From positions 1,491,501-1,555,500 of the forward strand of contig NZ_CP062698.1 in NCBI RefSeq assembly GCF_018389385.1: DNA of 64,000 nt, in the 5' to 3' direction. Made by a program: the position numbers and the translations under genes. The notes under the pieces are model-generated. The model worked only from the letters and a program-made list of their open reading frames with translations, did no database searches and was not told the origin of the DNA. This DNA comes from Anthocerotibacter panamensis C109. GTDB taxonomy: Bacteria; Cyanobacteriota; Cyanobacteriia; Gloeobacterales; Anthocerotibacteraceae. Below are positions 1-64,000 of this stretch, piece after piece (positions within the stretch are counted from its first letter, which is position 1; each line of letters begins with the position of its first letter).

Positions 1-2268
1 AAAAGCGGAATCTCGACGATAGTTTGGGTCAGTCGTTGGTAAAGCTTTCTTAGCTGCTAGATTTTCATCAATGAGAAAAGTACCAACATTCTGATAGTTC
101 TCTTGACTAAAGTTAGCTTGTAGATTTTCTGGCACAAAATGCTTTTTAAGGCTTGTATCGAAGCGGGTTTGGGCAATATTATTATAGGCGAGTTGTAGAA
201 AATTATTGGTTTCTGGCGTGAAATAATAGGTCGGATAAAAATAAAGGTAGCGATATTTCCCATCCTCAAAAGACTTACCCACAGCCTGAGTTTGGTTCAT
301 CAGGATTTGTCTTAGCATCATTTCTAAGCCAGCAATGCTAGAGATATTACGTTTGGCATTTGATCCGTTGAGCATTTGTTTATTAGTGTAGACCTGTGGC
401 GTAAATAGCACGGCTGATTCCATCTGTTCAGTAACAGTGTAGGCAGAGTGAGAAATTGAGCATATCAGTTGTTTCTCCCGACCAGTTTTCTTTGCAGCAA
501 GATAACTAGATAATTCGTTAAGAAACGTTTGACTTGAGGCCGTAGAAGAGTTGGTATGAATGGGAAGCATCACGACTGTTTTTACCCATTCACGCAAGTC
601 ATTCCAGCCGTCTGCTAAGGAGTATTGAGCAAGGAGAGGTTTAATCAAACTAGCTGTCAAGTCAATTAACTGTCCGGCTGCAAGACGAATATTGTCTATA
701 CCAGGAAACCGTTGTAAATATCTCGCTGCGAGGAAATACCATTCATAGGGTACGCCACCTGTATTACCTGTCAATTTATTATCTTTAAGACTTTCATTAA
801 TTCGCTGAATCGCTCGAACAGCAGGTAAGTATTCAGTTAACTCCCATTTTTTAATCACTTCCTGAACGATGTCAAGGTGTGGAAGTTCTGGGAGGTTTTT
901 GTTTTTCTTGCGAGCTTCTTGGAGTTTGAGTAATTTTTCTCCCCAAATTTTGCGCGTTACTAAATCACCAAATTCGGCAAGTTGATCAATTCGAGAGTCA
1001 TCAGCAAAAGCAAAGTTTAAATCAGCCGGTAGCACCCCTAGCTGTTGGAAGCGCACCAGATTATCGCTGCGACTCTTTGCCACAGAATCTTTTTGGGGAT
1101 TGAGGATACGTAAAGTTGCACTCAGACCCACCTCCATCAATTGTGTGTCATCAAAGAAGAGTGTGTAATAGTCGGCATACTTCATGCCTTTTCCATCTCG
1201 ACCAAAACCTGTTTGCTTTCTATTTAATTCTCCAGCACAAAGATTTTTAATATTATCAATAACTCGTTCAGGAATGTCTGATACAGATATTAAAGGAGCA
1301 TCTTTAGTGACTAGATAGATCACTCCTGTAGGTAAATAGAGCAAAGGCTTATAGTATTTGCAATCATCAGTATTCAGTGCAGTGTGAGCTTCCATCACAG
1401 CATTGTTGACTACATTTGTTAAGACTCCTCGATTTTCAGAAATAGCATGGTAGGTAAATTTTAGTTGTCCATCACTAAGGCCATGCAGTAGGTCTCTAAG
1501 ACGAGCATTCTCACTATCATGAGGATGTTTAATGATCGAAGCTAAAGAGTCTGCAAGACAAGTTAACTCTGAGAGAGTACGCAAAACCTTATCATTACTG
1601 ATTTTAGGCTGTAAGCCGTAAGTTGAGAAATTCCAATTGGTATCCCAACGCCGTTGGGCATTTGCCGCCATACAGAGCAAGTCGTCTAAATATTCACGAT
1701 ATATAGTAGGATTACCAGGATTAATGAAGGTATCTAGTCCCAATTCCTGGATTTTGATTTCAATGATTTTCCGTTGTTCGCCTAGAGGAAGTTTTCGAGC
1801 ATCATCAGAGACATCAGGAAATTTCTCAAAGTCATGAAGAATAAAAGCTGCTAACATAAGCCGCCGCTCCTGTGCCCGAACTACTCGGCGCACTGTAGTA
1901 TCCATTTTTTCTAACTGTTGTTCTATCAAATTAGCAGGGAAAATTCCATTTAGTAAGTGCGTATTCAAGCTCTGGTCAGCGGCATTATCCCGCCGCACTT
2001 GAATTCCCTGACGATCTAGATTTTCAAAAAACTCTCCGCCCTTCGCCGTATGTCCAATTGCTATCCTTAGAAGATTGGGTAATACATAAACTGCAAAATC
2101 CCCCATCACTTTATCGCCAGGGTTAGCCTTCTCAATAGCTGCTCGTAATAATTTGAGCGTGAGTAATTCCTTGGGTAGTTCATCCGCTACCCGGTTAGCA
2201 GTCTCTTCCTGCTCGGCGTCTTCACTATTTAGCAGGTCATCAATGTTTAGCTGCTTGATATCAGTCAT
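1..2268 (-). CDS. cas10d: Type I-D CRISPR-associated protein Cas10d/Csc3, partial (C-terminus beyond left edge)
   Basis: This is the large subunit of a type I-D Cascade complex, which binds crRNA and target DNA. The frame is open from an ATG at 2268 to base 1 (756 codons) without a stop, so the C-terminal part lies outside the window. An HD nuclease motif, LHDFEKF, sits at residues 144-150, with an upstream His in NTHLLNG near 104. In type I-D the HD nuclease is carried by Cas10d rather than Cas3, and the HD-less cas3 upstream agrees with that. The start has a GGGAGG ribosome site and overlaps the stop of the preceding ORF by 8 bases (ATGACTGA), so translation is probably coupled. Csc2, Csc1, Cas6 and the adaptation genes would be expected further left. 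Confidence 0.88.
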   Translation of the reverse strand, partial: MTDIKQLNIDDLLNSEDAEQEETANRVADELPKELLTLKLLRAAIEKANPGDKVMGDFAVYVLPNLLRIAIGHTAKGGEFFENLDRQGIQVRRDNAADQSLNTHLLNGIFPANLIEQQLEKMDTTVRRVVRAQERRLMLAAFILHDFEKFPDVSDDARKLPLGEQRKIIEIKIQELGLDTFINPGNPTIYREYLDDLLCMAANAQRRWDTNWNFSTYGLQPKISNDKVLRTLSELTCLADSLASIIKHPHDSENARLRDLLHGLSDGQLKFTYHAISENRGVLTNVVNNAVMEAHTALNTDDCKYYKPLLYLPTGVIYLVTKDAPLISVSDIPERVIDNIKNLCAGELNRKQTGFGRDGKGMKYADYYTLFFDDTQLMEVGLSATLRILNPQKDSVAKSRSDNLVRFQQLGVLPADLNFAFADDSRIDQLAEFGDLVTRKIWGEKLLKLQEARKKNKNLPELPHLDIVQEVIKKWELTEYLPAVRAIQRINESLKDNKLTGNTGGVPYEWYFLAARYLQRFPGIDNIRLAAGQLIDLTASLIKPLLAQYSLADGWNDLREWVKTVVMLPIHTNSSTASSQTFLNELSSYLAAKKTGREKQLICSISHSAYTVTEQMESAVLFTPQVYTNKQMLNGSNAKRNISSIAGLEMMLRQILMNQTQAVGKSFEDGKYRYLYFYPTYYFTPETNNFLQLAYNNIAQTRFDTSLKKHFVPENLQANFSQENYQNVGTFLIDENLAAKKALPTTDPNYRRDSAF

Positions 2269-2746
2269 GATCGTCCTCCCATTCTTCTATATCTGCTATC
2301 GAGTATTCGCCCGAAGAATATGGGTCTACTTGACACTGTAATTCGGAGTTTTTCTGCTCAAGCCATGCGCTTTGCTGTCGTAAGTACCGATTTTCTTCGA
2401 CTAAGCATCCGTTTTCTTCGATTAAGCGCTCATTCTCCTTGAGGATAGTCTTGAATCTGAACCCCAAGCATCTCGGACAGCCAAGAATTTGGGCTTCCAT
2501 TTCAAAAGTTTTCGCAGCCACAATTCGTCTCAGTGGGGACAAGCCCACAGTAGCATAAGCCCTGGATTTTTTACAAGGTATGTCATGACCCTTTGTTGAA
2601 GTGTTTGATGAGTTTCTCCAATTTCCTGTAAAGTGAACGGAGGGGAGAGAAGACTCAGATTCAATGATTTCCCTATCAGGGATTGAAAAATGACCTACCT
2701 TGTAATCGGTCAAACTCTCTCCCCGCAATAATCTCAACATATCCAT
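2261..2746 (-). CDS. Hypothetical coiled-coil protein between cas3 and cas10d
   Basis: This 161-residue ORF has no function I recognise. Its ATG overlaps the end of cas3 by 13 bases, lies behind a GGAGGAG ribosome site, and its stop overlaps the cas10d start, so it reads as a genuine operon member. The first ~100 residues are polar and low in recognisable structure, with a CPRC motif near residue 90. Residues ~100-140 form a heptad-rich coiled coil with phrases such as ENERLIEEN and EENRYLRQQ. The tail is acidic (IEEWEDDHD). The coding sequence contains a solitary CRISPR-repeat-like stretch at 2670-2688, translated as FSIPDRE. It could be a Cas accessory factor, a cas regulator, or an ORF grown over a degenerate repeat. 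It is not a standard type I-D gene in my knowledge. Confidence 0.55.
   Translation of the reverse strand: MDMLRLLRGESLTDYKVGHFSIPDREIIESESSLPSVHFTGNWRNSSNTSTKGHDIPCKKSRAYATVGLSPLRRIVAAKTFEMEAQILGCPRCLGFRFKTILKENERLIEENGCLVEENRYLRQQSAWLEQKNSELQCQVDPYSSGEYSIADIEEWEDDHD
2670..2688 (+). repeat. Solitary CRISPR-repeat-like sequence
   Basis: The 19 bases TCCCTATCAGGGATTGAAA match, from memory, the 3' half of a very common cyanobacterial CRISPR repeat that ends ATCCCTATCAGGGATTGAAAC. They contain its 5-bp stem with a 3-base loop (TCCCT/AGGGA) and an ATTGAAA handle. The upstream half is degenerate and no second exact copy lies one repeat-spacer unit away. It points opposite to the cas operon and lies inside the small ORF between cas3 and cas10d. 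It may be an array relic, a precursor of a crRNA-like regulatory RNA, or chance. Confidence 0.45.
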
Positions 2747-4905
2747 GACGCTCCTCCTTCCTGCTTAAGCCGATAGGAGAGGGTATCAAGGAGCAGAGCG
2801 GCTTGACCAAAGGCGATACTGTAAGGTGTACTGCCATAGGGCTCGTTGGCTAAGGGGTAAAGCTGGAAGTGCATTGGTAATTGAAGTTGGGCACGGACCT
2901 CAGCGACTGGGCGCAGGACAAGGAAGCAGACAAAATAGTGTCGCTGGAGACGGTCATTGAGGGTATTAATCCAAGGATTTCCCGGTTGCCAGACCCGTAA
3001 CCCCGATAGGATCTGCACCTTCCAGCGTTGGGCAGTGCTGACGATATCCCCAGAGTACAGAAATTTCCAGTCTAGCCGCTCCTTCCGATAGCGTTTAAGC
3101 TTTACAAAGAGTAGTGAATTCTTAAAACGTCCCTTTGCAATGGGCTGTCCAGTTTTTTCCTCACTAACCTTAAGGAGTCGCATAAATTCTGCTTCCGTGA
3201 TCGGTTCAGTTTCTAAATTGCTGAGAATTCCCGGTAACTCATAGGACTTGAATCGCTCTTCTGAAGATGTCTCTGTCAGATCATAGATTCCGCATTGTAA
3301 CGGACTTGTCCCCCGAAAACTGATTGCATCCTCAGCAATAGGATTTCCGGCTTTACCACCAGAAATTTCTTTCCACTGTTCCTGCCACTCTTTGCGACGC
3401 ATAAAGACGGCAGTTAATTTAGTTTTAAATACTGCTTCCGCTGCTTCCTGAAAAGCTACCTGGCTACCTGAGTAGGTTTCACGCACTGTCCGATTTTTGA
3501 GTTGTTGGTAAAGATGGAGAGATTGCACCGCACCCCAACAGTGATAATACCTTTCAAACTCATTCACCCGCCGATATTTAGCCCGTACCTGCTCATGGAA
3601 AAAAGGACGATCATAGATGCCTTCCGCCATAAGCGGAGCTTCTGGTCCTTGGAAAAGGCGTTCTGCAAAAAAGTTAGGTACTAAGGCGTAAGCTGTAAAC
3701 TGAGTAAAGGGTATCCATACCTCGGCTCGGGTGTAGCCATCGTGACGACCCAAACGCCCTAACCGCTGGATAAAGCTCCCCGCATCTGCTGACTCAAATA
3801 ACAATAAATTAATCTTAAAATCCACCCCGATATCAATGGTACTCGTCCCCAAAACTAAATCAGCTTCAAGAGACTTTTCTTTAACCGATTTACTAGAGAG
3901 CCCCGTATTCTCACTTACAGTTAAGCCCAAAGGAGCCAAAAGCTCTTGGAAATAGGGAAGAAGTCGCTTTACTGCTGCGATAGAATTAAGGATGATCGCG
4001 CCCTTGGTGCCCGGAAATTGTACGAACTGGTCTCGGATCATCGCCCCTTCTGCCCGCAACCATTCTTCTAAAGCTTTAGCTTGGAGTTGCAAAGACACAA
4101 AATGCAAATCAATTTTACGAGCTACTTGTCGCCAATGCTGTTCTTCTAATTCCTGTTGAGTAACGATATTCTCAGGAAACTGATATTTCCCTTTATCATG
4201 AGGATTAATAACCTTAACTCTAAATCCTGCTTTCTCTAATAGGTTAATCAATTGTTGGTCAGGAGTCGCAGAGAGAAACAGAAATTTCTTATTCCGATTT
4301 GTATTACGAATTAATAGAAGTGTATTGATGACACCTACTATTTGAGGCGCACTAAAAACATGAAATTCATCAAAAACAAATAAATTAAAGTCTTTATCAA
4401 TTCTTCCCCAGAGCAGATCAGGGCTGTCCCCTTTACGCAAGTAAGCACCCTGATGTAAATAGTGAAATATATCAGGATTAGAAAGAAGAATTTCATGTTG
4501 TTGGGACTGAGTATTGAGAGCGGCATACTTAGGTAGACCTTCGTTCTCTGCATAAACTTCTAACTCTGGTCCACTTAATCGACTCACACGGGGCTCGCCT
4601 GTGGGCTTAAAAGTAGCAATATACTCCTTCATTTGACTTTCTTGATCACGGGCTAATTCATTCGTCGGATACATTGCCAAGACACAATAATAAGATTCAC
4701 TAAAAAAAGTTTCTAGCACAATCGTTAATGATTTCCCGTCGCCGGTCATCGCTGTGTTGATAACTACGTCTATGTTTGGATCTCGTAGGGCTTTTACTGT
4801 TTCGGTTTGATGCCAGGACAACCCTTTCCAGCCCTCGGGGAGTGTGACACCTTCGGGGAGTTCAGATGCGGAGCAGGAATAGACGGGGAGCAGATGGATG
4901 TGCAT
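2734..4905 (-). CDS. cas3: CRISPR-associated helicase Cas3, type I-D
   Basis: This superfamily 2 helicase unwinds target DNA after Cascade binding. The 723 residues show Walker A TGDGKS at 54-59, motif II DEFH at 179-182, motif III SATPD at 212-216 and motif VI QRLGRLGR at 380-387. There is no HD nuclease domain at the N-terminus, as in the cyanobacterial type I-D form where that activity sits on Cas10d. The gene is the first of the visible operon, followed with overlaps by a small coiled-coil ORF and cas10d. Codon use is A+T-rich compared with the housekeeping genes to the right, consistent with a transferred defence locus. The promoter should lie in 4906-5328. Confidence 0.9.
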   Translation of the reverse strand: MHIHLLPVYSCSASELPEGVTLPEGWKGLSWHQTETVKALRDPNIDVVINTAMTGDGKSLTIVLETFFSESYYCVLAMYPTNELARDQESQMKEYIATFKPTGEPRVSRLSGPELEVYAENEGLPKYAALNTQSQQHEILLSNPDIFHYLHQGAYLRKGDSPDLLWGRIDKDFNLFVFDEFHVFSAPQIVGVINTLLLIRNTNRNKKFLFLSATPDQQLINLLEKAGFRVKVINPHDKGKYQFPENIVTQQELEEQHWRQVARKIDLHFVSLQLQAKALEEWLRAEGAMIRDQFVQFPGTKGAIILNSIAAVKRLLPYFQELLAPLGLTVSENTGLSSKSVKEKSLEADLVLGTSTIDIGVDFKINLLLFESADAGSFIQRLGRLGRHDGYTRAEVWIPFTQFTAYALVPNFFAERLFQGPEAPLMAEGIYDRPFFHEQVRAKYRRVNEFERYYHCWGAVQSLHLYQQLKNRTVRETYSGSQVAFQEAAEAVFKTKLTAVFMRRKEWQEQWKEISGGKAGNPIAEDAISFRGTSPLQCGIYDLTETSSEERFKSYELPGILSNLETEPITEAEFMRLLKVSEEKTGQPIAKGRFKNSLLFVKLKRYRKERLDWKFLYSGDIVSTAQRWKVQILSGLRVWQPGNPWINTLNDRLQRHYFVCFLVLRPVAEVRAQLQLPMHFQLYPLANEPYGSTPYSIAFGQAALLLDTLSYRLKQEGGASWIC

Positions 4906-5328
4906 CGGTGTGAAGATTCAACGTAGTCAGCAGTCTAAGCGCTTCTTCCTTAGGATAAGTGGCTTGATAGTTTAGTTGATGTAATTTCTGTGAAGATAGA
5001 GCGCTCTACACTCCATATTTTTACTCTATAGTGATTTAAAAATGAACAAGGTTCTTTGTCTCTGGTTGGATAGGAAAGAATCCTACGGTCCAGTCAAGCT
5101 TTCCACATAGCAGTTAAGACGCTGGAGATACTGTGGGCCAATGGCTACGTAGACGATGCGCAGGTCGATTTCGTGGCCCATGTCCTAGCCGGTCGAAGGC
5201 CATAGTACGGCCCAGTGAAGTACTCTTTGGTCAATCAGCGCGTGATGCACTTCAGATTTGAAGGAGCGACCTGCCCAAAAACCAAGGGATAGGGATATAT
5301 TTGGATGTATCAAATACGACATACTCCC
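4906..5328. other. Intergenic region between divergent cas3 and leuC
   Basis: About 420 bases separate the divergent starts and must hold both promoters. A 12-bp perfect palindrome lies at 4997-5008. The plus-strand frame 5074-5202 is open for 43 codons between two TAG stops and ends with a protein-like phrase (KTLEILWANGYVDDAQ), but it has no start codon. It may be the C-terminal relic of a lost gene. No RNA gene or CRISPR repeat array is visible. Confidence 0.4.
4997..5008. promoter_or_regulatory. Perfect 12-bp palindrome upstream of cas3, possible operator
   Basis: TAGAGCGCTCTA is a perfect inverted repeat about 90 bases upstream of the cas3 start and about 320 bases upstream of leuC. It could be bound by a dimeric regulator, but no regulator gene is adjacent and no second copy was seen nearby. 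Confidence 0.25.
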
Positions 5329-6681
5329 ATGGCCCAGAACCTTACTCAAAAAATCCTGGCTCGACACAGCGGTCGTACCCAAGTAGCCCCCGGCGATAAT
5401 ATCTGGGTGAATGTGGATGTCCTGATGACCCACGACGTATGTGGACCGGGGACCATGGGCGTCTTCAAGAAAGAATGCGGGGCTGATGCCAAAGTTTGGG
5501 ACCCGGAGCGGATTGTCATTATTCCTGACCACTACATCTTTACCACCGACCGCAGGGCCAACCGCAACGTCGATATTTTGCGTAGCTTCGTCAAGGAACA
5601 GGGCATTCGCCACTTCTATGATGTCATTGACGACCCTGAAGGGACTTGGCAGTATGACCCACAAGGCGGCAGGCAGTTTGGCTCTAAATATGCTGGAGTC
5701 TGTCATATTGCTCTAGCCCAAGGGGGACATACCCGTCCTGGAGAAGTGCTCGTTGGGACTGATTCTCATACCTGCAATGCCGGGGCATTTGGGGAGTTTG
5801 CCACGGGGATTGGCAACACCGATGCGGGCTTTGTGATGGCGACGGGGAAGATTTTGCTCAAAGTCCCCGAGGCAATGCGCTTTGATTTTGACGGCGCAAT
5901 CCCTCCTTATCTGTTGGCGAAAGACCTGATTCTCTGGGTGATTGGCGATATCTCGGTCTCCGGGGCGACCTACCGAACGATGGAATTTGGCGGTGAGGCT
6001 GTCGAGCGGATGTCCATGGAGGAGCGCATGGTTCTCACTAATATGGTCATTGAGGCGGGCGGTAAAAATGGCGTCATCGCCCCGGACAAGACCACTTTGG
6101 ACTATGTGAATCAGCGCACCCAAAAGCCCTATGAGTCCGTCTACAGCGATGCGAACGCACCCTATGTCTTCAAGAAGCGCTATGACACCATGAGCCTCGA
6201 ACCTGTCGTCGCCCGCCCCCACAGCCCCGACAATCGCGCCCTCGCCCGCGAATGTCAGGAGGTAAAAATTGACCGTGCCTATATCGGGTCGTGCACCGGG
6301 GGCAAGATTGAGGACTTCATCCATGCGGCTCAAGTCTTGAAAGGACAGGCGGTGCGCGTGCCGACTTATCTCGTCCCGGCTACCCGCGAAGTCTATCAGG
6401 GCCTCTTCACTGAGACCCTTGACGGTAAAACCCTGTCTGATATCTTTTTTGAATCCGGCTGCCTCAATCCCGCTGACCCCTCCTGCGCCGCTTGTCTGGG
6501 TGGTCCCCAAGACACGTTTGGCAGACTCAACACCCCTGAAGTCTGTATCTCCACTACCAACCGCAACTTCCCAGGGCGTATGGGAGATAAGCGCGCTCAG
6601 GTCTATCTGGCTTCGCCTTACACGGTGGCAGCTTCGGCTATTCGGGGCTATATCACCGATCCCCGCGAATTCCTCCACTAG
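5329..6681 (+). CDS. leuC: 3-isopropylmalate dehydratase large subunit (archaeal-type LeuC)
   Basis: This aconitase-family Fe-S enzyme isomerises 2- to 3-isopropylmalate in leucine biosynthesis, working with a small subunit LeuD that is not encoded nearby. Cluster ligands are seen in IGSCTGG and in SCAACLGG, followed by the signature [29 protein letters not shown] is the active-site strand. The layout and the [11 protein letters not shown] start resemble the shorter archaeal/thermophile LeuC (homoaconitase-like) rather than the longer E. coli-like form I would expect in cyanobacteria. I chose the ATG at 5329 because family members begin at this point; an in-frame ATG at 5305 behind an AGGGAT site would add eight residues. 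folD follows after 2 bases, so the two are probably co-transcribed. Confidence 0.85.
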
Positions 6682-6683
6682 GG

Positions 6684-7565
6684 GTGGTCGCTGTGGGTGC
6701 CCAGATTATCGACGGTAAGGCGACCGCCCAACGGATTCAGACCGAGTTGGCGCAACAGGTTTCCCGATGGGCAGCAAAGGTTGGGCGGGCTCCGGGGCTG
6801 GCGGTGATCTTAGTCGGGGACAATCCGGCTAGTGCTGCTTATGTCCGGGGAAAAGAACGAGCCTGTCAAAAAGTTGGCATGGTTTCCTTTGGGCATCATC
6901 TGCCTGCCGATACGAGCCAGCAAAGCCTGGAAACCCTGATTCACCAGCTCAACCAAGACCCGGAAGTGGACGGTATCCTGCTGCAACTCCCGGTTCCACC
7001 CCATCTAGACGAGAACACACTACTCAACCTCATCGACCCTGACAAGGACGTAGATGGCCTGCATCCGGTCAATCTAGGCCGTCTGGTACGCTCGGAGCCC
7101 GGGTTACGCAGTTGTACCCCCGCTGGAGTGATGAGGCTGTTGGCGGACCTGCCCATCCGTTTGGAAGGGAAGTATGCTGTCGTCGTGGGTCGCTCCAAAC
7201 TTGTGGGTAAGCCCCTCGCGCTTCTTCTTTTAGAACAAAACTGCACCGTGACTATCGCCCACTCGCGCACTCCAGAACTAGCAACGCTCACCCGGCAAGC
7301 GGATATCCTGGTCGCAGCGGCGGGGCGTCCCGAACTGATTACCGCAGAAATGGTCAAGCCCGGAGCCATTGTCATTGATGTGGGCATCAACCGGGTAACA
7401 GACGACAACGGGAACAATCACCTCGTCGGAGATGTGGACTTTGCGCGCGTGCTGCCGGTGGCGAGTCACCTTACGCCGGTACCGGGTGGGGTTGGGCCGA
7501 TGACAGTTACCCTGCTGCTAGAGAATACGTTCCGTAGTTTTTGCCGCCGGGTTGGGGAGCCCTGA
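6684..7565 (+). CDS. folD: Bifunctional methylenetetrahydrofolate dehydrogenase/cyclohydrolase
   Basis: FolD interconverts 5,10-methylene-, methenyl- and 10-formyl-tetrahydrofolate, using NADP, to feed purine and formyl-Met synthesis. The 293 residues have normal family length. The catalytic Tyr/Lys pair is in [24 protein letters not shown] and the conserved SCTPAGV follow, then the nucleotide-binding [13 protein letters not shown] and the C-terminal signature [10 protein letters not shown]. The start is a GTG 2 bases after the leuC stop; a second in-frame GTG at 6693 is possible. The gene converges on chlH, leaving only 23 bases between the stops. Confidence 0.95.
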
Positions 7566-7588
7566 TTGAGCTTGCTTGTAGTTGGGGG

Positions 7589-10500
7589 TCAAGGCGGGCT
7601 TGTGATTCCTTCGAGGACTTCATCGGATTGGTCGTAGAGGGCGCGGAGTTTCTCTATCGTGGCTGCATCGGGTTGCCAATAGCCGCGACCATGGGCTTCC
7701 AGCATCCGGGCGAGAATATTGCGGAAGGCTTCGGGGTTGGCTTGTTGGAGCTTTTGGGCCATGGCGGGGTCGAGGGCGTAGGTCTGACTAGCCTGTTCAT
7801 AGACCCAACCCTCCTGGAAATCCGTGGTCCCGGCCCAACCGATGAGGGCGGTCATGCGTTGCGAGATTTCGTGGGCACCCCCAGAACCTTGATTAGCCAT
7901 GGCTTCAGCCCAACGGGGATTGAGCAGTTTGCTGCGGTACTCCAAGCGCAGGATCTCTTCTAGGGGGCGTGGGGTCGGGTTGGGGCTGAAGCTCTCGACA
8001 AGGCTGGCGTTGACTTTTTGACCCTGTGCTTGTTCTGCGGCGCGTTTGAGCGCTCCGGTGTTGGCGTAGTATTCTTGGATATCGGTGATGCCGTATTCGA
8101 CTGAGTCAATTTCCTGGATGATATGCTCGGTGCTCGACAAGAGCGCTTGGAGGACTTCAGGGCGGGCTTCTCCCCGGTCCCGGCGACCATAGCTGAAGGT
8201 GTTGCGGCCTTCCCACGTCTGAGCAAGGTCGTTCCCGGATTCCCAACTAGCCTGGATGACCCGGTCATTGACCAAGGACCCGAAATCCCCCGGTGGATTG
8301 GAGAAAAGGCGGGCAGTGGGGTTGGCTACGCCTTGGGCTACGAGGGCTCGGGCGTGCTTGCGGATAAAGTTTTGCTCGTCCGGCTCTTCAAGAGCGGCAG
8401 CGCGGACAAACAAATCGTCTAGCAGTTCGAGAATATTAGCGAAGCTATCCCGGAAGATACCCGACAAATTCCCCAAGATATCGATGCGGGGATGGTCTAG
8501 GTCTGTGCAGGGTTTTAAGGCGTAGCGTACAATCCGTCCGGTGCCCTCTTTGAGCGGTTCTGCCCCGACCAATTCCAAGAGGATGCCCAGAGATTCGCCT
8601 CGGGTTTTGATGACATCCAGCCCCCAAAGCATGACCGCGACCGTTTCCGGGTACCGCCCGTGCTGCTGAATATGCTGGGCTAGGAGGGCGCGGGCAATGG
8701 CTCGTCCTCGTTCTAGAGCACCCGCAGAAGGCATCCGGTAGGGATCGAGGGCGTGAATGTTGCGGCCCGTCGGCAGGACCCCCGGTCCATCGCGCAAGAG
8801 ATCGCCCCCCGGCGCGGGTGGGATGTACTCCCCATTGAGACCGCGCAGCAAGTTGGTCAGTTCATCGGTGGTCTGAGCGAGCAGGCTTTTGAGGCGCAGG
8901 GCTTCGGCGAGACAGGGGTGGTCGGGGGCAGGTTTCCCTTGGGCGACCGCCTGAATCGTCTGCGGGGGCAATCGGTCACCAAAATAAGCGCTCAGGTACG
9001 CTATGCACTGTTCCTCCGTCGGCGCTTGGCCCAAGGTATGCAGCCCACTGGAGAAAAGCCGATTCTCCACCTCCTGCAAATAGCCGTAGAGCCGTATCAC
9101 GTAGGCGTCAAAAGGTTCCTCGCCCTGTGGACAGTCGCGCTCCAAGCCACTGCGGGCGACCTGTTCGCGGATCACTTCTATGAGCGCGTTATGGCTTACG
9201 GGGTCTTCTCGGTACTCGCAGATCAAGTCGCGCACGGTTATTAATTCTTTGTAGAGCCCTGCCCGTCCGTAGGGCGGGACATTGTGGGAGAGGAGGACGC
9301 CATAGCCGCGGCGCTTCGCTAGGATTGACTCGGAGGGGTTGTTGGCGGCGTAGATATAGAGATTGGGCAGATGTCCTAGCAGCAAGTCGGGCCAGCAATA
9401 GCTCGTATTGCCCAAAGGCATACCCGGAAGCCATTCCACCGTGCCATGCATCCCAAAGTGGACGACAGCATGGGCCTGAAAGCCTTCCTCTAGCCAGCGG
9501 TAAAAGCCCGCGTACTGCGGATGGGGCGTGAGGTCCCGTTCAAACATCAGGCGCATCGGGTCACCCTGAAGGCCCAAAGGCGGTTGGACCCCAAGCCAGA
9601 TATTGCCCAATTGCACCCCGCCCAACAAAAATTCCTCGTGACGCGTCTTGATTGGGCTAGCCGTCAAGGCTCCCCACTGCCGGAGGATGCGCCGGATCTG
9701 CCGATAGCCCAGCCAGCGCTCTAAAGCATAGACATGGACGCGATAGGGGGTGGTGTCGTCTTCATCGGCAGCCTTGATCCTGCGGATCAGTTCTTCGCCG
9801 TCTTCGGGCAGTTCCCCAACGGTGTAGCCCGCCTGTTGTAAAGCTTGGAGCACACGCAGCAAAGATTGCGGCACATTCAAAAGAGCCGCAGTCCCTGCCG
9901 CCCCAAAACCGGGCGGAAAGCCGTACAGCACAATAGCAATCCGCCGTTGGGCACAAGGCGTGCGCCGCAGGGCAATCCAAGCATGAAGCCGTGCTGTCAA
10001 CCGCTCCAGCCGTTCAGGAACGAGGTAAATCCGCTCGCCCACCAGCCCGCCCAAGGGCACCGGGTCGATAGCCCCGTCCAATTCAGGCAGGGCATAGAGG
10101 ATAACGCTCTGTAGCCCCCCGATCCCGCGCCGGGTCCAAGAGTGAATGTCCTGCACCAACAGCGGAGCAGAGACGATATAGGGCACATTTTTGGTACTGA
10201 GAATCCGGCGAGCGACCTCCTCTTGCCGTCCGGCTTCCATAGAACCAGCCGGTCCTCCCACCAACGGAAAACCAATGGTAGAAACAATCGCTTCGACCTG
10301 AGCCGCTTCTGGGGATAGCGCCGAAGTTTTTAGGATGCCGCGTTGCCGTTGCTCCTGCTCAAAAGGCGTCGTCAACCAGTCGCGCACCGCCTGATGGCCT
10401 TCCACCCCATTAATGAAAATCGGTATCGGCAGCAACGCTCTTTGCTCGAAGTGGCGAATCAGTTGGGCGATATAGGGTTGACCAGAGATGACATGCTTGC

Positions 10501-11236
10501 GATAGAGCAAAATACCGACCGCAGGCCAAGAGCAGGCTAGGGGGTTGTGATGGCGATACCATTGCAAGTAGCGTCGGGGAGTGGTGAAATATTCGGGAGC
10601 CTCGGGGTGTACCAGTCCCCGATCCGGCGTGGTAAATACTCCGGGAATCTCGCCAACCGATAGACCCAAGTAATGCTGGGCTAAAGTCCAAAAGAGGGCC
10701 GCCACATTCTCGGGTCCCCCAGCATTCCAGTAGCTATAGAGCATCAGCCACTGCCGCAAATCCTGGACTTTTTGGACGGGGATGTATTTGAGCAACTTCG
10801 GCCCAAGGTTGAGCAAGCCCAGATACCCAGCGATCCGGTCTTCCTCGCGCCCCTGACTAAATTTGTCCAGCACAAAGCGTATCGGTTTGGGCATACCCTC
10901 GCTACCAGCCAAGGTGAAACGGCCTAAGCGGGTCAGCGCCATCAGTTCCAACGCCGACTCAAACACCAGCCGTATTGGAATCTTTGCCACTTGCTCTTTA
11001 AGCCAGAGCACTTGGTCATAGTCAAAGAGCAAACTTCCCAAAAAGACTTGAGCCCCATCTAGGGCATGGGCTACCTGTTCAGGATTCTGCGTGATATCCC
11101 GGTCGCTAAAAGTCTGGATATCCAATTCAGAACAGCGCGCTTGGGCAATACTGACCGCTTTGCGGTACAAGTCGGCATTGAAGGTCTCAAATCCAGCAAT
11201 CAGCACCATCCGAGGCATTGGCGCAAGTCCACGCAT
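7589..11236 (-). CDS. chlH: Magnesium chelatase subunit H
   Basis: This porphyrin-binding catalytic subunit inserts Mg2+ into protoporphyrin IX, the first committed step of chlorophyll synthesis, driven by ChlI and ChlD, which are not in this window. The 1215 residues are colinear with the ChlH/BchH/CobN family. ChlH-specific stretches include GMPKPIRFVLDKF (~114), QDIHSWTRRGIGGLQS, IDPVPLGGLVGERIYLVPE, VVHFGMHGTVEWLPG and YAANNPSESILAKRRGYG. They fit Mg-chelatase better than cobaltochelatase CobN. It is somewhat shorter than the ~1330 residues I recall for typical cyanobacterial ChlH, mainly at the N-terminus, so a second BchH-like paralogue elsewhere is possible. It stands alone, convergent with folD and divergent from a sugar dehydrogenase. 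Confidence 0.93.
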   Translation of the reverse strand: MRGLAPMPRMVLIAGFETFNADLYRKAVSIAQARCSELDIQTFSDRDITQNPEQVAHALDGAQVFLGSLLFDYDQVLWLKEQVAKIPIRLVFESALELMALTRLGRFTLAGSEGMPKPIRFVLDKFSQGREEDRIAGYLGLLNLGPKLLKYIPVQKVQDLRQWLMLYSYWNAGGPENVAALFWTLAQHYLGLSVGEIPGVFTTPDRGLVHPEAPEYFTTPRRYLQWYRHHNPLACSWPAVGILLYRKHVISGQPYIAQLIRHFEQRALLPIPIFINGVEGHQAVRDWLTTPFEQEQRQRGILKTSALSPEAAQVEAIVSTIGFPLVGGPAGSMEAGRQEEVARRILSTKNVPYIVSAPLLVQDIHSWTRRGIGGLQSVILYALPELDGAIDPVPLGGLVGERIYLVPERLERLTARLHAWIALRRTPCAQRRIAIVLYGFPPGFGAAGTAALLNVPQSLLRVLQALQQAGYTVGELPEDGEELIRRIKAADEDDTTPYRVHVYALERWLGYRQIRRILRQWGALTASPIKTRHEEFLLGGVQLGNIWLGVQPPLGLQGDPMRLMFERDLTPHPQYAGFYRWLEEGFQAHAVVHFGMHGTVEWLPGMPLGNTSYCWPDLLLGHLPNLYIYAANNPSESILAKRRGYGVLLSHNVPPYGRAGLYKELITVRDLICEYREDPVSHNALIEVIREQVARSGLERDCPQGEEPFDAYVIRLYGYLQEVENRLFSSGLHTLGQAPTEEQCIAYLSAYFGDRLPPQTIQAVAQGKPAPDHPCLAEALRLKSLLAQTTDELTNLLRGLNGEYIPPAPGGDLLRDGPGVLPTGRNIHALDPYRMPSAGALERGRAIARALLAQHIQQHGRYPETVAVMLWGLDVIKTRGESLGILLELVGAEPLKEGTGRIVRYALKPCTDLDHPRIDILGNLSGIFRDSFANILELLDDLFVRAAALEEPDEQNFIRKHARALVAQGVANPTARLFSNPPGDFGSLVNDRVIQASWESGNDLAQTWEGRNTFSYGRRDRGEARPEVLQALLSSTEHIIQEIDSVEYGITDIQEYYANTGALKRAAEQAQGQKVNASLVESFSPNPTPRPLEEILRLEYRSKLLNPRWAEAMANQGSGGAHEISQRMTALIGWAGTTDFQEGWVYEQASQTYALDPAMAQKLQQANPEAFRNILARMLEAHGRGYWQPDAATIEKLRALYDQSDEVLEGITSPP

Positions 11237-11374
11237 ACTTAAATTCTAACGAGGGATAAAACTAAAGACGTGTTCCTGAAGGTGAATCATGGTGCGCGGT
11301 GAAACCAAGAAGATGAGGCAGGAGCGATCCGTCAGAACAGATATCATGGAGCTTGAGGTGGCGGGGGGACAGGC

Positions 11375-12505
11375 ATGCTGCACCAAATCAAGCTCTGGAT
11401 CCTCGGGCTGATTTCATGGTTGGGGATACTCCTGGCACCGTCCACCCACAGCCAAGAAACATTACCCCTGAATAAGATCCAACTGCCACCCGGTTTTAGC
11501 ATCGGTCTTTTTGCCAACCTAGAGGGCGCACGTTCGCTGGCTCTGAGCCCACAGGGGACGATATTTGTGGGTACGCGCAGGACGGGGAAGGTCTATGCGC
11601 TCGTAGATAAAGACCGGGACCATCGGGTGGATAAAATCTATACCCTGGCGCAGGGTCTGAATACACCCAACGGAGTCGCACTCAAGGACGGGGCGCTTTA
11701 TGTAGCTGAGATAAATCGGGTCTTACGCTTTGATGATATTGAAAAAAATCTGGACAACCCACCCAAACCCGTCATCATAACCGACCGCTTCCCGAGTGAC
11801 TGGCTCCACGGCTGGAAATTTATCCGCTTTGGGCCAGACGGTAGGCTCTATGTACCCGTGGGTGCACCCTGTAATATTTGTGAACGCAACGATGAGCGCT
11901 ACGCCACGATCATGCGGATGAAACCGGACGGTAGTGAGCTGGAAGTATTCGCCCGAGGCATCCGCAACTCGGTGGGCTTTGACTGGCAACCAGGGACTGG
12001 AGACCTCTGGTTTACCAACAATGGGCGTGACAACTTGGGAGACGACATCCCGCCCGATACCCTCAACCGTGCCCCGCGCAAAGGGCTCCATTTTGGCTTC
12101 CCCTACTGCCATGCCGGGGATATTCCCGACCCCGAATTTGGGAAGCGACGCTCCTGCTCGGACTTTACGCCTCCTACCCAAAAGCTCGGTCCCCACGTCG
12201 CGGCTCTGGGGATGCGCTTCTACACCGGCAAGCAATTTCCCGCCGACTACCACAACCAGATTTTTATCGCCGAGCACGGCTCCTGGAACCGTAGCACCCC
12301 CATCGGCTATCGCATCACGCTGGTACGCCTTGACCGCAACAACCGCCCAGTCAAGTACGAACCTTTTGCCACAGGCTGGCTCAACAAAGGCGAGATTTTG
12401 GGTCGTCCAGTGGACCTGCTCGTCGCCCCTGATGGTGCCCTGCTGGTCTCCGACGACGAAGCTGGGGCAATCTACCGCATCAGCTACCAAAAACCGGCGA
12501 AGTAA
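11375..12505 (+). CDS. Secreted PQQ-type sugar (sorbosone-like) dehydrogenase
   Basis: This is a periplasmic six-bladed beta-propeller of the soluble glucose/L-sorbosone dehydrogenase family. A hydrophobic signal peptide (residues ~1-26, before SQETLPL) precedes the propeller. Family-like phrases include NTPNGVALKDGALYVAE, HGWKFIRFGPDGRLYV, FARGIRNSVGFDW and FIAEHGSWNRS, the last near the usual cofactor-pocket His. Two Cys in PCNICERND may form a disulfide. The substrate cannot be read from sequence, and whether PQQ is really bound is inferred from the family. It converges on the large beta-propeller gene at 12530. Confidence 0.8.
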   Translation: MLHQIKLWILGLISWLGILLAPSTHSQETLPLNKIQLPPGFSIGLFANLEGARSLALSPQGTIFVGTRRTGKVYALVDKDRDHRVDKIYTLAQGLNTPNGVALKDGALYVAEINRVLRFDDIEKNLDNPPKPVIITDRFPSDWLHGWKFIRFGPDGRLYVPVGAPCNICERNDERYATIMRMKPDGSELEVFARGIRNSVGFDWQPGTGDLWFTNNGRDNLGDDIPPDTLNRAPRKGLHFGFPYCHAGDIPDPEFGKRRSCSDFTPPTQKLGPHVAALGMRFYTGKQFPADYHNQIFIAEHGSWNRSTPIGYRITLVRLDRNNRPVKYEPFATGWLNKGEILGRPVDLLVAPDGALLVSDDEAGAIYRISYQKPAK

Positions 12506-12529
12506 GCACGTTCTGGCGGTGCAAAATGC

Positions 12530-14779
12530 TCATTTGCTGGAGGCTTTTGGGGAATTGGGTTCAGCGGGTTGGGGAGCAGCTACAACCGGGACGGGTTGGG
12601 TTGCAGTTTTGAGCTTGGTGATCATCAGGTCAGCGGCTTTGCGAGCAGCCGTGGTCCGCTCGTCCACAATATAGCCCGGAACGTTGGTGACCTGGATGTC
12701 CTGCCACGCCAAGTCCCCTTTAGCTGTCACGATCTGATACTGGATGACTACATCCGCCGTGGTGCCAATGCCGATATTAATGATACTGCCTGTGTAAAAG
12801 GTACTGCCGCGCACGATCCCAAGACAGATAGCATCCACCCCGAGCAGGCTGGCGAGCAGGCGCGGGTCGGTGGAGAGGACTTGAGCCGGATCGATACCCA
12901 ACTGTTGCAGACGCTGACGGGTTTCGTCGGGGGTGACCGCCTGCCAGCCCAATTGTGTGCGCATCTGTTCGGCTAGCACTGCCCCTAAACTCTCACTCGG
13001 TTTGTTGGGGTCGCTGGTGCTCAAGTCAGCATCGGGTCCAAAGATGGCGATGGTGTGAATGTGGTCGAGGGCACTTCTTTTCTGGACCAGCGGTGGCGGG
13101 TCACTGGACAAAGTTTTGCTCTTTACCTTGTCGTAGACCCCATCGGAGAAGCGGTTGGCAATATCGTGAGCCGAGATGATGAGGCTGTTATTGATGAGTA
13201 GAATATCCGACTTGCCCTGGAGAAACCCTGGGTCGAAGTTGGTGACATCCGCCTTCCAAACCACGCCACCCTGGGGATCGTAGGCTTGGGCTTTGGTGAG
13301 GACACGCGGGACATTGATCTGCCCAAGCGGCAGGGGGAAGCCCAAAAACAAGCCCCCGACGAGGCTGAGTAAGGATTCGAGCGTGCGGCTGGGGATTTCA
13401 ATCTTGACCGGCTCCCCGACAATCAGGACATCGGCGTTGAGACCCTGCATGATCTGACGCACGACCTCTGGGCTATTGCGGACCTGCTGAGGCGTGAGAT
13501 CCAGCGCCGAGAGAACCGAGTTTACCTGAAGCGGGGGGATGATCTCGTACTGGCGCGTCCACATCAGGTCCCCAGAGATGACCGCCGACAGGTCTGGTAG
13601 TTCGACACCCTGCTGGATCTGAGTCTCAAACCCGAGCACAGCCACCCGCTTGAGCCCCGAGCGGACAAAACTACTGCGCGTCCCCTCTGCCAAAAAGACC
13701 CGGCGGACGCCCGCCACCTGCTTGGCTCGATGGCGGGGCTCAAAGGCAGTGCCCTTGGGCTCCAGGGTTTCTAGGTAGGGCTGTTTTTCGCTGTCACCGA
13801 GGATAAAAAGCTGCTTCTGGTCGGGGGTGGCAGCGATGTCTAAAGGCGGGCGCTCCAGGGGACGGTTGATGGGGGCGTTCTCGCCCAAGGGGTCCCAGAG
13901 AACTACCTGATCCGGCTCCCGAGTACTCACCCAGAGGTTGCGGTTGTCGGCGGCTCCCCGGATGCGTACAATTTTGCCTTGGTCAATATTGAGCCTACCG
14001 ATGGCGCTGTTGGTCCGGGTGTTGACGGTGATAACGCTGTCGTCAGCGGCAATGAGGTAGAGGCGGTTCCCGTCTTCACTCAGACTCAATTGGGGGCGAG
14101 CGGGGTCGTAGGCGGTTCCTAGGGGTGAACCGACGCCGCCATTAGCCGGGTTGACCGGCCAAACCTGAGCAGCAGGTTCCGGGACATAGCGCAGACCCGA
14201 GACATAGACCCTAAGCCCATCCGCGCTCACCACCAGATCTTGAGGCTTGCGAATCTGAGGCGGGAGGGCTGCCAACAGCCGGATACTCTGGTCTGACGGA
14301 TTGATCTGATAGATAAAACTCTCGCCCTTAGCCGTGGTGATACCTGCATAGACGCGGTCGGAAGTCAGGGCATACCCCAGGCCAAAGAGGGTATTCCCCC
14401 CCGCATTCTCAGCAGCCTCCAGGACCAAGGTGTTGTCGCTGTCCGTATTGGGGAGGACCGCTCGGGGAATATCAATGGTGGCTTGGATACTCCAGCCGTT
14501 GGGCTCAACCAGGGTAATTTGTTTACCCGAACCGATGACAAGCAGACCGGAGCGCGTCTCGACAATATTGTGAAACGCCGAGTCGATAGGCATCGTGAGT
14601 GGGGCGCCCAGGTTTTGGCCGGTGCTCGTGTCAGTCCGGGTCAGTTCGTTGGCAGTGGAGTTCAGAATATAGGCGGTGGTCGCCGCTGCCTGAACCGGCC
14701 CCAAGGCCAATAGGGCCAGCAGGGCCGCCGCAAGTCCGGGAGCTAGCCGCAGACGGTTGTAGCGTTGTAAAACCTGCAC
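12530..14779 (-). CDS. Secreted beta-propeller protein with two TolB/CsgG-like domains
   Basis: I do not recognise this 749-residue protein as a named family. A signal peptide ends at VQAAAT (~33). Residues ~35-360 are repeated short beta blades with YVTN-like phrases (DQSIRLLAALP, NRLYLIAADDSVITVN). After a linker, residues ~375-470 (RVAVLGFETQIQQG to ADVLIVGEPV) and ~600-690 (HTIAIFGPDADLS to GVDAICLGIV) look like two copies of the alpha/beta fold seen in TolB N-terminal and CsgG-like envelope proteins. A Pro/Ala-rich tail ends the protein. It probably acts in the periplasm or at the outer membrane. queG lies upstream on the same strand with ~100 bases between. Confidence 0.7.
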   Translation of the reverse strand: MQVLQRYNRLRLAPGLAAALLALLALGPVQAAATTAYILNSTANELTRTDTSTGQNLGAPLTMPIDSAFHNIVETRSGLLVIGSGKQITLVEPNGWSIQATIDIPRAVLPNTDSDNTLVLEAAENAGGNTLFGLGYALTSDRVYAGITTAKGESFIYQINPSDQSIRLLAALPPQIRKPQDLVVSADGLRVYVSGLRYVPEPAAQVWPVNPANGGVGSPLGTAYDPARPQLSLSEDGNRLYLIAADDSVITVNTRTNSAIGRLNIDQGKIVRIRGAADNRNLWVSTREPDQVVLWDPLGENAPINRPLERPPLDIAATPDQKQLFILGDSEKQPYLETLEPKGTAFEPRHRAKQVAGVRRVFLAEGTRSSFVRSGLKRVAVLGFETQIQQGVELPDLSAVISGDLMWTRQYEIIPPLQVNSVLSALDLTPQQVRNSPEVVRQIMQGLNADVLIVGEPVKIEIPSRTLESLLSLVGGLFLGFPLPLGQINVPRVLTKAQAYDPQGGVVWKADVTNFDPGFLQGKSDILLINNSLIISAHDIANRFSDGVYDKVKSKTLSSDPPPLVQKRSALDHIHTIAIFGPDADLSTSDPNKPSESLGAVLAEQMRTQLGWQAVTPDETRQRLQQLGIDPAQVLSTDPRLLASLLGVDAICLGIVRGSTFYTGSIINIGIGTTADVVIQYQIVTAKGDLAWQDIQVTNVPGYIVDERTTAARKAADLMITKLKTATQPVPVVAAPQPAEPNSPKASSK

Positions 14780-14876
14780 CAGTCACCTCATGCCATCGTG
14801 GCGAAAGAAGCGTTTCAAGCTCCTAGTATAGACAGATCCTCTTGGATAAAAGCGCATCTTCTGGGAGTTGATCGCT

Positions 14877-15806
14877 TTACGCATGTACGGTGCGCTGGGT
14901 ATAACGGATTTGGTGTTGGGCATTGCGGCGCAGGCGCGGGGCTTTGACCCGACGCAGTGCCATCCCGCGACTCCATAGGTCAAAAGCCTCATCGGTCATC
15001 GTGGCAAAAGTACTGAGCGGGACCCCCGAGGTTCCGGGGCGGGGCTGGAGATCCGCAAGCTCAGTCAGGGGACCTTTGGTGTTGAAGGGACAGCAAGTCT
15101 GGCAGAGATCACAGCCTACGACCCAACCCGCCAAATCAAGACCAGCCGGTAGCTCCGGGTCCGGGTTCTCAAGGGTGTGGTAGGCGATGCAGCGGTTGCT
15201 GTCCACCACGGCATTGGGCAGGATTGCCCCGGTTGGGCAGGCCACCAGACAGCGTTGGCAGGTTCCGCAGTGGGCCGTCGCAGAGCGGTCAGGCGGTAAT
15301 TCGAGCGTGGTGAGCAGGACGCCCAAGAAAACCCAAGACCCGTATTCGCGGGTGAGTAGGAGGCTATTTTTGCCAATCCAACCCAACCCCGCCTGTGCTG
15401 CCCAAACTTTTTCTGAGACCGGACCGGTGTCCACATACCAGCGGTGCCGGTGACCGGGAGCTACTTCAGTCAACCAGCGGACCAACTGTTTGAGCCGACT
15501 CCCTAAGACTTTATGGTAGTCGCGGCCTCGGGTGTAGGCGGAGAGGTGGGCCGTGTCGGGCGGTTCAGAGGGGGCTGAATGCTTGTAATTGAGGGCAACG
15601 ACGACGACGGAGCGCACCCCCGGTAGCACCTGTTGGATATGCTGACGGCGGGGATCGTTCATCCACGCCATCTGCGCGTGTTGACCAGCTCTGAGCCATT
15701 GCGTCAGCCAAGGAGCTTCCTCGCCCAGAGCATCCGCCAGGGCAACCCCCACTTTGGAGAACCCCAGGGCCAGGGCTTGGGCCTTGAGCTGTTGGACCAG
15801 GTCCAT
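14877..15806 (-). CDS. queG: Epoxyqueuosine reductase
   Basis: QueG reduces epoxyqueuosine to queuosine at the wobble position of GUN tRNAs, using a cobalamin cofactor and two [4Fe-4S] clusters. The 309 residues carry the catalytic Asp in YVDTGP (~126). First cluster cysteines are C180, C183, C186 and C190 in CGTCQRCLVACP; the second set is C232, C235, C238 and C239 in CDLCQTCCPF. The length is a little short because the C-terminal HEAT-like tail found in some homologues is absent. The start is the ATG of MDLVQQLKAQ, 36 bases upstream of which ends the metal-binding lipoprotein gene. Confidence 0.93.
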   Translation of the reverse strand: MDLVQQLKAQALALGFSKVGVALADALGEEAPWLTQWLRAGQHAQMAWMNDPRRQHIQQVLPGVRSVVVVALNYKHSAPSEPPDTAHLSAYTRGRDYHKVLGSRLKQLVRWLTEVAPGHRHRWYVDTGPVSEKVWAAQAGLGWIGKNSLLLTREYGSWVFLGVLLTTLELPPDRSATAHCGTCQRCLVACPTGAILPNAVVDSNRCIAYHTLENPDPELPAGLDLAGWVVGCDLCQTCCPFNTKGPLTELADLQPRPGTSGVPLSTFATMTDEAFDLWSRGMALRRVKAPRLRRNAQHQIRYTQRTVHA

Positions 15807-15841
15807 AATTCAGTGCCTGCACTGTTCCAGTGTGGCATGGC

Positions 15842-16873
15842 TCAGGGCGTCGAGGGCACAAACGCCGTGTAGGTGCCGCCCAGCGCCTCAACGATCGTCT
15901 GAGTATTGGCCGCCATCGACTTGAGATAGGTGTCCCCCTGACTTCCCTCGATCCCCAAAGAATCGGAATACAGCGCACCTCCAATCTTCACCCCAGACTC
16001 CCGCGCCAGCGCAGTGATTAACTTAGGCGAGGTGGAGGTCTCGGTGAAGACCGCGACCGCCCCTGCTTTTTTGACCTTTTCCACCAGCGTGGTAATTTTC
16101 TTTACGCTGGGCTCCTCCTCGGTGGAGAGGCCCAAGATCGAGCCTAGGACTGGTAAGTTTGCAAACTTGCTGTAGTACTGGAAGGCATCGTGGGAGGTCA
16201 CCAGAAAACGCTTCTCAGGCGGAATGGTCGCAATCTGGCCCTTGATCCACCCCCCCAGCGCTTGGATCTGTCGGCGGTAGCGGCTGGCATTGGCAGCAAA
16301 CGTCGCTTTTTGGTCCGGGAAGTGCTGTGCAAGTGCCTTTTCGATGGTGTCCACGTAGCGGATGGCATTGTCCGGGGAGCCCCAACAGTGGGGGTCTGCA
16401 GTAAATAGACCGCTGCGCTCCACAGGCTTGAGCGGTTGGATATTCCCCGCTTCAGCTACGGTGATCTTCGGAGCCGGGTTCTCGGTAGCTGCGATGACTT
16501 TAATGAGCTTGGGCTCCAAGTATAGGCCGTTGCTGAAGATCAAGTCGGCCCCAGAGATCACGCGGGAATCGCCTGGGGTGGATTCGTAGACGTGGGGGTC
16601 CACGCCCGGTCTGAGAATACTGAAGACAGCAAAGTTCTCCCCAGCCACATTGCGGATCAGGTCAGCAAGAATCGTAGTCGTGGCGACCACCTTGGGCTTC
16701 TCGCTCTTTAAAAAAGCCTCAGCCTGCGGGTCCAACCCCGCTTCTCGGACCCCCTGAGGAGGAGCACCAGGGTTGGGGCTGCCACAGGCCGTAATCAAGA
16801 AGATGCACAGGGCCAGAACCAGCCCCTGGAATAGAAAAACCTTCTGCCCTGACCCAAACTGCATAAAGTCCAT
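15842..16873 (-). CDS. Metal ABC transporter substrate-binding lipoprotein (ZnuA/MntC family)
   Basis: This cluster A-1 binding protein captures Mn2+, Zn2+ or Fe2+ outside the inner membrane. A hydrophobic leader with lipobox LITAC (Cys ~30) predicts lipid anchoring. Ligand-type residues follow in VDPHVYESTP, ADPHCWGSP, TSHDAFQYY, FTETSTS and YSDSLG. It is transcribed away from a complete transporter operon that has its own binding protein (17038). It has no ATPase or permease of its own here, so it may feed the same permease as an alternative high-affinity receptor or act with a remote one. Metal specificity cannot be told from the sequence. Confidence 0.88.
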   Translation of the reverse strand: MDFMQFGSGQKVFLFQGLVLALCIFLITACGSPNPGAPPQGVREAGLDPQAEAFLKSEKPKVVATTTILADLIRNVAGENFAVFSILRPGVDPHVYESTPGDSRVISGADLIFSNGLYLEPKLIKVIAATENPAPKITVAEAGNIQPLKPVERSGLFTADPHCWGSPDNAIRYVDTIEKALAQHFPDQKATFAANASRYRRQIQALGGWIKGQIATIPPEKRFLVTSHDAFQYYSKFANLPVLGSILGLSTEEEPSVKKITTLVEKVKKAGAVAVFTETSTSPKLITALARESGVKIGGALYSDSLGIEGSQGDTYLKSMAANTQTIVEALGGTYTAFVPSTP

Positions 16874-16926
16874 CTCGCTACGCCATGCTTACGCTACCGT
16901 GCAAACGTGCTCAAAAATCCTCTCGA

Positions 16927-16960
16927 ATTTTCGCATAATTTTCATTTTATTTTCATTTTC
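16927..16960. promoter_or_regulatory. 11-bp phased ATTTTC direct repeats in a divergent metal-transport promoter
   Basis: ATTTTC occurs at 16927, 16938, 16949 and 16955; the first three are exactly 11 bp apart, one helical turn. A -10-like TATTAT at 16966-16971 faces the operon starting at 17038, so the repeats cover its -35 region. Such spacing is typical of OmpR/PhoB-type response regulators. In Synechocystis the ManS/ManR system of that class controls the mntCAB operon, so a ManR-like site is a fair guess. No palindromic Fur/Zur box is obvious. Confidence 0.45.
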
Positions 16961-17037
16961 CCAGGTATTATGTAGAAGAATTACGAAATAAGCGCGTTTA
17001 TTGCGTTTTTTCGCAGGACTTAGTCTGGGAGGCGTAG

Positions 17038-17976
17038 GTGTTCGGATTGCTGCGGGCGCACAGCCCTGGCTTTGTGCTGGGCCAATTATTACTGGTTTTC
17101 CTTGGGATTGGGGCCAGCCCTAGGGTCGAGGCAGCCGAGAAAAAAGTAGTGGTCACCACCTTCTCGGTCATCGCTGACATGGTCAACAACGTAGCCAAAG
17201 ACGCTGCAGTCGTGCAGTCTATCACCAAGGTGGGAGCGGAGATCCACGGCTACGAGCCCACCCCGAGCGATGTAGTCAAAGTTCAAAAAGCAGATCTGGT
17301 CTTGGACAATGGCTTCAATCTAGAGCGGTGGTTCGAGAAATTTTACGGCAACGTCAAAAAAGTTCCCCGCTTTACCCTGACCCAAGGCATCCAGCCGATG
17401 TCCATCAAAGAAGGCCCCTATCTGGACAAGCCCAACCCCCATGCCTGGATGTCCCCCCGCAATGCCCTCATCTATGTAGAAAATATCCGTAAAGCCCTAG
17501 TGAACGTTGACCCGACCAACAAGACAGCCTACAACACCAATGCTCAAGCGTATAGCGCCAAACTCAAGGCGCTAGACAGCGATATCCGCAAATCCCTGGC
17601 GACGATCCCCCCCGGCAAGCGCTATCTGGTGACCTGCGAAGGGGCTTTCTCCTACCTCATCCGGGACTACAACCTGAATGAGGTGTATATGTGGGCGATC
17701 AATGCCGATCAGCAGGGCACTCCCAGACAGGTGGAAAAAGTGATCAACACCGTCAAGGGCAACCGCATCCCGGCAGTCTTTTGCGAGAGCACCGTCAACG
17801 ATAAAGCCCAACGTCAGGTCGCCCAGGAGACTGGGGCCAGATTTGGCGGTACTTTTTATGTGGATTCCATTTCCCTCTCCGATGGTCCTGTACCGGATTA
17901 CCTAAGTCTGCTACGCTACGATGCCAGACTTATGCTCCAAGGACTAGGCGGGACGCTCTACGGTTCTTTGAAATAG
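17038..17976 (+). CDS. Manganese/zinc ABC transporter substrate-binding protein
   Basis: This second metal-binding receptor is the first gene of a three-gene importer operon. Unlike the divergent lipoprotein, it has a signal peptide with a probable cut after VEA-A (~32) and no lipobox Cys. Metal-site phrases are [28 protein letters not shown] and [10 protein letters not shown], which resemble MntC/SitA-type proteins more than ZnuA because there is no His-rich loop. The start is taken as the GTG at 17038, about 10 bases behind a GGGAGG site. The ATPase gene starts 28 bases downstream. Confidence 0.88.
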
Positions 17977-18004
17977 CCCATCTAACCCATCAGTGGAGGT
18001 CAGC

Positions 18005-18772
18005 TTGGTACACGAAATCAGTATTCAGGTCCAGGGTGTCACCGTTAGCTATAGCGGCAACGTCGCCCTACGAGATGCCTATCTCGAACTGCGCTCAGGC
18101 TCGATTGGGGGCTTGGTTGGACCCAACGGGGCGGGCAAATCCACGCTTTTCAAGTCGATCATGGGGCTGGTGAGCCCGACTAAAGGGCAGGTCGTCGTCC
18201 AGGGTAAACCCATCAAAGCCGCCCAAAAGGCCAACCTCGTCGCCTATGTCCCCCAAGCGGAGGAAGTGGACTGGACTTTCCCGGTCAGTGTCTGGGACGT
18301 GGTCATGATGGGGCGCTACGGCTATATGAACATTTTGCGCATTCCCCAGGCCAAGGACCGCAAGGTGTGCGAGGAATCCCTGGAATTGGTGCAGATGAGT
18401 GAGTTTCGCAACCGTCAGATCGGAGAATTGTCCGGGGGGCAAAAAAAACGAGCTTTTCTGGCTCGGGCTTTGGCACAGCAGGGGACGGTCATGCTCTTGG
18501 ACGAGCCCTTCACGGGCGTGGACGTCAAGACCGAAAAAACGATTATCGATCTGCTCCTCAACCTGCGGGATGCGGGGCATACGGTCCTCATCTCGACCCA
18601 TGACCTAGGTTCGGTGAGCAGCTTCTGTGATCAGGTGATCCTAGTCAACCGGACGATCTTGGCCTATGGTCCAACCCAAGAAGTCTTCACCGAAGAGAAC
18701 CTGACGCGTACTTTTGGCGGGATGCTCCGCAATTTGAGATTTGACACCCCCCAACCCACACCTAGTACTTGA
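18005..18772 (+). CDS. Manganese/zinc ABC transporter ATP-binding protein
   Basis: This cytoplasmic ATPase powers metal import with the permease encoded next. It shows Walker [10 protein letters not shown], signature [15 protein letters not shown], Walker [13 protein letters not shown] and the switch His in STHDLGS. I chose the TTG at 18005 because GGAGGT at 17995-18000 is then a well-placed ribosome site; the upstream in-frame GTG at 17993 overlaps that site. Only 9 bases separate the stop from the permease start. Closest in type to MntA/SitB of Mn transporters. Confidence 0.9.
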
Positions 18773-18781
18773 GGTATCTCC

Positions 18782-19693
18782 ATGGATTTGTCGCTCTTTC
18801 AAGCTATTTGGGGCTGGTTCGCCGAGCCCTTGCAGTATGAATTCATCCAAAAGGCAATTCTCGTCAGTGCTCTGGTGGGTGTGGTCTGTTCGGCGCTCTC
18901 TTGCTACATCACGCTCAAGGGCTGGTCGCTGATGGGGGATGCGGTCTCCCATGCAGTGCTTCCGGGCGTGGTCCTCTCCTATATCGCCAATGTACCCTTT
19001 TCGATAGGGGCGTTTATTTTTGGGCTGGGATCGGCGGTTGGGATCGGCTTTATCCGGTCGCAGACGCGCATCAAAGAGGACGCCTCCATGGGCATTGTCT
19101 TTACGGGGGCTTTTGCGCTAGGTCTGGTGCTTGTCTCTAAGACTCCCAGCAATATTGACCTGCAACATATCTTGTTCGGCAATGTCCTAGGCATCACCAA
19201 TGCCGACATGCTCCAGACGTTTATTATTAGCGGGGTAACGCTCACCACGATCCTGGTATTCCGTAAGGATCTGCTGTTATTTTGTTTTGACCCGACCCAC
19301 GCCCGTGCTATCGGCCTCAATACCCAATTGCTCAACTACATGCTCCTTGCGTTACTCTCCTTGACCATTGTGGCAGCGCAGCAGACTGCCGGGATTACGC
19401 TGGTGGTAGCGATGCTCATCACCCCTGGAGCGACAGCCTATCTATGGACCGACCGCTTTGACCGCATGATCTGGATTGCAGTGGGCATCGGTGTCATCAC
19501 GAGTGTGATGGGCACCTACCTGAGCTATCATCTGGATGCCTCTACCGGAGGGACAATTGTGTTGCTGATGACGGGCTTTTTCCTCGCCACAGCCCTCTTG
19601 GCTCCCAAGCACGGGCTACTCGGACGCGTCTTTAAGTTCCAGGCTGCCGGAAAAACTGCGGTTGGGGCGATTGAGAGTACGCCCTCCAGTTAG
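18782..19693 (+). CDS. Manganese/zinc ABC transporter permease
   Basis: This polytopic inner-membrane protein (303 residues) of the ABC-3 family forms the metal channel with the preceding ATPase. About eight hydrophobic helices can be traced, beginning KAILVSALVGVVCSALSCYI. The loop SLMGDAVSHAVLPGV is the family's conserved segment, followed by GFIRSQTRIKEDASMGIVF and MLITPGATAYL. It is last in the operon SBP-ATPase-permease, and converges with a Nudix gene at 19710. Confidence 0.92.
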   Translation: MDLSLFQAIWGWFAEPLQYEFIQKAILVSALVGVVCSALSCYITLKGWSLMGDAVSHAVLPGVVLSYIANVPFSIGAFIFGLGSAVGIGFIRSQTRIKEDASMGIVFTGAFALGLVLVSKTPSNIDLQHILFGNVLGITNADMLQTFIISGVTLTTILVFRKDLLLFCFDPTHARAIGLNTQLLNYMLLALLSLTIVAAQQTAGITLVVAMLITPGATAYLWTDRFDRMIWIAVGIGVITSVMGTYLSYHLDASTGGTIVLLMTGFFLATALLAPKHGLLGRVFKFQAAGKTAVGAIESTPSS

Positions 19694-19709
19694 ACAGGGC
19701 GAGCAAAGA

Positions 19710-20147
19710 TCAGCACAAACGGGGACGTAGGCCATAGTCTCGATAGCGAAAATAGTCGCGCAGGATTTGGTCGTGGTCAAAACATAGATCCGTCGGGATG
19801 CGCCAGGGTTCAAAGATACTTAAGCCCTTGGCGTCATCGGCGGCTTGGGGCTCTCCCATTGCCTGCGCAATAAAGACGATGCTCAGGGTGTGCTTACGCA
19901 GGTCGCGGTGGGGATCGGAGTAGACATGGAACTGCTCTATGAGGTCTACCATCAGACACGTCTCCTCCTGCGCCTCGCGTCGGGCTGCTGCCTCGACCGT
20001 CTCGCCATAGTCTACAAAGCCCCCCGGAAGCGCCCAGCCATAGGGCTCAAAGCGGCGCTCAATCAAGATGATGGGCCGGTGGGGACGGTCCACAAGTTCG
20101 ATGAGAATATCGACCGTGGGGGCGGGGTTACGGTAGGTCGGGGTCAT
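19710..20147 (-). CDS. Nudix hydrolase
   Basis: This 145-residue protein carries the full Nudix box, GGFVDYGETVEAAARREA followed by QEE (GX5EX7REUXEEXGU pattern with small deviations), so it should hydrolyse a nucleoside diphosphate linked to another group, with Mg2+. The substrate cannot be predicted. The start is taken at MTPTYRNPAP because the conserved fold begins there; an upstream in-frame start at 20198 would overlap a separate 33-codon ORF. That tiny membrane-protein ORF lies 10 bases upstream and is probably co-transcribed. Confidence 0.85.
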   Translation of the reverse strand: MTPTYRNPAPTVDILIELVDRPHRPIILIERRFEPYGWALPGGFVDYGETVEAAARREAQEETCLMVDLIEQFHVYSDPHRDLRKHTLSIVFIAQAMGEPQAADDAKGLSIFEPWRIPTDLCFDHDQILRDYFRYRDYGLRPRLC

Positions 20148-20157
20148 GGTGAATCGC

Positions 20158-20259
20158 TCAGGATTTTTTACCGAACTTCTGCCAAAAATAGAAGCCAATG
20201 AGCGTCATCCCCAGCAACCAAGCTCCGGCCAGCATCAGTCTGGCATAATCCAGGTACAT
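20158..20259 (-). CDS. Very small membrane protein (33 aa), unknown
   Basis: This short ORF encodes 33 residues: a charged start MYLDYAR, one hydrophobic helix (LMLAGAWLLGMTLIGFYFW) and a basic end KFGKKS, so the C-terminus probably faces the cytoplasm. A GAGG ribosome site lies about 7 bases before the ATG, and the Nudix gene starts 10 bases after its stop. I compared it from memory with small photosystem and cytochrome b6f subunits (PsbI, PsbM, PetG, PetN, Psb30) and saw no clear match. It could be an uncatalogued small subunit of a membrane complex. Confidence 0.5.
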   Translation of the reverse strand: MYLDYARLMLAGAWLLGMTLIGFYFWQKFGKKS

Positions 20260-20377
20260 GGGTCGTCCTCGCGTGTCCTCCCATTCTGGCCTAGCGCTAG
20301 GAATTCGGGGAAATAGTCGAGGGCAGCACGAAGCGCTCCTGCTATGGTATTAAAGTCTGCGAGCAGAGAGTACTGAC

Positions 20378-20665
20378 GTGAGCGAACAGGATAGCCGCTT
20401 TGGGGATGGTCTGACGATTGGCGTCCTAGTGGGGGGGCTGTTTGGCGGGGTGGTGGGAGCCTTTTTAGCCAACCGCTTTCTGACAGCGCCCGCCAAGAAT
20501 GCTGCCAAGCCCACCGCCATCCTGGATGAGGTTCAAAAAAATACCGAAGAAGTCCTCGGGGATGCCCGCCGCAATCTGGAGGAAAAGATCACGCAATTGA
20601 ATGACGCCATCGAACTAGCCCGCCAGCGTCTGGCCTCTTTGGAAGATGCCAAGTCGCAGGATTAA
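20378..20665 (+). CDS. YtxH-like membrane-anchored coiled-coil protein
   Basis: The 95 residues consist of a Gly-rich hydrophobic helix (LTIGVLVGGLFGGVVGAFLA, ~11-30) followed by a soluble amphipathic helix rich in Glu, Lys and Gln. This is the layout of YtxH-type small general-stress proteins. The start is a GTG. Role unknown. It is followed after 51 bases by a yggT-family gene on the same strand. A 12-bp perfect palindrome (20290-20301) lies upstream and may be part of its control region. Confidence 0.7.
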   Translation: MSEQDSRFGDGLTIGVLVGGLFGGVVGAFLANRFLTAPAKNAAKPTAILDEVQKNTEEVLGDARRNLEEKITQLNDAIELARQRLASLEDAKSQD

Positions 20666-20716
20666 GTTTCTTGAATTACCCTGGAAATAGGACCCGCATG
20701 GAGGACCGGACACAGC

Positions 20717-20974
20717 ATGTTTGATCTCATTTTGCCAACCCTGGCTAACTTCCTGGTCTATTACAGCTACATCATCATTGGTCGGGTTCTGCTCTCTTGG
20801 TTCCCTAATATCGACTGGTTCTCCCAGCCGTGGGCTACGCTCAGCCAGTTGACAGACCCCTACCTCAATCTGTTTCGCCGCTTTATCCCGCCGATAGGGG
20901 GCTTGGATATCTCTCCTATTGTGGCGCTCCTGTTGCTGCAATTTGTCTCAGGTGCCGTAAGTTCTGTTGCCTAA
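20717..20974 (+). CDS. YggT (YlmG) family membrane protein
   Basis: The 85 residues form two hydrophobic segments with the family phrases RVLLSWFP and LTDPYLNLFRRFIPP, followed by GLDISPIVALLLLQF. In cyanobacteria and chloroplasts YlmG proteins affect nucleoid and division-site organisation and cofactor assembly on the membrane, but the molecular role is not settled. It sits just upstream of the BtuF-like gene, whose chosen start is 4 bases after this stop, so the two are probably co-transcribed. Confidence 0.88.
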   Translation: MFDLILPTLANFLVYYSYIIIGRVLLSWFPNIDWFSQPWATLSQLTDPYLNLFRRFIPPIGGLDISPIVALLLLQFVSGAVSSVA

Positions 20975-20978
20975 CCCT

Positions 20979-21914
20979 ATGTCCCGTCTAGTCTCTCTAT
21001 TGCCCAGTCTGACCGAAGTCCTCTGTGCCCTGGGGCTAGAGGACCAATTGGTTGGCGTGACCCACGAGTGCGACTATCCTGCCGGGGTGGGGGCTAAGAC
21101 CGTGGTGACGACGACGACCCTCACCCACGATCTAACCAGCCTCGAAATCGAAGAGCAGGTCCGCGAGCAAATCCAGGGCGAGCCCAGCTTGTACGGCTTA
21201 AACCTGGCCGAACTCCAGCAGTTAAAACCGGACCTTATCTTCACGCAGGGGCTGTGTGACGTGTGTGCGGTCTCCGAAACCTTGGTCCACACGCTTGCCC
21301 GTCAGTTGGACCCAGTGCCTCGGGTGGTCTCGGTCGCTCCGACGCGGTTGGCTCATATCCTCGATAGTATTGCGTTCATCGCGGCTGAGACGGGTACCGA
21401 AGACCGGGCTCAGAAACTCCTGGCGGACGCCCGTCAGCGCGTGGACTACATCCAGGAAACGGTTCAGGCTTTGACCCACCGCCCTCGGGTCTTCGGTCTG
21501 GAATGGCTCGACCCGCCCTATGTCAGTGGTCACTGGATGCCTGAGCTGATCCACCTTGCTGGAGGCACCGCTTGGGGGGAGCCCGGAGTGCCCTCGCGGC
21601 GGGTGACGTGGACGGAAGTAGCCGATTTCGCACCCGAGGTGGTAGTCGTGTTGCCCTGTGGTTTTACCATTGACCGGACCTGGCAAGAACTGCACTTATT
21701 ACAAGAGAACCCGGTCTGGCAGAACCTACCGGCTGTCGTCCAAGGGCGTGTCTATATCGTGGATGGCAACAGTTATTTCAACCGTCCGGGTCCGCGCATA
21801 CTCGATTCGTTGGAGATTTTGGCTCAGCTACTCCATCCACAGGCGTTCCAGGGGCTTGCTCCTCCAGATTCTTTTATCCCTTATCCATCTGCCGGAGCGC
21901 TCACGGGTTGTTAG
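20979..21914 (+). CDS. BtuF-like cobalamin/iron-siderophore-type substrate-binding protein
   Basis: This 311-residue protein has the helical-backbone type III binding fold (BtuF/FhuD-like): RLVSLLPSLTEVLCALGLED at the start, then VGVTHECDYP, LKPDLIFTQGLC and LNLAEL. It lacks a signal peptide, and in many bacteria such leaderless homologues are annotated as cobalamin-binding proteins. The ATG at 20979 was preferred over the TTG at 20967, which overlaps yggT. The Cys pair in CDVCAVSE is characteristic of this subgroup. It might assist cobalamin use by QueG and other B12 enzymes; that is inference only. Confidence 0.75.
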   Translation: MSRLVSLLPSLTEVLCALGLEDQLVGVTHECDYPAGVGAKTVVTTTTLTHDLTSLEIEEQVREQIQGEPSLYGLNLAELQQLKPDLIFTQGLCDVCAVSETLVHTLARQLDPVPRVVSVAPTRLAHILDSIAFIAAETGTEDRAQKLLADARQRVDYIQETVQALTHRPRVFGLEWLDPPYVSGHWMPELIHLAGGTAWGEPGVPSRRVTWTEVADFAPEVVVVLPCGFTIDRTWQELHLLQENPVWQNLPAVVQGRVYIVDGNSYFNRPGPRILDSLEILAQLLHPQAFQGLAPPDSFIPYPSAGALTGC

Positions 21915-21945
21915 GATAGCTAGGGCAATCAAGGATGACGGACCT

Positions 21946-22893
21946 ATGAAGGTAAACAGCCCCTGGCTACGGGATTCCCTGGTACTCTTCACCTGTCTGG
22001 TAATGGGTGGTAGCCCAGTTCTAGCCGCTCCGCTCGTCGGTAGTGACGGTGGGACTGCTCGCTTGGTAGGAAGGGTCGTCAACGCTCAGGGCAATCCCCT
22101 GCCGGGGGTCGAGGTGCAGTTGGGCTCCCTCACCGCGACCACAGACGCCAGTGGCACCTACACGCTCGATAAGGTCCGCAGTGCTCAGTGGGCAGTGCTC
22201 TTTCGGCATCAGTCCTATGAGGCTACCCAGGCTAGGGTCTGGCTCTACGACAACCTGACCACAGCGCAGGATGTGGTCCTTATCCCGCCGGTCGTCCCTC
22301 AATCTCAGACTTTAGTGGGGCTTGTGGGTGTGGGTTCTTTGCCCAAGACCGACCTATTGGCGCAGCGCCTCGCTGAGGACATGGTCCGTCTGAAAGGCTT
22401 CCCGCTCAAGCAACCCCTACAGTACTTCGATCGTAGCCAATTGGAGCCGGTGGCCCAAAAGCTCAAAGCCCCTCTGGCCGAAATCCTTGACCGCGACCGC
22501 CAAAACCCACAATTGGTCGGGGAGTTTTTTCGCTATTTGGGTGTCAAGGCTCTGGTTATCACCCGGATCGATGCCCTAATCCAGCCTGAATCCGGTACCA
22601 CAAACTCCCGGTTGCGCTCCAAAAGCCGTATCGAACTCTGGCGCTTCAACGGTGACCGCCTCCAGATTCAGTATTTGGCTGAAGAGGGGACGGAGGAAAA
22701 AGCAGACCAACTGTTGAACGAAGCTGAAGCCAATGCCCTACTCCAGATCCAGGTGACCAAGATGGCGAGCACCATCAGCCAGCGCTGGCAAGAGAACAAA
22801 AATCCCTGGTGGCAGCCTTACCTAGGGGACCTCAAGCCCCAACCCACCCCCCGAGAACTACGGACCACCGTCGAGATTGTCTCCGGTCCTTAG
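21946..22893 (+). CDS. Secreted protein with carboxypeptidase-regulatory-like domain
   Basis: I recognise only the first part. A signal peptide ends near VLAAPL (~28), and residues ~36-110 form a carboxypeptidase-regulatory (transthyretin-like) beta sandwich, with GRVVNAQGNPLPGVEVQLG and TDASGTYTLDKV. The remaining ~200 residues (SQTLVGLVGVGSLPK, YLGVKALVITRIDALI) resemble the TolB/CsgG-like envelope fold that I also see in the protein at 12530. The translation start is the ATG at 21946, 14 bases behind AAGGA. It is probably periplasmic. An upstream extension in the same frame is only open frame through the previous gene. Confidence 0.65.
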   Translation: MKVNSPWLRDSLVLFTCLVMGGSPVLAAPLVGSDGGTARLVGRVVNAQGNPLPGVEVQLGSLTATTDASGTYTLDKVRSAQWAVLFRHQSYEATQARVWLYDNLTTAQDVVLIPPVVPQSQTLVGLVGVGSLPKTDLLAQRLAEDMVRLKGFPLKQPLQYFDRSQLEPVAQKLKAPLAEILDRDRQNPQLVGEFFRYLGVKALVITRIDALIQPESGTTNSRLRSKSRIELWRFNGDRLQIQYLAEEGTEEKADQLLNEAEANALLQIQVTKMASTISQRWQENKNPWWQPYLGDLKPQPTPRELRTTVEIVSGP

Positions 22894-22924
22894 ACCTCAT
22901 GCTGCGCTCAGGGCAGAGCCAGGG

Positions 22925-23137
22925 TCACTGGAGGTCGGGGCGCTTGTCCAGATCATCATATTTTTTTTGAATCTCGTCGGTCTTCTGTTGCAGCTTTTGT
23001 TGGTATTGCTCGGTGCGCAACTTTGAGGTTCCCGTGGCCGGGTCCTGTACATTGAGGGTCTTTTGAAAGGATTGGGCCGACAGGTAGAAGGCCAGTCCCA
23101 AGGCTACCACTAGGGCCAGCAGCGTCAGGTTTCGCAT
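22925..23137 (-). CDS. Small membrane-anchored hypothetical protein
   Basis: The 70 residues start with a membrane helix (LTLLALVVALGLAFYLSA) and continue as a highly charged Gln/Lys-rich helix (KLQQKTDEIQKKYDD). It is probably a single-pass anchored coiled coil. No function is evident. It lies between convergent genes: the carboxypeptidase-regulatory-like gene ends at 22893, and the FAD monooxygenase ends upstream on the same strand. Confidence 0.55.
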   Translation of the reverse strand: MRNLTLLALVVALGLAFYLSAQSFQKTLNVQDPATGTSKLRTEQYQQKLQQKTDEIQKKYDDLDKRPDLQ

Positions 23138-23198
23138 GGCAGGGACGACTCGTTTAGAGGAAGTATACCCAGCCCTTGAGGAATTGCTCCGGGAGCAC

Positions 23199-24842
23199 TC
23201 AGCCGATGCTGAAAAAGTGGGATAGATACGTGCTCACGTCCGTCCCGTCCATTCTGCGGCTGCGGAACCCCACATAGCCGTCGGGGCGGAGCAGATAGAG
23301 ACCGCCCTCCTGGGCACCGTAGGCTAAATGCAAAGCAAGCTGCGGATCGAGCAAGACTAAGGGCTGCTCCTTGAGGTCGGTGGGGGGATCTTTGCCCGGA
23401 ATCACAAGATATACGGCCACATGCGGCCCGTATTGGTTCTGTACTTGATGGCCTAGCGCCAGCAGGTTGCGGTAGTTGGTCGGGGTCGAGCGCAGGCCCC
23501 CTAGCAGGAGTAGCAGATGACCAGGACCGCGCAGCAGTTCATAAATTCGGGTGGTCACACCGTCCTTAGCGCTCAATAGCGCAATATCTAGGGCGCGGTC
23601 TCCCGGAGCCGGACCCGCACTAAAACGAGCCCCGCCCCGCGACTCCCCGACGATAGGGCTATGACGATAGTTGACATTGATCTGTGCCAACGCCCGCCGC
23701 ATCTGATGTTGGATGAATTCCTGGCTAAATAGAAGCTCCAACAAGGTGTTGCGCAGCCACTGTGCCAAGGGATGGTGCAGGGCAAACGCTCGCGTCAGCA
23801 GGTCTGTCGCCCAGAGGACCCCCTGCCCTACGGGACGCCGCTCTTGGTCGTAGCTGTCGAGCAGGTCAGCACAAGCCGCTGCTGTATGGACCAAAGCCAA
23901 TTTCCAGGCCAGGTTGTAGGCATCTTGAATCCCCATATTCATGCCCTGACCACCAACGGGACTGTGGATATGGGCTGCGTCTCCAGCGAGAAACACGCGC
24001 CCCTTGTGATAGGTCGGGACGATGCGGCGATGTATCCGAAAGCGGGCTAGCCATACAGGGTCGCTCACCACCATATTCCCCGGTCCTCGGGCTTCCACTA
24101 ACGCCTGAATCTCTGCCAGCGTGGGTCCGCGGGGTGGTTCAGCTTCCCAAGGGGCGGTGGCAATCAAACGAAAGATCCCTTTACCCAAAGGAAGCACCCC
24201 CCAAAGCCCCTCAGGGGCAAAAAACATATGCGTTTCCTCAGCGGGGTAGGACCAATGCAACCGGACATCAGCTAGGAGAAATTCTTCTTCATAAGGGAAT
24301 CCAGCGAAGGGCAGCCCCAGGGTATGGCGGACAGTACTGTGCGCCCCATCGCAGCCAATCAACCAGCAGGTGCGCACGGCTTCCTCGTGCTCATCCGCAT
24401 GCCGTAGCGTAGTGGTAACACCCTGCTCATCTTGAGTGAAGCCAAGAGCCTCCACCGAGCGCTCCACACGCCCTCCCAAACGCTCTAGATGCGTTTCGAG
24501 TACCGCCTCCGTCTCATGCTGCGCCAGAAAGAACATGAATGGGTAGGTACTTTCGAGTTTATCTAGGTGCATGTGAGCAATGCGGCGCTCCCCAGCATAG
24601 AGGTTTACCCCCTTGACCTGTACCCCGCGTGCGATGGTTTCCTCTGCTATCCCCATAGCATCAAACAACTCCAAAGTCCGGGCATGGACCCCAAAAGCCT
24701 TGGAGTGCAGCGAACGGGCTGGTCTTTTGTCCACAATCCGGCATGGCACACCCCGGCGGGCCAGTTCAGCCGCCATAACCAACCCGGTCGGCCCTGCCCC
24801 TACGACTAACACTGCGTTCCCGTTGCCTGATGGTTCGGTCAT
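23199..24842 (-). CDS. FAD-dependent aromatic-ring-type monooxygenase
   Basis: This class A flavoprotein hydroxylase uses NAD(P)H and O2. The 547 residues show the FAD motif VVGAGPTGLVMAAELARRG at the N-terminus, the DG motif IGCDGAHSTVR (~185) and the ribityl-binding GRVFLAGDAAHIHSPVGGQG (~285). The final ~130 residues look like the thioredoxin-like cap found in phenol hydroxylase/PheA-TfdB relatives and polyketide-tailoring oxygenases. The substrate is unknown and no aromatic catabolic or polyketide cluster surrounds it. Confidence 0.85.
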   Translation of the reverse strand: MTEPSGNGNAVLVVGAGPTGLVMAAELARRGVPCRIVDKRPARSLHSKAFGVHARTLELFDAMGIAEETIARGVQVKGVNLYAGERRIAHMHLDKLESTYPFMFFLAQHETEAVLETHLERLGGRVERSVEALGFTQDEQGVTTTLRHADEHEEAVRTCWLIGCDGAHSTVRHTLGLPFAGFPYEEEFLLADVRLHWSYPAEETHMFFAPEGLWGVLPLGKGIFRLIATAPWEAEPPRGPTLAEIQALVEARGPGNMVVSDPVWLARFRIHRRIVPTYHKGRVFLAGDAAHIHSPVGGQGMNMGIQDAYNLAWKLALVHTAAACADLLDSYDQERRPVGQGVLWATDLLTRAFALHHPLAQWLRNTLLELLFSQEFIQHQMRRALAQINVNYRHSPIVGESRGGARFSAGPAPGDRALDIALLSAKDGVTTRIYELLRGPGHLLLLLGGLRSTPTNYRNLLALGHQVQNQYGPHVAVYLVIPGKDPPTDLKEQPLVLLDPQLALHLAYGAQEGGLYLLRPDGYVGFRSRRMDGTDVSTYLSHFFSIG

Positions 24843-24936
24843 CGCAGGATCTCCTGACAGTTCTATCTTTAATGAGTACCAATTTTTTGCAGGAGCAGTA
24901 CTCCCAGAAGAGATAGTTTAGTGCGCAAGTCTGCGG

Positions 24937-25209
24937 CTAAAGCGGAGCGAAAGGGACCAGAGATTTGATGAGTTTACGGATACGCAACAGGAGGATGAGT
25001 TCCTTGAGCTTGGCACTGAGTTTGGGCGGGGGCGGAGCTTGGAGTTCTCCTTGCAAACGGGCATACTCCCCCAAGGTCAGACGGCGGTTGTCCAAGGGTG
25101 AGCGGGCATAATCAAAAGTTTCGAGGCGGGCGACTTCTTCCACCGTTTCCTCCTTGGTCTGAGCCAAAACAGGAGAGACCAGAAGCGCCATGAGCAGGGC
25201 GAATCTCAT
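24937..25209 (-). CDS. Small exported protein, unknown
   Basis: From the ATG at 25209 this is a 90-residue protein with a signal peptide ending at VLAQ (~17). The mature part contains RLETFDYARSPLDNRRLTLG and a hydrophobic basic end (LLLRIRKLIKSL). I chose this start because the signal peptide begins there; an in-frame start at 25257 would put extra residues before it. The end could bind a membrane surface. It is divergent from another exported protein at 25383, with ~170 bases between for the two promoters. Confidence 0.55.
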   Translation of the reverse strand: MRFALLMALLVSPVLAQTKEETVEEVARLETFDYARSPLDNRRLTLGEYARLQGELQAPPPPKLSAKLKELILLLRIRKLIKSLVPFAPL

Positions 25210-25382
25210 CGTCCAAAACCAGCGATGAAGTACCAGAAGCGGTCCAAACTGAGCCACAACGCAAAGGATTGTCCCTTACCATAGCATGTAGCGACTGACC
25301 GACTAGGGACCTTTCTATGACCCTTAGCGTCCAAGTAGATGTTCCCCTCTCGAACGTATGCAGTGCCCTTGGAGTAGTACCG

Positions 25383-25808
25383 ATGAACGTCAAGCTCTGG
25401 CTTATCCCCGCTTTGTCTATGCTGGTTGTAGCTGGTCCTCAACCTGCACTCCTCGCCCACCAACTAAAATCGGATAAAACGGTCGGTGCTCTGATGCACC
25501 TAGAGCCCAACGATTCCCCCCAAGCAGGGGTGCCCACAACCGCTTGGTTCAACTTAGTGAAGCGTGGCGGGGAGAAGATCTCCCTTACCCAATGCGCCTG
25601 CACCCTGTCTATCTACCAGGGTCCGCGCCCCCTTTTAAATCCCGCGCTGACCCCAGGTAAAGAAGGAGATGTTCAGGGTATCCCCACCGCCTTGGTCACC
25701 TTCCCGGAACAAGGCAGCTACCGGCTGGTCCTCTCCGGTCGCCCCAAAATCAAGAGCACTAGCTTTGAACCCTTCACCCTGAGCTGGAACGTCCGCGTAT
25801 CGCACTGA
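25383..25808 (+). CDS. Secreted beta-rich hypothetical protein
   Basis: From the ATG at 25383 the 141 residues have a signal peptide (MNVKLWLIPALSMLVVAG, cut near LLAHQ). The mature domain reads as a small beta sandwich: GVPTTAWFNLVKRGG, QCACTLSIYQG, GSYRLVLSGRP. This is reminiscent of YtkA/CopC-like periplasmic domains, and a CxC motif with a nearby His might bind metal, but I cannot assign it. It converges with the SbcD-like gene. Confidence 0.6.
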   Translation: MNVKLWLIPALSMLVVAGPQPALLAHQLKSDKTVGALMHLEPNDSPQAGVPTTAWFNLVKRGGEKISLTQCACTLSIYQGPRPLLNPALTPGKEGDVQGIPTALVTFPEQGSYRLVLSGRPKIKSTSFEPFTLSWNVRVSH

Positions 25809-25830
25809 TTTCTTGGGCGCTCCCGAATGC

Positions 25831-26607
25831 TTAAAACCTCAGAGCACCTCCAGAGCAATACGCGAGCCTTCTGGAGCTTTGAATAAGCGAACCGGAATAA
25901 TAAGTCGGTGCAGCGGCAAGAATGCGCTGCGGGGTGTGAATGTGACCGAGGGCAATATATTGGGCTGCTGCTGGGAGAATATTTTCACAGAGCGCGTAGG
26001 CATTGAGCGTATAAAACGGTACTTCTGAGTGGGCTAGGCGGGCTCCATCAATCGCTAAATGGGCGGTGAGGACATTGACGCTGTCCTCCCGAAAGCCCTG
26101 AGCGAGATTTTGGAGCAGTTTGCCGACTTGCTCCCGGTAGTACTGGCGCTGTTCGACATCATCTTTTTCCCAGAGATCGGTGGCAGTCAGGAGTTTGCGC
26201 TCGGAGGCAAAGGGCAGCATCCCGACACAGAGTTTGCCGCCCGGTGTATTCAAGGTGATCACCCCGCCGTTTTTGGCGAGTCGGGGGCGTCCGCGTGCCG
26301 CTACTCCGGCGAGAGAGAGCAAATTGGCAATGCCGTCAATCCGCACTGCTGCGTCATGATTCCCCGCAATCAAAATGGATGGAATTCCGGCTTGCTGAAG
26401 CCCATAAAAGAAGCGATAGGCGACCCGTTCTGCCTCTGCCGGGGGATTGGCAGTATCAAACAGATCCCCTGCCATCAGCACTGCATCCACTTCAAGGGCT
26501 TTGGCTTGGGCAAGCAGTTCATCGAGGACTAGCGCTAGTTCTGGAGTCCGGTCCACACCCTTCAGCCGCCTCCCCAAATGCCAATCTGCTGTATGGATTA
26601 AACGCAT
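25831..26607 (-). CDS. SbcD/Mre11-type metallophosphoesterase, apparently C-terminally shortened
   Basis: The protein has all the Mn-dependent exonuclease motifs of the calcineurin-like SbcD/Mre11 family: HTADWHLG (~5), AGDLFD (~47), AGNHD (~82), LTAHLAIDG (~181) and ALGHIHTP (~219). The family is normally near 400 residues; this one ends at 258. The family sequence stops right after YYSGSLIQ, followed by an unrelated short tail, so the C-terminal capping domain is missing. No sbcC partner is next to it. It may be a short-form nuclease that still works or a gene cut by deletion. Confidence 0.75.
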   Translation of the reverse strand: MRLIHTADWHLGRRLKGVDRTPELALVLDELLAQAKALEVDAVLMAGDLFDTANPPAEAERVAYRFFYGLQQAGIPSILIAGNHDAAVRIDGIANLLSLAGVAARGRPRLAKNGGVITLNTPGGKLCVGMLPFASERKLLTATDLWEKDDVEQRQYYREQVGKLLQNLAQGFREDSVNVLTAHLAIDGARLAHSEVPFYTLNAYALCENILPAAAQYIALGHIHTPQRILAAAPTYYSGSLIQSSRRLAYCSGGALRF

Positions 26608-26715
26608 GGGGGCTCCTCAGGCAGCTTAGTCTACTACTTCATCGAGTATAGAAAAATAACATTTACTCAGCTCCCTTAAAGACTAAAAGCCACTCAAAGG
26701 GCAGCTTTTAGTGTA

Positions 26716-26787
26716 AGCGGGTGATGGGATTCGAACCCACGACATCAACCTTGGCAAGGTTGCGCTCTACCACTGAGCTACACCCGC
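26716..26787 (-). tRNA. tRNA-Gly (anticodon GCC)
   Basis: On the minus strand the 72 bases fold as a cloverleaf: acceptor GCGGGTG pairs with CACCCGC, the D-arm is GCTC/GAGC, the anticodon stem CAACC/GGTTG encloses loop TTGCCAA (anticodon GCC), and the T-arm is GTGGG/CCCAT around TTCGAAT. The discriminator base is T, and CCA is not encoded. Confidence 0.95.
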
Positions 26788-26854
26788 AACGCTTTATTAG
26801 TATCGCTAAAAAGCAGGTGCCCTGTCAAGGTCTTATTTGCGTGGCTGCACGCAC

Positions 26855-27649
26855 TTACGTTCCCCCTGAGAGGTTATCGTCCTCTAAACTGCCATATATG
26901 CCGACCCTTGAAGGTTCCGTTTGCCAGGGAAAATCCGGGAGGGTTTCAATCGAGCGGCGCAGGGCCTGCTGCCAGGTATGCTGGAGTTTGATGAGGTAGG
27001 GGTCGTTGGCCTGTAGGCGGTGACGGTGACTGATCTCGAAGCTATTGGCCTCGTAGATGATGAGGTCCAAAGGTGGTCCCACCGAGGCATTACTCAGAAT
27101 CGTGCTATTCATCGAAAGCATGGCGTACTTGACAGCAGTCGTGAAGAGAGGTGCATCAAAGCGGTAGCCCCGGTCAAGGATCGGTTTGCCGTATTTGCTC
27201 TCCCCCAGTTGTAAGTAGGGGGTTTCGCGGCTGGCTTGGATGTGGTTGCCCTGAGTGTAGATGTGAAACAGCTCTGGAGGCTGTCCTGCCAATTGCCCTC
27301 CGACAATAAAGTTGGGGTTGAAGTTGAAATTGTCCCGCTCGAGGTAGGCGCGGTCGCGGCTCTCCACCAAGCGCAACTTTTCCCCTACATAGTTCGCTAC
27401 CTCATGTAAGGTATCAAAGCTGTGTAAATTGGGCCGTAGCTCCAAGCGCAGATCACGGCGCACAAGGGCGAGCGCTGCCTGCGTTGCGGCACGGTTTCCT
27501 GAGGCCATGAGCACACATACGCGCTCTGTCGGGACAGAGAAGTCAAACAGTTTGGGGTTGGTGTGGATATGATCCACCCCGGAATGGGTCCGAGTATCAG
27601 CCAGCATCACAAGACCCTGGGCATTTAAAAGCGCGAGACAGTAGGTCAT
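26855..27649 (-). CDS. Anbu, bacterial proteasome-like peptidase
   Basis: The 264-residue protein belongs to the Ntn-hydrolase family of proteasome beta subunits and HslV, subtype Anbu. The start MTYCLALL gives an N-terminal Thr after Met removal, which would be the nucleophile, followed by VMLADTRTHSGVDHI and LMASGNRAATQ, typical of Anbu. Known Anbu proteins assemble into large rings or helical stacks, and no ATPase partner is known. In many proteobacteria Anbu sits with ATP-grasp, alpha-E and transglutaminase genes; none of them is adjacent here. Confidence 0.88.
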   Translation of the reverse strand: MTYCLALLNAQGLVMLADTRTHSGVDHIHTNPKLFDFSVPTERVCVLMASGNRAATQAALALVRRDLRLELRPNLHSFDTLHEVANYVGEKLRLVESRDRAYLERDNFNFNPNFIVGGQLAGQPPELFHIYTQGNHIQASRETPYLQLGESKYGKPILDRGYRFDAPLFTTAVKYAMLSMNSTILSNASVGPPLDLIIYEANSFEISHRHRLQANDPYLIKLQHTWQQALRRSIETLPDFPWQTEPSRVGIYGSLEDDNLSGGT

Positions 27650-28319
27650 GGGCCACTAGGGCGCAGGAATGTAACCGAGTATACCAGGGCAAGCTTTACT
27701 CAACTTTGCCCATTTCAAAGAGTTGCAGCTTATGGACTGTGGAATACTTTAGCTAGGGAGATTGACCCCGCCCGCTTCGTTTTTTTTTCAGCGCTACATA
27801 GGTACAGCGGCATAGCTTTATTCTGATAGACCAAATAGCTCAAAGATAGTAAGGGGTATTTAAGTTCTGTACGGAAGATTGTTTTTGATGAGGTAAAGCC
27901 AGCTTATATTTCGGGATATATTTAATACGTAGAATCTCGTGCACTTCAGTCTGTGAATAAACTTTGTATACGGTATTTTCAGTACGCTATATGACGTATC
28001 CTTAAATTGAAATTCTAGTTTCATTTCTGTACTTTAAATCCTGTATTTTCTTAGGTAAACCTTGACTTAATAGAAAGTAGAATCATACGATGTGAATGTC
28101 ATAATTTAGGAAAGAACCTCCTTCTAATCTCCTGGTTATTGTCTGTCTCTGTCTTTAGGATGGAGTTTTTCCCTCGAACCACAAAGTCTGGCTTCTGGTT
28201 CTCAAGTCAGCTAATCACTGGAGTAGTCTTTCAATACGCAGGGTCTTGCAAGCTATTTTTGATAAGTCTATTTGCAAGACTTATACGGTCAACGCTGTAC
28301 CTAAAGGAGGTGCAATCCA
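27650..28319. other. A+T-rich intergenic region upstream of the acyl carrier protein gene
   Basis: This ~670-base stretch is much richer in A+T than its surroundings and holds no convincing gene. Short open frames inside it lack ribosome sites. A sigma70-like promoter can be placed at 28062-28091, leaving a leader of over 200 bases before the acyl carrier protein start. The base composition suggests either a large regulatory region or the edge of an inserted segment. Confidence 0.4.
28062..28091 (+). promoter_or_regulatory. Candidate sigma70 promoter for the acyl carrier protein gene
   Basis: TTGACT at 28062-28067 and TACGAT at 28086-28091 are separated by 18 bases. This is the best -35/-10 pair I found in the A+T-rich region upstream of 28320. 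Confidence 0.35.
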
Positions 28320-28754
28320 ATGTCATCTGAGGATTTTACGAAGACCAATAGTGACCGTGTCCACTCCGTTGTCATTAGTGATCTGGAGAAGGTTTTCACT
28401 CAAGCCTTCTTTGAGATTGTCAGTGACAAGACTGGCTATCCTGTGGAAGTGTTGGAGTTGGATATGAACTTAGAGGCTGATTTAGGAATTGATTCTATCA
28501 AGTGGGTCGAAATTCTCGGGGCCTTTATGGAGCAATTTCCTAACATCCCGCTGACCCTCCCACCAGAACAAGAAATAATCAACCTGCGGACTTTTAGACA
28601 AATCATCGACTATCTCGTGCGGCAGGGACAAGAAGCAGTAGAGGCACAGTCCGCATCCGCGGCTTCCAAATTGGCGACGGACCTCAGCAGACGGTTGACG
28701 ATGTTAAGAATGAATACGCTACGCCAGCGGGGAAAGACCTTGGATGAATCCTAG
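28320..28754 (+). CDS. Stand-alone acyl carrier protein of the PUFA-synthase/HglE type
   Basis: The 144-residue protein has a phosphopantetheine site in LEADLGIDSIKWVEILG (Ser59). This phrase is characteristic of the tandem carrier domains of PUFA synthases and related glycolipid synthases (PfaA, HglE), not of the fatty-acid ACP (DSLD). About 20 N-terminal and 50 C-terminal residues flank one carrier domain; the C-terminal part is basic and helical. A strong AAGGAGGTG site lies ahead of the ATG. No ketosynthase, transferase or other synthase gene is nearby, so its partners must be elsewhere. Confidence 0.82.
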   Translation: MSSEDFTKTNSDRVHSVVISDLEKVFTQAFFEIVSDKTGYPVEVLELDMNLEADLGIDSIKWVEILGAFMEQFPNIPLTLPPEQEIINLRTFRQIIDYLVRQGQEAVEAQSASAASKLATDLSRRLTMLRMNTLRQRGKTLDES

Positions 28755-28953
28755 CGCGGGTCTTGTAGAGCGTCCTTAACCATACCTGTCACGAGGAGGG
28801 CGTTCCTTGGAGCGTGGGTTGCTCCTGTGCGGCCTTGCTCCGTATCCCGACAGTAGCCCTTCTTTGAGCGGGTGCTCTACAGGAACAGAAACACACAACA
28901 ATTCTTTATATAATTTCTGGAGTTGCACCCATACAACTCTGGTAGGAAAAACT

Positions 28954-29478
28954 ATGCTGCATACGACCAAACGGCAAATTCGGAACCAACTCTGGATAGT
29001 GCACTGGACCATGGCAATAGCTTTTACGGTGATTTTTACCGTCGGTCTCTATATGGTCAATCTGCCAGATAAAGACCCTAGCGCTGGGTTCTTTTTCGAT
29101 TTCCATAAATCCATGGGAGTCCTGGTGATGTTTTTGCTCACGGCCCGTATCTTTTTGGTGTTGCGTAACTTGGGGCCAGCCCGTCCCAAAAACTGGCTGG
29201 TGACGGCAGCCCTGCATACCGCTCTCTATGTCTTCATGGTGGTGGTACCGCTCAGTGGATACTTTCTTTCCAACACCTCTGGGTATGGAGTCGCTTTATT
29301 TGGTCTGCCTATGCCCACGCTCTTTGGCAAGGATAGGGCCTTGAGTGAAACAGCCACTGAGGTGCACGTGTGGCTGGCCTATACGTTTGCTGCTTTTGTA
29401 GGGGTCCATCTTTTGGCCCAACGGAAATTCATGATGGCAACTTGGAGGCGCTTGACGGCCCGTCGCATTCCTGGGTAG
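28954..29478 (+). CDS. Cytochrome b561-type membrane protein
   Basis: This 174-residue protein has four predicted membrane helices with haem-ligand-type His in IVHWTMAIAF, FFDFHKSMGVL, AALHTALYVF and VHLLAQ, so it should bind two b haems and move electrons across the inner membrane. It matches the bacterial cytochrome b/b561 family. I placed the start at the ATG of MLHTTKRQ because the family begins there; an earlier in-frame start would add a non-conserved Ser/Cys-rich stretch. A TATAAT-like -10 lies just upstream (~28908). Confidence 0.85.
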   Translation: MLHTTKRQIRNQLWIVHWTMAIAFTVIFTVGLYMVNLPDKDPSAGFFFDFHKSMGVLVMFLLTARIFLVLRNLGPARPKNWLVTAALHTALYVFMVVVPLSGYFLSNTSGYGVALFGLPMPTLFGKDRALSETATEVHVWLAYTFAAFVGVHLLAQRKFMMATWRRLTARRIPG

Positions 29479-29533
29479 TGGGCACGTCAATAACTAAGAA
29501 AGTCTATTTCTAAATTATTTAGCAACGCAAGCT

Positions 29534-29578
29534 AAAAAAAGCCCCGATACAGTCAGCGTAGCTGAGCGTATACCGAGG
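29534..29578 (-). terminator. Rho-independent terminator downstream of the nitroreductase gene
   Basis: On the minus strand an imperfect hairpin (29542-29578) closes with CCTCGGTATA against TGTATCGGGG and has an inner stem TCAGC/GCTGA around TAC. It is followed by seven T residues. It lies in the convergent gap about 100 bases after the nitroreductase stop. Confidence 0.7.
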
Positions 29579-29671
29579 TTCCTTAGGTTATCGAAGACCA
29601 GACCTTACCAAACTGTTTTGTCAAGGCTGTGAACTGTTTGCGTCATTTGTATTGCAGGGCAGAAGCTCCCG

Positions 29672-30496
29672 CTACTCTAGGGGGAAGCCCAACTGTTGTA
29701 GCAGTATGCGCAGTTGATCCCGCCCACCTAAAGCGGCTGCGCCCGCTACCCGCCGGACAGAATGGTGCGACCAGGAACCGTTGACCGTCATATGCTGCTG
29801 TTGATAAAACGCCGCCATCCGCTCATCATAGGTCGCCACGGCCTGCGGGTCGGCAGCTTGTCCATAGACTTCCCGGTGTAAGACTGCCGTCTGGGGTAAC
29901 CGGGGTTTGATGGCGGCGGGATGGGCAGGATCAGAGTAGCCCACGCACAAGCCAAACACGGCAAAGACTTTCGGCGGCAGACCCAGTTGCGCTGCGACCT
30001 GTACGGGATGGTTGCGCATGGCACCAATATAGACTGTACCTAGGCCCAGGGATTCTGCCGCCACCACGGCATTTTGGGCTGCCAGGGCACAGTCAATTAG
30101 GGCGGTTACAAACAGCTCTAAATATTCCAATCCCGCGCAGGGGAGTTGCTGTCGTTGCGCCACTGCGCTCAGACGGGCGAGGTCAGCCAGCCAGACCAGA
30201 AACAGGGGGCATTGCCGGATCTGCGCTTGGTCGCCTGCCAAGTGGGACAACTGCTCTTTGCGTGCGCTATCTTCAATGGCGACCACACTCCAGGTCTGGA
30301 GGTTGGAGGAAGTGGCAGCGGATTGGGCTGCTGCCACCAAGAGTTCTAGGGTATTGGGGGGTAAAGAACGGCTCAGATAGGAGCGGATCGAGCGATGAGA
30401 CAGCAACGTTTCTAAACAAGCATTCCAGCCTGGATCGGCAACCAGGGCTTCAGCAAAGCCGTAGCGCTCCTGGAGTAGGGAGGTTAGGTCAGTCAT
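29672..30496 (-). CDS. FMN-dependent nitroreductase family protein (NfsA-like)
   Basis: The 274 residues match oxygen-insensitive NADPH nitroreductases of the NfsA/FRP group: HRSIRSYLSRSLP, AAAQSAATSSNLQTWSVV (FMN phosphate binding) and AAESLGLGTVYIGAMRNHP. These homodimers reduce nitro compounds, quinones or flavins; the true substrate is unknown. The start is the ATG of MTDLTSLLQ, with an in-frame alternative 18 bases upstream. A strong terminator lies downstream at 29534-29578. Confidence 0.87.
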   Translation of the reverse strand: MTDLTSLLQERYGFAEALVADPGWNACLETLLSHRSIRSYLSRSLPPNTLELLVAAAQSAATSSNLQTWSVVAIEDSARKEQLSHLAGDQAQIRQCPLFLVWLADLARLSAVAQRQQLPCAGLEYLELFVTALIDCALAAQNAVVAAESLGLGTVYIGAMRNHPVQVAAQLGLPPKVFAVFGLCVGYSDPAHPAAIKPRLPQTAVLHREVYGQAADPQAVATYDERMAAFYQQQHMTVNGSWSHHSVRRVAGAAALGGRDQLRILLQQLGFPLE

Positions 30497-30598
30497 CCAT
30501 CCAGTATGTACCAAGCGCTAAGTCTGACAGCGGGCTATTTACCAGAGTGCTTTGCGGGTATACTCTGAGGGCAGTTTGTTGTGTAGTTTTGCCCCTCT

Positions 30599-31471
30599 AT
30601 GCAAGCAATTCCCCCGACTTCCAGGCCCGTCAAGTATCTCACCGACCAAGGATTTTGGTTGGCTTGTCTGGCGGTTGCTACAGCCGCTTTTAATCTCTAC
30701 GCAGTGTGGAACGTCCTGCATGATAGTGATACAGTGGCGGTCCATGGCCTCTTTTGGGGAGCGCTGGGGATGCTGGTCTGGCGCAGGCGGCAAGCTTTAG
30801 TCTTGGAGAGTGGCCCGGTGGCGAGCCTGATGGGGAGTTTACTCCTCGTCACCGTAATTCTCAAGTGCGTGCAGTACTACAACTTTTTCACCCAATTGGC
30901 CCCCTTGCTCTGTGCCTTCGGGTTGGCCCTCATCGCTTCGGGCTTCAGCGGACTCAAGCAGTACACCAAGGAACTGCTCCTGATGGCGGTCCTGGTTTCT
31001 ACATTTTTGGTGGAGCTACTCTTTGCGGGCCAACTGCAAATACTCAGCCTTTTCACAGCCCGATTTAGCTACATGATGCTCTGGTATACTGGCTCAGATG
31101 TGGTCCGCCAAGGGACCTATATTCGCTTGCCTACCGGGGCTATCGATGTCTATCAGGGCTGTTCTGGGTTTGAATCGATGATGCAATTGCTCCGGCTGTC
31201 GGTGTTGTTCTTATTTTTGTTTCCTACACAAGCCTTCCAGAAAGTCTTAGTCCCGGTGGTGGGGCTAATCCTGGCGTTTAGTGTCAATGGCATACGGGTG
31301 GCTTTGATGGCCCTGCTGGTGGCTGCAAATAATCAGGAAGCCTTTAAATATTGGCATGAGGGGGATGGCTCCAATCTTTTTTCGGTAGTGACAATGTTAC
31401 TCTTTGGTTTCTTCTGCCGCACGTTTGTCCTTAAAGATGAGGATGAGGACGACCTGGAAGCCCCGTCATGA
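30599..31471 (+). CDS. Cyanoexosortase A
   Basis: This polytopic membrane transpeptidase (290 residues) is thought to recognise PEP-CTERM-like C-terminal signals and process exported, often glycosylated proteins. The exosortase triad is visible: Cys188 in YQGCSGFES, Arg233 in NGIRVALMA and His253 in WHEGDGSNLF. The next gene overlaps the stop by 4 bases (ATGA) and encodes its usual partner, and an HpsJ-type gene follows, so this is the standard cyanoexosortase A cluster. No protein with a clear PEP-CTERM tail is encoded in the window. Confidence 0.9.
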   Translation: MQAIPPTSRPVKYLTDQGFWLACLAVATAAFNLYAVWNVLHDSDTVAVHGLFWGALGMLVWRRRQALVLESGPVASLMGSLLLVTVILKCVQYYNFFTQLAPLLCAFGLALIASGFSGLKQYTKELLLMAVLVSTFLVELLFAGQLQILSLFTARFSYMMLWYTGSDVVRQGTYIRLPTGAIDVYQGCSGFESMMQLLRLSVLFLFLFPTQAFQKVLVPVVGLILAFSVNGIRVALMALLVAANNQEAFKYWHEGDGSNLFSVVTMLLFGFFCRTFVLKDEDEDDLEAPS

Positions 31472-32145
31472 AGGGCTGGTGGAAACAAGCACGCCTTCCT
31501 TTCCTGGTGCTGATTTCGCTGGGAGTGCTGATTTCGTTGGGCCGACTTGTGACCGAACCAGATTGGGGCAAGCCGCCCCGGACCCCCTTTATGTTCCCTG
31601 CTGCTGTTCCTTTGGCGGGTTGGCAGTCCGAGTCTGTTGTGATCTCCCCCTTGGTGGCGCAGGAAGGGCAAACGCTGGAGATTTTACAAGCCGAAGCGGT
31701 CTATCACTACCGGCGCAATGGGGTGCCGCTCGCCATCACCGCCCGCTACTTTGTGGAGACGACTGGGGATGTAGGGAGCTTTCTACAGCGCTACTCGGTA
31801 GGTTCTGCGAGTAAGGAGGCCACCCTGCGCGAGTCCCCGGACGGCGGATTTTATGGTCTGTTTGTGCACGCCGGACAGGCCCAATTGAGTGCTTGCATCA
31901 ATCCGCGTGGGGCGAGTACCGTGACAGCGCAACAGTTTCGCAGCAACCGTGAGACCTATGAGCCTCTACCTCAGCGCCTGATCCCCTGGCTTTTGAACCA
32001 AAATTATCTGCGCGACAATCGCTGTCTGTGGACCCATCTTTCACTCCCGGTCCGTCAGATGCCCCCTGAGCGCGCCTATGCCCTGCTGGAGGATACCTGG
32101 CGACTCTGGTATGGTTGGTGGACCCCCCACTTTCCTTCCCCCTAA
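31468..32145 (+). CDS. Cyanoexosortase A system-associated protein
   Basis: This 225-residue protein has an N-terminal membrane helix (LPFLVLISLGVLISLGRLV) and a periplasmic EpsI-like domain with EAVYHYRRNG, FVETTGDVGSFLQRY and CLWTHLSLPV. It overlaps the exosortase gene by 4 bases, so the two are translationally coupled. EpsI-like partners accompany exosortases in many genomes, but their biochemical function is not established. Confidence 0.82.
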   Translation: MKGWWKQARLPFLVLISLGVLISLGRLVTEPDWGKPPRTPFMFPAAVPLAGWQSESVVISPLVAQEGQTLEILQAEAVYHYRRNGVPLAITARYFVETTGDVGSFLQRYSVGSASKEATLRESPDGGFYGLFVHAGQAQLSACINPRGASTVTAQQFRSNRETYEPLPQRLIPWLLNQNYLRDNRCLWTHLSLPVRQMPPERAYALLEDTWRLWYGWWTPHFPSP

Positions 32146-32211
32146 TCGTTGATCGTGAGCTAAACTCCTGGTGCTGTCCAGAAATACAAAAGTGTAGACC
32201 AAGGTTCAGTG

Positions 32212-32964
32212 ATGGAACGCAATGCAAACGTGTGGTGGTCCGGTTCTCTATTTCGTCTGGTAGGCTATGGTCTGCTACTGCTCACCGCTTTTGACCTGGC
32301 TGGAATTTTCTTTCCCCCGCATTTCGCCGACCCGGTGTGGGAATTTCAGATGGTAGGCCGTCTGGTCGAGGGGGTGGGTGTGCCTCTATTAGCCTTGACC
32401 ATGATTTTTTATGGCGAGGCCAGTCTGCGGGAATTGACGATCCTCAAGATCCTCTCCTGGCTGACGCTGGTGGTCGGTCTGCTCTACTTGCTCTTGTTAC
32501 CTTTGGGATTGAGTACCACTTGGCGCATCAATACCCAAAACAACCGCGAGGTCAGCAACCAGATCAACCAACAACTAGCGCAGATCCAGCAGCGCAAGGA
32601 GATCCTGAACCAAGCTAGCGACCGCGATTTGGACGCCTTCTTCCTCAGCCTCAAGCGCCAAAGCCGCGCAACGGGCATCAAAAGCTCCCAGGAACTGCGC
32701 TCCCGGCTCTTTACAGAGATCGCTCGGATCGAGGGGCAAGTGAAGGCTTTAGCAGATGCCCGCCGCTTGGAGGCGCTCCAGGGGTTACTTAAAAATTCCG
32801 CCAAGTGGAACCTAGGAGCCCTGGTTTCGGGTTTTCTCTTCCTGTTGATTTGGCGAATTACCATCCAACGAATCACCGCAGAGGAACAGAAGACCCTCGC
32901 CGAGATGGAAGAGCTTTTGGAGGAAGAAGGGGGCTTGGGGCTTGGGTTTAGCCGTAAAGGCTAG
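32212..32964 (+). CDS. HpsJ-like protein, cyanoexosortase A-associated
   Basis: The 250 residues show three or four membrane helices (RLVGYGLLLLTAFDLAGIFF, ILSWLTLVVGLLYLLLLPLG and one near the C-terminus) separated by a long soluble helical region rich in Gln and Asn (QINQQLAQIQQRKE). This matches the HpsJ family, named from the hormogonium polysaccharide genes and often found beside cyanoexosortase. The ATG at 32212 directly follows a possible GTG start at 32209. Its stop overlaps the convergent SirB1-like gene by 4 bases. Confidence 0.75.
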   Translation: MERNANVWWSGSLFRLVGYGLLLLTAFDLAGIFFPPHFADPVWEFQMVGRLVEGVGVPLLALTMIFYGEASLRELTILKILSWLTLVVGLLYLLLLPLGLSTTWRINTQNNREVSNQINQQLAQIQQRKEILNQASDRDLDAFFLSLKRQSRATGIKSSQELRSRLFTEIARIEGQVKALADARRLEALQGLLKNSAKWNLGALVSGFLFLLIWRITIQRITAEEQKTLAEMEELLEEEGGLGLGFSRKG

Positions 32965-33785
32965 AGGTGCTGGCGGATCGATGCCAAAAGCTGCGTCAGC
33001 ATAGGAACATCGCGGGCTGTCGGCATCCCCGCTAGATAAGCTGTGAGGTCGGCCGCAGCCGCAGCCCAATGCCCCAGGCGATGGTGGATCAGTCCCCGGT
33101 CGCGCAGTTCCAGGGCAGCTTCGGGGAAAAGTAAGAGCAAGCGCTCAATCGCTGCGAGCGCTCTCGGGAAGTCCTGCTGGGTGGCATAGATCATTTTGAG
33201 GTTGGTGACCATACGCCCCAAAAAGGCGCGCGGCCCGACCGGGGTACGCAGAAGTGGGGCCAGTTCAGCCACTGCCACGGGTCGACCATAGACTTGGGCC
33301 ATCCGCTCGGCACACTCCTCAGCAAAGAGGATTTCCCCTGCATTAAAGGCATCGACAAAGATCCCGCTCTCATCAAAGTCCGGGCGAATCAGAAAATGGC
33401 CCGGTGTCCCGACCCCGACCATGGGGAAATCGATGCGACGGGCTACTTCCAGGTAGACTAGCGCCAGGGTGATAGGGATGCCGGTGCGGCGGTTGAGGAC
33501 TTCGTTGAGGTAGCTGTTGCGCGGGTCATAGTAGTCGCTGGTGTTGCCGCTAAAGCCCAAATTCTCATAGAAGTAGCGGTTGAGGCACTGGAGGATACGC
33601 AGGGGATAAAGTTCGGCGGGTAGACGCTCCCGGACTTCTGTAGCCATCGTGTCGAGGGCGTTGAGGTATTCCAGAGGGTCGAGGTCGGGGTACTCTTCCT
33701 GGGCGATATAGAGGGCCGCCTCCGCTAGGTCAATCTGCTCTTCCGGCTGCTGGACTTCTTGGGCAAAGTATTGACGTGCATCCAT
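32961..33785 (-). CDS. SirB1 family protein (transglutaminase-like/TPR)
   Basis: The 274-residue protein matches the SirB1 family: YYDPRNSYLNEVLNRRTGIP, then a transglutaminase-like core with TPGHFLIRPDF and VDAFNAGEIL, and a C-terminal tetratricopeptide-like region (ALAAIERLLLLFPEAALELR). The usual catalytic Cys of true transglutaminases is not obvious, so it may be a non-enzymatic scaffold. The ATG directly abuts the selD stop with no spacing, so the two are an operon. Confidence 0.83.
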   Translation of the reverse strand: MDARQYFAQEVQQPEEQIDLAEAALYIAQEEYPDLDPLEYLNALDTMATEVRERLPAELYPLRILQCLNRYFYENLGFSGNTSDYYDPRNSYLNEVLNRRTGIPITLALVYLEVARRIDFPMVGVGTPGHFLIRPDFDESGIFVDAFNAGEILFAEECAERMAQVYGRPVAVAELAPLLRTPVGPRAFLGRMVTNLKMIYATQQDFPRALAAIERLLLLFPEAALELRDRGLIHHRLGHWAAAAADLTAYLAGMPTARDVPMLTQLLASIRQHL

Positions 33786-34838
33786 TTAGACCACCTCGAT
33801 CCCAGGCTGCCCATCCAGACACTGACCGACGATCCCCGCCCAACCAAAGTCTTCCCGGTGCAAGCGCTCCAGCACCCCTGCCACCGCCTGAGGTGCGACC
33901 GCCAAGAGTAGCCCCCCACTTGTCTGGGGGTCAGACAAAAGCAACTGTTCCTCTAAGCTCAGCGTACCGGCTTGAATCTGCTCCCGGTAGCCTTCCCAAT
34001 TGCGGCGGGCAGCTCCAGGGAAAATGCCCTGCCCTGTGAGTGCTCGCGCTTCAGCCAGCACAGGAACTTTGGCATGAATCAATTGAGTACGGACCCCAGA
34101 CCCCCGAGCGACCTCCAACAGATGCCCCAACAGACCAAATCCCGTCACATCCGTGATGGCATGGACCGCCGCTTCTTGTGCCAGCCACGCACCGGGGCGG
34201 TTGAGTTGGGTCATCACCCTGAGTACTTCGAGATAACCTTCCGGGCTCAGTTTGTCTTTCTTGAGGGCGGTGGTCATGACCCCGACACCCAAGGGCTTGG
34301 TCAGGAGCAAGGTATCGCCTCTCTGGGCACTGCTGTTGCGCCTGAGGTGGTCAGGGTGGACCAGCCCCGCCGCCACCAGCCCAAAAATCGGTTCTGGCGC
34401 GTCAATCGAATGCCCCCCCGCCAGGACAATCCCTGCCTCTCGGCAGACCTGTTGCCCGCCGTGCATGATGCCTTGGATGGCCTCCATCGGGAGGGTATTG
34501 ATGGGCATCCCTAGGACCGCAAGGGCCAGAATCGGCGTCCCGCCCATGGCATAGACATCAGAGAGCGCATTGGTCGCAGCGATCCGCCCGAAGTCCACCG
34601 GGTCATCGACAATGGGCATAAAAAAGTCCGTCGTCAAGACCAATGCCTGCGCGCCATTGAGTTGGTACACTGCCGCGTCGTCCCCAGTCTCCAACCCGAC
34701 GAGCAGCCTGGGGTCCGGGATAAACTTCGGCAAGTCGCGTAGGATTTCCTGTAGCTGAGCAGGAGCAATCTTACAGCCACAGCCCCCGCCATGGGAGTAT
34801 TGCGTCAAGCGAACCACGGCCATTTCCCCGGCACTCAT
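33786..34838 (-). CDS. selD: Selenide, water dikinase
   Basis: SelD makes selenophosphate from selenide and ATP. The 350 residues have the glycine-rich active-site loop HGGGCGCK (Cys20, Lys23; Cys rather than selenocysteine), Asp in TGDDAAVY and TTDFFMPIVDDP, and NALSDVYAMGGTP. Unlike many cyanobacterial homologues it has no fused N-terminal NADH dehydrogenase-like domain. selA and selB are not nearby, so the product probably serves 2-selenouridine in tRNA; that is inference. ATGs at 34838 and 34823 are both possible starts. Confidence 0.92.
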   Translation of the reverse strand: MSAGEMAVVRLTQYSHGGGCGCKIAPAQLQEILRDLPKFIPDPRLLVGLETGDDAAVYQLNGAQALVLTTDFFMPIVDDPVDFGRIAATNALSDVYAMGGTPILALAVLGMPINTLPMEAIQGIMHGGQQVCREAGIVLAGGHSIDAPEPIFGLVAAGLVHPDHLRRNSSAQRGDTLLLTKPLGVGVMTTALKKDKLSPEGYLEVLRVMTQLNRPGAWLAQEAAVHAITDVTGFGLLGHLLEVARGSGVRTQLIHAKVPVLAEARALTGQGIFPGAARRNWEGYREQIQAGTLSLEEQLLLSDPQTSGGLLLAVAPQAVAGVLERLHREDFGWAGIVGQCLDGQPGIEVV

Positions 34839-34906
34839 CAGTTCTACTATAGGCGGTTGTAGGCGGAGGCTGGGAACAGGATGATTTTGGGGCTAGAGAC
34901 CCCAAT

Positions 34907-35662
34907 TCAGGCGGCTTCCGGGATAGGAGGCGGGGCGGGGATAACAGAGGGTTGGTTAGCCCCGATTCGACCTAGAACGCTCGATACCACCGTAAAGGGA
35001 AGACTGAAGCGGGCGCCTTGGTGCACCATCGTTTGTACAAAGCTGGGACTCATTGCTGTCCGCCAACGCGTGTAGGCTGTCTGAGCTGCCTGGAGGCATT
35101 GGGCCCCGTATTGTGGGTTGGTTAGCCCCTTGGCAAGGCGCTGAACCGCCTCATGGGTGTACTGGACGTGGAACAGTTCGTCTTTGAGGATGGAGCGCAA
35201 TAGCCGGGCTGTCTCCGGGTCCACCGGATCAGCCACTTGAGCAAGCGTCTGGAAGCGCTCCACGCCATCCGCCTCCAACACATGCAGGGCGGCAAAGAAG
35301 GGAATCCATTCTGCTGTAGGCACGGACCCATAGAGCTTTAATTTGTCCATCGCCTCCAACCAGCCGCTTTGGTCAAAAGCCGCAACTGAATTTGCCCAAG
35401 CGGGCAACTGCTCTGGGGCAAAGGTGCCCCTGTGGGTCAAAAGTTCTTGCCACAGGTGGGCGTGGCGTTGTTCGTCCTTAAGGTGGCGCATCAAGTTGCG
35501 CTCCAACCAGTCATCCCCTAGACGACCACCCAAATCACTTTGCTGCGGGACTTCCCCGTAGGCTTCGATAGACCAGTAGAGATTCTGAAACCATGTGAGC
35601 GCGGGGGGGGCGCTGACTACGCCTTTGAAGAATTCCTTCTGTAGCCAGAGCTTGATCTGCAT
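34907..35662 (-). CDS. Ferritin-like diiron-type protein
   Basis: This 251-residue, mostly helical protein has two ExxH metal-binding motifs, KDEQRHAHLW (~63) and KDELFHVQYTHE (~167), plus Glu-bearing partner helices (WSIEAYGE, VLEADGVERF). This is the four-helix diiron arrangement of the ferritin-like superfamily (oxidases, hydroxylases, MiaE-type enzymes). The substrate is unknown. The Pro-rich C-terminus (IPAPPPIPEAA) looks disordered. It is divergent from a membrane protein at 35885, with a possibly structured element between. Confidence 0.7.
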   Translation of the reverse strand: MQIKLWLQKEFFKGVVSAPPALTWFQNLYWSIEAYGEVPQQSDLGGRLGDDWLERNLMRHLKDEQRHAHLWQELLTHRGTFAPEQLPAWANSVAAFDQSGWLEAMDKLKLYGSVPTAEWIPFFAALHVLEADGVERFQTLAQVADPVDPETARLLRSILKDELFHVQYTHEAVQRLAKGLTNPQYGAQCLQAAQTAYTRWRTAMSPSFVQTMVHQGARFSLPFTVVSSVLGRIGANQPSVIPAPPPIPEAA

Positions 35663-35713
35663 AACAAACCGTCAACACTACTCTAATACTAACTGTCCCT
35701 CATCGTCCTCCAG

Positions 35714-35819
35714 GTAGAATCCTACTGATTTAGGCCCTAGAAAACTGGTGCAATCGGGACCGCCCGCTGCTTTAGAGCAAGCACCTTGAGGTATTGCAAG
35801 GCGACCTCAGGGATTCTAC
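35714..35819. other. Candidate structured element closed by a 9-bp perfect stem
   Basis: GTAGAATCC (35714-35722) and GGATTCTAC (35811-35819) are perfect inverted repeats around 88 bases that themselves contain at least two smaller stems: GCTGCT with AGCAAGC, and TGAGGT with ACCTCA. A multibranched RNA is possible on either strand. It lies in the divergent gap between 35662 and 35885, so it could equally be a 5' leader of the plus-strand gene or an operator region. It matches no RNA family I know. Confidence 0.3.
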
Positions 35820-35884
35820 GGTCTCAGGGATCGCTAGCCCCCGTATTCTGATATTTTGGGAATAGACAGGATTTGTAGCCTACG

Positions 35885-36403
35885 ATGCCAAAAGTCCATC
35901 GATTGCCAGAACTCCACGGGGTCGATCCTGCTTCCAACGTCTGTCGTTGGCGTACTTTAGGTCTGTTTTTGGACCTGGACAAAGTTTTAGAGACCGTGAG
36001 CCTGCTCGAAAAATTGGGCCTGCGCTCCTCGGATATCTTGATTCTCACTAAAAATCCCTCGAGCAGTCTGCCGCCGGTGAATTGGACCCCGGTGACTTGG
36101 GGCGTTCAGGGGCTGGGGCTGGGTTTAGGGCTGGGGCTATTGGTGGGTCTGGGCGGGTTTTTCCTGTCCGGCGCAATTTTGGGGTCTTTGGTTACCGTAC
36201 TTTTGGGCTTGGGCGGAGCTTGGCTGGGTTGGCGGTTGGGGATCAAACAGCCCCGTTCTTTCCTCAAGCCTTTCTGGCGCGATGTCCAGCAGGGGAGCTA
36301 TCTCGTCTTGATCTACGGCACTCAGAGCGCTCACCAACGGGTGCTCCATCCGGTGCGTGGGACTGTCGGCAATCTTTACGAAACCCGAGAACTGGTGGCC
36401 TAG
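35885..36403 (+). CDS. Hypothetical membrane protein with Gly/Leu-rich helices
   Basis: The 172-residue protein starts with a soluble alpha/beta part (LDKVLETVSLLEKLGLRSSD), followed by two Gly/Leu-rich membrane helices (~80-120, e.g. GLGLGLGLLVGLGGFFLSGA) and a soluble tail (GSYLVLIYGTQSAHQRV). This resembles cyanobacterial general-stress membrane proteins in which an N-terminal permuted flexible domain precedes a glycine zipper, but I cannot name the family. Its stop overlaps the convergent Spy-like gene by 4 bases. Confidence 0.6.
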   Translation: MPKVHRLPELHGVDPASNVCRWRTLGLFLDLDKVLETVSLLEKLGLRSSDILILTKNPSSSLPPVNWTPVTWGVQGLGLGLGLGLLVGLGGFFLSGAILGSLVTVLLGLGGAWLGWRLGIKQPRSFLKPFWRDVQQGSYLVLIYGTQSAHQRVLHPVRGTVGNLYETRELVA

Positions 36404-36822
36404 CGGTCGAAGCGGTTCCGGGGCTGCTCGTCCTGACGGTCAAGGCGGCCTCGCAACTGACGGCGTTGCTGGGGCGTGAGCACGTTGCGCAGCCTCAAGA
36501 AATTCTCAACCCGTCTGCGCCCAATCTGATTCTGGAGCTGCTGTAATTGGTCGTATTGCCTGAGGACTTGTGTGTCAGGGTCGGTCACCATGGCATCTCT
36601 AAAGTCTCCTTGGGCTTGCTCCACTTGGCGGCGCAACTCCTTGATCCTGATCCGGTCCTCCTGCTGGATGGTCTGGATCTGGTTCATCTGGCTGGGGGAG
36701 AGGTTGAGACCTTTGAAGTCTAAGCGGGGGGCGCGGGGGCGGTCTGGAGGCAGGGGTTGCCCCAGGACCGGGCAGGCGAGAGTGAGGAGGACCAGGGGGG
36801 TGAGGTACTTAAATACGGACAT
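36400..36822 (-). CDS. Spy/CpxP-like periplasmic protein
   Basis: The 140 residues have a signal peptide (cut near LGQPLP, ~21) and a mature all-helical, highly charged domain containing two LTxxQ-like turns: NLSPSQMNQIQ and VLTPQQRRQLRGR. This is the signature of the Spy/CpxP family of periplasmic chaperones and stress sensors. It is the third gene of the sigma/anti-sigma operon and overlaps the anti-sigma gene by 14 bases, so it may report envelope state to that pair. Confidence 0.75.
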   Translation of the reverse strand: MSVFKYLTPLVLLTLACPVLGQPLPPDRPRAPRLDFKGLNLSPSQMNQIQTIQQEDRIRIKELRRQVEQAQGDFRDAMVTDPDTQVLRQYDQLQQLQNQIGRRRVENFLRLRNVLTPQQRRQLRGRLDRQDEQPRNRFDR

Positions 36823-37258
36823 CGAAAAGCCCTGTTTCGGGGTCTACAGCAAACACACTGGCATTGGGACTGGCACTGGGGTCATCGAGCACCACTTCCG
36901 GTTCATGTACGGGTTTGACAGTCTCAGGATTGGGGAACCGGGAGAAACCAAAAACCAGACTTGCTGCCACGCCTGCTGCTGCCAGACCCTGCCACCAATA
37001 GTTTCGCGTGGGGGGCTGTCGTACCGCCCGGAAGATACGTTCTTCTAACTGTGGTGGGGGCTGGATGGGCTCGGGGGCATAGGTCTGGAGGAAGGCGACC
37101 AGGGCATGGTCTTCTTCTACTTCCGGGGCCTGGATAGCCTGGAGAATGCGCTCTTCCAGATCGGGCTGGGGCGCAGGGGGCAAGGGAGCGTGGGCTTGGA
37201 GGAACTGGACCAAGCGGGCTTCAGGGTCGTCTGTATGGGATGGACGGAAGTTAGTCAT
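36809..37258 (-). CDS. Probable anti-sigma factor with internal duplication
   Basis: The ATG at 37258 overlaps the sigma-factor stop (ATGA), the usual arrangement for a cognate anti-sigma factor. The cytoplasmic N-terminal half contains two copies of a ~30-residue unit, LVQFLQAHAP with LEERILQAIQAP and LVAFLQTYAP with LEERIFRAVRQP. One membrane helix (QGLAAAGVAASLVFGF) and a short acidic periplasmic tail follow. There is no zinc-binding HxxxCxxC motif, so it is not a ZAS-type anti-sigma factor. Function is inferred from gene order. Confidence 0.65.
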   Translation of the reverse strand: MTNFRPSHTDDPEARLVQFLQAHAPLPPAPQPDLEERILQAIQAPEVEEDHALVAFLQTYAPEPIQPPPQLEERIFRAVRQPPTRNYWWQGLAAAGVAASLVFGFSRFPNPETVKPVHEPEVVLDDPSASPNASVFAVDPETGLFDVRI

Positions 37259-37830
37259 AGAACGACTCCTTGCTGCACAAACCAATCTTTGAGTTTGCGG
37301 CGGCCATAGAATACGCGGGATTTGACGGTCCCTACCGGAAGTCCTAAGATCTGGGCTACTTCTTCCTGGGGCCGCTCCTGGAGGTCGTGTAGGACAATCA
37401 CATCGCGTTGTTCAGCGGGCAGACTGGCTAGCGCGTCTTGTACCAGTTGTTGTCTACTGAGACGCCCCAGAGTGTCCTCCCGTTCATCAGCCAGGGAGAG
37501 GTTTTCCAGAGTAGCGGAACTTTCGAAGGTGACAGTCTGGAGGCGACGGGCTTGACGGCGACGGGCATCCTGACAGACATTGTATGTCACCCGAAACAGC
37601 CAGGTAGAGAATTTACTCTCGCCGCGAAATCCGGGTAGGGCGCGATGGACTTTGAGAAAAACTTCCTGGGTCAGGTCGTCAAGCCCCTCGGGGCGTCCGG
37701 TCAACTGAAAAAGGAGTGAACGTACCCGAGGGCAGTGGCGCTGATACAGTTCCCGGAAGGCTAGGGTGTTCCCCCGCGTGGCGCGGGCAATGAGTTCCTG
37801 GTCGCTGTCGGTCTGCACTGTGGCTGTCAT
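37255..37830 (-). CDS. ECF-type RNA polymerase sigma factor
   Basis: The 191 residues contain region 2 (LAFRELYQRHCPRVRSLLFQ, DLTQEVFLKVHRALPGF, STWLFRVTYNVCQDARRR) and region 4 (LASLPAEQRDVIVLHDLQ, EEVAQILGLPVGTVKSRVFY), and no region 3, as in extracytoplasmic-function sigma factors. It heads an operon with a membrane anti-sigma factor and a Spy-like periplasmic protein, which suggests an envelope-stress response. The promoter is in 37831-37979; an ECF sigma factor often drives its own operon, but I could not identify its -35/-10 pair. Confidence 0.9.
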   Translation of the reverse strand: MTATVQTDSDQELIARATRGNTLAFRELYQRHCPRVRSLLFQLTGRPEGLDDLTQEVFLKVHRALPGFRGESKFSTWLFRVTYNVCQDARRRQARRLQTVTFESSATLENLSLADEREDTLGRLSRQQLVQDALASLPAEQRDVIVLHDLQERPQEEVAQILGLPVGTVKSRVFYGRRKLKDWFVQQGVVL

Positions 37831-37979
37831 CCGCCCATGGGGTTAATTGGACCATGTTCTGTGACGTTGGCGCGGTAAAAACGTTCAAAGGGCTCCCGCC
37901 TTAACAAAAAGTAAGGGCATTCTGGGATGAGCCTTAAGCCCATGCATGGGAAAATTTGAAAAACGCATCAGGAACCGTC

Positions 37980-38180
37980 ATGTCTGATACCCCCGCGCCC
38001 AACTGTGCTGAAACCTGTGTCCAGGGCTGTATTCTGGGGGATGATTGCCCGCATTTGGTCCATCTAGAAGCTGCTCGCAAGTACATCACCGAGACACCCT
38101 GGGAGCAAATGATGCGCACGGCAGAGACGTATACAGCACCTAGCAATCCATCCCTGCCGCCTTTACCGCCGCTCACCTAA
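37980..38180 (+). CDS. Small cysteine-rich hypothetical protein
   Basis: From the ATG at 37980, behind AGGA, this is a 66-residue protein with a cluster of four Cys in NCAETCVQGCILGDDCPHL, plus His residues, and a Pro-rich end. The cluster could hold a metal or a disulfide pair. I do not recognise the family. The first part is cytoplasmic-looking (no signal peptide). Its stop overlaps the convergent coiled-coil gene by 4 bases. Confidence 0.55.
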   Translation: MSDTPAPNCAETCVQGCILGDDCPHLVHLEAARKYITETPWEQMMRTAETYTAPSNPSLPPLPPLT

Positions 38181-38464
38181 GACAGCCGTGGGTCCAGGAA
38201 TCGGGCACGCCGCCTAAAACCCAACCAACCCCAAGGGAAGCGAGCTTTGGGGGGGGCAGTGCGCTCTGTGGTCCTGTCTGCTTCTAGCTCTTGCAAGCGG
38301 AGGGCCAACCGCTCATTCTGAAGCTCCAGGCGTTGGTTGTTCTCGCGCAGGTAGCGATTTTGCTCGCGCAGATAGTTTAGCTCCTGCGCTAGTTGACCGT
38401 AGATGTGCAGGGGGATGGAGGAAGGGCGCCAGCCCGGTTCCAGATGTGGTTCTTGCTGCTCCAT
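38177..38464 (-). CDS. Coiled-coil hypothetical protein
   Basis: The 95-residue protein is a heptad-rich coiled coil (~25-62, with YLREQNRYLRENNQRLEL) followed by a basic, Arg/Trp-rich tail (WGWLGFRRRARF). The motif NRYLR and the general style resemble the C-terminal coil of the small ORF in the cas operon at 2261. The basic tail suggests nucleic acid or membrane contact. No function can be given. Confidence 0.6.
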   Translation of the reverse strand: MEQQEPHLEPGWRPSSIPLHIYGQLAQELNYLREQNRYLRENNQRLELQNERLALRLQELEADRTTERTAPPKARFPWGWLGFRRRARFLDPRLS

Positions 38465-38537
38465 GCCGTTCAGTCCCTAAAATTATTCCTAGCATACCCA
38501 CAACGTTCAAGTTTGATAACTATAGAGTTGGGCAAAT

Positions 38538-39554
38538 TTAGCTGCGTAGGCGGGCGGATGGTCTGGTGAAGAGTACGCTCATCTCCAGGATTGCCTGGGT
38601 GAACTGATGTTCACTGGGCTGCCCACGTTTTAGGCCCTCCTCCAGAGCCAACAGGATAGGTAGACAGGCCAACAACTGGCGGCTGGTCAGATTCTGGACT
38701 TGTTTTTTGAGGATATAGACGCGCTTGGGATTGCCGATTTGGGCTTGTTCGGCGATTTCTACTGGGTCGTCCACCCCTTTTTCGACCAACAAACGGACCC
38801 AGAGCCAGGTCCGAAACTGGTTGGTGAGCACGGCACAGACTTTGAGGGCGGGTTCATTTTGGCGGGTCAACTGAGCGAGGGTATTGAGAGCGGCTCCGGT
38901 TGCGCCCTGGACCAGTTCTTCGGCCAATTGAAAGCTGGTATGAGCGCTACTGACCACCAGACAGCGCACCTCCGCCAAGCCCAGCGGGGCGGTCGCAGGA
39001 AAGAGGGCGAGTTTGCCCATTTCGTTGTGGAGGCGGGCAGTATCGTTACCTAAGGCTTCAACCAGATATTGCACCGCTTCGGGGGTGAGGCGGACCTGCC
39101 GGGTGCGGGCGAGGGCTTGGACGCGGCGGGTCAGTTCGTCTTCCTTCCAGGATGGAATGAGGGCGAATTCCTGGACCTGGCCATGCTTCTCCAAGAGTTT
39201 GGTGGGTTTGAGCTTACGGTTGGCCTTACCTTGGGCCATGAAGACCAGATGATTGGTCTCGGGTAGATGCGTCAGGGTGCGCTCCAATTCTGGGAGCAAA
39301 CGGTTGTCTTTGGGCTCGTCTTTGCCTTCATTGGCTAAATTTTGGAACAGGCGGCTCCCTTCGACCACAACCATACGTCCTCCCGTCCCAAAGGGCGGTG
39401 TCACGCTCTCATTGAGGGCATCTGAGGTCTCTTCGTCCCCGAAGCGCTGGTCGTTAAAAGCCTGCCAGGATGAGTCCACCACTTTTTCACGCAACGCCTG
39501 AATTGCTTGGAGCAAAGCAAAGCGGTCCTCTCCCCAAAAGAGATAGGCAGGCAT
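38538..39554 (-). CDS. holA: DNA polymerase III subunit delta
   Basis: HolA is part of the clamp loader that places the beta clamp (dnaN, present at 50383) on DNA. The 338 residues show the family's N-terminal phrases PAYLFWGEDRFALLQAI and FGTGGRMVVVEGSRLFQ, then KANRKLKPTKLLEKHGQVQ and a C-terminal helical region. Its ATG overlaps the truB stop (TGATG), so translation is coupled with truB. Confidence 0.88.
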   Translation of the reverse strand: MPAYLFWGEDRFALLQAIQALREKVVDSSWQAFNDQRFGDEETSDALNESVTPPFGTGGRMVVVEGSRLFQNLANEGKDEPKDNRLLPELERTLTHLPETNHLVFMAQGKANRKLKPTKLLEKHGQVQEFALIPSWKEDELTRRVQALARTRQVRLTPEAVQYLVEALGNDTARLHNEMGKLALFPATAPLGLAEVRCLVVSSAHTSFQLAEELVQGATGAALNTLAQLTRQNEPALKVCAVLTNQFRTWLWVRLLVEKGVDDPVEIAEQAQIGNPKRVYILKKQVQNLTSRQLLACLPILLALEEGLKRGQPSEHQFTQAILEMSVLFTRPSARLRS

Positions 39555-40465
39555 CAGCGGGGACTCCCCAGAACCGTGACGGGCTGTAGCCGTTGACCGT
39601 TAGCTTGGGCGATACCCAAAAAATGCTCCCCTTGCCATACCTGCACCGGCTCGGAACCTAACGCGCGCTCCTCTGTGACCTGCTGACCCATACAAAAGGC
39701 CCGCGCCCGGTCTGCATCCAGATCTACACGGGGAAGGTGATGAAGTGCCTGTGCCGGATCGAAGAGGTGGAAGGTGCCTGCTGCCAGAGCTTCTTGTACC
39801 TGAGCCAGCGTGAGGCTCCGGTCGAGGTGAAATCCTCCACTCTGGGTGCGCACCAGTTGGGCGAGGGTGGCGCAACTGCCGAGTGCCAGCCCCAAATCTC
39901 GGGCGAGTGAACGTATATAAGTCCCGCTACCACAACTGACGTGAAGGACCGCTTCGGGGAACTCCCCTGTCTGCCAGGACAGGACTTCGAGGCTGTAGAT
40001 CTGCACTATGCGCGAGGGAACTTCGACCGCTACCCCGGCACGGGCTAGCTCATAGAGGTGCACCCCTCCCTGACGGATGGCACTAAACTGGGGCGGAACC
40101 TGTTCGATAGCCCCCACAAAACGGGGCAAAACCTCCTGGAGCAGCGGCAGGGTGAGATGTGCAGCAGGGCGCGTATCAAGGGGCTCTCCCTCCAAGTCAT
40201 CGGTGGTCGTCGCCACCCCAAAGCGCACAGTAGCCCGGTAGCCCTTAAGTTGTTGGAGATAGGGTAGCAGGCGGGTCATCGGTCCCACTGCCAGCGGCAA
40301 GACCCCTAGCGCCATCGGGTCCAGAGTCCCTCCGTGCCCAACCCTGCGCTCTTTGAGTAGCCGCCGTACCGCACCCACGCAATCGTGAGAAGTCATGCCG
40401 GGGTCTTTATTGAGGTTAAGAAAGCCCTGCCACACCAAAAGCCATACCAGATAGCACATTCTCAT
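39554..40465 (-). CDS. truB: tRNA pseudouridine-55 synthase
   Basis: TruB makes pseudouridine 55 in the T-loop of tRNAs. The catalytic Asp lies in GHGGTLDPMALGVLPLAVG; KGYRATVRFGVATTTDDLEG and SCGSGTYIRSLARDLG are further family signatures. The C-terminal ~60 residues form a PUA-like domain. The ATG at 40465 has an AGGA site six bases away; family alignment would also allow the GTG at 40435 (before WQGFLNLNK). An 18-bp tandem repeat lies upstream. Confidence 0.93.
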   Translation of the reverse strand: MRMCYLVWLLVWQGFLNLNKDPGMTSHDCVGAVRRLLKERRVGHGGTLDPMALGVLPLAVGPMTRLLPYLQQLKGYRATVRFGVATTTDDLEGEPLDTRPAAHLTLPLLQEVLPRFVGAIEQVPPQFSAIRQGGVHLYELARAGVAVEVPSRIVQIYSLEVLSWQTGEFPEAVLHVSCGSGTYIRSLARDLGLALGSCATLAQLVRTQSGGFHLDRSLTLAQVQEALAAGTFHLFDPAQALHHLPRVDLDADRARAFCMGQQVTEERALGSEPVQVWQGEHFLGIAQANGQRLQPVTVLGSPR

Positions 40466-40525
40466 TATCGGTCCTGCGCTGGACAGGTGTGCTCTTCAAG
40501 CTACCGACTACGGAGGACAGGTAAT

Positions 40526-40578
40526 TGCTTGTGCCCGCTAGGGTGCTTGTGCCCGCTAGGGTGCTTGTGCCCGCTAGG
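40526..40578 (+). repeat. Three tandem copies of an 18-bp unit
   Basis: The unit TGCTTGTGCCCGCTAGGG occurs at 40526, 40544 and 40562, the last copy differing at its final base. It lies in the ~190-base gap between the truB start and the permease gene that ends at 40655. It has no transposon ends and probably arose by slippage. Confidence 0.85.
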
Positions 40579-40654
40579 CTGTAAAAACACGCTAAAAAAA
40601 TATTTGTAGCATTAAAAGTGCCATCTTTAACACTAAAAATACTACCAGCGGATG

Positions 40655-41695
40655 CTAGCGCGTCCGCAGTTTTGGGTCGAGGGCATCACGGACCGCATCT
40701 CCAAAAATATTAAAGGCCAACACCAGACCAAATAGCCCCATCGAAGCAGCCGCCAAAACCCACCACACCACGGGTTCACGGGCGAGTTCACTGCGCGCAC
40801 CGTTGATCATCTGCCCCCAGGAAGACACCTCAGGACCAACACCAATCCCGATATAGCTGAGGATCGACTCGGACAGGATCAACGCCGAGAAACGCAGGGT
40901 GAACATGATTACGACGATGTGCAGCACATTGGGCAGGATATGGCGAAAGATGGTCTGAAAACTAGAGACCCCCAAAGCCCGAGCCGCTAGAACATAGTCG
41001 CGGTCGCGGTGCTTGATCGTCTCGGCACGGACCTGACGACAAAGATTGATCCAGGTAGCCGCTCCGAGGGCAAGGCAGAGTTGAGGTAAACCCTGACCTA
41101 GCACCAACAAAATCGCGACAAACAGTAAGATTTCTGGGATCGAGTAGATCACGGAGTAGGTATATTGCACAGCATCGTCCACCCACCCCCCGTAGAATCC
41201 AGCCAGGATACCCAGGACCAACCCAATCGGGATCGCAATGAGGCAGGTGAGCCCACCGACGATGATGGCCGTGCGCGAGGCAGCCAGAGTTTCCTTGAGG
41301 ACATCCTGACCCAGGACATTGGTACCTAGAAGGTGGAAGCCCTTGACCGGCTTGGCGTCGCGGATCTTATAGGTACTCGTAGCCAAAGGAGCACTATAGC
41401 CCTCTTCCTGAGGAACGTTCTTAAAGGCCAGATCAATCAAAGAATAATTGCGCGTCGCGACGCCCTCTTGGACCGGGACCACCAAGGAACCAGCCAGCCC
41501 AATGAAGATATAGAGCCCGATAACTCCCAGACAGATCATAGCGGTGGTGTTCTGCCGGAGCCTACGCCAAGCCTCCTGGAAAAATTCCTGACGGCTCAGC
41601 CCCCAGAGCGAGAGGGCAAAGATAGCGACGACCACGAGGGTTGCACTATTGATAAAAACCGCATTATCGGCAAGCTGCGCCCATAGTTGCTCCAT
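40655..41695 (-). CDS. Peptide-type ABC transporter permease (OppC-like)
   Basis: This 346-residue inner-membrane permease has six predicted helices and the ABC cytoplasmic loop DYVLAARALGVSSFQTIFRH, with the C-terminal SWGQMINGARSELAREPVVW typical of DppC/OppC. An N-terminal OppC_N helix lies near residue 35. Its ATG overlaps the stop of the OppB-like gene (TGATG). It closes an operon of two binding proteins and two permeases. No ATPase gene follows, so OppD/F-type subunits must be supplied from elsewhere. Confidence 0.9.
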   Translation of the reverse strand: MEQLWAQLADNAVFINSATLVVVAIFALSLWGLSRQEFFQEAWRRLRQNTTAMICLGVIGLYIFIGLAGSLVVPVQEGVATRNYSLIDLAFKNVPQEEGYSAPLATSTYKIRDAKPVKGFHLLGTNVLGQDVLKETLAASRTAIIVGGLTCLIAIPIGLVLGILAGFYGGWVDDAVQYTYSVIYSIPEILLFVAILLVLGQGLPQLCLALGAATWINLCRQVRAETIKHRDRDYVLAARALGVSSFQTIFRHILPNVLHIVVIMFTLRFSALILSESILSYIGIGVGPEVSSWGQMINGARSELAREPVVWWVLAAASMGLFGLVLAFNIFGDAVRDALDPKLRTR

Positions 41696-42684
41696 CAGTC
41701 CAACCTCACACGCGGATCGACCAGGGTATAAGAAATATCCGTAAGCAACAGCCCGACGATATAGAGCAGCGAGCCCAAGAAGACCAGTGCTCGCAACAAA
41801 GAGAAGTCCAGTTCATTGATGGCGACGATAGCCAAGTTCCCCAATCCTGGAATGCCAAAGAAATTCTCCAGCAAAAGAGAACCCAAAATTAACAGGGGCA
41901 AGTCTGCCACCACATTAGTCAGAATCGGGATCAGCGCGTTTTTCAGGACATGCTTGAAGAGGACCACCCGTTCGGAGAGGCCCTTGGCACGGGCTGTGCG
42001 GGTGTAGTCCTGACCAATTTCATCGAGCATAACCGTCCGGTAAAAACGCACCGAAGCTCCCAAGGCGACAATCACGCCAATGACAAGCGGCAACAGAATA
42101 AAACGCAGACTGTCCGTACCCGTGGCAAATCCAAAGATGGGGAAGTAGCGCAAGACTAGGCCCAGCAACCACTGTCCAGCAATAATGTAGACCATGATCG
42201 GTACGCTCATCAGGAGCACACAGATAAACATCCCTCCCCAATCCAGATAACTACCGCGATAGAGGGCGATGACTAGAGACAGGCTCACCGTCACCAAGAG
42301 CGTGACCAGAAACGCAGGCAAGGTAACCAAGGCCGAAGGACCCGCCCCCTGACGTAGGCGGTCACCGATATCCTCCCCGGTCGCATCCGACTTACCAAAC
42401 TGGAACAAGAGCGTTGCTCGCATATGGGTGGTGAATTGGCTGTCCCACCAGGGGTATTCGGGGTTGTACTGTTTGTCAAAAGGTAGATTTACGAACTGCG
42501 GTTTGTCGTAGCCGTGAGTCTTGAGCCAGTTGCGGACCAGTTCCGGGGTCGGATTTTTGCCCAACTGTCTGCGGGCTACGTTCTCAGGGCTTGTGACCAT
42601 AAAAAAGAGGAAGAAGGTCAGAAGCATCACCCCCAGCACAATCGGCAAGGTATAAAATAGGCGGCGCAGCAGATAGGTCAACAT
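41695..42684 (-). CDS. Peptide-type ABC transporter permease (OppB-like)
   Basis: This 329-residue permease starts MLTYLLRRLFYTLPIVLGVM, the standard DppB/OppB beginning, which is why I chose the ATG at 42684 with a nearby AAGGAAC site over an upstream in-frame start. The ABC loop is DYTRTARAKGLSERVVLFKH. A long periplasmic insertion after helix 1 (~60-120, containing YNPEYPWWDSQF) is a feature of this subfamily. It pairs with the OppC-like permease encoded next. Confidence 0.9.
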   Translation of the reverse strand: MLTYLLRRLFYTLPIVLGVMLLTFFLFFMVTSPENVARRQLGKNPTPELVRNWLKTHGYDKPQFVNLPFDKQYNPEYPWWDSQFTTHMRATLLFQFGKSDATGEDIGDRLRQGAGPSALVTLPAFLVTLLVTVSLSLVIALYRGSYLDWGGMFICVLLMSVPIMVYIIAGQWLLGLVLRYFPIFGFATGTDSLRFILLPLVIGVIVALGASVRFYRTVMLDEIGQDYTRTARAKGLSERVVLFKHVLKNALIPILTNVVADLPLLILGSLLLENFFGIPGLGNLAIVAINELDFSLLRALVFLGSLLYIVGLLLTDISYTLVDPRVRLD

Positions 42685-42706
42685 CGGGAGTTCCTTGCAG
42701 GGTATA

Positions 42707-44686
42707 TCACAGAGGATCTTTACGAGCCAGCGCAACAGGAAGGATAGCAGCGGTCAGCAGCCCTGCTAGCGCGAGTACAAACCCATAGTTCGGCTGATTC
42801 CATGCACGTTCTTTTTGTTCCCGCAGGGCGGGGTCTACGTTGTAGTACTTGAGTAGGTTGTAGGCGACCGGGTGGATCAGGACATTGTTGGTCCAGCCTT
42901 GATTGAGGATGTAGTAGGACTCATAGAACGTAAAGAGCCAGGGGCAATCTTCCGCCAGAATATCCTGCATCCGCTTAATGAGCCCCAAACGCTCGGGGGT
43001 GTCCTCCATGACAATCATCTTTTCGTAGAGTCGGTCAAACTCGGGATTCTTGTAGCGGGTGATATTGAGGTCGGTACTGCTCTTGGAATAGAGCAAAAAG
43101 AAGAAATTCTCCGCATCCGGGTAGTCCGCAAACCAGCCGTAGCGCGTAATCTGATAGTTGCCCTTCTTGGTGATATTTTGCATCTCGCTCCAGGTCACCA
43201 GCTTGACCTTGAGCTTGATCCCAAGCTTGCCAAATTCCTCGATAAAGTACTGGGCCTCACGTTGAGATTCTGGTCCCTTTGCCTGATAGACCAACTCCAG
43301 GGTGAGCGGGCGTCCGGTCTTGGGATCGACTCCATCGGGATACCCCGCCTCGCGCATCAGTTGCTTGCCTTTCTGCACATCCTGCGTGCGGTAAGGATTT
43401 TTGTAGCCCACGTCGTAGCCAAACATACCGGGCGGCAGGAGATTCTCTGCTTTGACCTTGACGCCAAAGTAAAAATAGTCGTTGAAGCGGTCAAAGTCGT
43501 ACGCCGTCGAGATAGCTTGTCGGAGCTTTTTGTTGCGTTCTGGGGACGGACCACTATTGCCCACGACCGCATCAGTCATATTGAAGCCCAAGTAATCGGT
43601 GGACAGGTTGACGATGCGCTCCAGTTTGACCCCGTTCTTCTCAAAATCGGGAGAGAGCGCCCCACTAGCGGTCACAGCCTGAGCGACATTGTCCCCAAGT
43701 CTGCGTCCCATGCGTCCGATATGGTCCACGTAGCCCTGACGAAAGAGCGTCCACATCGGGATCGATTCGCGGGTAATCGTGTAGTATGCCTCATCGACAA
43801 AGGGGAGGGGCTTGCCTGCATCCCGGAGTAACCCTTTCTCCCGGTCTCCGGGGTCGCCCTCGCTTGGGTAGTGGTCGCGCGCCCGATAGTTCTCGTTGCG
43901 CACCAAAACCAGTCGTTGGTTGCGCTCCCAACTTTTGAGCTTGTAGGCTCCTGTCCCCACCGGATGAAACATGAATGGGTCGCGCTCTGTGCCGTTGTGG
44001 ACCTGCCCATCCCAATAGGCCACCGCTTCCGGGGGTACCGGCGCAAAGAAGCGCAGGGCTAGCCAATAGCGCAACTGGGGATAGGGCCGTGTCAGGTGAA
44101 TTTTGAAGGTGTAGCGGTCCACCCGCTCGGCTCCGGTGAGCGGCTGACTATAGTCGGCTTTGCCCGCTTTTTGGGCGGCATGGTAGAAGTCTTCCAGTCC
44201 GAGTATGACTTGGGCCAAGGTCTCATAGAGGGGTGGGGCGGTGGGAGCCTTGATGAAGGGGTCGCCATGACGCTTGATTGCATAAATAAAGTCGTCACTG
44301 GTCACCTCGCGGCCCTTACCCGCTTCAAAGCAGGGATCATCTTGAAAAAGGAGCCCTCTTTTGAGCTTGAGTGTCCAGGTTTCCCCGCCACCGGGACGGG
44401 AGGTGCGTACCGGCATCCCGTCAGCCAGTGCAGGGATCAGCTCAAACTTATTGCGCTTAAGGTAGTTGTACTGGTAAAGCTGTTCGGTGATGTTGGCGAG
44501 GATTTCCTCAGAGACCGTATCGTAGGTCACCTGAGGGTCAAAGCTCCTGGGGTCTTCCTGAAGCGTCTGGTACCAAATCTTCTTCGCCGAGCCGTCTGCC
44601 TTAGTCCCGGCTACAGGGTAGGGATAGTTGCTACAGCCTGTAAGGAGCACCAGCAAACCGAGGGCCAGCCATTGACTCAAGCGCAT
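42707..44686 (-). CDS. Peptide-type ABC transporter substrate-binding lipoprotein, copy 2
   Basis: This 659-residue family-5 extracellular solute-binding protein has a lipobox LLTGCSN (~19) and SBP phrases DPRSFDPQVTYDTVSEEIL, DDFIYAIKRHGDPF and VGTGAYKLKSWERNQRL. It ends with a hydrophobic helix (YGFVLALAGLLTAAILPVAL) followed by RKDPL, a C-terminal membrane anchor that lipoproteins of this family do not normally have. It is clearly paralogous to the protein encoded directly upstream. The stop of that gene overlaps this start (TGATG); a GTG three bases earlier is an alternative. Confidence 0.88.
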   Translation of the reverse strand: MRLSQWLALGLLVLLTGCSNYPYPVAGTKADGSAKKIWYQTLQEDPRSFDPQVTYDTVSEEILANITEQLYQYNYLKRNKFELIPALADGMPVRTSRPGGGETWTLKLKRGLLFQDDPCFEAGKGREVTSDDFIYAIKRHGDPFIKAPTAPPLYETLAQVILGLEDFYHAAQKAGKADYSQPLTGAERVDRYTFKIHLTRPYPQLRYWLALRFFAPVPPEAVAYWDGQVHNGTERDPFMFHPVGTGAYKLKSWERNQRLVLVRNENYRARDHYPSEGDPGDREKGLLRDAGKPLPFVDEAYYTITRESIPMWTLFRQGYVDHIGRMGRRLGDNVAQAVTASGALSPDFEKNGVKLERIVNLSTDYLGFNMTDAVVGNSGPSPERNKKLRQAISTAYDFDRFNDYFYFGVKVKAENLLPPGMFGYDVGYKNPYRTQDVQKGKQLMREAGYPDGVDPKTGRPLTLELVYQAKGPESQREAQYFIEEFGKLGIKLKVKLVTWSEMQNITKKGNYQITRYGWFADYPDAENFFFLLYSKSSTDLNITRYKNPEFDRLYEKMIVMEDTPERLGLIKRMQDILAEDCPWLFTFYESYYILNQGWTNNVLIHPVAYNLLKYYNVDPALREQKERAWNQPNYGFVLALAGLLTAAILPVALARKDPL

Positions 44687-46650
44687 CACAGAACCTCTTT
44701 ACGGGATAGGGCCACGGGTACAACTGCTGCCACCACCAGGCCCGCTAGGGCCAATACAAAAGTGTAGTTGGGACGGTTCCACGTCTGCTGTTTCTGCTCG
44801 CGCAATTGCGGATCGATTTTCCGATATTTCAAGATGTTATAGGCGATTGGATGTTGGATCACATGATCGGTCCAGCCCTGGTCAAAGGTATAGTAAGCCT
44901 CATGGTATTGATAGATCCAGGGGCAGTCTTCGTTTACAAGGTCGCGCATCCGTTGGATGATTGCCAAACGCTCCGGGCCATCTTCCATACTTTTCATCTG
45001 GTTAAAGAGCCGGTCAAATTCAGGATTGCTGTAGGCGTTGACATTTAGATAGCTATCGGACTTGGAGTAGAGCAAAAAGAAGAAATTCTCAGGGTCTGGA
45101 TAGTCTGCGACCCAGGCGTGAAAGATAATTTGAAAATTACCTTTTTGACCAATATTTTGGAGTTCTGAAAATGTTACTAGCTTAAATTTAGCTACCACTC
45201 CGATTTTCTGAAGCTGTTGAATCACAAATTGGGCGCGGCTTTGGGATTTAGGACCGAGCGATTGTTCTACAAATTCGACGACCAAAGGTTTACCTGTCTC
45301 AGGATCGATGCCGTCAGGATAGCCTGCCTCGCGCATCAACTGCTGGGCGCGGGCAAGATTATTTTGAGCGTAGGGAGCCTTGTAGTTGGCGTCGTAGCCA
45401 AAAACTCCCGGCGGGATGGGAGTTTCGGGCTTGATAAAGTTACCGTTAAAGAACGTGTCAATGAAGCGCTGCGCTCCATAGGCCATCGAGAGCGCCTGAC
45501 GCAGCTTGCGGTTTGGCCCCAGAACGGGGTCTTTCATGTTAAGGGCATAGTAAAATGTATCCGGTTGCGGAACAAACTGAAGCTTCACCCCAGCCGCTTT
45601 AAATTCTGGGGTAAGCGTACCTTCTGCATTGACCACCTGCTGGAGGCGGTCATCAAAGCCCCGCGCCGTTTCGCCCATACCATCGATATAGCCCTGCCGG
45701 AAAAGAGTCCAGCTCGGGGTCAATTCCCGAATGATCGTAAAGTGTGCCTCATCCACAAAGGGCAAAGGCTTGCCGGCGTCCTTGAGCAGACCCTCCTCAG
45801 CATCTCCCGGTTCGCCCGTGCTTGGATAGACGCTGGCAGAATAATGCTCATTGCGTTCTAGTTCGATGCTTTGATTACGGTTCCAGCTCTTGAGCTTGAA
45901 GGCTCCTGTCCCCACCGGATGAAACATGAAAGGAGTACGTTCACTGCCATTGTGGATCTGCCCATCCCAATAGGCTACAGCTTCGGCTGGGACCGGGGCG
46001 AAAAAGGATAGGGTCAACCAGTATTTCAACTGGGGATAGACCTGCTTGAGGTGGATTTTGAAGGTATAGCGGTCCACGCGTTCCAGCCCACTGAGGGAGC
46101 GATTATAATCAGTTTTACCTGCTTTCTGAGCAGTGTTATAAAAATCATCCAAACCTAGAATTAAATCAGCAAAGGTAGGGTAAATAGGGCTGGATGTAGG
46201 TGCTTTGATAAAAGGATCAGCGATGCGCTTGATGCTATAAATAAAGTCGTCACTCGTCACCTCGCGGCCCTTACCCCCTGTGGCCTCAAAGCAGGGGTCA
46301 TCCTGGAAACGCATTCCTTTTTTTAGCTTTAGGGTCCAAGTCTCGCCGCCATCGGCGCGGGGAGTGCGCACAGGCGGACCCTCTGCCAGGAGTGGCTCGA
46401 CTTTAAACTTTGTCCGATTGAGATAACCATACTGATAGAGTGGCTCGTTAATATTCGCTACGATTTGATTGCTGACTACGTCATATTGGACCTGTGGGTC
46501 CAAGGTTTTGGGGTCCTCCGTAAGGGTCTGATACCAGACGACCTTAGGTGAGCCATCCGGGCGTACTCCAGCGGCAGGATAGGGATTGTTGCTGCATCCT
46601 GCAAGCAGTACGATGAAGCCCAAAGCTAGGAATCTTTGCGGGAATTTCAT
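44686..46650 (-). CDS. Peptide-type ABC transporter substrate-binding lipoprotein, copy 1
   Basis: The 654 residues carry lipobox LLAGCSN, the family-5 SBP domain (PKTLDPQVQYDVVSNQIV, DDFIYSIKRIADPFI, VGTGAFKLKSWNRNQSI) and, as in copy 2, a C-terminal hydrophobic helix (YTFVLALAGLVVAAVVPVAL) ending RKEVL. The two copies align over their entire length, so they arose by tandem duplication and have since diverged, presumably in ligand preference. Some stretches are more A+T-rich than in copy 2. It is the first gene of the operon; the promoter lies in 46651-46869. Confidence 0.88.
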   Translation of the reverse strand: MKFPQRFLALGFIVLLAGCSNNPYPAAGVRPDGSPKVVWYQTLTEDPKTLDPQVQYDVVSNQIVANINEPLYQYGYLNRTKFKVEPLLAEGPPVRTPRADGGETWTLKLKKGMRFQDDPCFEATGGKGREVTSDDFIYSIKRIADPFIKAPTSSPIYPTFADLILGLDDFYNTAQKAGKTDYNRSLSGLERVDRYTFKIHLKQVYPQLKYWLTLSFFAPVPAEAVAYWDGQIHNGSERTPFMFHPVGTGAFKLKSWNRNQSIELERNEHYSASVYPSTGEPGDAEEGLLKDAGKPLPFVDEAHFTIIRELTPSWTLFRQGYIDGMGETARGFDDRLQQVVNAEGTLTPEFKAAGVKLQFVPQPDTFYYALNMKDPVLGPNRKLRQALSMAYGAQRFIDTFFNGNFIKPETPIPPGVFGYDANYKAPYAQNNLARAQQLMREAGYPDGIDPETGKPLVVEFVEQSLGPKSQSRAQFVIQQLQKIGVVAKFKLVTFSELQNIGQKGNFQIIFHAWVADYPDPENFFFLLYSKSDSYLNVNAYSNPEFDRLFNQMKSMEDGPERLAIIQRMRDLVNEDCPWIYQYHEAYYTFDQGWTDHVIQHPIAYNILKYRKIDPQLREQKQQTWNRPNYTFVLALAGLVVAAVVPVALSRKEVL

Positions 46651-46825
46651 GGAGTCGCTCTTCTGACAAGGAGGGAAGGCGCAGTCTGATACAAGCTACG
46701 AAGCTGCTCCAGGGTACTGCATTCACATGGGATCAGCAATGGTGCAAGCGAGATAAGGCGTAAGCTGAACGGTTCACTGCTTGAAGCTCTGCTTGGATCT
46801 AATGCCTCATGTCCCAAATAACCAA

Positions 46826-46845
46826 GAAGCCTCCGCTTGGAGGCT
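46826..46845 (-). terminator. Hairpin between amt and the peptide transporter operon
   Basis: AAGCCTCC, loop GCTT and GGAGGCTT form an 8-bp perfect stem with a 4-base loop, 25 bases beyond the amt stop. On the minus strand the following sequence is only moderately T-rich (CTTGGTTATTTG), so termination may be partial. It probably ends amt transcripts. Confidence 0.5.
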
Positions 46846-46869
46846 TTCAAGACTGCGTGCTTCAGGTAT

Positions 46870-48288
46870 TTATTCCTGCTGCGCGGGAATGGGCTTCCCG
46901 GAAGGTGTCAGGGCGGCAGGGGCTTCAGGCGCGAGGGAGTAGCCCCCCACGAGACCGACATAGCTCTCCTCCCCGTGCTCGGCGAGGTCCAGACCTTCCA
47001 GTTCAGCTTTCTCATCTGGGCGCAGACCCAGCGTGAATTTGAGCAGCAAGAGCAATACGGCAGTACCGGTAGCAGCCACAAGAACGGTTACGCCTACGGC
47101 CAATGCCTGCGTGACGACCTGTCCAGGATTGCCATATAGTAGACCGTCCGCCCCGCCACTATTGACGGTTTTGGTGCAGAAAACTCCAGTCAGGATGGCT
47201 CCGGTCATACCCCCCAGACCATGGCAGGAGAAGACATCCAGAGAGTCATCGAAGGAAAACTTCTTCTTGAGCTGCACCGCTGTGAAAGATACGATGGCCC
47301 CGATGCCGCCGATGGCAAGGGCACTCAGGGGAGTGACAAAACCAGCCGCAGGGGTGATGGCGACCAGACCGACGACAGCGCCGGTAGCGGCACCCACCGC
47401 CGAAGGTTTGGCGAAGAAGCTCTCCAGCAACAGCCACGTGCACAGAGCGGCAGCAGTGGCGATATTAGTGGTCACGAAAGCCAGACTTGCTAGCCCACCG
47501 GCACTGACCGCTGACCCGGCGTTAAAGCCAAACCAACCAAACCACAGCAGACCCGCCCCCAATAGGACAAAAGGGACGTTATGAGGGGGCATGGGCGTGG
47601 TGGGATAGCCCTTACGTTTGCCAATTATTAGCGCGGCTACCAAAGCCGAAACCCCAGCGGTAATGTGTACTACAGTCCCCCCCGCAAAGTCGAGGGCTCC
47701 CAGGCCACGCAGCCAACCCAAGGCCAGAGTGCTCTTCCCATCTGCGCCAGTCACACTCCAGGCGGACCAGACCCAATGGGCAACCGGGTCATAGACAAAA
47801 GTAGCCCAGAGGAGGATGAAGACCACATAGGTTTTAAACTTCATGCGCTCGACGATGGCCCCAGAGATCAAAGCCGGGGTGATGATGGCAAACATCATCT
47901 GGAAAATCATGAAGGCCAAATGCGGAACCGTCCCCGCATAGTCAGCATTGGGAGCCTGCTCTACGCCTGCTAGTCCCAGCCACGAAAACCCACCTAAAAA
48001 AAGACTCCCCGGCGCAAAAGCCAGGGAGTAACCAAGCACGGTCCATTGGATCGCGATCACCCCGAGCGCGACGAAGCTCATCATCAAGGTGTTCAAAGAA
48101 TTCTTCCCTCTGACCAAGCCACCATAAAAGAAGGCTAGACCAGGAGTCATCAAAAGGACTAATGCCGCAGAAGTCAACAGCCAAGCGGTGTCACCAGTAT
48201 CGATTTTGGGGGCGTCTTGGGCGAATACCGGCGCGGCGGCTACCCAAAGACCCAGACCCAGTAAGCCAGTTTTCAACGTTTTGTGCAT
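46870..48288 (-). CDS. amt: Ammonium transporter
   Basis: This Amt/MEP/Rh family channel imports ammonium; 472 residues from the ATG at 48288. A signal-peptide-like start (cut near PVFAQD) precedes the usual eleven helices: AWLLTSAALVLLMTPGLAFF, FYGGLVRGKN, DFAGGTVVHITAGVSAL (first twin His) and DVFSCHGLGGMTGAIL (second twin His). The cytoplasmic tail is about 60 residues. An in-frame start at 48363 would add 25 residues before the signal peptide and is less likely. No glnB/glnK-type PII gene is adjacent. Confidence 0.92.
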   Translation of the reverse strand: MHKTLKTGLLGLGLWVAAAPVFAQDAPKIDTGDTAWLLTSAALVLLMTPGLAFFYGGLVRGKNSLNTLMMSFVALGVIAIQWTVLGYSLAFAPGSLFLGGFSWLGLAGVEQAPNADYAGTVPHLAFMIFQMMFAIITPALISGAIVERMKFKTYVVFILLWATFVYDPVAHWVWSAWSVTGADGKSTLALGWLRGLGALDFAGGTVVHITAGVSALVAALIIGKRKGYPTTPMPPHNVPFVLLGAGLLWFGWFGFNAGSAVSAGGLASLAFVTTNIATAAALCTWLLLESFFAKPSAVGAATGAVVGLVAITPAAGFVTPLSALAIGGIGAIVSFTAVQLKKKFSFDDSLDVFSCHGLGGMTGAILTGVFCTKTVNSGGADGLLYGNPGQVVTQALAVGVTVLVAATGTAVLLLLLKFTLGLRPDEKAELEGLDLAEHGEESYVGLVGGYSLAPEAPAALTPSGKPIPAQQE

Positions 48289-48487
48289 GGTCAAAAGAAC
48301 ACCCAGAGGGCTGAGCCACACGTTAGACAGGTTTGTGTGGAGGTTTTGCTCAAGAGTAAACACCCTGAATGCACTACAGAGTGTATCGAAAAATACATGA
48401 ATCCAATTTTTGTAACTTTAGACACCAGCCTTCCGTTAGAGGACAAGCGCTTGCCCCAAGCTCCTGAGACCGGGGGCCTGTGGCAAG

Positions 48488-49267
48488 ATGGGGGGTATGC
48501 ATTTTTACGTGCGCGCCTGCCTCATCCTCGGGCTAAGTCTGGCAACTGCCTGCACTCCTACCCCCCGGTCAGCCCTCGAAAGCGAAGCAACAGCCCTGAT
48601 GTTGCGCGGGGAGTTTGCCCGTGCGGTCCCGCTGTGGGACCGGGTCCTTACGCAAGACCCGCGCAATGCCGATGCCTACCGCGACCGCGCCAACGCCAAA
48701 GTGTATCTCGGGGACTTTCCAGGAGCACTCAAGGACTACGACCAGTCTTTGGCCTTTGCCCCGCGCGTGGCTGCAACCTACCTCAACCGAGGGACTGTCT
48801 GGGAAGCCCAAGGCCAATGGGACCGGGCCTTACGCGACTATACACGAGCTTTGGAGCTAGAGCCACGGGCCTACGACGCCTTCAACAATCGCGCCAATGC
48901 CTATGCTGGAAAAGGGCAATGGCCGGCAGCTATTGAGGATTTTCGCAGTGCCCTCATCCTCAATCCCCGCTATGATATCGCCCGCGCTAATCTCGCTTTG
49001 GCCTACTACCAGACCGGTCAGTATCAGGCGGCCCTCAAAGAGTACGAGGCTGCGCCCCCCGGCTTTCTCAAGTTTGTCGATGCCCAAGCAGGTAAGGCAC
49101 TCGTCCTGGTCCAGTTGGGTCGGCGTAAAGAGGGCGCTGCCCTCCTCAGGGATGCCCTACGCCAAGACCCCAACTACAGCAACCGCACTTGGCTGACTAA
49201 AATCCGGCGCTGGCCGTCCCAGGCGATTGCTGATATGCTCCGAGTTGAGCAATCCCTCAAGCCGTAG
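48488..49267 (+). CDS. TPR-repeat lipoprotein
   Basis: A hydrophobic leader ends in LATACTPTP (a lipobox with Cys ~22), so the protein is probably lipid-anchored. The mature part consists of about six tetratricopeptide repeats with the 34-residue rhythm (AVPLWDRVLTQDPRNADAYR, ALKDYDQSLAFAPRVAATYL, AIEDFRSALILNPRYDIARA). It probably serves as a protein-interaction scaffold at the membrane. The start is ATG 48488 or the in-frame ATG at 48497. The ynfA gene follows after 18 bases. Confidence 0.8.
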   Translation: MGGMHFYVRACLILGLSLATACTPTPRSALESEATALMLRGEFARAVPLWDRVLTQDPRNADAYRDRANAKVYLGDFPGALKDYDQSLAFAPRVAATYLNRGTVWEAQGQWDRALRDYTRALELEPRAYDAFNNRANAYAGKGQWPAAIEDFRSALILNPRYDIARANLALAYYQTGQYQAALKEYEAAPPGFLKFVDAQAGKALVLVQLGRRKEGAALLRDALRQDPNYSNRTWLTKIRRWPSQAIADMLRVEQSLKP

Positions 49268-49285
49268 CGCTCCTACCCCAACTTT

Positions 49286-49624
49286 ATGATGCAGATAGTC
49301 CAGTCGTTGTTCTACTTTCTGGTGGCCGCCATCTGTGAAATTGGTGGAGGGTACCTCCTATGGCAGTGGCTGCGCGGAGGCAAGGCGCTGGGTTGGGCAA
49401 TTTTGGGGGCTGTGATCTTGGTGTTCTACGGCGTGGTCGCGACCCTGCAACCGGCTAGCGCCAGTTTTGGACGCGTCTATGCCGCCTATGGAGGCGTGTT
49501 TATCGTGCTTTCGCTCCTGTGGGGCTGGCAGGTGGACAAGGTGAAGCCCGACCGTTTTGATCTGTTGGGTGCGGGGATCGCGCTCTTGGGTGCCCTGGTT
49601 ATTATGTATGGGCCAAGGAATTGA
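49286..49624 (+). CDS. YnfA family membrane protein
   Basis: This 112-residue protein has four membrane helices, with the UPF0060/YnfA phrases [38 protein letters not shown] and [19 protein letters not shown]. The fold is related to small multidrug resistance (EmrE-like) transporters, but transport has not been established for most members. It converges on a marR gene 17 bases away, and follows the TPR gene on the plus strand. Confidence 0.9.
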
Positions 49625-49640
49625 CAGCGGTATCCCTGCG

Positions 49641-50126
49641 CTACCACGTCAGGGCCAGAACTGCGGACATATGTTCGAGCATGGCATCCCAGCGCTCTTT
49701 ACCGAGCCCTTCGATGAGTTGGTTCTGGGTTTGTTCCCAGAGCGGCGCGACTTCAGCGAGCGTTTTTTGGCCTTCAGCCGTCAGTGTGGCATAGCGGGTC
49801 CGCCGGTCTTTGCCCGCCACAACCTTGAGCAGCCCTTGCTTCTCCAGAGGACCGAGGTTGCGCGTCAGGGTGGTCCGGTCCATGACTAAGACTTCGGCTA
49901 GAGCACTAATGGGTACAAATTCAGCCCGCGAAATTGCGACGAGCACGGATACCTGGGTGATGAGCAAGCCACTGGGTTGCAGGTCTCGGTCGTAGCGTTG
50001 GGTCACCGCACGCGTCACCTGACGCAGCCGGGTACAGAAGCAGACCATCGTGTTGGGGTCCGGCACGGAGTCGGATGGAGCCGATACGAAACCTGCGAGG
50101 GTCGGTATATCCGCTTTTCTCGGCAT
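49641..50126 (-). CDS. MarR family transcriptional regulator
   Basis: The 161 residues form a winged helix-turn-helix dimer: QVSVLVAISRAEFVPISALA, then MDRTTLTRNLGPLEKQGLL (recognition helix) and KDRRTRYATLTAEGQKTL (wing). Cys in TMVCFCTRLRQ near the dimerisation helix could sense oxidants, as in OhrR-type relatives; that is inference. The start ATG at 50126 has a perfect AGGAGGAAG site. A 25-bp inverted repeat at 50237-50261 upstream may be its own operator. Confidence 0.85.
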   Translation of the reverse strand: MPRKADIPTLAGFVSAPSDSVPDPNTMVCFCTRLRQVTRAVTQRYDRDLQPSGLLITQVSVLVAISRAEFVPISALAEVLVMDRTTLTRNLGPLEKQGLLKVVAGKDRRTRYATLTAEGQKTLAEVAPLWEQTQNQLIEGLGKERWDAMLEHMSAVLALTW

Positions 50127-50236
50127 ATCTTCCTCCTGATGCACCTTGTTTAACCGGAAGCCAGCGCCCGCAAAAGCGGTAGCGAGGGGTTAAAGATGCT
50201 CTTCCCAGTGTGCCGTCAATGGGCAATAAGTATACG

Positions 50237-50261
50237 AATTTTTGGATAGCATTCACAAATT
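50237..50261. promoter_or_regulatory. Inverted repeat, possible MarR-type operator
   Basis: AATTTTTG (50237-50244) and CACAAATT (50254-50261) are complementary at 7 of 8 positions across a 9-base spacer. The site lies between divergent marR and dnaN, about 110 bases before the marR start. MarR regulators usually bind such A+T-rich palindromes and repress their own gene. Confidence 0.3.
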
Positions 50262-50382
50262 TAATGGGCCGACCCTGCGGATGGGGGTGACATCGACCAG
50301 CTTTCTGGACCGATGTGGTTCACCCGGTCGCAGTCCCCCGTGTATGATTTACGGGTACCTGCGCATCCACTCGGTCTTCGCT

Positions 50383-51525
50383 ATGAAAGTTTCTTGTCCT
50401 CAGAGCCTGTTTAACCAGCACCTAGGTTTGGTGAGCCGTGCCGTGGCCTCCCGTCCGGTGCAGCCCATCCTCGCTAATATTCTGGTCGAAGCGGGGCTAG
50501 GGGAGGAGGGTGGGTATTTGCGTCTGATTGGCTATGACTTGGAATTGGGGATTGTGAGTCAGTTCCCGGCTCATGTCGTGGAGCCGGGGGCTTTGACTTT
50601 GCCTTCCCGACTGTTGGGGGATATTGTCTCCAGGCTGCCCAATCTGGATATCGACCTGAGCAGTCAAGATGACGACAGCCCTGATACTTCCTCAGTCCTG
50701 ACCCTGGAGTGTGGCGCGGGCTCCTACCAGATTCGGGGTCTGGGTGCCCAGGATTTCCCGGCGCTGCCGGAGTTGCCTGAAGACCAAAGTTTGTACCTCT
50801 CCACTGACCAGTTTTTGCAGGGCATCAAGACGACCCTCTTCGCCGCTGCCACGGATGAGAGCAAGCAGATCCTGACGGGGGTCCATCTTAAGACTCAAAA
50901 AGAGGGGCTGGAATTCGCCACTACGGACGGTCACCGTCTGGCTTTGATGCAGACGCCGGCCAATCCCGGAATCCCTGTCCCGCAACTCGATCTGACCATC
51001 CCCGGACGCACCCTGCGTGAGTTGGAGCGGATGCTCGCCAACAGCCCCGCCGATACCCTAGAAGCCCGCTTTGACCGGGGGCAAATCGTCTTTATCATGC
51101 CGGACCAGACCCTCACCTCCCGCCTTTTGGAAGGCCAGTACCCGAACTACCCCCTGCTCTTGCCCAAGGACTTCTCCCGCCGGGTGGTAATGCAACGCAA
51201 GGAATTTATCTCTGTTCTGGAGCGCATTGCCGTCCTCGCCAGCCAAAAAAACAACATTGTGCGCATGGAACTGACGGCTGACCGGATGGCCCTCTGTGTC
51301 GATGCCCCAGACGTGGGTTCCGGGCGCGAGGAACTAGATGTCCAATTGACGGGGGAGGATCTGATCATCGCCTTCAATGTCAAGTACCTGATGGAACCGC
51401 TCAAAGTCGTTGACAGCCTCGATGTCCAACTCAACCTCAATGGCCCGCTCAACCCTGCTGTCCTCAAACCTGTGGACGGGAGCGATGCTCAGTTTCTCGT
51501 TATGCCCGTCCAGTTGCGCAACTAG
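50383..51525 (+). CDS. dnaN: DNA polymerase III beta subunit (sliding clamp)
   Basis: This 380-residue protein forms the ring clamp that gives the replicase its processivity. Three repeated clamp domains are visible, with LILVEAG-like starts: LANILVEAGLG, then GVHLKTQKEGLEFATTDGHR in the second and AFNVKYLMEPLKVVDSLDVQ in the third. The terminal VMPVQLRN is the usual conserved clamp end. I set the start at the ATG of MKVSCPQSLF, where the family begins; an earlier in-frame ATG at 50242 would add 47 unrelated residues. No DnaA-box cluster is visible upstream, so this is probably not next to oriC. Confidence 0.92.
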   Translation: MKVSCPQSLFNQHLGLVSRAVASRPVQPILANILVEAGLGEEGGYLRLIGYDLELGIVSQFPAHVVEPGALTLPSRLLGDIVSRLPNLDIDLSSQDDDSPDTSSVLTLECGAGSYQIRGLGAQDFPALPELPEDQSLYLSTDQFLQGIKTTLFAAATDESKQILTGVHLKTQKEGLEFATTDGHRLALMQTPANPGIPVPQLDLTIPGRTLRELERMLANSPADTLEARFDRGQIVFIMPDQTLTSRLLEGQYPNYPLLLPKDFSRRVVMQRKEFISVLERIAVLASQKNNIVRMELTADRMALCVDAPDVGSGREELDVQLTGEDLIIAFNVKYLMEPLKVVDSLDVQLNLNGPLNPAVLKPVDGSDAQFLVMPVQLRN

Positions 51526-51537
51526 TGTTCACGGGGG

Positions 51538-52182
51538 TCAGGGCTTGGCCCGCTCAGCCATCACCGCATAAAAGGGGTCTTGAGCCGGGACGAACCAGCG
51601 GGCGAGCCCGGTTGCAACCGGCGCAACCCGGCGCATAGAGCGGATATTGATGAAGCCCCCACACTGCTCGAAGTAGGCCATAACCAAGGCACAATGCTCC
51701 TCGTCCGAACGCTCCCGCCACACTGCCACCGCTTTAGTCGGAAACATGCGGTTGGAGAAGCTCACAATAGCCCTACCTCCCGGCTTGAGCACCCTGCGGA
51801 CCTCCCCCATCAACACTAACGGACGGGTCACATACTGGATCGAGACGGTATTGAGGACGACATCAAAGGTAGCGTCGGGATAGGGCAGGTAGGGGTCGAG
51901 ATTGAGATTTTGGACGGTGAAGCGCTCAAGTTGAGGATTGGCGGCAAGCTCAGCAGCATTCAGCCCCAGACCTATCACTTGGCGGACAGGCAAGTCCTCA
52001 GGCAGGTGCGAAACCCAACTGCTCATCAAGTCGAGGATCACCGCGTTGGGCGGGATGACTTCTCGGAAAAGTTGCTGGAGGGTCTGAATAAACCCCGCAT
52101 CAATGTGCTGCACCAGACGAGGGGCTTGATAAAACAGCCGGTCGTCTCCCTCATCTACGCGGGCAAAAGGATCGACCACCAT
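51538..52182 (-). CDS. SAM-dependent methyltransferase
   Basis: The 214 residues follow the class I Rossmann layout: NAVILDLMSSWVSHLPED (motif I, with a Ser in place of the usual GxGxG), VIGLGLNAAELAANPQLE, then PDATFDVVLNTVSIQYVT and EVRRVLKPGGRAIVSFSNR. This form, with DLMSSWVSHLP, is found in a small subgroup of methyltransferases that is common in cyanobacteria and plants. The substrate is unknown. It is 2 bases downstream of ycf4 on the same strand, so the two probably form an operon. Confidence 0.82.
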   Translation of the reverse strand: MVVDPFARVDEGDDRLFYQAPRLVQHIDAGFIQTLQQLFREVIPPNAVILDLMSSWVSHLPEDLPVRQVIGLGLNAAELAANPQLERFTVQNLNLDPYLPYPDATFDVVLNTVSIQYVTRPLVLMGEVRRVLKPGGRAIVSFSNRMFPTKAVAVWRERSDEEHCALVMAYFEQCGGFINIRSMRRVAPVATGLARWFVPAQDPFYAVMAERAKP

Positions 52183-52184
52183 CC

Positions 52185-52757
52185 CTAAATTCCCTCGATC
52201 CCGACTCCTAAAAATTGGGCCAGGGTAGCAGCCTGCTCCTCCAAGACCGAGAGCGTGGGGGGTTGGTCCACCCCGGAGAGGCGTATATCCCCTTTTCCCT
52301 TGACCTTGAGATAAATGAGACGGCGGGGGTTGAGGCCATCTTTGAGGATGACTTTGATGCCTAGGACATTGCCCAAGGGGTATTGGAATTGGACCCGGCG
52401 GTTCTTGCCTGGGAAGCCAGAACGGTAAATGGTGACCTGTCCTGCTTTTTTGTCGAACTCGTTATAACCCGCTCCGACATTGAGCCCTATGGTCAGCCAG
52501 TAGTAGACCGCAAAAAGCGAACCCAGCGTACCATAGGCCATGAGGACTGCGCCTTGCGGGAAGAACTGGAACTGCGCGTTGCCAACCAGATTGGTAAAGG
52601 GCAGAAAATTTACCTGTCGCCATATCGACAGGCCCGCCAACAAGAACCCCACCCCGCCGATGGTGAGGGCAAGTGCCGTCAGGTAGGTGCTGAGCCTGCG
52701 GGCTCCGTAGACCTGAAAGCGAAGCCGGTTTTCAGTTTGCTGAATTGCTTGAACCAT
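52185..52757 (-). CDS. ycf4: Photosystem I assembly protein Ycf4
   Basis: Ycf4 is a membrane protein that helps assemble the photosystem I complex. The 190 residues have two N-terminal helices and the conserved phrases FFPQGAVLMAYGTLG, YYWLTIGLNVGAGYNEFDKK, FPGKNRRVQFQYPL and LNPRRLIYLKVKGKGDIRLS, ending AQFLGVGIEGI. Length and motif order are those of the family. It is the best direct evidence here for a functional photosystem I. Confidence 0.93.
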   Translation of the reverse strand: MVQAIQQTENRLRFQVYGARRLSTYLTALALTIGGVGFLLAGLSIWRQVNFLPFTNLVGNAQFQFFPQGAVLMAYGTLGSLFAVYYWLTIGLNVGAGYNEFDKKAGQVTIYRSGFPGKNRRVQFQYPLGNVLGIKVILKDGLNPRRLIYLKVKGKGDIRLSGVDQPPTLSVLEEQAATLAQFLGVGIEGI

Positions 52758-52829
52758 GCACAGAAACGGGTAATCCTATGTCCACATTGTAGGTCCTCTC
52801 TCCCTGCAATAAAAATTTTTGGGAGGATG

Positions 52830-54713
52830 TCAAAGATAGTCGTTCACGTCGCTCATCTGTTTGCTCACCCGAAAAGGCGGGAGGCTTTGGATGAGTTGCT
52901 TGCCGTAGCCCTTGCGCGTCAGGCGCGGATCAAGAATGGCGACCACCCCCCGGTCGCGGCGGGTACGGATTAGCCGACCCGCACCCTGCTTGAGTTTGAG
53001 GGCGGCGTAGGGCAAAGCCAGTTGGGTAAACCAAGCCCAGGGGTTACCGGATTGGGCTTTGAGCAGTTCGCAGCGAGCATCATAGACAGGGTCGCCGGGG
53101 GATTGAAAGGGAATGCGGTCGATGATCACCAAGCGCAATTGAGCACCTTCAACGCTCACCCCTTCCCAAAAACTGGCGGTGGCAAAAAGCACTGGATTTT
53201 CGGCGGTGCAGAACCAATCCAGCAATTGGCGGCGGGAAGATTGACCCTGATAGCGGCTGGGAAAGGGCAACTGCGGACTGAGGGCATCGTAGCAGTAGCG
53301 CATCGCCGTGGTGCTGGTGAAGAGCACGAAAGCATGCCCCTGTGCCTGGGCGAGTAGTTCTCGGATGACAGGCAGGCATTGCGGTAGATAATCTTGAGCA
53401 TTGGGCTCAGGCAAGGGCGGGTCAGGTAGGTACAACAGCCCCTGACGGGCAAAATCAAAAGGGCTCTCTAGGGCTAACTCCTGGGCGAAACCGGGCTCCA
53501 GACCAATCTGTTTGCGCAGGTAGGCAAAAGCGTCAGAGCCGCCGGTGGTCAGGGTTGCGGACATCCAGACACTGCTCGGGCACTCCGATTCAAAAAACCA
53601 AGCCCGCAACTGCCCGGAGCTATCGAGTGGGGCGGCGCAAAGAATGACGCGGGTGGTGTTGGGGCGCGTCTCGTAGTCTACCCATTTCACCCAGAAGGGG
53701 TCGGGACTCAGGAGCGTATTGAGCGTCCCACAGTGTGTCAGCAGATTGTCCACCAAACGGTCGCGGCGCATCTGTTTGACCTGGAGTTCTGTGGTCGCAG
53801 GACCGGTCAGAGGCAGCGTGCGCAGGTGCTCAGCCAACGCGCCCAAACTCATGTGCAGACTGGTGACCAACCCTGGATCGGCATGGTAGCGGCGCGCGGT
53901 GGTCCGTTCCTGGCTCAAAAGACTGAGGAATAAATCGTTGGCGTGGCGCTCCGCCTGGAGGAGCCGCCCTCCGGGATTAAAAAGTTTTTGGATGCGAGCG
54001 AAGAGCCGCTGGAGCGCAAAGTTGCTCAGTTGCAGCGTCAAAGAACGCGTGGCAATATCCGAAAACTGGTGCGCCTCGTCGATAATCAGCAGATCATACG
54101 GGGGGAGCAATTGTCTACCTGCCGCCAGATCCGCAAGTAAAAAAGCATGGTTGGTGACGAGGATATCAGCCTGGGCCAGTTCCCGACGATTTTGAAAGAA
54201 GAAGCATTCTTGATAGAAGGGGCATTGTTCGCGCAGGCAGTCGTCTTTATCCGAGCGGACTTCCTCCCACAGTTCGCTCGGCGGGGTGACCGGGAGTTCT
54301 GCGTAATCGCCTGTAGTCGTGGTCTGGAGCCATGCCTGAAATTCAGAACTCGCCGCTTGAGCCAAAAAATATTCTCCCCAACGGCGCTTCGAGAGATAGT
54401 GACTCCTCCCTTTGACCAATTGAGCGGTAAAGGAGATGGGCAGGGCTTTTTGTAGGAAGGGAATATCTTTTTGGAGGTACTGCTCCTGAAGGGCAATCGT
54501 CGCTGTCGAGACCACTACCCGTTTCTTTGCGAGAATTGCTGGGATCAGCGCTGCAAAAGATTTCCCTGTCCCGGTACCCGCCTCCGCTAGGATCGGCAAA
54601 CCCTCGGCAAATCCCCGCTCAATCGCCCGTGCCAAGTCAAGTTGAGCCGTGCGGGTTTCATAGTGGCCCAGCGCACCAGCGATATAGGCAAAAGCTTCGT
54701 CCAGCGTGGTCAT
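52830..54713 (-). CDS. DinG/XPD-type ATP-dependent helicase with an altered Fe-S site
   Basis: This 627-residue superfamily 2 5'-3' helicase shows Walker A EAGTGTGKSFAAL, motif Ia VVVSTATIALQEQYL, motif II IIDEAH and motif VI QGAGRLIRTRRDRG. The Fe-S region has Cys-x4-Cys-x5-Cys (DCLREQCPFYQECFFF), but the first ligand, expected in GRSxYLC, is Ser in KGRSHYLSKRR (codon 54390-54392). It is expected to act in DNA repair or replication-block clearance. It follows the oxidative pentose phosphate operon on the same strand. Confidence 0.88.
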   Translation of the reverse strand: MTTLDEAFAYIAGALGHYETRTAQLDLARAIERGFAEGLPILAEAGTGTGKSFAALIPAILAKKRVVVSTATIALQEQYLQKDIPFLQKALPISFTAQLVKGRSHYLSKRRWGEYFLAQAASSEFQAWLQTTTTGDYAELPVTPPSELWEEVRSDKDDCLREQCPFYQECFFFQNRRELAQADILVTNHAFLLADLAAGRQLLPPYDLLIIDEAHQFSDIATRSLTLQLSNFALQRLFARIQKLFNPGGRLLQAERHANDLFLSLLSQERTTARRYHADPGLVTSLHMSLGALAEHLRTLPLTGPATTELQVKQMRRDRLVDNLLTHCGTLNTLLSPDPFWVKWVDYETRPNTTRVILCAAPLDSSGQLRAWFFESECPSSVWMSATLTTGGSDAFAYLRKQIGLEPGFAQELALESPFDFARQGLLYLPDPPLPEPNAQDYLPQCLPVIRELLAQAQGHAFVLFTSTTAMRYCYDALSPQLPFPSRYQGQSSRRQLLDWFCTAENPVLFATASFWEGVSVEGAQLRLVIIDRIPFQSPGDPVYDARCELLKAQSGNPWAWFTQLALPYAALKLKQGAGRLIRTRRDRGVVAILDPRLTRKGYGKQLIQSLPPFRVSKQMSDVNDYL

Positions 54714-54788
54714 GATTGGTCAACGATAGACAACAGCGGCATAGCGCTAACGTAGCCCTAGGTTTTTCTCGGTTATACGCCGCTTAAG

Positions 54789-55502
54789 CTAACCTGGAAA
54801 TGCCGCCCGGTCTACAAACCAGCGCAGGTTTCCCACTGGCTGAACACGCGCCGCCGGATCTGTGCTTGTTCCCGACAGGATCTCCTCAAGAACCGACCGT
54901 TTATCCGCCCCCGCCACCAGAAAAGCTACCTCCCGGCTACTGTTGAGGGCGGGGTACGTAAGCGTGATGCGCGGCTCTGGTTTGGCTGCGCGCACCGCTG
55001 CCACCCAACGGTCCTTCTCCTGGAGGACCGCTGTCCCCGGAAAGAGCGAAGCCGTGTGCCCATCCGTCCCTAACCCCAACAATGTCACGTCAAAGAGGGG
55101 TCGTTCTGGGTCTAAAACTGCCGACCCATAAAAGGTAATCAACTCCTGCTCATAGGCGAGCGCTGTAACCTCCGGGGTCGGGTTGTCCGTGCGGATGGGG
55201 TGAATGTTTTCTCTAGGGGCCAAACCGGCTACCAGCAAGCTCTCGCGGACCATACGGTAGTTGCTCAGCGGGTCATCGGCGGACACATAGCGCTCGTCCC
55301 CCCAAAACCAGTGGACCCGCGCCCACGGGAAACGGTCGCAGTAGGGAGCTTGCGCCAGCGTTTGATAGAGCCGTTGGGGTGTGGAGCCCCCGGAGAGGCT
55401 GATGCTAAAAGGGGCATCTGTGGCGGTGCTCAAAGTGACCAGCCAGTCCGCCACCCGCTCAGCCAACGCTCCGGGATCCGCCAAGACTTCCACTGCGGTC
55501 AT
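54789..55502 (-). CDS. pgl: 6-phosphogluconolactonase
   Basis: Pgl hydrolyses 6-phosphogluconolactone to 6-phosphogluconate. The 237 residues match the DevB-type family: SISLSGGSTPQRLYQTLA, VHWFWGDERYVSADDP, LGLGTDGHTASLFPGTAVL and LVAGADKRSVL. Its ATG overlaps the opcA stop by 4 bases, so it is the last gene of the operon gnd-zwf-opcA-pgl. Thus the pathway from glucose-6-phosphate to ribulose-5-phosphate is encoded as one unit. Confidence 0.92.
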   Translation of the reverse strand: MTAVEVLADPGALAERVADWLVTLSTATDAPFSISLSGGSTPQRLYQTLAQAPYCDRFPWARVHWFWGDERYVSADDPLSNYRMVRESLLVAGLAPRENIHPIRTDNPTPEVTALAYEQELITFYGSAVLDPERPLFDVTLLGLGTDGHTASLFPGTAVLQEKDRWVAAVRAAKPEPRITLTYPALNSSREVAFLVAGADKRSVLEEILSGTSTDPAARVQPVGNLRWFVDRAAFPG

Positions 55503-56614
55503 GGTGCAAGCACCGCACAGGCGACTGTGAGCGCCTCCCGGTAGTAGGGGTCAGTGTGGCTGGGAGTCTGGAGTTCTTGGGCCAGTAGCTCATCCAGACG
55601 TAGCCTGCGCAGGGAAGCCACATGCTCAAAGGAGCAGCGGTCCCCTTCTTCCAGTTGCATCTGCACACAATCCTTGATGATGCCGGATTGCAGCGTCAGA
55701 TACTTGCCTTCGGAGAGGTCGAGCCGGGTCGAGAGCAGGTCTCCCGGTTGGGCGTCGGGGCGGAGGGTTGGGTGCCACATGACTTCCACGGGTCCAGCGG
55801 CAGACGCAAAGAATACGGTCAGGTTTTCGGGCTCGTACTTCTGGAACTGCCAACCCAACCGACTGGCGAGCCACCCGATAAACAGGAGCGGTTGGGCTAG
55901 GTTTCCAGGGGGTGTTAAATCGGTGGTAGGAGTAGCGTACTCTAGTTCCAGCCGCTGAATTTGATTCAGTTTTGCCAGCCGCGCAACGTCGTCAAAGGTC
56001 CGGGCGGTGAGTTCGCGCCAAGGCAATAAGCGCCACCAGTTGAGGTCCCCCAGGGATATAGAGCGGTCTTTGAGTTGGTCCAGCACCAGCAGATCCGCCG
56101 CTGCTGCCGCTGTCCCCGAATCGACGATTAACCGCTCTGCCAGCGCGTGCAGATTGCTAAAGAGCGGGTCATCTAGGGCTAGGGAGCCCCGCCACCAAAG
56201 ATAGGTAGGCAGATCGGGCAGGAGTAGGGGCAAGACGGTGGTGTAGAGTCCCCGCAGGGCTTCATCTTTGGCCCTGAGGCTCACATACTCGCAGCAAATA
56301 CTGGCGTGTTGGCCCCCGCTGACCATCGGACAGTAGGCTGTGACTTCCGTGACGACGACGCCCTCGGGGGCAGTCGGCGTTTCTTCGATCGAGAGCGTCC
56401 GGCAGGGGTATTGGACGGCTATCGCCCCAATGGTGTCCTCCGGGCTCGGTGTTTGGCTGGAGGTGTAGACGACGAAGTTGAAGGTCGAGGCGCGGGTAGA
56501 GACCTGCCCGTCTTCTTGAGTGGCCCAGATTCGGTTCAATTCCTGGTCTACTTGATTGACCGGGACCTGTTTGGGCTCCCGGAGGGCGACGACCGGTACG
56601 GTTTCAGAGGTCAT
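55499..56614 (-). CDS. opcA: Glucose-6-phosphate dehydrogenase assembly protein OpcA
   Basis: OpcA is the redox-responsive allosteric activator of cyanobacterial glucose-6-phosphate dehydrogenase; it allows dark carbon oxidation when reductant is low. The 371 residues match the family: PTYLWWRGSLALDDPLF, LARLNQIQRLELEYA-like stretch (LAKLNQIQRLELEYATP) and the C-terminal ELQTPSHTDPYYREAL. It starts 13 bases after the zwf stop, in the usual zwf-opcA order. Confidence 0.93.
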   Translation of the reverse strand: MTSETVPVVALREPKQVPVNQVDQELNRIWATQEDGQVSTRASTFNFVVYTSSQTPSPEDTIGAIAVQYPCRTLSIEETPTAPEGVVVTEVTAYCPMVSGGQHASICCEYVSLRAKDEALRGLYTTVLPLLLPDLPTYLWWRGSLALDDPLFSNLHALAERLIVDSGTAAAAADLLVLDQLKDRSISLGDLNWWRLLPWRELTARTFDDVARLAKLNQIQRLELEYATPTTDLTPPGNLAQPLLFIGWLASRLGWQFQKYEPENLTVFFASAAGPVEVMWHPTLRPDAQPGDLLSTRLDLSEGKYLTLQSGIIKDCVQMQLEEGDRCSFEHVASLRRLRLDELLAQELQTPSHTDPYYREALTVACAVLAP

Positions 56615-56627
56615 GGCGTTTCTCCTT

Positions 56628-58154
56628 TTATAGACGTCGCCAATGGCGGTTGTCGCGGGCTAAGAGCTGGTCGGCTTCTTTGGGTCCCCAACTGCCTGCC
56701 GCGTAGGTCGCCAGGTCTTGGGGAGTACCCGTGCTCCACTGCTCGATAATCGGGGTTACGACTTTCCAGGCGTACTCCACTTCATCGGCGCGGGCAAAAA
56801 GCGTCTGATCCCCGTGCAGACAGTCGAGGAGCAAGCGCTCATAGGCTTCGGGGCTCTGCTGGGAAAAGGTCGTCCCATAGCGAAAGTCCATATTCACCGG
56901 GCGCATCATCAACTCGGGGCCGGGGATCTTGGCATCAAAGCGCAAGGAGATCCCCTCATCCGGCTGAATCCTTAAGGCCAGCACGTCCTGGGTCGGCATA
57001 GCCAGATACTTGTTGCGAAACAGGCCCGCTGGAGACTCTCGAAAATGTAGCGAGACCTCGCTGACCCGCTTCGCTAGCCGCTTGCCCGTCCTGAGATAAA
57101 AGGGCACCCCACTCCAGCGCCAGTTGTCGATGTAAAACTTCACCGCCGCGTAGGTGGGGGTGATCGAGTTAGGTGAAACTCCTGGCTCCTCTCGATAGCC
57201 CGCAACGGGTTTCCCGGCGATATAGCCCTGAGTATACTGGGCGCGGACGGTATGGAGCGAGACTTCACGCGGTTCCATGACCTGAATCGAGCGCAGAACT
57301 TTGACCTTCTCGTCGCGGACGGTGTTGGCCTCCATGCCCGCCGGAGGCTCCATGCAGACGAGGGTGAGCACCTGCATCAGGTGATTCTGAAGCATGTCTC
57401 TGAGCGCGCCTGCCTCCTCGTAGTACTTGCCCCGGCCCTCCAGACCCACGGTCTCGCCCACGGTGATCTGTACATGGTCGAGGTAGCGCCGGTCCCAGAG
57501 CGGCTCGAAGATCGCGTTGGCAAACCGGAAGACGAGGATGTTCTGGACTGTTTCTTTGCCCAGGTAGTGGTCGATGCGGTAGAGCTGATCCTCATTGAAG
57601 ACGCGGCTCACGATGGCATTGAGTTCGCGGGCGGTCTTGAGGTCGCGGCCAAAGGGCTTCTCCACGATGACCCGTACCGTCTCGGGTGTCCCGACCAGAT
57701 CGTTCGCGCCCATGTTCTCTAGAAGGACCGGGAAGGAACTAGGCGGGATCGACAGGTAAAAGACGCGGTTGCCCTGGGTGCCCCGTTTGGTGTCGAGTTC
57801 AGCCAGATAGTCGCGCATCTTCGCGTAAAACTCAGGCGTGTTGAGGTCGCCCTCCAAATAAAACAGCCCCCGAGCGAAGTCCTCCCACAGTCCCGGCACG
57901 AAGTCACGAGCGTGATGGGTCACCCCCTCGTACATTTTGTTGCGGAATTCCTCGTCGGTCAGCGGCGAACGTCCGACCCCGACTACGGTGAACTCCGGGG
58001 GTAAGTGACGGTCGCGGGCCAAGTCATAGAGGGCAGGCAGGAGCTTGCGTTGAGCTAAGTCCCCGGAGGCTCCGAAGATGACCATGATGACGGGTTTGGG
58101 TTGGCGCTCAGCCTGGAGGCCCGCCCGCAGGGGATTTTGTAGTAGCGTAGCCAT
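56628..58154 (-). CDS. zwf: Glucose-6-phosphate 1-dehydrogenase
   Basis: Zwf catalyses the first step of the oxidative pentose phosphate pathway, making NADPH. The 508 residues carry the NADP motif IFGASGDLAQRKL, the active-site signature RIDHYLGKE and EKPFGRDL. It starts 9 bases after the gnd stop and is followed by opcA. The cysteines typical of redox control in cyanobacterial Zwf are few here (e.g. in TLVCMEPP and LLDCLHGD), so regulation through OpcA rather than direct disulfides seems likely. Confidence 0.96.
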   Translation of the reverse strand: MATLLQNPLRAGLQAERQPKPVIMVIFGASGDLAQRKLLPALYDLARDRHLPPEFTVVGVGRSPLTDEEFRNKMYEGVTHHARDFVPGLWEDFARGLFYLEGDLNTPEFYAKMRDYLAELDTKRGTQGNRVFYLSIPPSSFPVLLENMGANDLVGTPETVRVIVEKPFGRDLKTARELNAIVSRVFNEDQLYRIDHYLGKETVQNILVFRFANAIFEPLWDRRYLDHVQITVGETVGLEGRGKYYEEAGALRDMLQNHLMQVLTLVCMEPPAGMEANTVRDEKVKVLRSIQVMEPREVSLHTVRAQYTQGYIAGKPVAGYREEPGVSPNSITPTYAAVKFYIDNWRWSGVPFYLRTGKRLAKRVSEVSLHFRESPAGLFRNKYLAMPTQDVLALRIQPDEGISLRFDAKIPGPELMMRPVNMDFRYGTTFSQQSPEAYERLLLDCLHGDQTLFARADEVEYAWKVVTPIIEQWSTGTPQDLATYAAGSWGPKEADQLLARDNRHWRRL

Positions 58155-58163
58155 GGTGTTCCC

Positions 58164-59582
58164 CTACCTGATATTCCATTCGGTGTGAAAAGACCCTGGC
58201 TTATCGATGCGCTCATAGGTATGTGCCCCAAAGAAATCGCGCTGAGCCTGGGTGAGGTTGAGGGGCAGGCGCTCGGAGCGGTAGCTATCAAAGTAGCCTA
58301 AAGAAGCACTCATCGCCGTGCAGGGTACCCCGACTTTGGCTGCAGTCGCCACCACCTCGCGCCACTGTTCCTGTTTGGTCGTCAACTCCTGGGCAAATTC
58401 GGGGTCTACGAGCAGGTTGGGTAGGAGCGGGTTGTGCTTGAAGGCTTGCTGGATCTTGTCGAGGAGGTTGGCCCGGATGATGCAACCGCCCTTCCAGATG
58501 CGGCTGAGTTCGGTCAGGGTTAAGTTGTACTTGTACTCTGACGAAGCCGCCGCCAAGAGCGCCATCCCTTGAGCGTAGGAGCAAACCTTGGCACAGTAGA
58601 GCGCAGAGGCTACGCTGTCGATAAACTTCTGTTTGTCACCCGTATAGAAGTGACTTGGCCCGGTGAGGACGCTAGAGGCTGCGACCCGTTGGTCTTTGAA
58701 GGACGAGATGATCCTGGACTCGATGGCGGCGTTGATGGTCGGGATGGCGATACCCAAGTCCAAGGCATTTTGAGAAGTCCACTTGCCCGTACCCTTCTGT
58801 CCAGCTTTGTCAAGGATGAGTTCGACCAAAGGCTGATGGGTCTCAGGGTCGATATAGGTAAAGATATCGGCAGTGATCTCAATGAGGAAAGATTGCAGTT
58901 CCTCGCCTTGATTCCAGGACTTGAAGACGTCGTGGATTTCGGCAGGGGTAAGGCCGACGACGTTTTTGAGGAGGTCGTAGGCTTCGGCGATAAGCTGCAT
59001 GTCGCCGTACTCGATGCCATTGTGGACCATCTTGACGTAATGTCCGGCCCCGCCGGGACCGATATAGGTCACACAGGGACCATCTGTGACCTGAGCTGCA
59101 ATTTTGGTGAGAATTGGCTCCATCGCTTGGTAGGCCACTATCGGACCACCGGGCATGAGACTCGGCCCCCAGAGAGCTCCCTCTTCGCCACCTGAGACGC
59201 CCATGCCCATAAAATTCAGATCTGCTTGGGCGTATTCCTTTTCCCTGCGCTCGGTGTCCGTAAACAGCGAATTACCGCCGTCAATGACAATATCCCCTGG
59301 GCTGAGCAAGGGCTGCAATTGTTTCAGCAGGGCGTCTACGGGCGCTCCGGCCTTGACTAAAATGATGATTTTACGTGGGGGCTCGAGCGCCGCTACAAAC
59401 GCTTCGAGCGTGAAGGTGGGAATAAAGTTCTTCCCCTTGGCCCGAGTCGCCATCAACTCCTTGGTTTTGGCCTCGGTGCGGTTATAGACGGCGATGGGAA
59501 ACCCATTGCGCTCAATGTTCAGGGCTAGGTTTTCGCCCATTACAGCCAGACCAATCAGGCCGACCTTTGCCAATGCTGCCAT
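58164..59582 (-). CDS. gnd: 6-phosphogluconate dehydrogenase (decarboxylating)
   Basis: Gnd oxidises 6-phosphogluconate to ribulose-5-phosphate and CO2, yielding NADPH. The 472 residues show the NADP motif GLIGLAVMGENLALNIERNG, GMGVSGGEEGALWGPSLMPG, and the catalytic GGAGHYVKMVHNGIEYGDM. The ATG at 59582 was chosen because GAGGAAA precedes it by eight bases; a GTG at 59618 is the longer alternative. It heads the pentose phosphate operon; the promoter must lie in 59583-59731. Confidence 0.95.
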   Translation of the reverse strand: MAALAKVGLIGLAVMGENLALNIERNGFPIAVYNRTEAKTKELMATRAKGKNFIPTFTLEAFVAALEPPRKIIILVKAGAPVDALLKQLQPLLSPGDIVIDGGNSLFTDTERREKEYAQADLNFMGMGVSGGEEGALWGPSLMPGGPIVAYQAMEPILTKIAAQVTDGPCVTYIGPGGAGHYVKMVHNGIEYGDMQLIAEAYDLLKNVVGLTPAEIHDVFKSWNQGEELQSFLIEITADIFTYIDPETHQPLVELILDKAGQKGTGKWTSQNALDLGIAIPTINAAIESRIISSFKDQRVAASSVLTGPSHFYTGDKQKFIDSVASALYCAKVCSYAQGMALLAAASSEYKYNLTLTELSRIWKGGCIIRANLLDKIQQAFKHNPLLPNLLVDPEFAQELTTKQEQWREVVATAAKVGVPCTAMSASLGYFDSYRSERLPLNLTQAQRDFFGAHTYERIDKPGSFHTEWNIR

Positions 59583-59731
59583 AGCAGTTTTCCTCGTTTC
59601 AGCAGTCAGGGTTGTCACTCAAACCTAGCTTAGGCGTGGATCGCGGGAGGTCGCGGCGAGTGTCCAGATAAATTCATATTTCCAGCATAACCGGCAGGCA
59701 AGGAGGGCTCTTCCACAAGCAGTGGACCTAA

Positions 59732-62266
59732 TCACGTCAAGGAAGTCCTCAGCCCAAGGGCAATATGCGAATGCTGCTCCACCTGCTGCAAGACCGTCTT
59801 CGCCCGACGCAGGACCGGATTGGGCAGTCCTGCCAATCTGCCGACCTCGATCCCGTAAGATTTGTCCGCCCCGCCCGGTATGACCTGATGCAAAAAGACA
59901 ATCTCCTCACCGATTTCACGGACCACTACCTGAAAGTTAGCCGCTCGGGGGCTGGTGATCGCCAATTCGTTGAGTTCGTGGTAGTGGGTGGCAAAGATCG
60001 TCCGACTGCCAAGCGGGGCGAGTAGGTATTCCGCTACCGCCCAGGCAATGGCGAGGCCATCAAAGGTCGCTGTACCCCGACCAATCTCATCGAGCAAGAC
60101 CAGCGAAAGGGGCGTGGCGTGGTTGAGAATATTTGCAGTCTCCGTCATCTCGACCATAAAGGTAGAAGAGCCCGTCGCCAAATCATCCACAGCCCCCACC
60201 CGTGTGAAGATCCGGTCGCAGACTCCCATCTGACAGCGCTCAGCGGGGACAAAACTGCCCACCTGGGCCAAAAGCTGGATCAGCCCCACCTGCCGGAGAT
60301 AGCTAGACTTGCCGCTCATATTGGGACCGGTCAGGACCATCAGGTCGGTTCCCTGGCCCAGGGTCGTGTCATTGGGGACAAATAAACCTGTCGCGAGCGC
60401 TTGTTCCAGGACCGGATGCCGCCCTTGGATGATCTCCAGCCCTCGTGTCGTATTTAAAGTGGGGCGTTTGTAGTGGTGGTAGACGGCGACCTGTGCGAGG
60501 CTTGCCAGCGTATCGATGCGGGCTAGTTGTTGGGCGAGGGTGCGGACCGCTTCGCTGTGGCTGCTTACCTGCTGACGCAACGCCACGAAAAGCTCATATT
60601 CCAGTTGGAAGGTCTCCTTCTGGCTATTCTGAATGCGTGCTTCCCGCTCTTTGAGCTCTGGCGTGATAAAACGCTCCTGATTGGTCAAGGTCTGCCTACG
60701 GATATAGTCGCTTGGAGCTTGACCTGCTTTGCCGCGGCTGATCTCAATGTAGTAGCCGAATGCGCGGTTATAGGAGACCTTGAGGTTCGCAATCCCGGTG
60801 CGCTGACGCTCCTGAGTCTCCAGATTGACGAGCCACTGCTGGTCCTCGATGCCCTGTTGCTTCAGTTGGTCCAACGCAGGGTCCACCCCAGAGCGGATAA
60901 GCCCGCCTTCGGTCAACAGCAGCGGCGGGTGCTCCACGACGGTCCTGAGAATATCTTTACCCAGGGACTCCAGCGCCGGGTCTAACACAACTTGGGTGAG
61001 AGGATGGGCGTGGGCGTGGGCGAGCAAGTGCTCCAACTCAGGCAGGCGGGCTAAGGCATGACCGAGGCCGACCAAGTCTCGGGCGTTGGCGGTACGCGCG
61101 GTGATGCGGGCGGCGAGGCGCTCTAGGTCGTAGAGGGATTCGAGGAAGTGCTGGAGTCCCTCGCGTAGGTCTGCGTTGTCCACCAGTTCCTGGACCGCTT
61201 CTTGGCGCTGGGTGATCTCCGGGACTGATAGCAGAGGCTGAATCAACCAACGGCGTAGACAACGTGCTCCCATCGCCGTGCGCGTCCGGTCCACCGCCCA
61301 GAGCAAAGACCCTTGGAAACAACCATCGCGGCTAGTTTGGATGAGTTCTAGATTGCGGATCGTCTGGGGGTCCAAGACGAGATAACTCTGGGTGGAATAA
61401 GTACTGAGCGTGGTGAGCGGCAACGGACCCGTACGCTGGGTCTCTTTGAGATAAGCGACCAGCCCCCCGGCAGCGCGGATGGCTAAAGGCAGGTGGGCAC
61501 AGCCAAAACCCTCCAAGGAACGGACACTGAGCAGGTCAAGCAGCCCCTCGCGCGCTTCGACCAGCAGGAATTGCCGTGCTGGACGCAGGGTGTAGCCAAA
61601 CTGAGTCGGGAGAAACGCGGGCACTCCAGGGTCACGGGTGCCGGGACGCAAGAGCTTCACCGGATCGAGGGCATCGCTGGGCAAGAGAATTTCCGAGGGC
61701 TCAAGCCGCCACAGTTCTTGGACTAACTCCTGGGCACTGTTGAGTTGGGTGGTGCGAAACTCCCCAGTCGAGACATCGGCATAGGCCAGCCCCCAATGCT
61801 CCCCAGTAGCGACAAGCGCGGCGAGATAGTTGTTTTTTTTGGCCGTGAGGAGCCCCTCTTCCAGGATGGTCCCCGGCGTGATCACCCGAGTTACCTCCCG
61901 GCGGACCAGTTTTTTCCCTGGACTGGCTTCTTCGATCTGATCACAGATGGCGACGCCATAGCCCTTCTCGATCAATTGGGCGGCATAGCGCTCCAGGGCG
62001 TGGTGGGGGACTCCTGCCATCGGTACTCGTCCCAGGACCTCTCCGGCATGGCGTCCGGTGAGGACCACCCCGACCTCCTGCGAGAGCGTCTTAGCGTCCT
62101 CAAAGAACGTCTCATAAAAATCCCCCATCCGGTACAGGAGGATGCAGTGGCCGTACTGCTGCTTGATCTCCAGGAATTGACGCATCATAGGCGTGGTATC
62201 CGCCAGCGCAATTCCCAGGTCTAAACTGGTCTGTACTTCCAGGTCGTCCACCGTACACCCGCACAC
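59732..62266 (-). CDS. mutS: DNA mismatch repair protein MutS
   Basis: MutS recognises mismatched bases and starts repair. The 844 residues begin near the mismatch-contact motif [14 protein letters not shown] (GxFYE), pass through the connector and lever domains, and contain Walker [18 protein letters not shown], then [20 protein letters not shown] and the helix-turn-helix [11 protein letters not shown]. The start is probably the GTG at 62266; a GTG at 62251 is also possible. mutL is not nearby. gnd follows 113 bases downstream on the same strand. Confidence 0.95.
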
Positions 62267-62400
62267 TACCCACCGAATATAACCCTCTGCAGAAAAGTTT
62301 TATCCGCTCTATAGACGACAGATCCTGGCTTTTTAACCTTCAATAGTAAAGGCTCTTTACTGGCTGTCAGGCTATGCTCTTTGTCACCAGAAGAACGGAT

Positions 62401-62419
62401 TTTAATCTTTCCTTAACCT
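62401..62419 (+). promoter_or_regulatory. Pho-box-like direct repeat upstream of the helix-hairpin-helix gene
   Basis: TTTAATCT (62401-62408) and CTTAACCT (62412-62419) are separated by 3 bases, giving an 11-bp period. Both fit the cyanobacterial PhoB/SphR box PyTTAAPyPy(T/A). A -10-like TACGAT lies at 62439-62444, at a spacing that suits a class of activator that replaces the -35 element. Confidence 0.6.
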
Positions 62420-62469
62420 CAGCAATCCCGGAATTCGTTACGATTCCTAAGATCCTACCTTTCTGGGTT

Positions 62470-62793
62470 ATGAAACTGCGTGTTTTCCTGCTACCTCTGG
62501 CCTTGGTTGGTGCTTTAAGTTCGATGGCTCTTCCTCCTGGGATACAGGCGGCTGTCCCGGTGACAGTCAAGCTTCCCAAAAAGCTCCAGAAAGGGGCGTT
62601 TGACCTCAATAAAGCATCCTTTGACCAGCTCAACACCTTAGATTTCATGAATCCTTCGCGGGCACGGGACGTTGTAGATGGACGCCCCTGGAAATCGGTC
62701 GATGATTTTCTTAACCGTAAGGATTTTTGGGATGTAGGTGATCTCAAAGCCCTCAAAAAAGGTCTGGAGACGGGCTACCTTTACTTGAAGTAA
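62470..62793 (+). CDS. Secreted helix-hairpin-helix protein (ComEA/PsbU-like)
   Basis: From the ATG at 62470 this 107-residue protein has a signal peptide (MKLRVFLLPLALVGAL, cut near IQAAVP) and a mature helix-hairpin-helix domain: FDLNKASFDQLNTLDF, PSRARDVVDGRPWKSVDDFL. The DLNKAS start is shared by the DNA-uptake receptor ComEA and by the photosystem II extrinsic protein PsbU, so both identities stay open. Its promoter carries Pho-box-like repeats, as does pstS downstream, which favours a phosphate-related role such as use of extracellular DNA. The family assignment itself is moderate. Confidence 0.65.
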   Translation: MKLRVFLLPLALVGALSSMALPPGIQAAVPVTVKLPKKLQKGAFDLNKASFDQLNTLDFMNPSRARDVVDGRPWKSVDDFLNRKDFWDVGDLKALKKGLETGYLYLK

Positions 62794-62807
62794 GCCGGGA
62801 GTCAAGC

Positions 62808-62975
62808 ATGGTTGAGCCTCAGACGGGGTTTCAGATTCTCGGGCAATCCCCAGGAGCGTTTGTACAATCGCTGGCTTTGGCGATAGTCCTCTTCTTCTGC
62901 TGCCTGTTTTTCTTCTTGTTTCTGGTGTTTATGCTGTTCGAGCCCCTCTTGACCGCAGGCAGTACCGGGGGCTAG
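62808..62975 (+). CDS. Small membrane protein (55 aa), unknown
   Basis: This ORF, 15 bases after the helix-hairpin-helix stop, has a GGGAG site about 8 bases before its ATG and encodes 55 residues. A polar start (MVEPQTGFQILGQSPG) precedes one long hydrophobic helix rich in Phe, Leu and Cys (ALAIVLFFCCLFFFLFL); the end is GSTGG. I do not recognise it. It lies between two genes with Pho-box-like promoters and may belong to the first transcript. Confidence 0.5.
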   Translation: MVEPQTGFQILGQSPGAFVQSLALAIVLFFCCLFFFLFLVFMLFEPLLTAGSTGG

Positions 62976-62992
62976 CACGGTTTTTGCGTGTT

Positions 62993-63022
62993 CTTAATGC
63001 TGCCTTAATTTGGTCTTGTTAT
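62993..63022 (+). promoter_or_regulatory. Pho-box-like direct repeats upstream of pstS
   Basis: CTTAATGC (62993-63000), CTTAATTT (63004-63011) and CTTGTTAT (63015-63022) occur with an 11-bp period and 3-base spacers; the middle copy is the best match and the third is degenerate. This is the organisation of the cyanobacterial Pho box bound by the SphR/PhoB response regulator under phosphate limitation. Confidence 0.65.
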
Positions 63023-63074
63023 TTTTTTGAAACTGTCCTGTACCTTGTCTAAAACGACAACTGTGAGTAAAACC

Positions 63075-63965
63075 ATGATGCGTACCTCTGTGAAAACGAT
63101 TGTGGCCTCCTTGGCTGCTGTTGTACTCCTCGCGCCTGTTGCTTTAGCGGGCACTATCACCGTCAAGGGCTCAGACACCATGGTTAATATGGCGGCCAAA
63201 TGGGCCTCCGCCTATCAAGCCAAGAACCCCGAGACCAAGATCCAGGTGACCGGCGGTGGTTCCGGGACCGGCTTGAAGTCGCTGATTGATGGTCAGGTCA
63301 ATTTGGCTAATGCCTCTCGGGAAATCAAACAAAAAGAAGTGGACAACGCCGAGCGCAATGGTATCAGCCCTTTCGAGATCAAGACCTCCATCGACGGTCT
63401 GGCAGTTATTGTCAATAAAAGCAACCCAGTCAAGAAACTGACCTACCAGGAACTACAAGCCATCTTCACGGGTCAGATCACCAACTGGAAAGATGTCGGC
63501 GGCAAGGATGCCCCCATCTCCCTCTATGGTCGCGAGAACTCCTCCGGGACCTATGAGTACTTCCGCGAAGAAGTCCTGCAAAACAAAGACTACGCCGCCT
63601 CCACCAAAGTCCTCCAGGGAACTGCGGCCTTGGCTGACGCCGTCTCTAAAGATGTCAACGGTATCGCCTACGGCGGGGTTGGCTATTTCGTGTCCCGCAA
63701 GGATATCGATACGCTATCGGTCAAGAAAAAAGGTGGCTACGTTGACCCCATCGTCAAGGGTCAGATCAATGACCGCGCTATCTCCCAGGGTATCTACCCC
63801 ATCTCCCGTTTCCTGTACATCTACAGCAACGGTACCCCTGCTGGTGAAGTGAAGAAGTACATCGAGTGGATCCTCGGCCCCGAAGGTCAAAAGATCGCCG
63901 GAGAAGAGTACGTTCCTCTCAACCCGTCCACAGCTAAAGCTGAGTTGAAGAAGCTCGAACAGTAA
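63075..63965 (+). CDS. pstS: Phosphate ABC transporter substrate-binding protein PstS
   Basis: PstS binds phosphate in the periplasm for the high-affinity Pst importer. The 296 residues have a signal peptide (cut near VALAGTI, ~24), then the phosphate-site motifs TVKGSDTMV, TGGGSGTGLKSLIDGQ, ASREIK, GRENSSGTYEYFRE and YGGVGYFV. The ATG pair at 63075/63078 is the start; an upstream in-frame start (63027) would put a polar tail before the signal peptide. Pho-box-like repeats lie just upstream. pstC, pstA and pstB are expected beyond the right edge. Confidence 0.95.
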   Translation: MMRTSVKTIVASLAAVVLLAPVALAGTITVKGSDTMVNMAAKWASAYQAKNPETKIQVTGGGSGTGLKSLIDGQVNLANASREIKQKEVDNAERNGISPFEIKTSIDGLAVIVNKSNPVKKLTYQELQAIFTGQITNWKDVGGKDAPISLYGRENSSGTYEYFREEVLQNKDYAASTKVLQGTAALADAVSKDVNGIAYGGVGYFVSRKDIDTLSVKKKGGYVDPIVKGQINDRAISQGIYPISRFLYIYSNGTPAGEVKKYIEWILGPEGQKIAGEEYVPLNPSTAKAELKKLEQ

Positions 63966-63972
63966 CCCGTTT

Positions 63973-63998
63973 GGGGTGGAGACAACTTCCTCCACCCC
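63973..63998 (+). terminator. Strong hairpin after pstS (terminator or attenuator)
   Basis: GGGGTGGA (63973-63980) pairs perfectly with TCCACCCC (63991-63998), extended by one G-C pair, around an 8-base loop, starting 7 bases after the pstS stop. The window ends before any T-tract can be seen. Such hairpins commonly lower expression of pstC relative to the abundant PstS. Confidence 0.6.
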
Positions 63999-64000
63999 GC

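Follow-up and report, generated by a model that had tools for sequence, protein, structure and literature searches.

What is the role of an acyl carrier protein (ACP) of the kind that belongs to PfaA (PUFA synthase) and HglE (heterocyst glycolipid synthase), when it is encoded as a protein of its own in a stretch of genome that holds no such synthase? The question is raised by a gene for a 144-residue protein, here called the orphan ACP (positions 28320-28754, forward strand), in the window, that is, the whole stretch of 64,000 nucleotides analysed here (C1:1491501-1555500) from the genome of Anthocerotibacter panamensis C109, which consists of one contig of 4,187,797 bases. Among the open-licence papers listed, and within the portions of their text that were available, no description of a free-standing PUFA- or Hgl-synthase ACP was found.

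Type and predicted structure of the orphan ACP

The orphan gene has an intact frame that opens with ATG, and a ribosome-binding site recognized by eye, AAAGGAGGTG (28303-28312, forward strand), lies 7 bases 5' of this start codon. The sole Pfam domain is PF00550, PP-binding (residues 32-99; 38.2 bits, cut-off 20.8), and from this Pfam stretch, an alignment with synthase ACPs (alignment A2, 42 rows) and the structural matches described below, the ACP core was placed at residues 24-104 (28389-28631, forward strand). The attachment site LGIDSIK occupies residues 55-61, and sequence and alignment alike mark Ser59 (codon TCT, 28494-28496, forward strand) as the residue expected to receive phosphopantetheine. 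The top NCBIfam model is that of PfaA, TIGR02813, which matches residues 12-120 with 84 bits over its ACP stretch (model positions 1294-1399); its cut-off of 1010 applies to the whole protein, and a single domain necessarily falls far below it. The NCBIfam models of AcpP reach at most 27.2 bits, below their cut-offs of 66 or more. In alignment A2, all 6 invariant positions and 15 of the 17 near-invariant ones are kept, the two departures being Leu31 to Phe and Arg62 to Trp. Position 62 is Arg in nearly all rows of that alignment, and the Trp of the orphan recurs there in a Desulfobacterales synthase ACP, the one relative that came from a scan of genome contigs. The orphan accordingly has the ACP fold and the LG(I/V)DSIK site of a PfaA/HglE-type ACP; it does not have the setting of a synthase subunit, in which the ACP lies within a KS-AT-(ACP)n-KR-DH protein, but is a single-domain ORF of 144 aa.

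A tree of 108 ACP rows over 79 columns, which was built without two of the 110 distinct domains (the near copy L067 and a fragment of L065, 61 aa long), places the orphan on the PfaA/HglE side of a branch supported at 98/82. On the far side lie 12 rows, comprising nine AcpP-like sequences with the site LGADSLD, another small-frame ACP (L094) and two sequences from genomes of the same order. With its few columns this tree parts the orphan from AcpP and leaves its exact sister unsettled. Judged by profiles and tree, then, the orphan is an ACP of the PfaA/HglE type and not AcpP. The initial annotation had described a free-standing 144-residue carrier with a PfaA/HglE-type LGIDSIK site and a basic tail, and these points stand: the type agrees with the best NCBIfam model and with the 98/82 branch, the free-standing form with the single ORF and single Pfam domain, and the tail contains the basic stretch DLSRRLTMLRMNTLRQRGK. 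Grouping with ordinary AcpP, which it had named as the outcome that would speak against its reading, is not what the 108-row tree displays.

The AlphaFold model of the orphan (mean pLDDT 80.2, pTM 0.75, from a 2-row alignment) comprises an ACP core, a long N-terminal helix at residues 3-38 and a C-terminal helix at residues 112-143. The latter takes up most of the partly basic tail (residues 105-144; 28632-28751, forward strand), in which DLSRRLTMLRMNTLRQRGK is predicted to be helical. Among the matches listed, those found by structure are mostly carrier proteins or carrier domains, with a best Z of 11.8 and a span of residues 18-108; because Z in helical bundles may reflect a common arrangement, as the tool itself warns, the type assignment rests on the sequence profiles. 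Residues 104-144 alone returned only their self-match at E <= 1 among 3451 frames of the fetched loci, and 15 whole-domain alignments to embedded ACPs extend as far as orphan residues 120-132.

Synthase loci and carriers elsewhere in the genome

Scans with TIGR02813 and Pfam located three PUFA/Hgl-type loci in the genome, all of which have ACPs of their own. Locus 1 (C1:23-40 kb) encodes a KS-AT-ACP protein of 1327 aa, a KR-DH protein of 806 aa, a protein of 1494 aa with two KS regions, a PfaD-type protein of 543 aa and a small ACP of 87 aa, together with a KS-AT-ACP-AfsA protein of 1187 aa on the opposite strand. Locus 2 (C1:3800-3819 kb) encodes a KS-AT-ACP-ACP protein of 1641 aa, a KR-DH protein of 576 aa, a two-KS protein of 1565 aa and a 98-aa small ACP; on the same strand, some 2 kb upstream of the locus, lies the gene for a 933-aa ACP-KR-DH protein (C1:3816362-3819163, reverse strand). 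Locus 3 (C1:1868-1880 kb) also contains a PF01648 transferase gene, of which the genome has two. Within C1:1491501-1555500, the orphan was the only TIGR02813 match among the own-genome matches listed (22 of 31 candidates scored) and the only match to PF00550, and no KR-DH match was obtained in the window at E 0.01. The initial annotation had remarked that no synthase gene surrounds the orphan, which is correct for the window and not for the genome; the protein is an orphan by place only.

In locus 2, the PfaA-type frame KS-AT-ACP-ACP-KR-DH is divided by an in-frame stop (C1:3809472-3809474; L072 7473-7475, reverse strand) into the ORFs of 1641 and 576 aa. Thirty bases past the stop there is an in-frame ATG that has a GAGGAG site, so the split may be a natural fission. 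The tandem ACPs of the same locus (L072 8268-8447 and 8667-8846) are identical across the 76 residues visible in both tblastn alignments, as if recently duplicated or kept alike.

A site-less ACP-KR-DH protein and a shared upstream block

Loss of the attachment site in the 933-aa ACP is well supported. This ACP reads LGVGPNQQ at the position where the locus 1 ACP has LGVDSIKR and the locus 2 ACPs have LGIDSIKR (LEADLGVGPNQQTAIL versus LEADLGVDSIKRVEIL in locus 1); VGPNQ stands in place of IDSIK, which removes the attachment serine together with the residues around it. Identity between the KR-DH part and the KR-DH protein of locus 1 is 69-70%, with a dN/dS of 0.14 at a near-saturated dS of 1.5, and HxxxGxxxxP and KR motifs, which we take to be those of the DH and KR domains, are present by eye and look intact. 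The genome therefore holds an enzyme that matches the orphan and has no working carrier, and such a protein would presumably need one. Elsewhere among cyanobacteria, the second ACP of a synthase frame (L025, genome G070) reads LGIDAVKRREI and is another embedded ACP without the attachment serine.

Among own-genome proteins, only the 933-aa protein aligns from orphan residue 1, the alignments of the other synthase ACPs beginning at orphan residue 26 or 28. The difference is no more than a hint, because only 6 of the 26 N-terminal residues are identical between the two, because a search of 3451 frames from the fetched loci with residues 1-27 alone gave only a self-match at E <= 1 (the 933-aa protein was not found), and because alignments to certain synthase ACPs of other cyanobacteria start at orphan residue 9-12.

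A second likeness lies outside the coding sequences. The orphan gene is preceded by an AT-rich region (27650-28319, forward strand; 39.6% GC versus 55.3% in the window) that includes a promoter-like site and a leader of about 0.25 kb. Pairwise comparison of upstream regions revealed in it a 38-bp block (28029-28066, forward strand), identical at 29 of 38 positions to a block in front of the 933-aa gene; the distance from the end of the block to the start is 254 bp for the orphan ATG and 212 bp for the 933-aa gene. Its score was reached by 1 of 5000 dinucleotide-shuffled pairs and, in a separate set, by 0 of 300. Only two of 629 chunks of 820 bases, taken from the window itself and from 17 fetched stretches of its genome, reached this score of 20 (the next was 17), and these two overlap and both contain the 933-aa upstream region. 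The 20 fixed bases of the block have two exact sites in 4.19 Mb, one before each of the two genes, a count that is not independent by itself since the pattern was derived from both sites; at 3 mismatches one further genome site appears, and a reversed control gave none. The 520 bp in front of the KS-AT-ACP gene of locus 1 and the 1100 bp in front of that of locus 2 score 11 and 12 against the orphan region, with a shuffle mean of 11.9; all scores for these two genes fall between 11 and 14, and the genes are without the shared block. Compared by BLAST with its own genome at E <= 1, the 681-bp orphan upstream region found only itself, and the upstream likeness of the two genes is one short block.

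A promoter-like TTGACT-18-TACGAT (28062-28091, forward strand), a consensus match only, has a counterpart TTGACG-18-TAGCAT upstream of the 933-aa gene, both blocks running into TTGAC-18-TANNNT; promoter-like sites in the orphan region number 3, as against 2.4 expected in shuffles. Because the upstream block is common to both, the orphan and 933-aa genes are probably expressed together. The orphan leader also contains a terminator-like stem with a T run (28147-28165; the 2 found lie within the shuffle expectation of 1.3).

Kinship, distribution and neighbourhood

In tblastn comparisons with fetched own-genome DNA, the orphan matched the locus 1 ACP at 57% over 83 columns, the two locus 2 ACPs at 51% and 54%, and the 933-aa protein at 41% over 103 columns. 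Against the locus 1 ACP, pN is 0.26 and pS 0.73. A second tree over the same number of columns (79), built from a hand-picked set of 47 of the 108 rows that excludes L025_2 and the AcpP rows, unites the orphan with the ACPs of locus 1 and the 933-aa protein (97/79, not starred) and sets four same-order ACPs beside this group with weak support (89/46). In this tree both the orphan row and the 933-aa row sit on long branches, of which the program warned, and pairings of the orphan with the locus 2 ACPs (p-AU 0.209), the 933-aa ACP (0.374) or the locus 1 ACP alone (0.229) are not rejected. Such sequence comparisons support well the view that the orphan has close kin inside its own genome.

Among the matches in eight other genomes of the order, several of them drafts, there is no counterpart of the orphan; the small frames of these genomes reach E values of just 0.014 to 0.094 against it, and a single one that was examined is AcpP-like. 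Neither was a gene of the 933-aa ACP-KR-DH form seen in these eight genomes. Four of them (G388, G389, G390 and G392) have KR-DH proteins that are matched from query residues 106-117, the N-terminal ACP falling outside the match, and G388-G390 have a second set; other matches to the 933-aa protein fall in megasynthases of other type, and a match in G386 starts at the end of its contig. The orphan and 933-aa genes are best explained as lineage-specific copies related to the ACP and KR-DH part of locus 1.

Across the phylum, 67 of 386 genomes yielded matches, and all of those listed except the orphan itself lie in frames of at least 787 aa. When 21 of the 67 matching genomes were searched again, small frames (82-287 aa) appeared only at E 8.8e-6 or weaker; nine small frames reached the domain list, eight with the AcpP-like site LGADSLD and one (L094) with LGIDSVD, distant in the tree. 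The scan of genome contigs for close relatives recovered one, embedded in a 2,768-aa protein. Twelve of 72,556 plasmid records matched the orphan, and no match covered 80% or more of the query; at the matching place five records carry a type I polyketide synthase or SDR oxidoreductase, five show no feature and two are unannotated. No relative was confirmed in viral contigs, and a viral origin was rejected.

Nine proteins around the orphan were scanned, and none of the five with a Pfam family belongs to lipid synthesis. One of the neighbours, cytochrome b561, was recovered from seven of the eight other same-order genomes; in the stretches fetched around it, of at most 1.5 kb on each side, neither an ACP nor any other of the neighbours was found at E 1e-6. 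Of the RNA families sought between 26000 and 30600, a tRNA (26716-26787, reverse strand) is well above its cut-off and two others are below theirs. A 264-aa protein (26855-27649, reverse strand) has no match in Pfam (E 0.001) or NCBIfam (E 1e-5) and by eye resembles a proteasome-type protease. A cyanoexosortase A gene (30599-31471; TIGR03763, 232 bits, cut-off 150) is directly followed by a 225-aa ORF without a Pfam match.

A proposed carrier in trans and its alternatives

The reading that we favour begins with an ACP-KR-DH gene akin to locus 1, which would have been duplicated in this lineage alone. The orphan would have been copied from the ACP of a PUFA/heterocyst-glycolipid-type synthase, the nearest being that of locus 1, to become a separate 144-aa protein. 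Complementary loss would then account for the present forms, the orphan copy ending after the ACP and the 933-aa copy losing its ACP attachment site; that the two genes are each other's copies is suggested mainly by the upstream block. Ser59 would receive its phosphopantetheine from a transferase of the cell, and the orphan would carry acyl intermediates in trans for the 933-aa KR-DH protein, through which it might serve the synthase of locus 2 or locus 1. We tentatively regard it as a real possibility that the orphan is the trans carrier of the site-less KR-DH protein beside locus 2; its loading, the co-expression of the two genes, a physical partnership of their proteins and the product are inferred. 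The broader proposal of divided labour by complementary loss, with the promoter kept in both genes and a two-gene trans-carrier system as its outcome in one cyanobacterial lineage, is somewhat doubtful. The initial annotation had suggested service to a synthase in trans, and the site-less ACP-KR-DH paralogue with its common upstream block now offers a candidate partner, the action in trans itself being presumed. Further considerations temper the proposal. Inactive ACPs within the array of a PUFA synthase still help the synthase structurally, according to one study (PMC5067506), and such a structural use may be why a site-less ACP persists, which weakens the argument from replacement without removing it. 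Moreover, none of the three synthase loci lacks an ACP, so that an ACP acting in trans is not strictly needed.

Part of the same evidence would suit a spare working carrier for locus 1 or locus 2 generally, one that has no particular link with the 933-aa protein. By tblastn the orphan's nearest ACP is that of locus 1, and the yield of PUFA synthases rises with the number of active ACPs, although these were in cis (PMC5067506). We consider this unlikely, however, since it is the 933-aa gene that has the upstream block in common with the orphan, and the KS-AT-ACP genes of loci 1 and 2 score at shuffle level. Distinctly unlikely is a remnant, in which the 5' part of a synthase gene was duplicated and still reads as an open frame without function. 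The long branch and odd composition of the orphan, the two altered near-invariant positions, the lack of a same-form homologue in the eight other genomes and of a KR-DH match in the window would all fit a remnant, but the retention of the remaining ACP positions, the strong ribosome-binding site, a pN far below pS and a modelled ACP fold with a pLDDT of 80 argue for a working protein.

The orphan might instead have been recruited elsewhere, to a local partner such as cytochrome b561 or a nitroreductase, or, by way of its basic helical tail, to a task in structure or signalling. Signalling had also been suggested in the initial annotation, and nothing observed here points to it. The tail alone is unmatched in the fetched loci, and the structural matches listed include free ACPs in other machines (AcpM with MmpL5; an ACP in the FtsHi motor complex). 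Against such a job, which we deem improbable, stand neighbours of which none with a Pfam family serves lipid synthesis and a cytochrome b561 with no ACP found within at most 1.5 kb of it in the seven same-order genomes, and no role can be read from fold matches. Identity with ordinary fatty-acid AcpP is extremely improbable: the general fold is in common, but the AcpP model scores and the 98/82 branch led us to reject it, and the genome already has an AcpP-like gene with the site LGADSLD at C1:3652404.

If the trans-carrier reading is true, the orphan would show how, in nature, a type I lipid megasynthase can cede a carrier domain to a separate protein, and the surviving site-less paralogue would bear witness to it. 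A 2025 survey of about 3,600 cyanobacteria covers hgl islands, among them those of Gloeobacter violaceus and 'cyano 109', for which the product is yet unknown (PMC11804610), and the orphan and 933-aa genes would form a candidate pair in the search for the product of the hgl-type island of Gloeobacterales.

Comparison with known carriers

With the ACP domains of PfaA and HglE the orphan has the LGIDSIK site and the ACP core in common, and among the matches listed in the phylum search its identity to cyanobacterial synthase ACPs is 42-62%, with one row at 41%. PfaA/HglE ACPs, however, lie in frames of 763 to 3,054 aa and are often in tandem, whereas the orphan is free-standing and has an upstream region of its own. 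The small ACPs of locus 1 (C1:22796-23059, 87 aa) and locus 2 (C1:3800266-3800562, 98 aa) are separate proteins like the orphan, but unlike it they have the sites GLTSAQ and GMDSAQ and are encoded at the locus. The tandem ACPs of PigH are fused to a transferase. By sequence they are the best relative of solved structure (PDB 5y08; 44.7 bits with the orphan, 61.9 with the profile of alignment A2), with two ACP stretches in one chain, unlike the orphan. Free ACPs are represented among the structural matches by AcpM of mycobacteria, at a Z of about 10-11.5 and about 20% identity to the orphan; AcpM resembles the orphan in its C-terminal extension and differs from it in being of the fatty-acid type.
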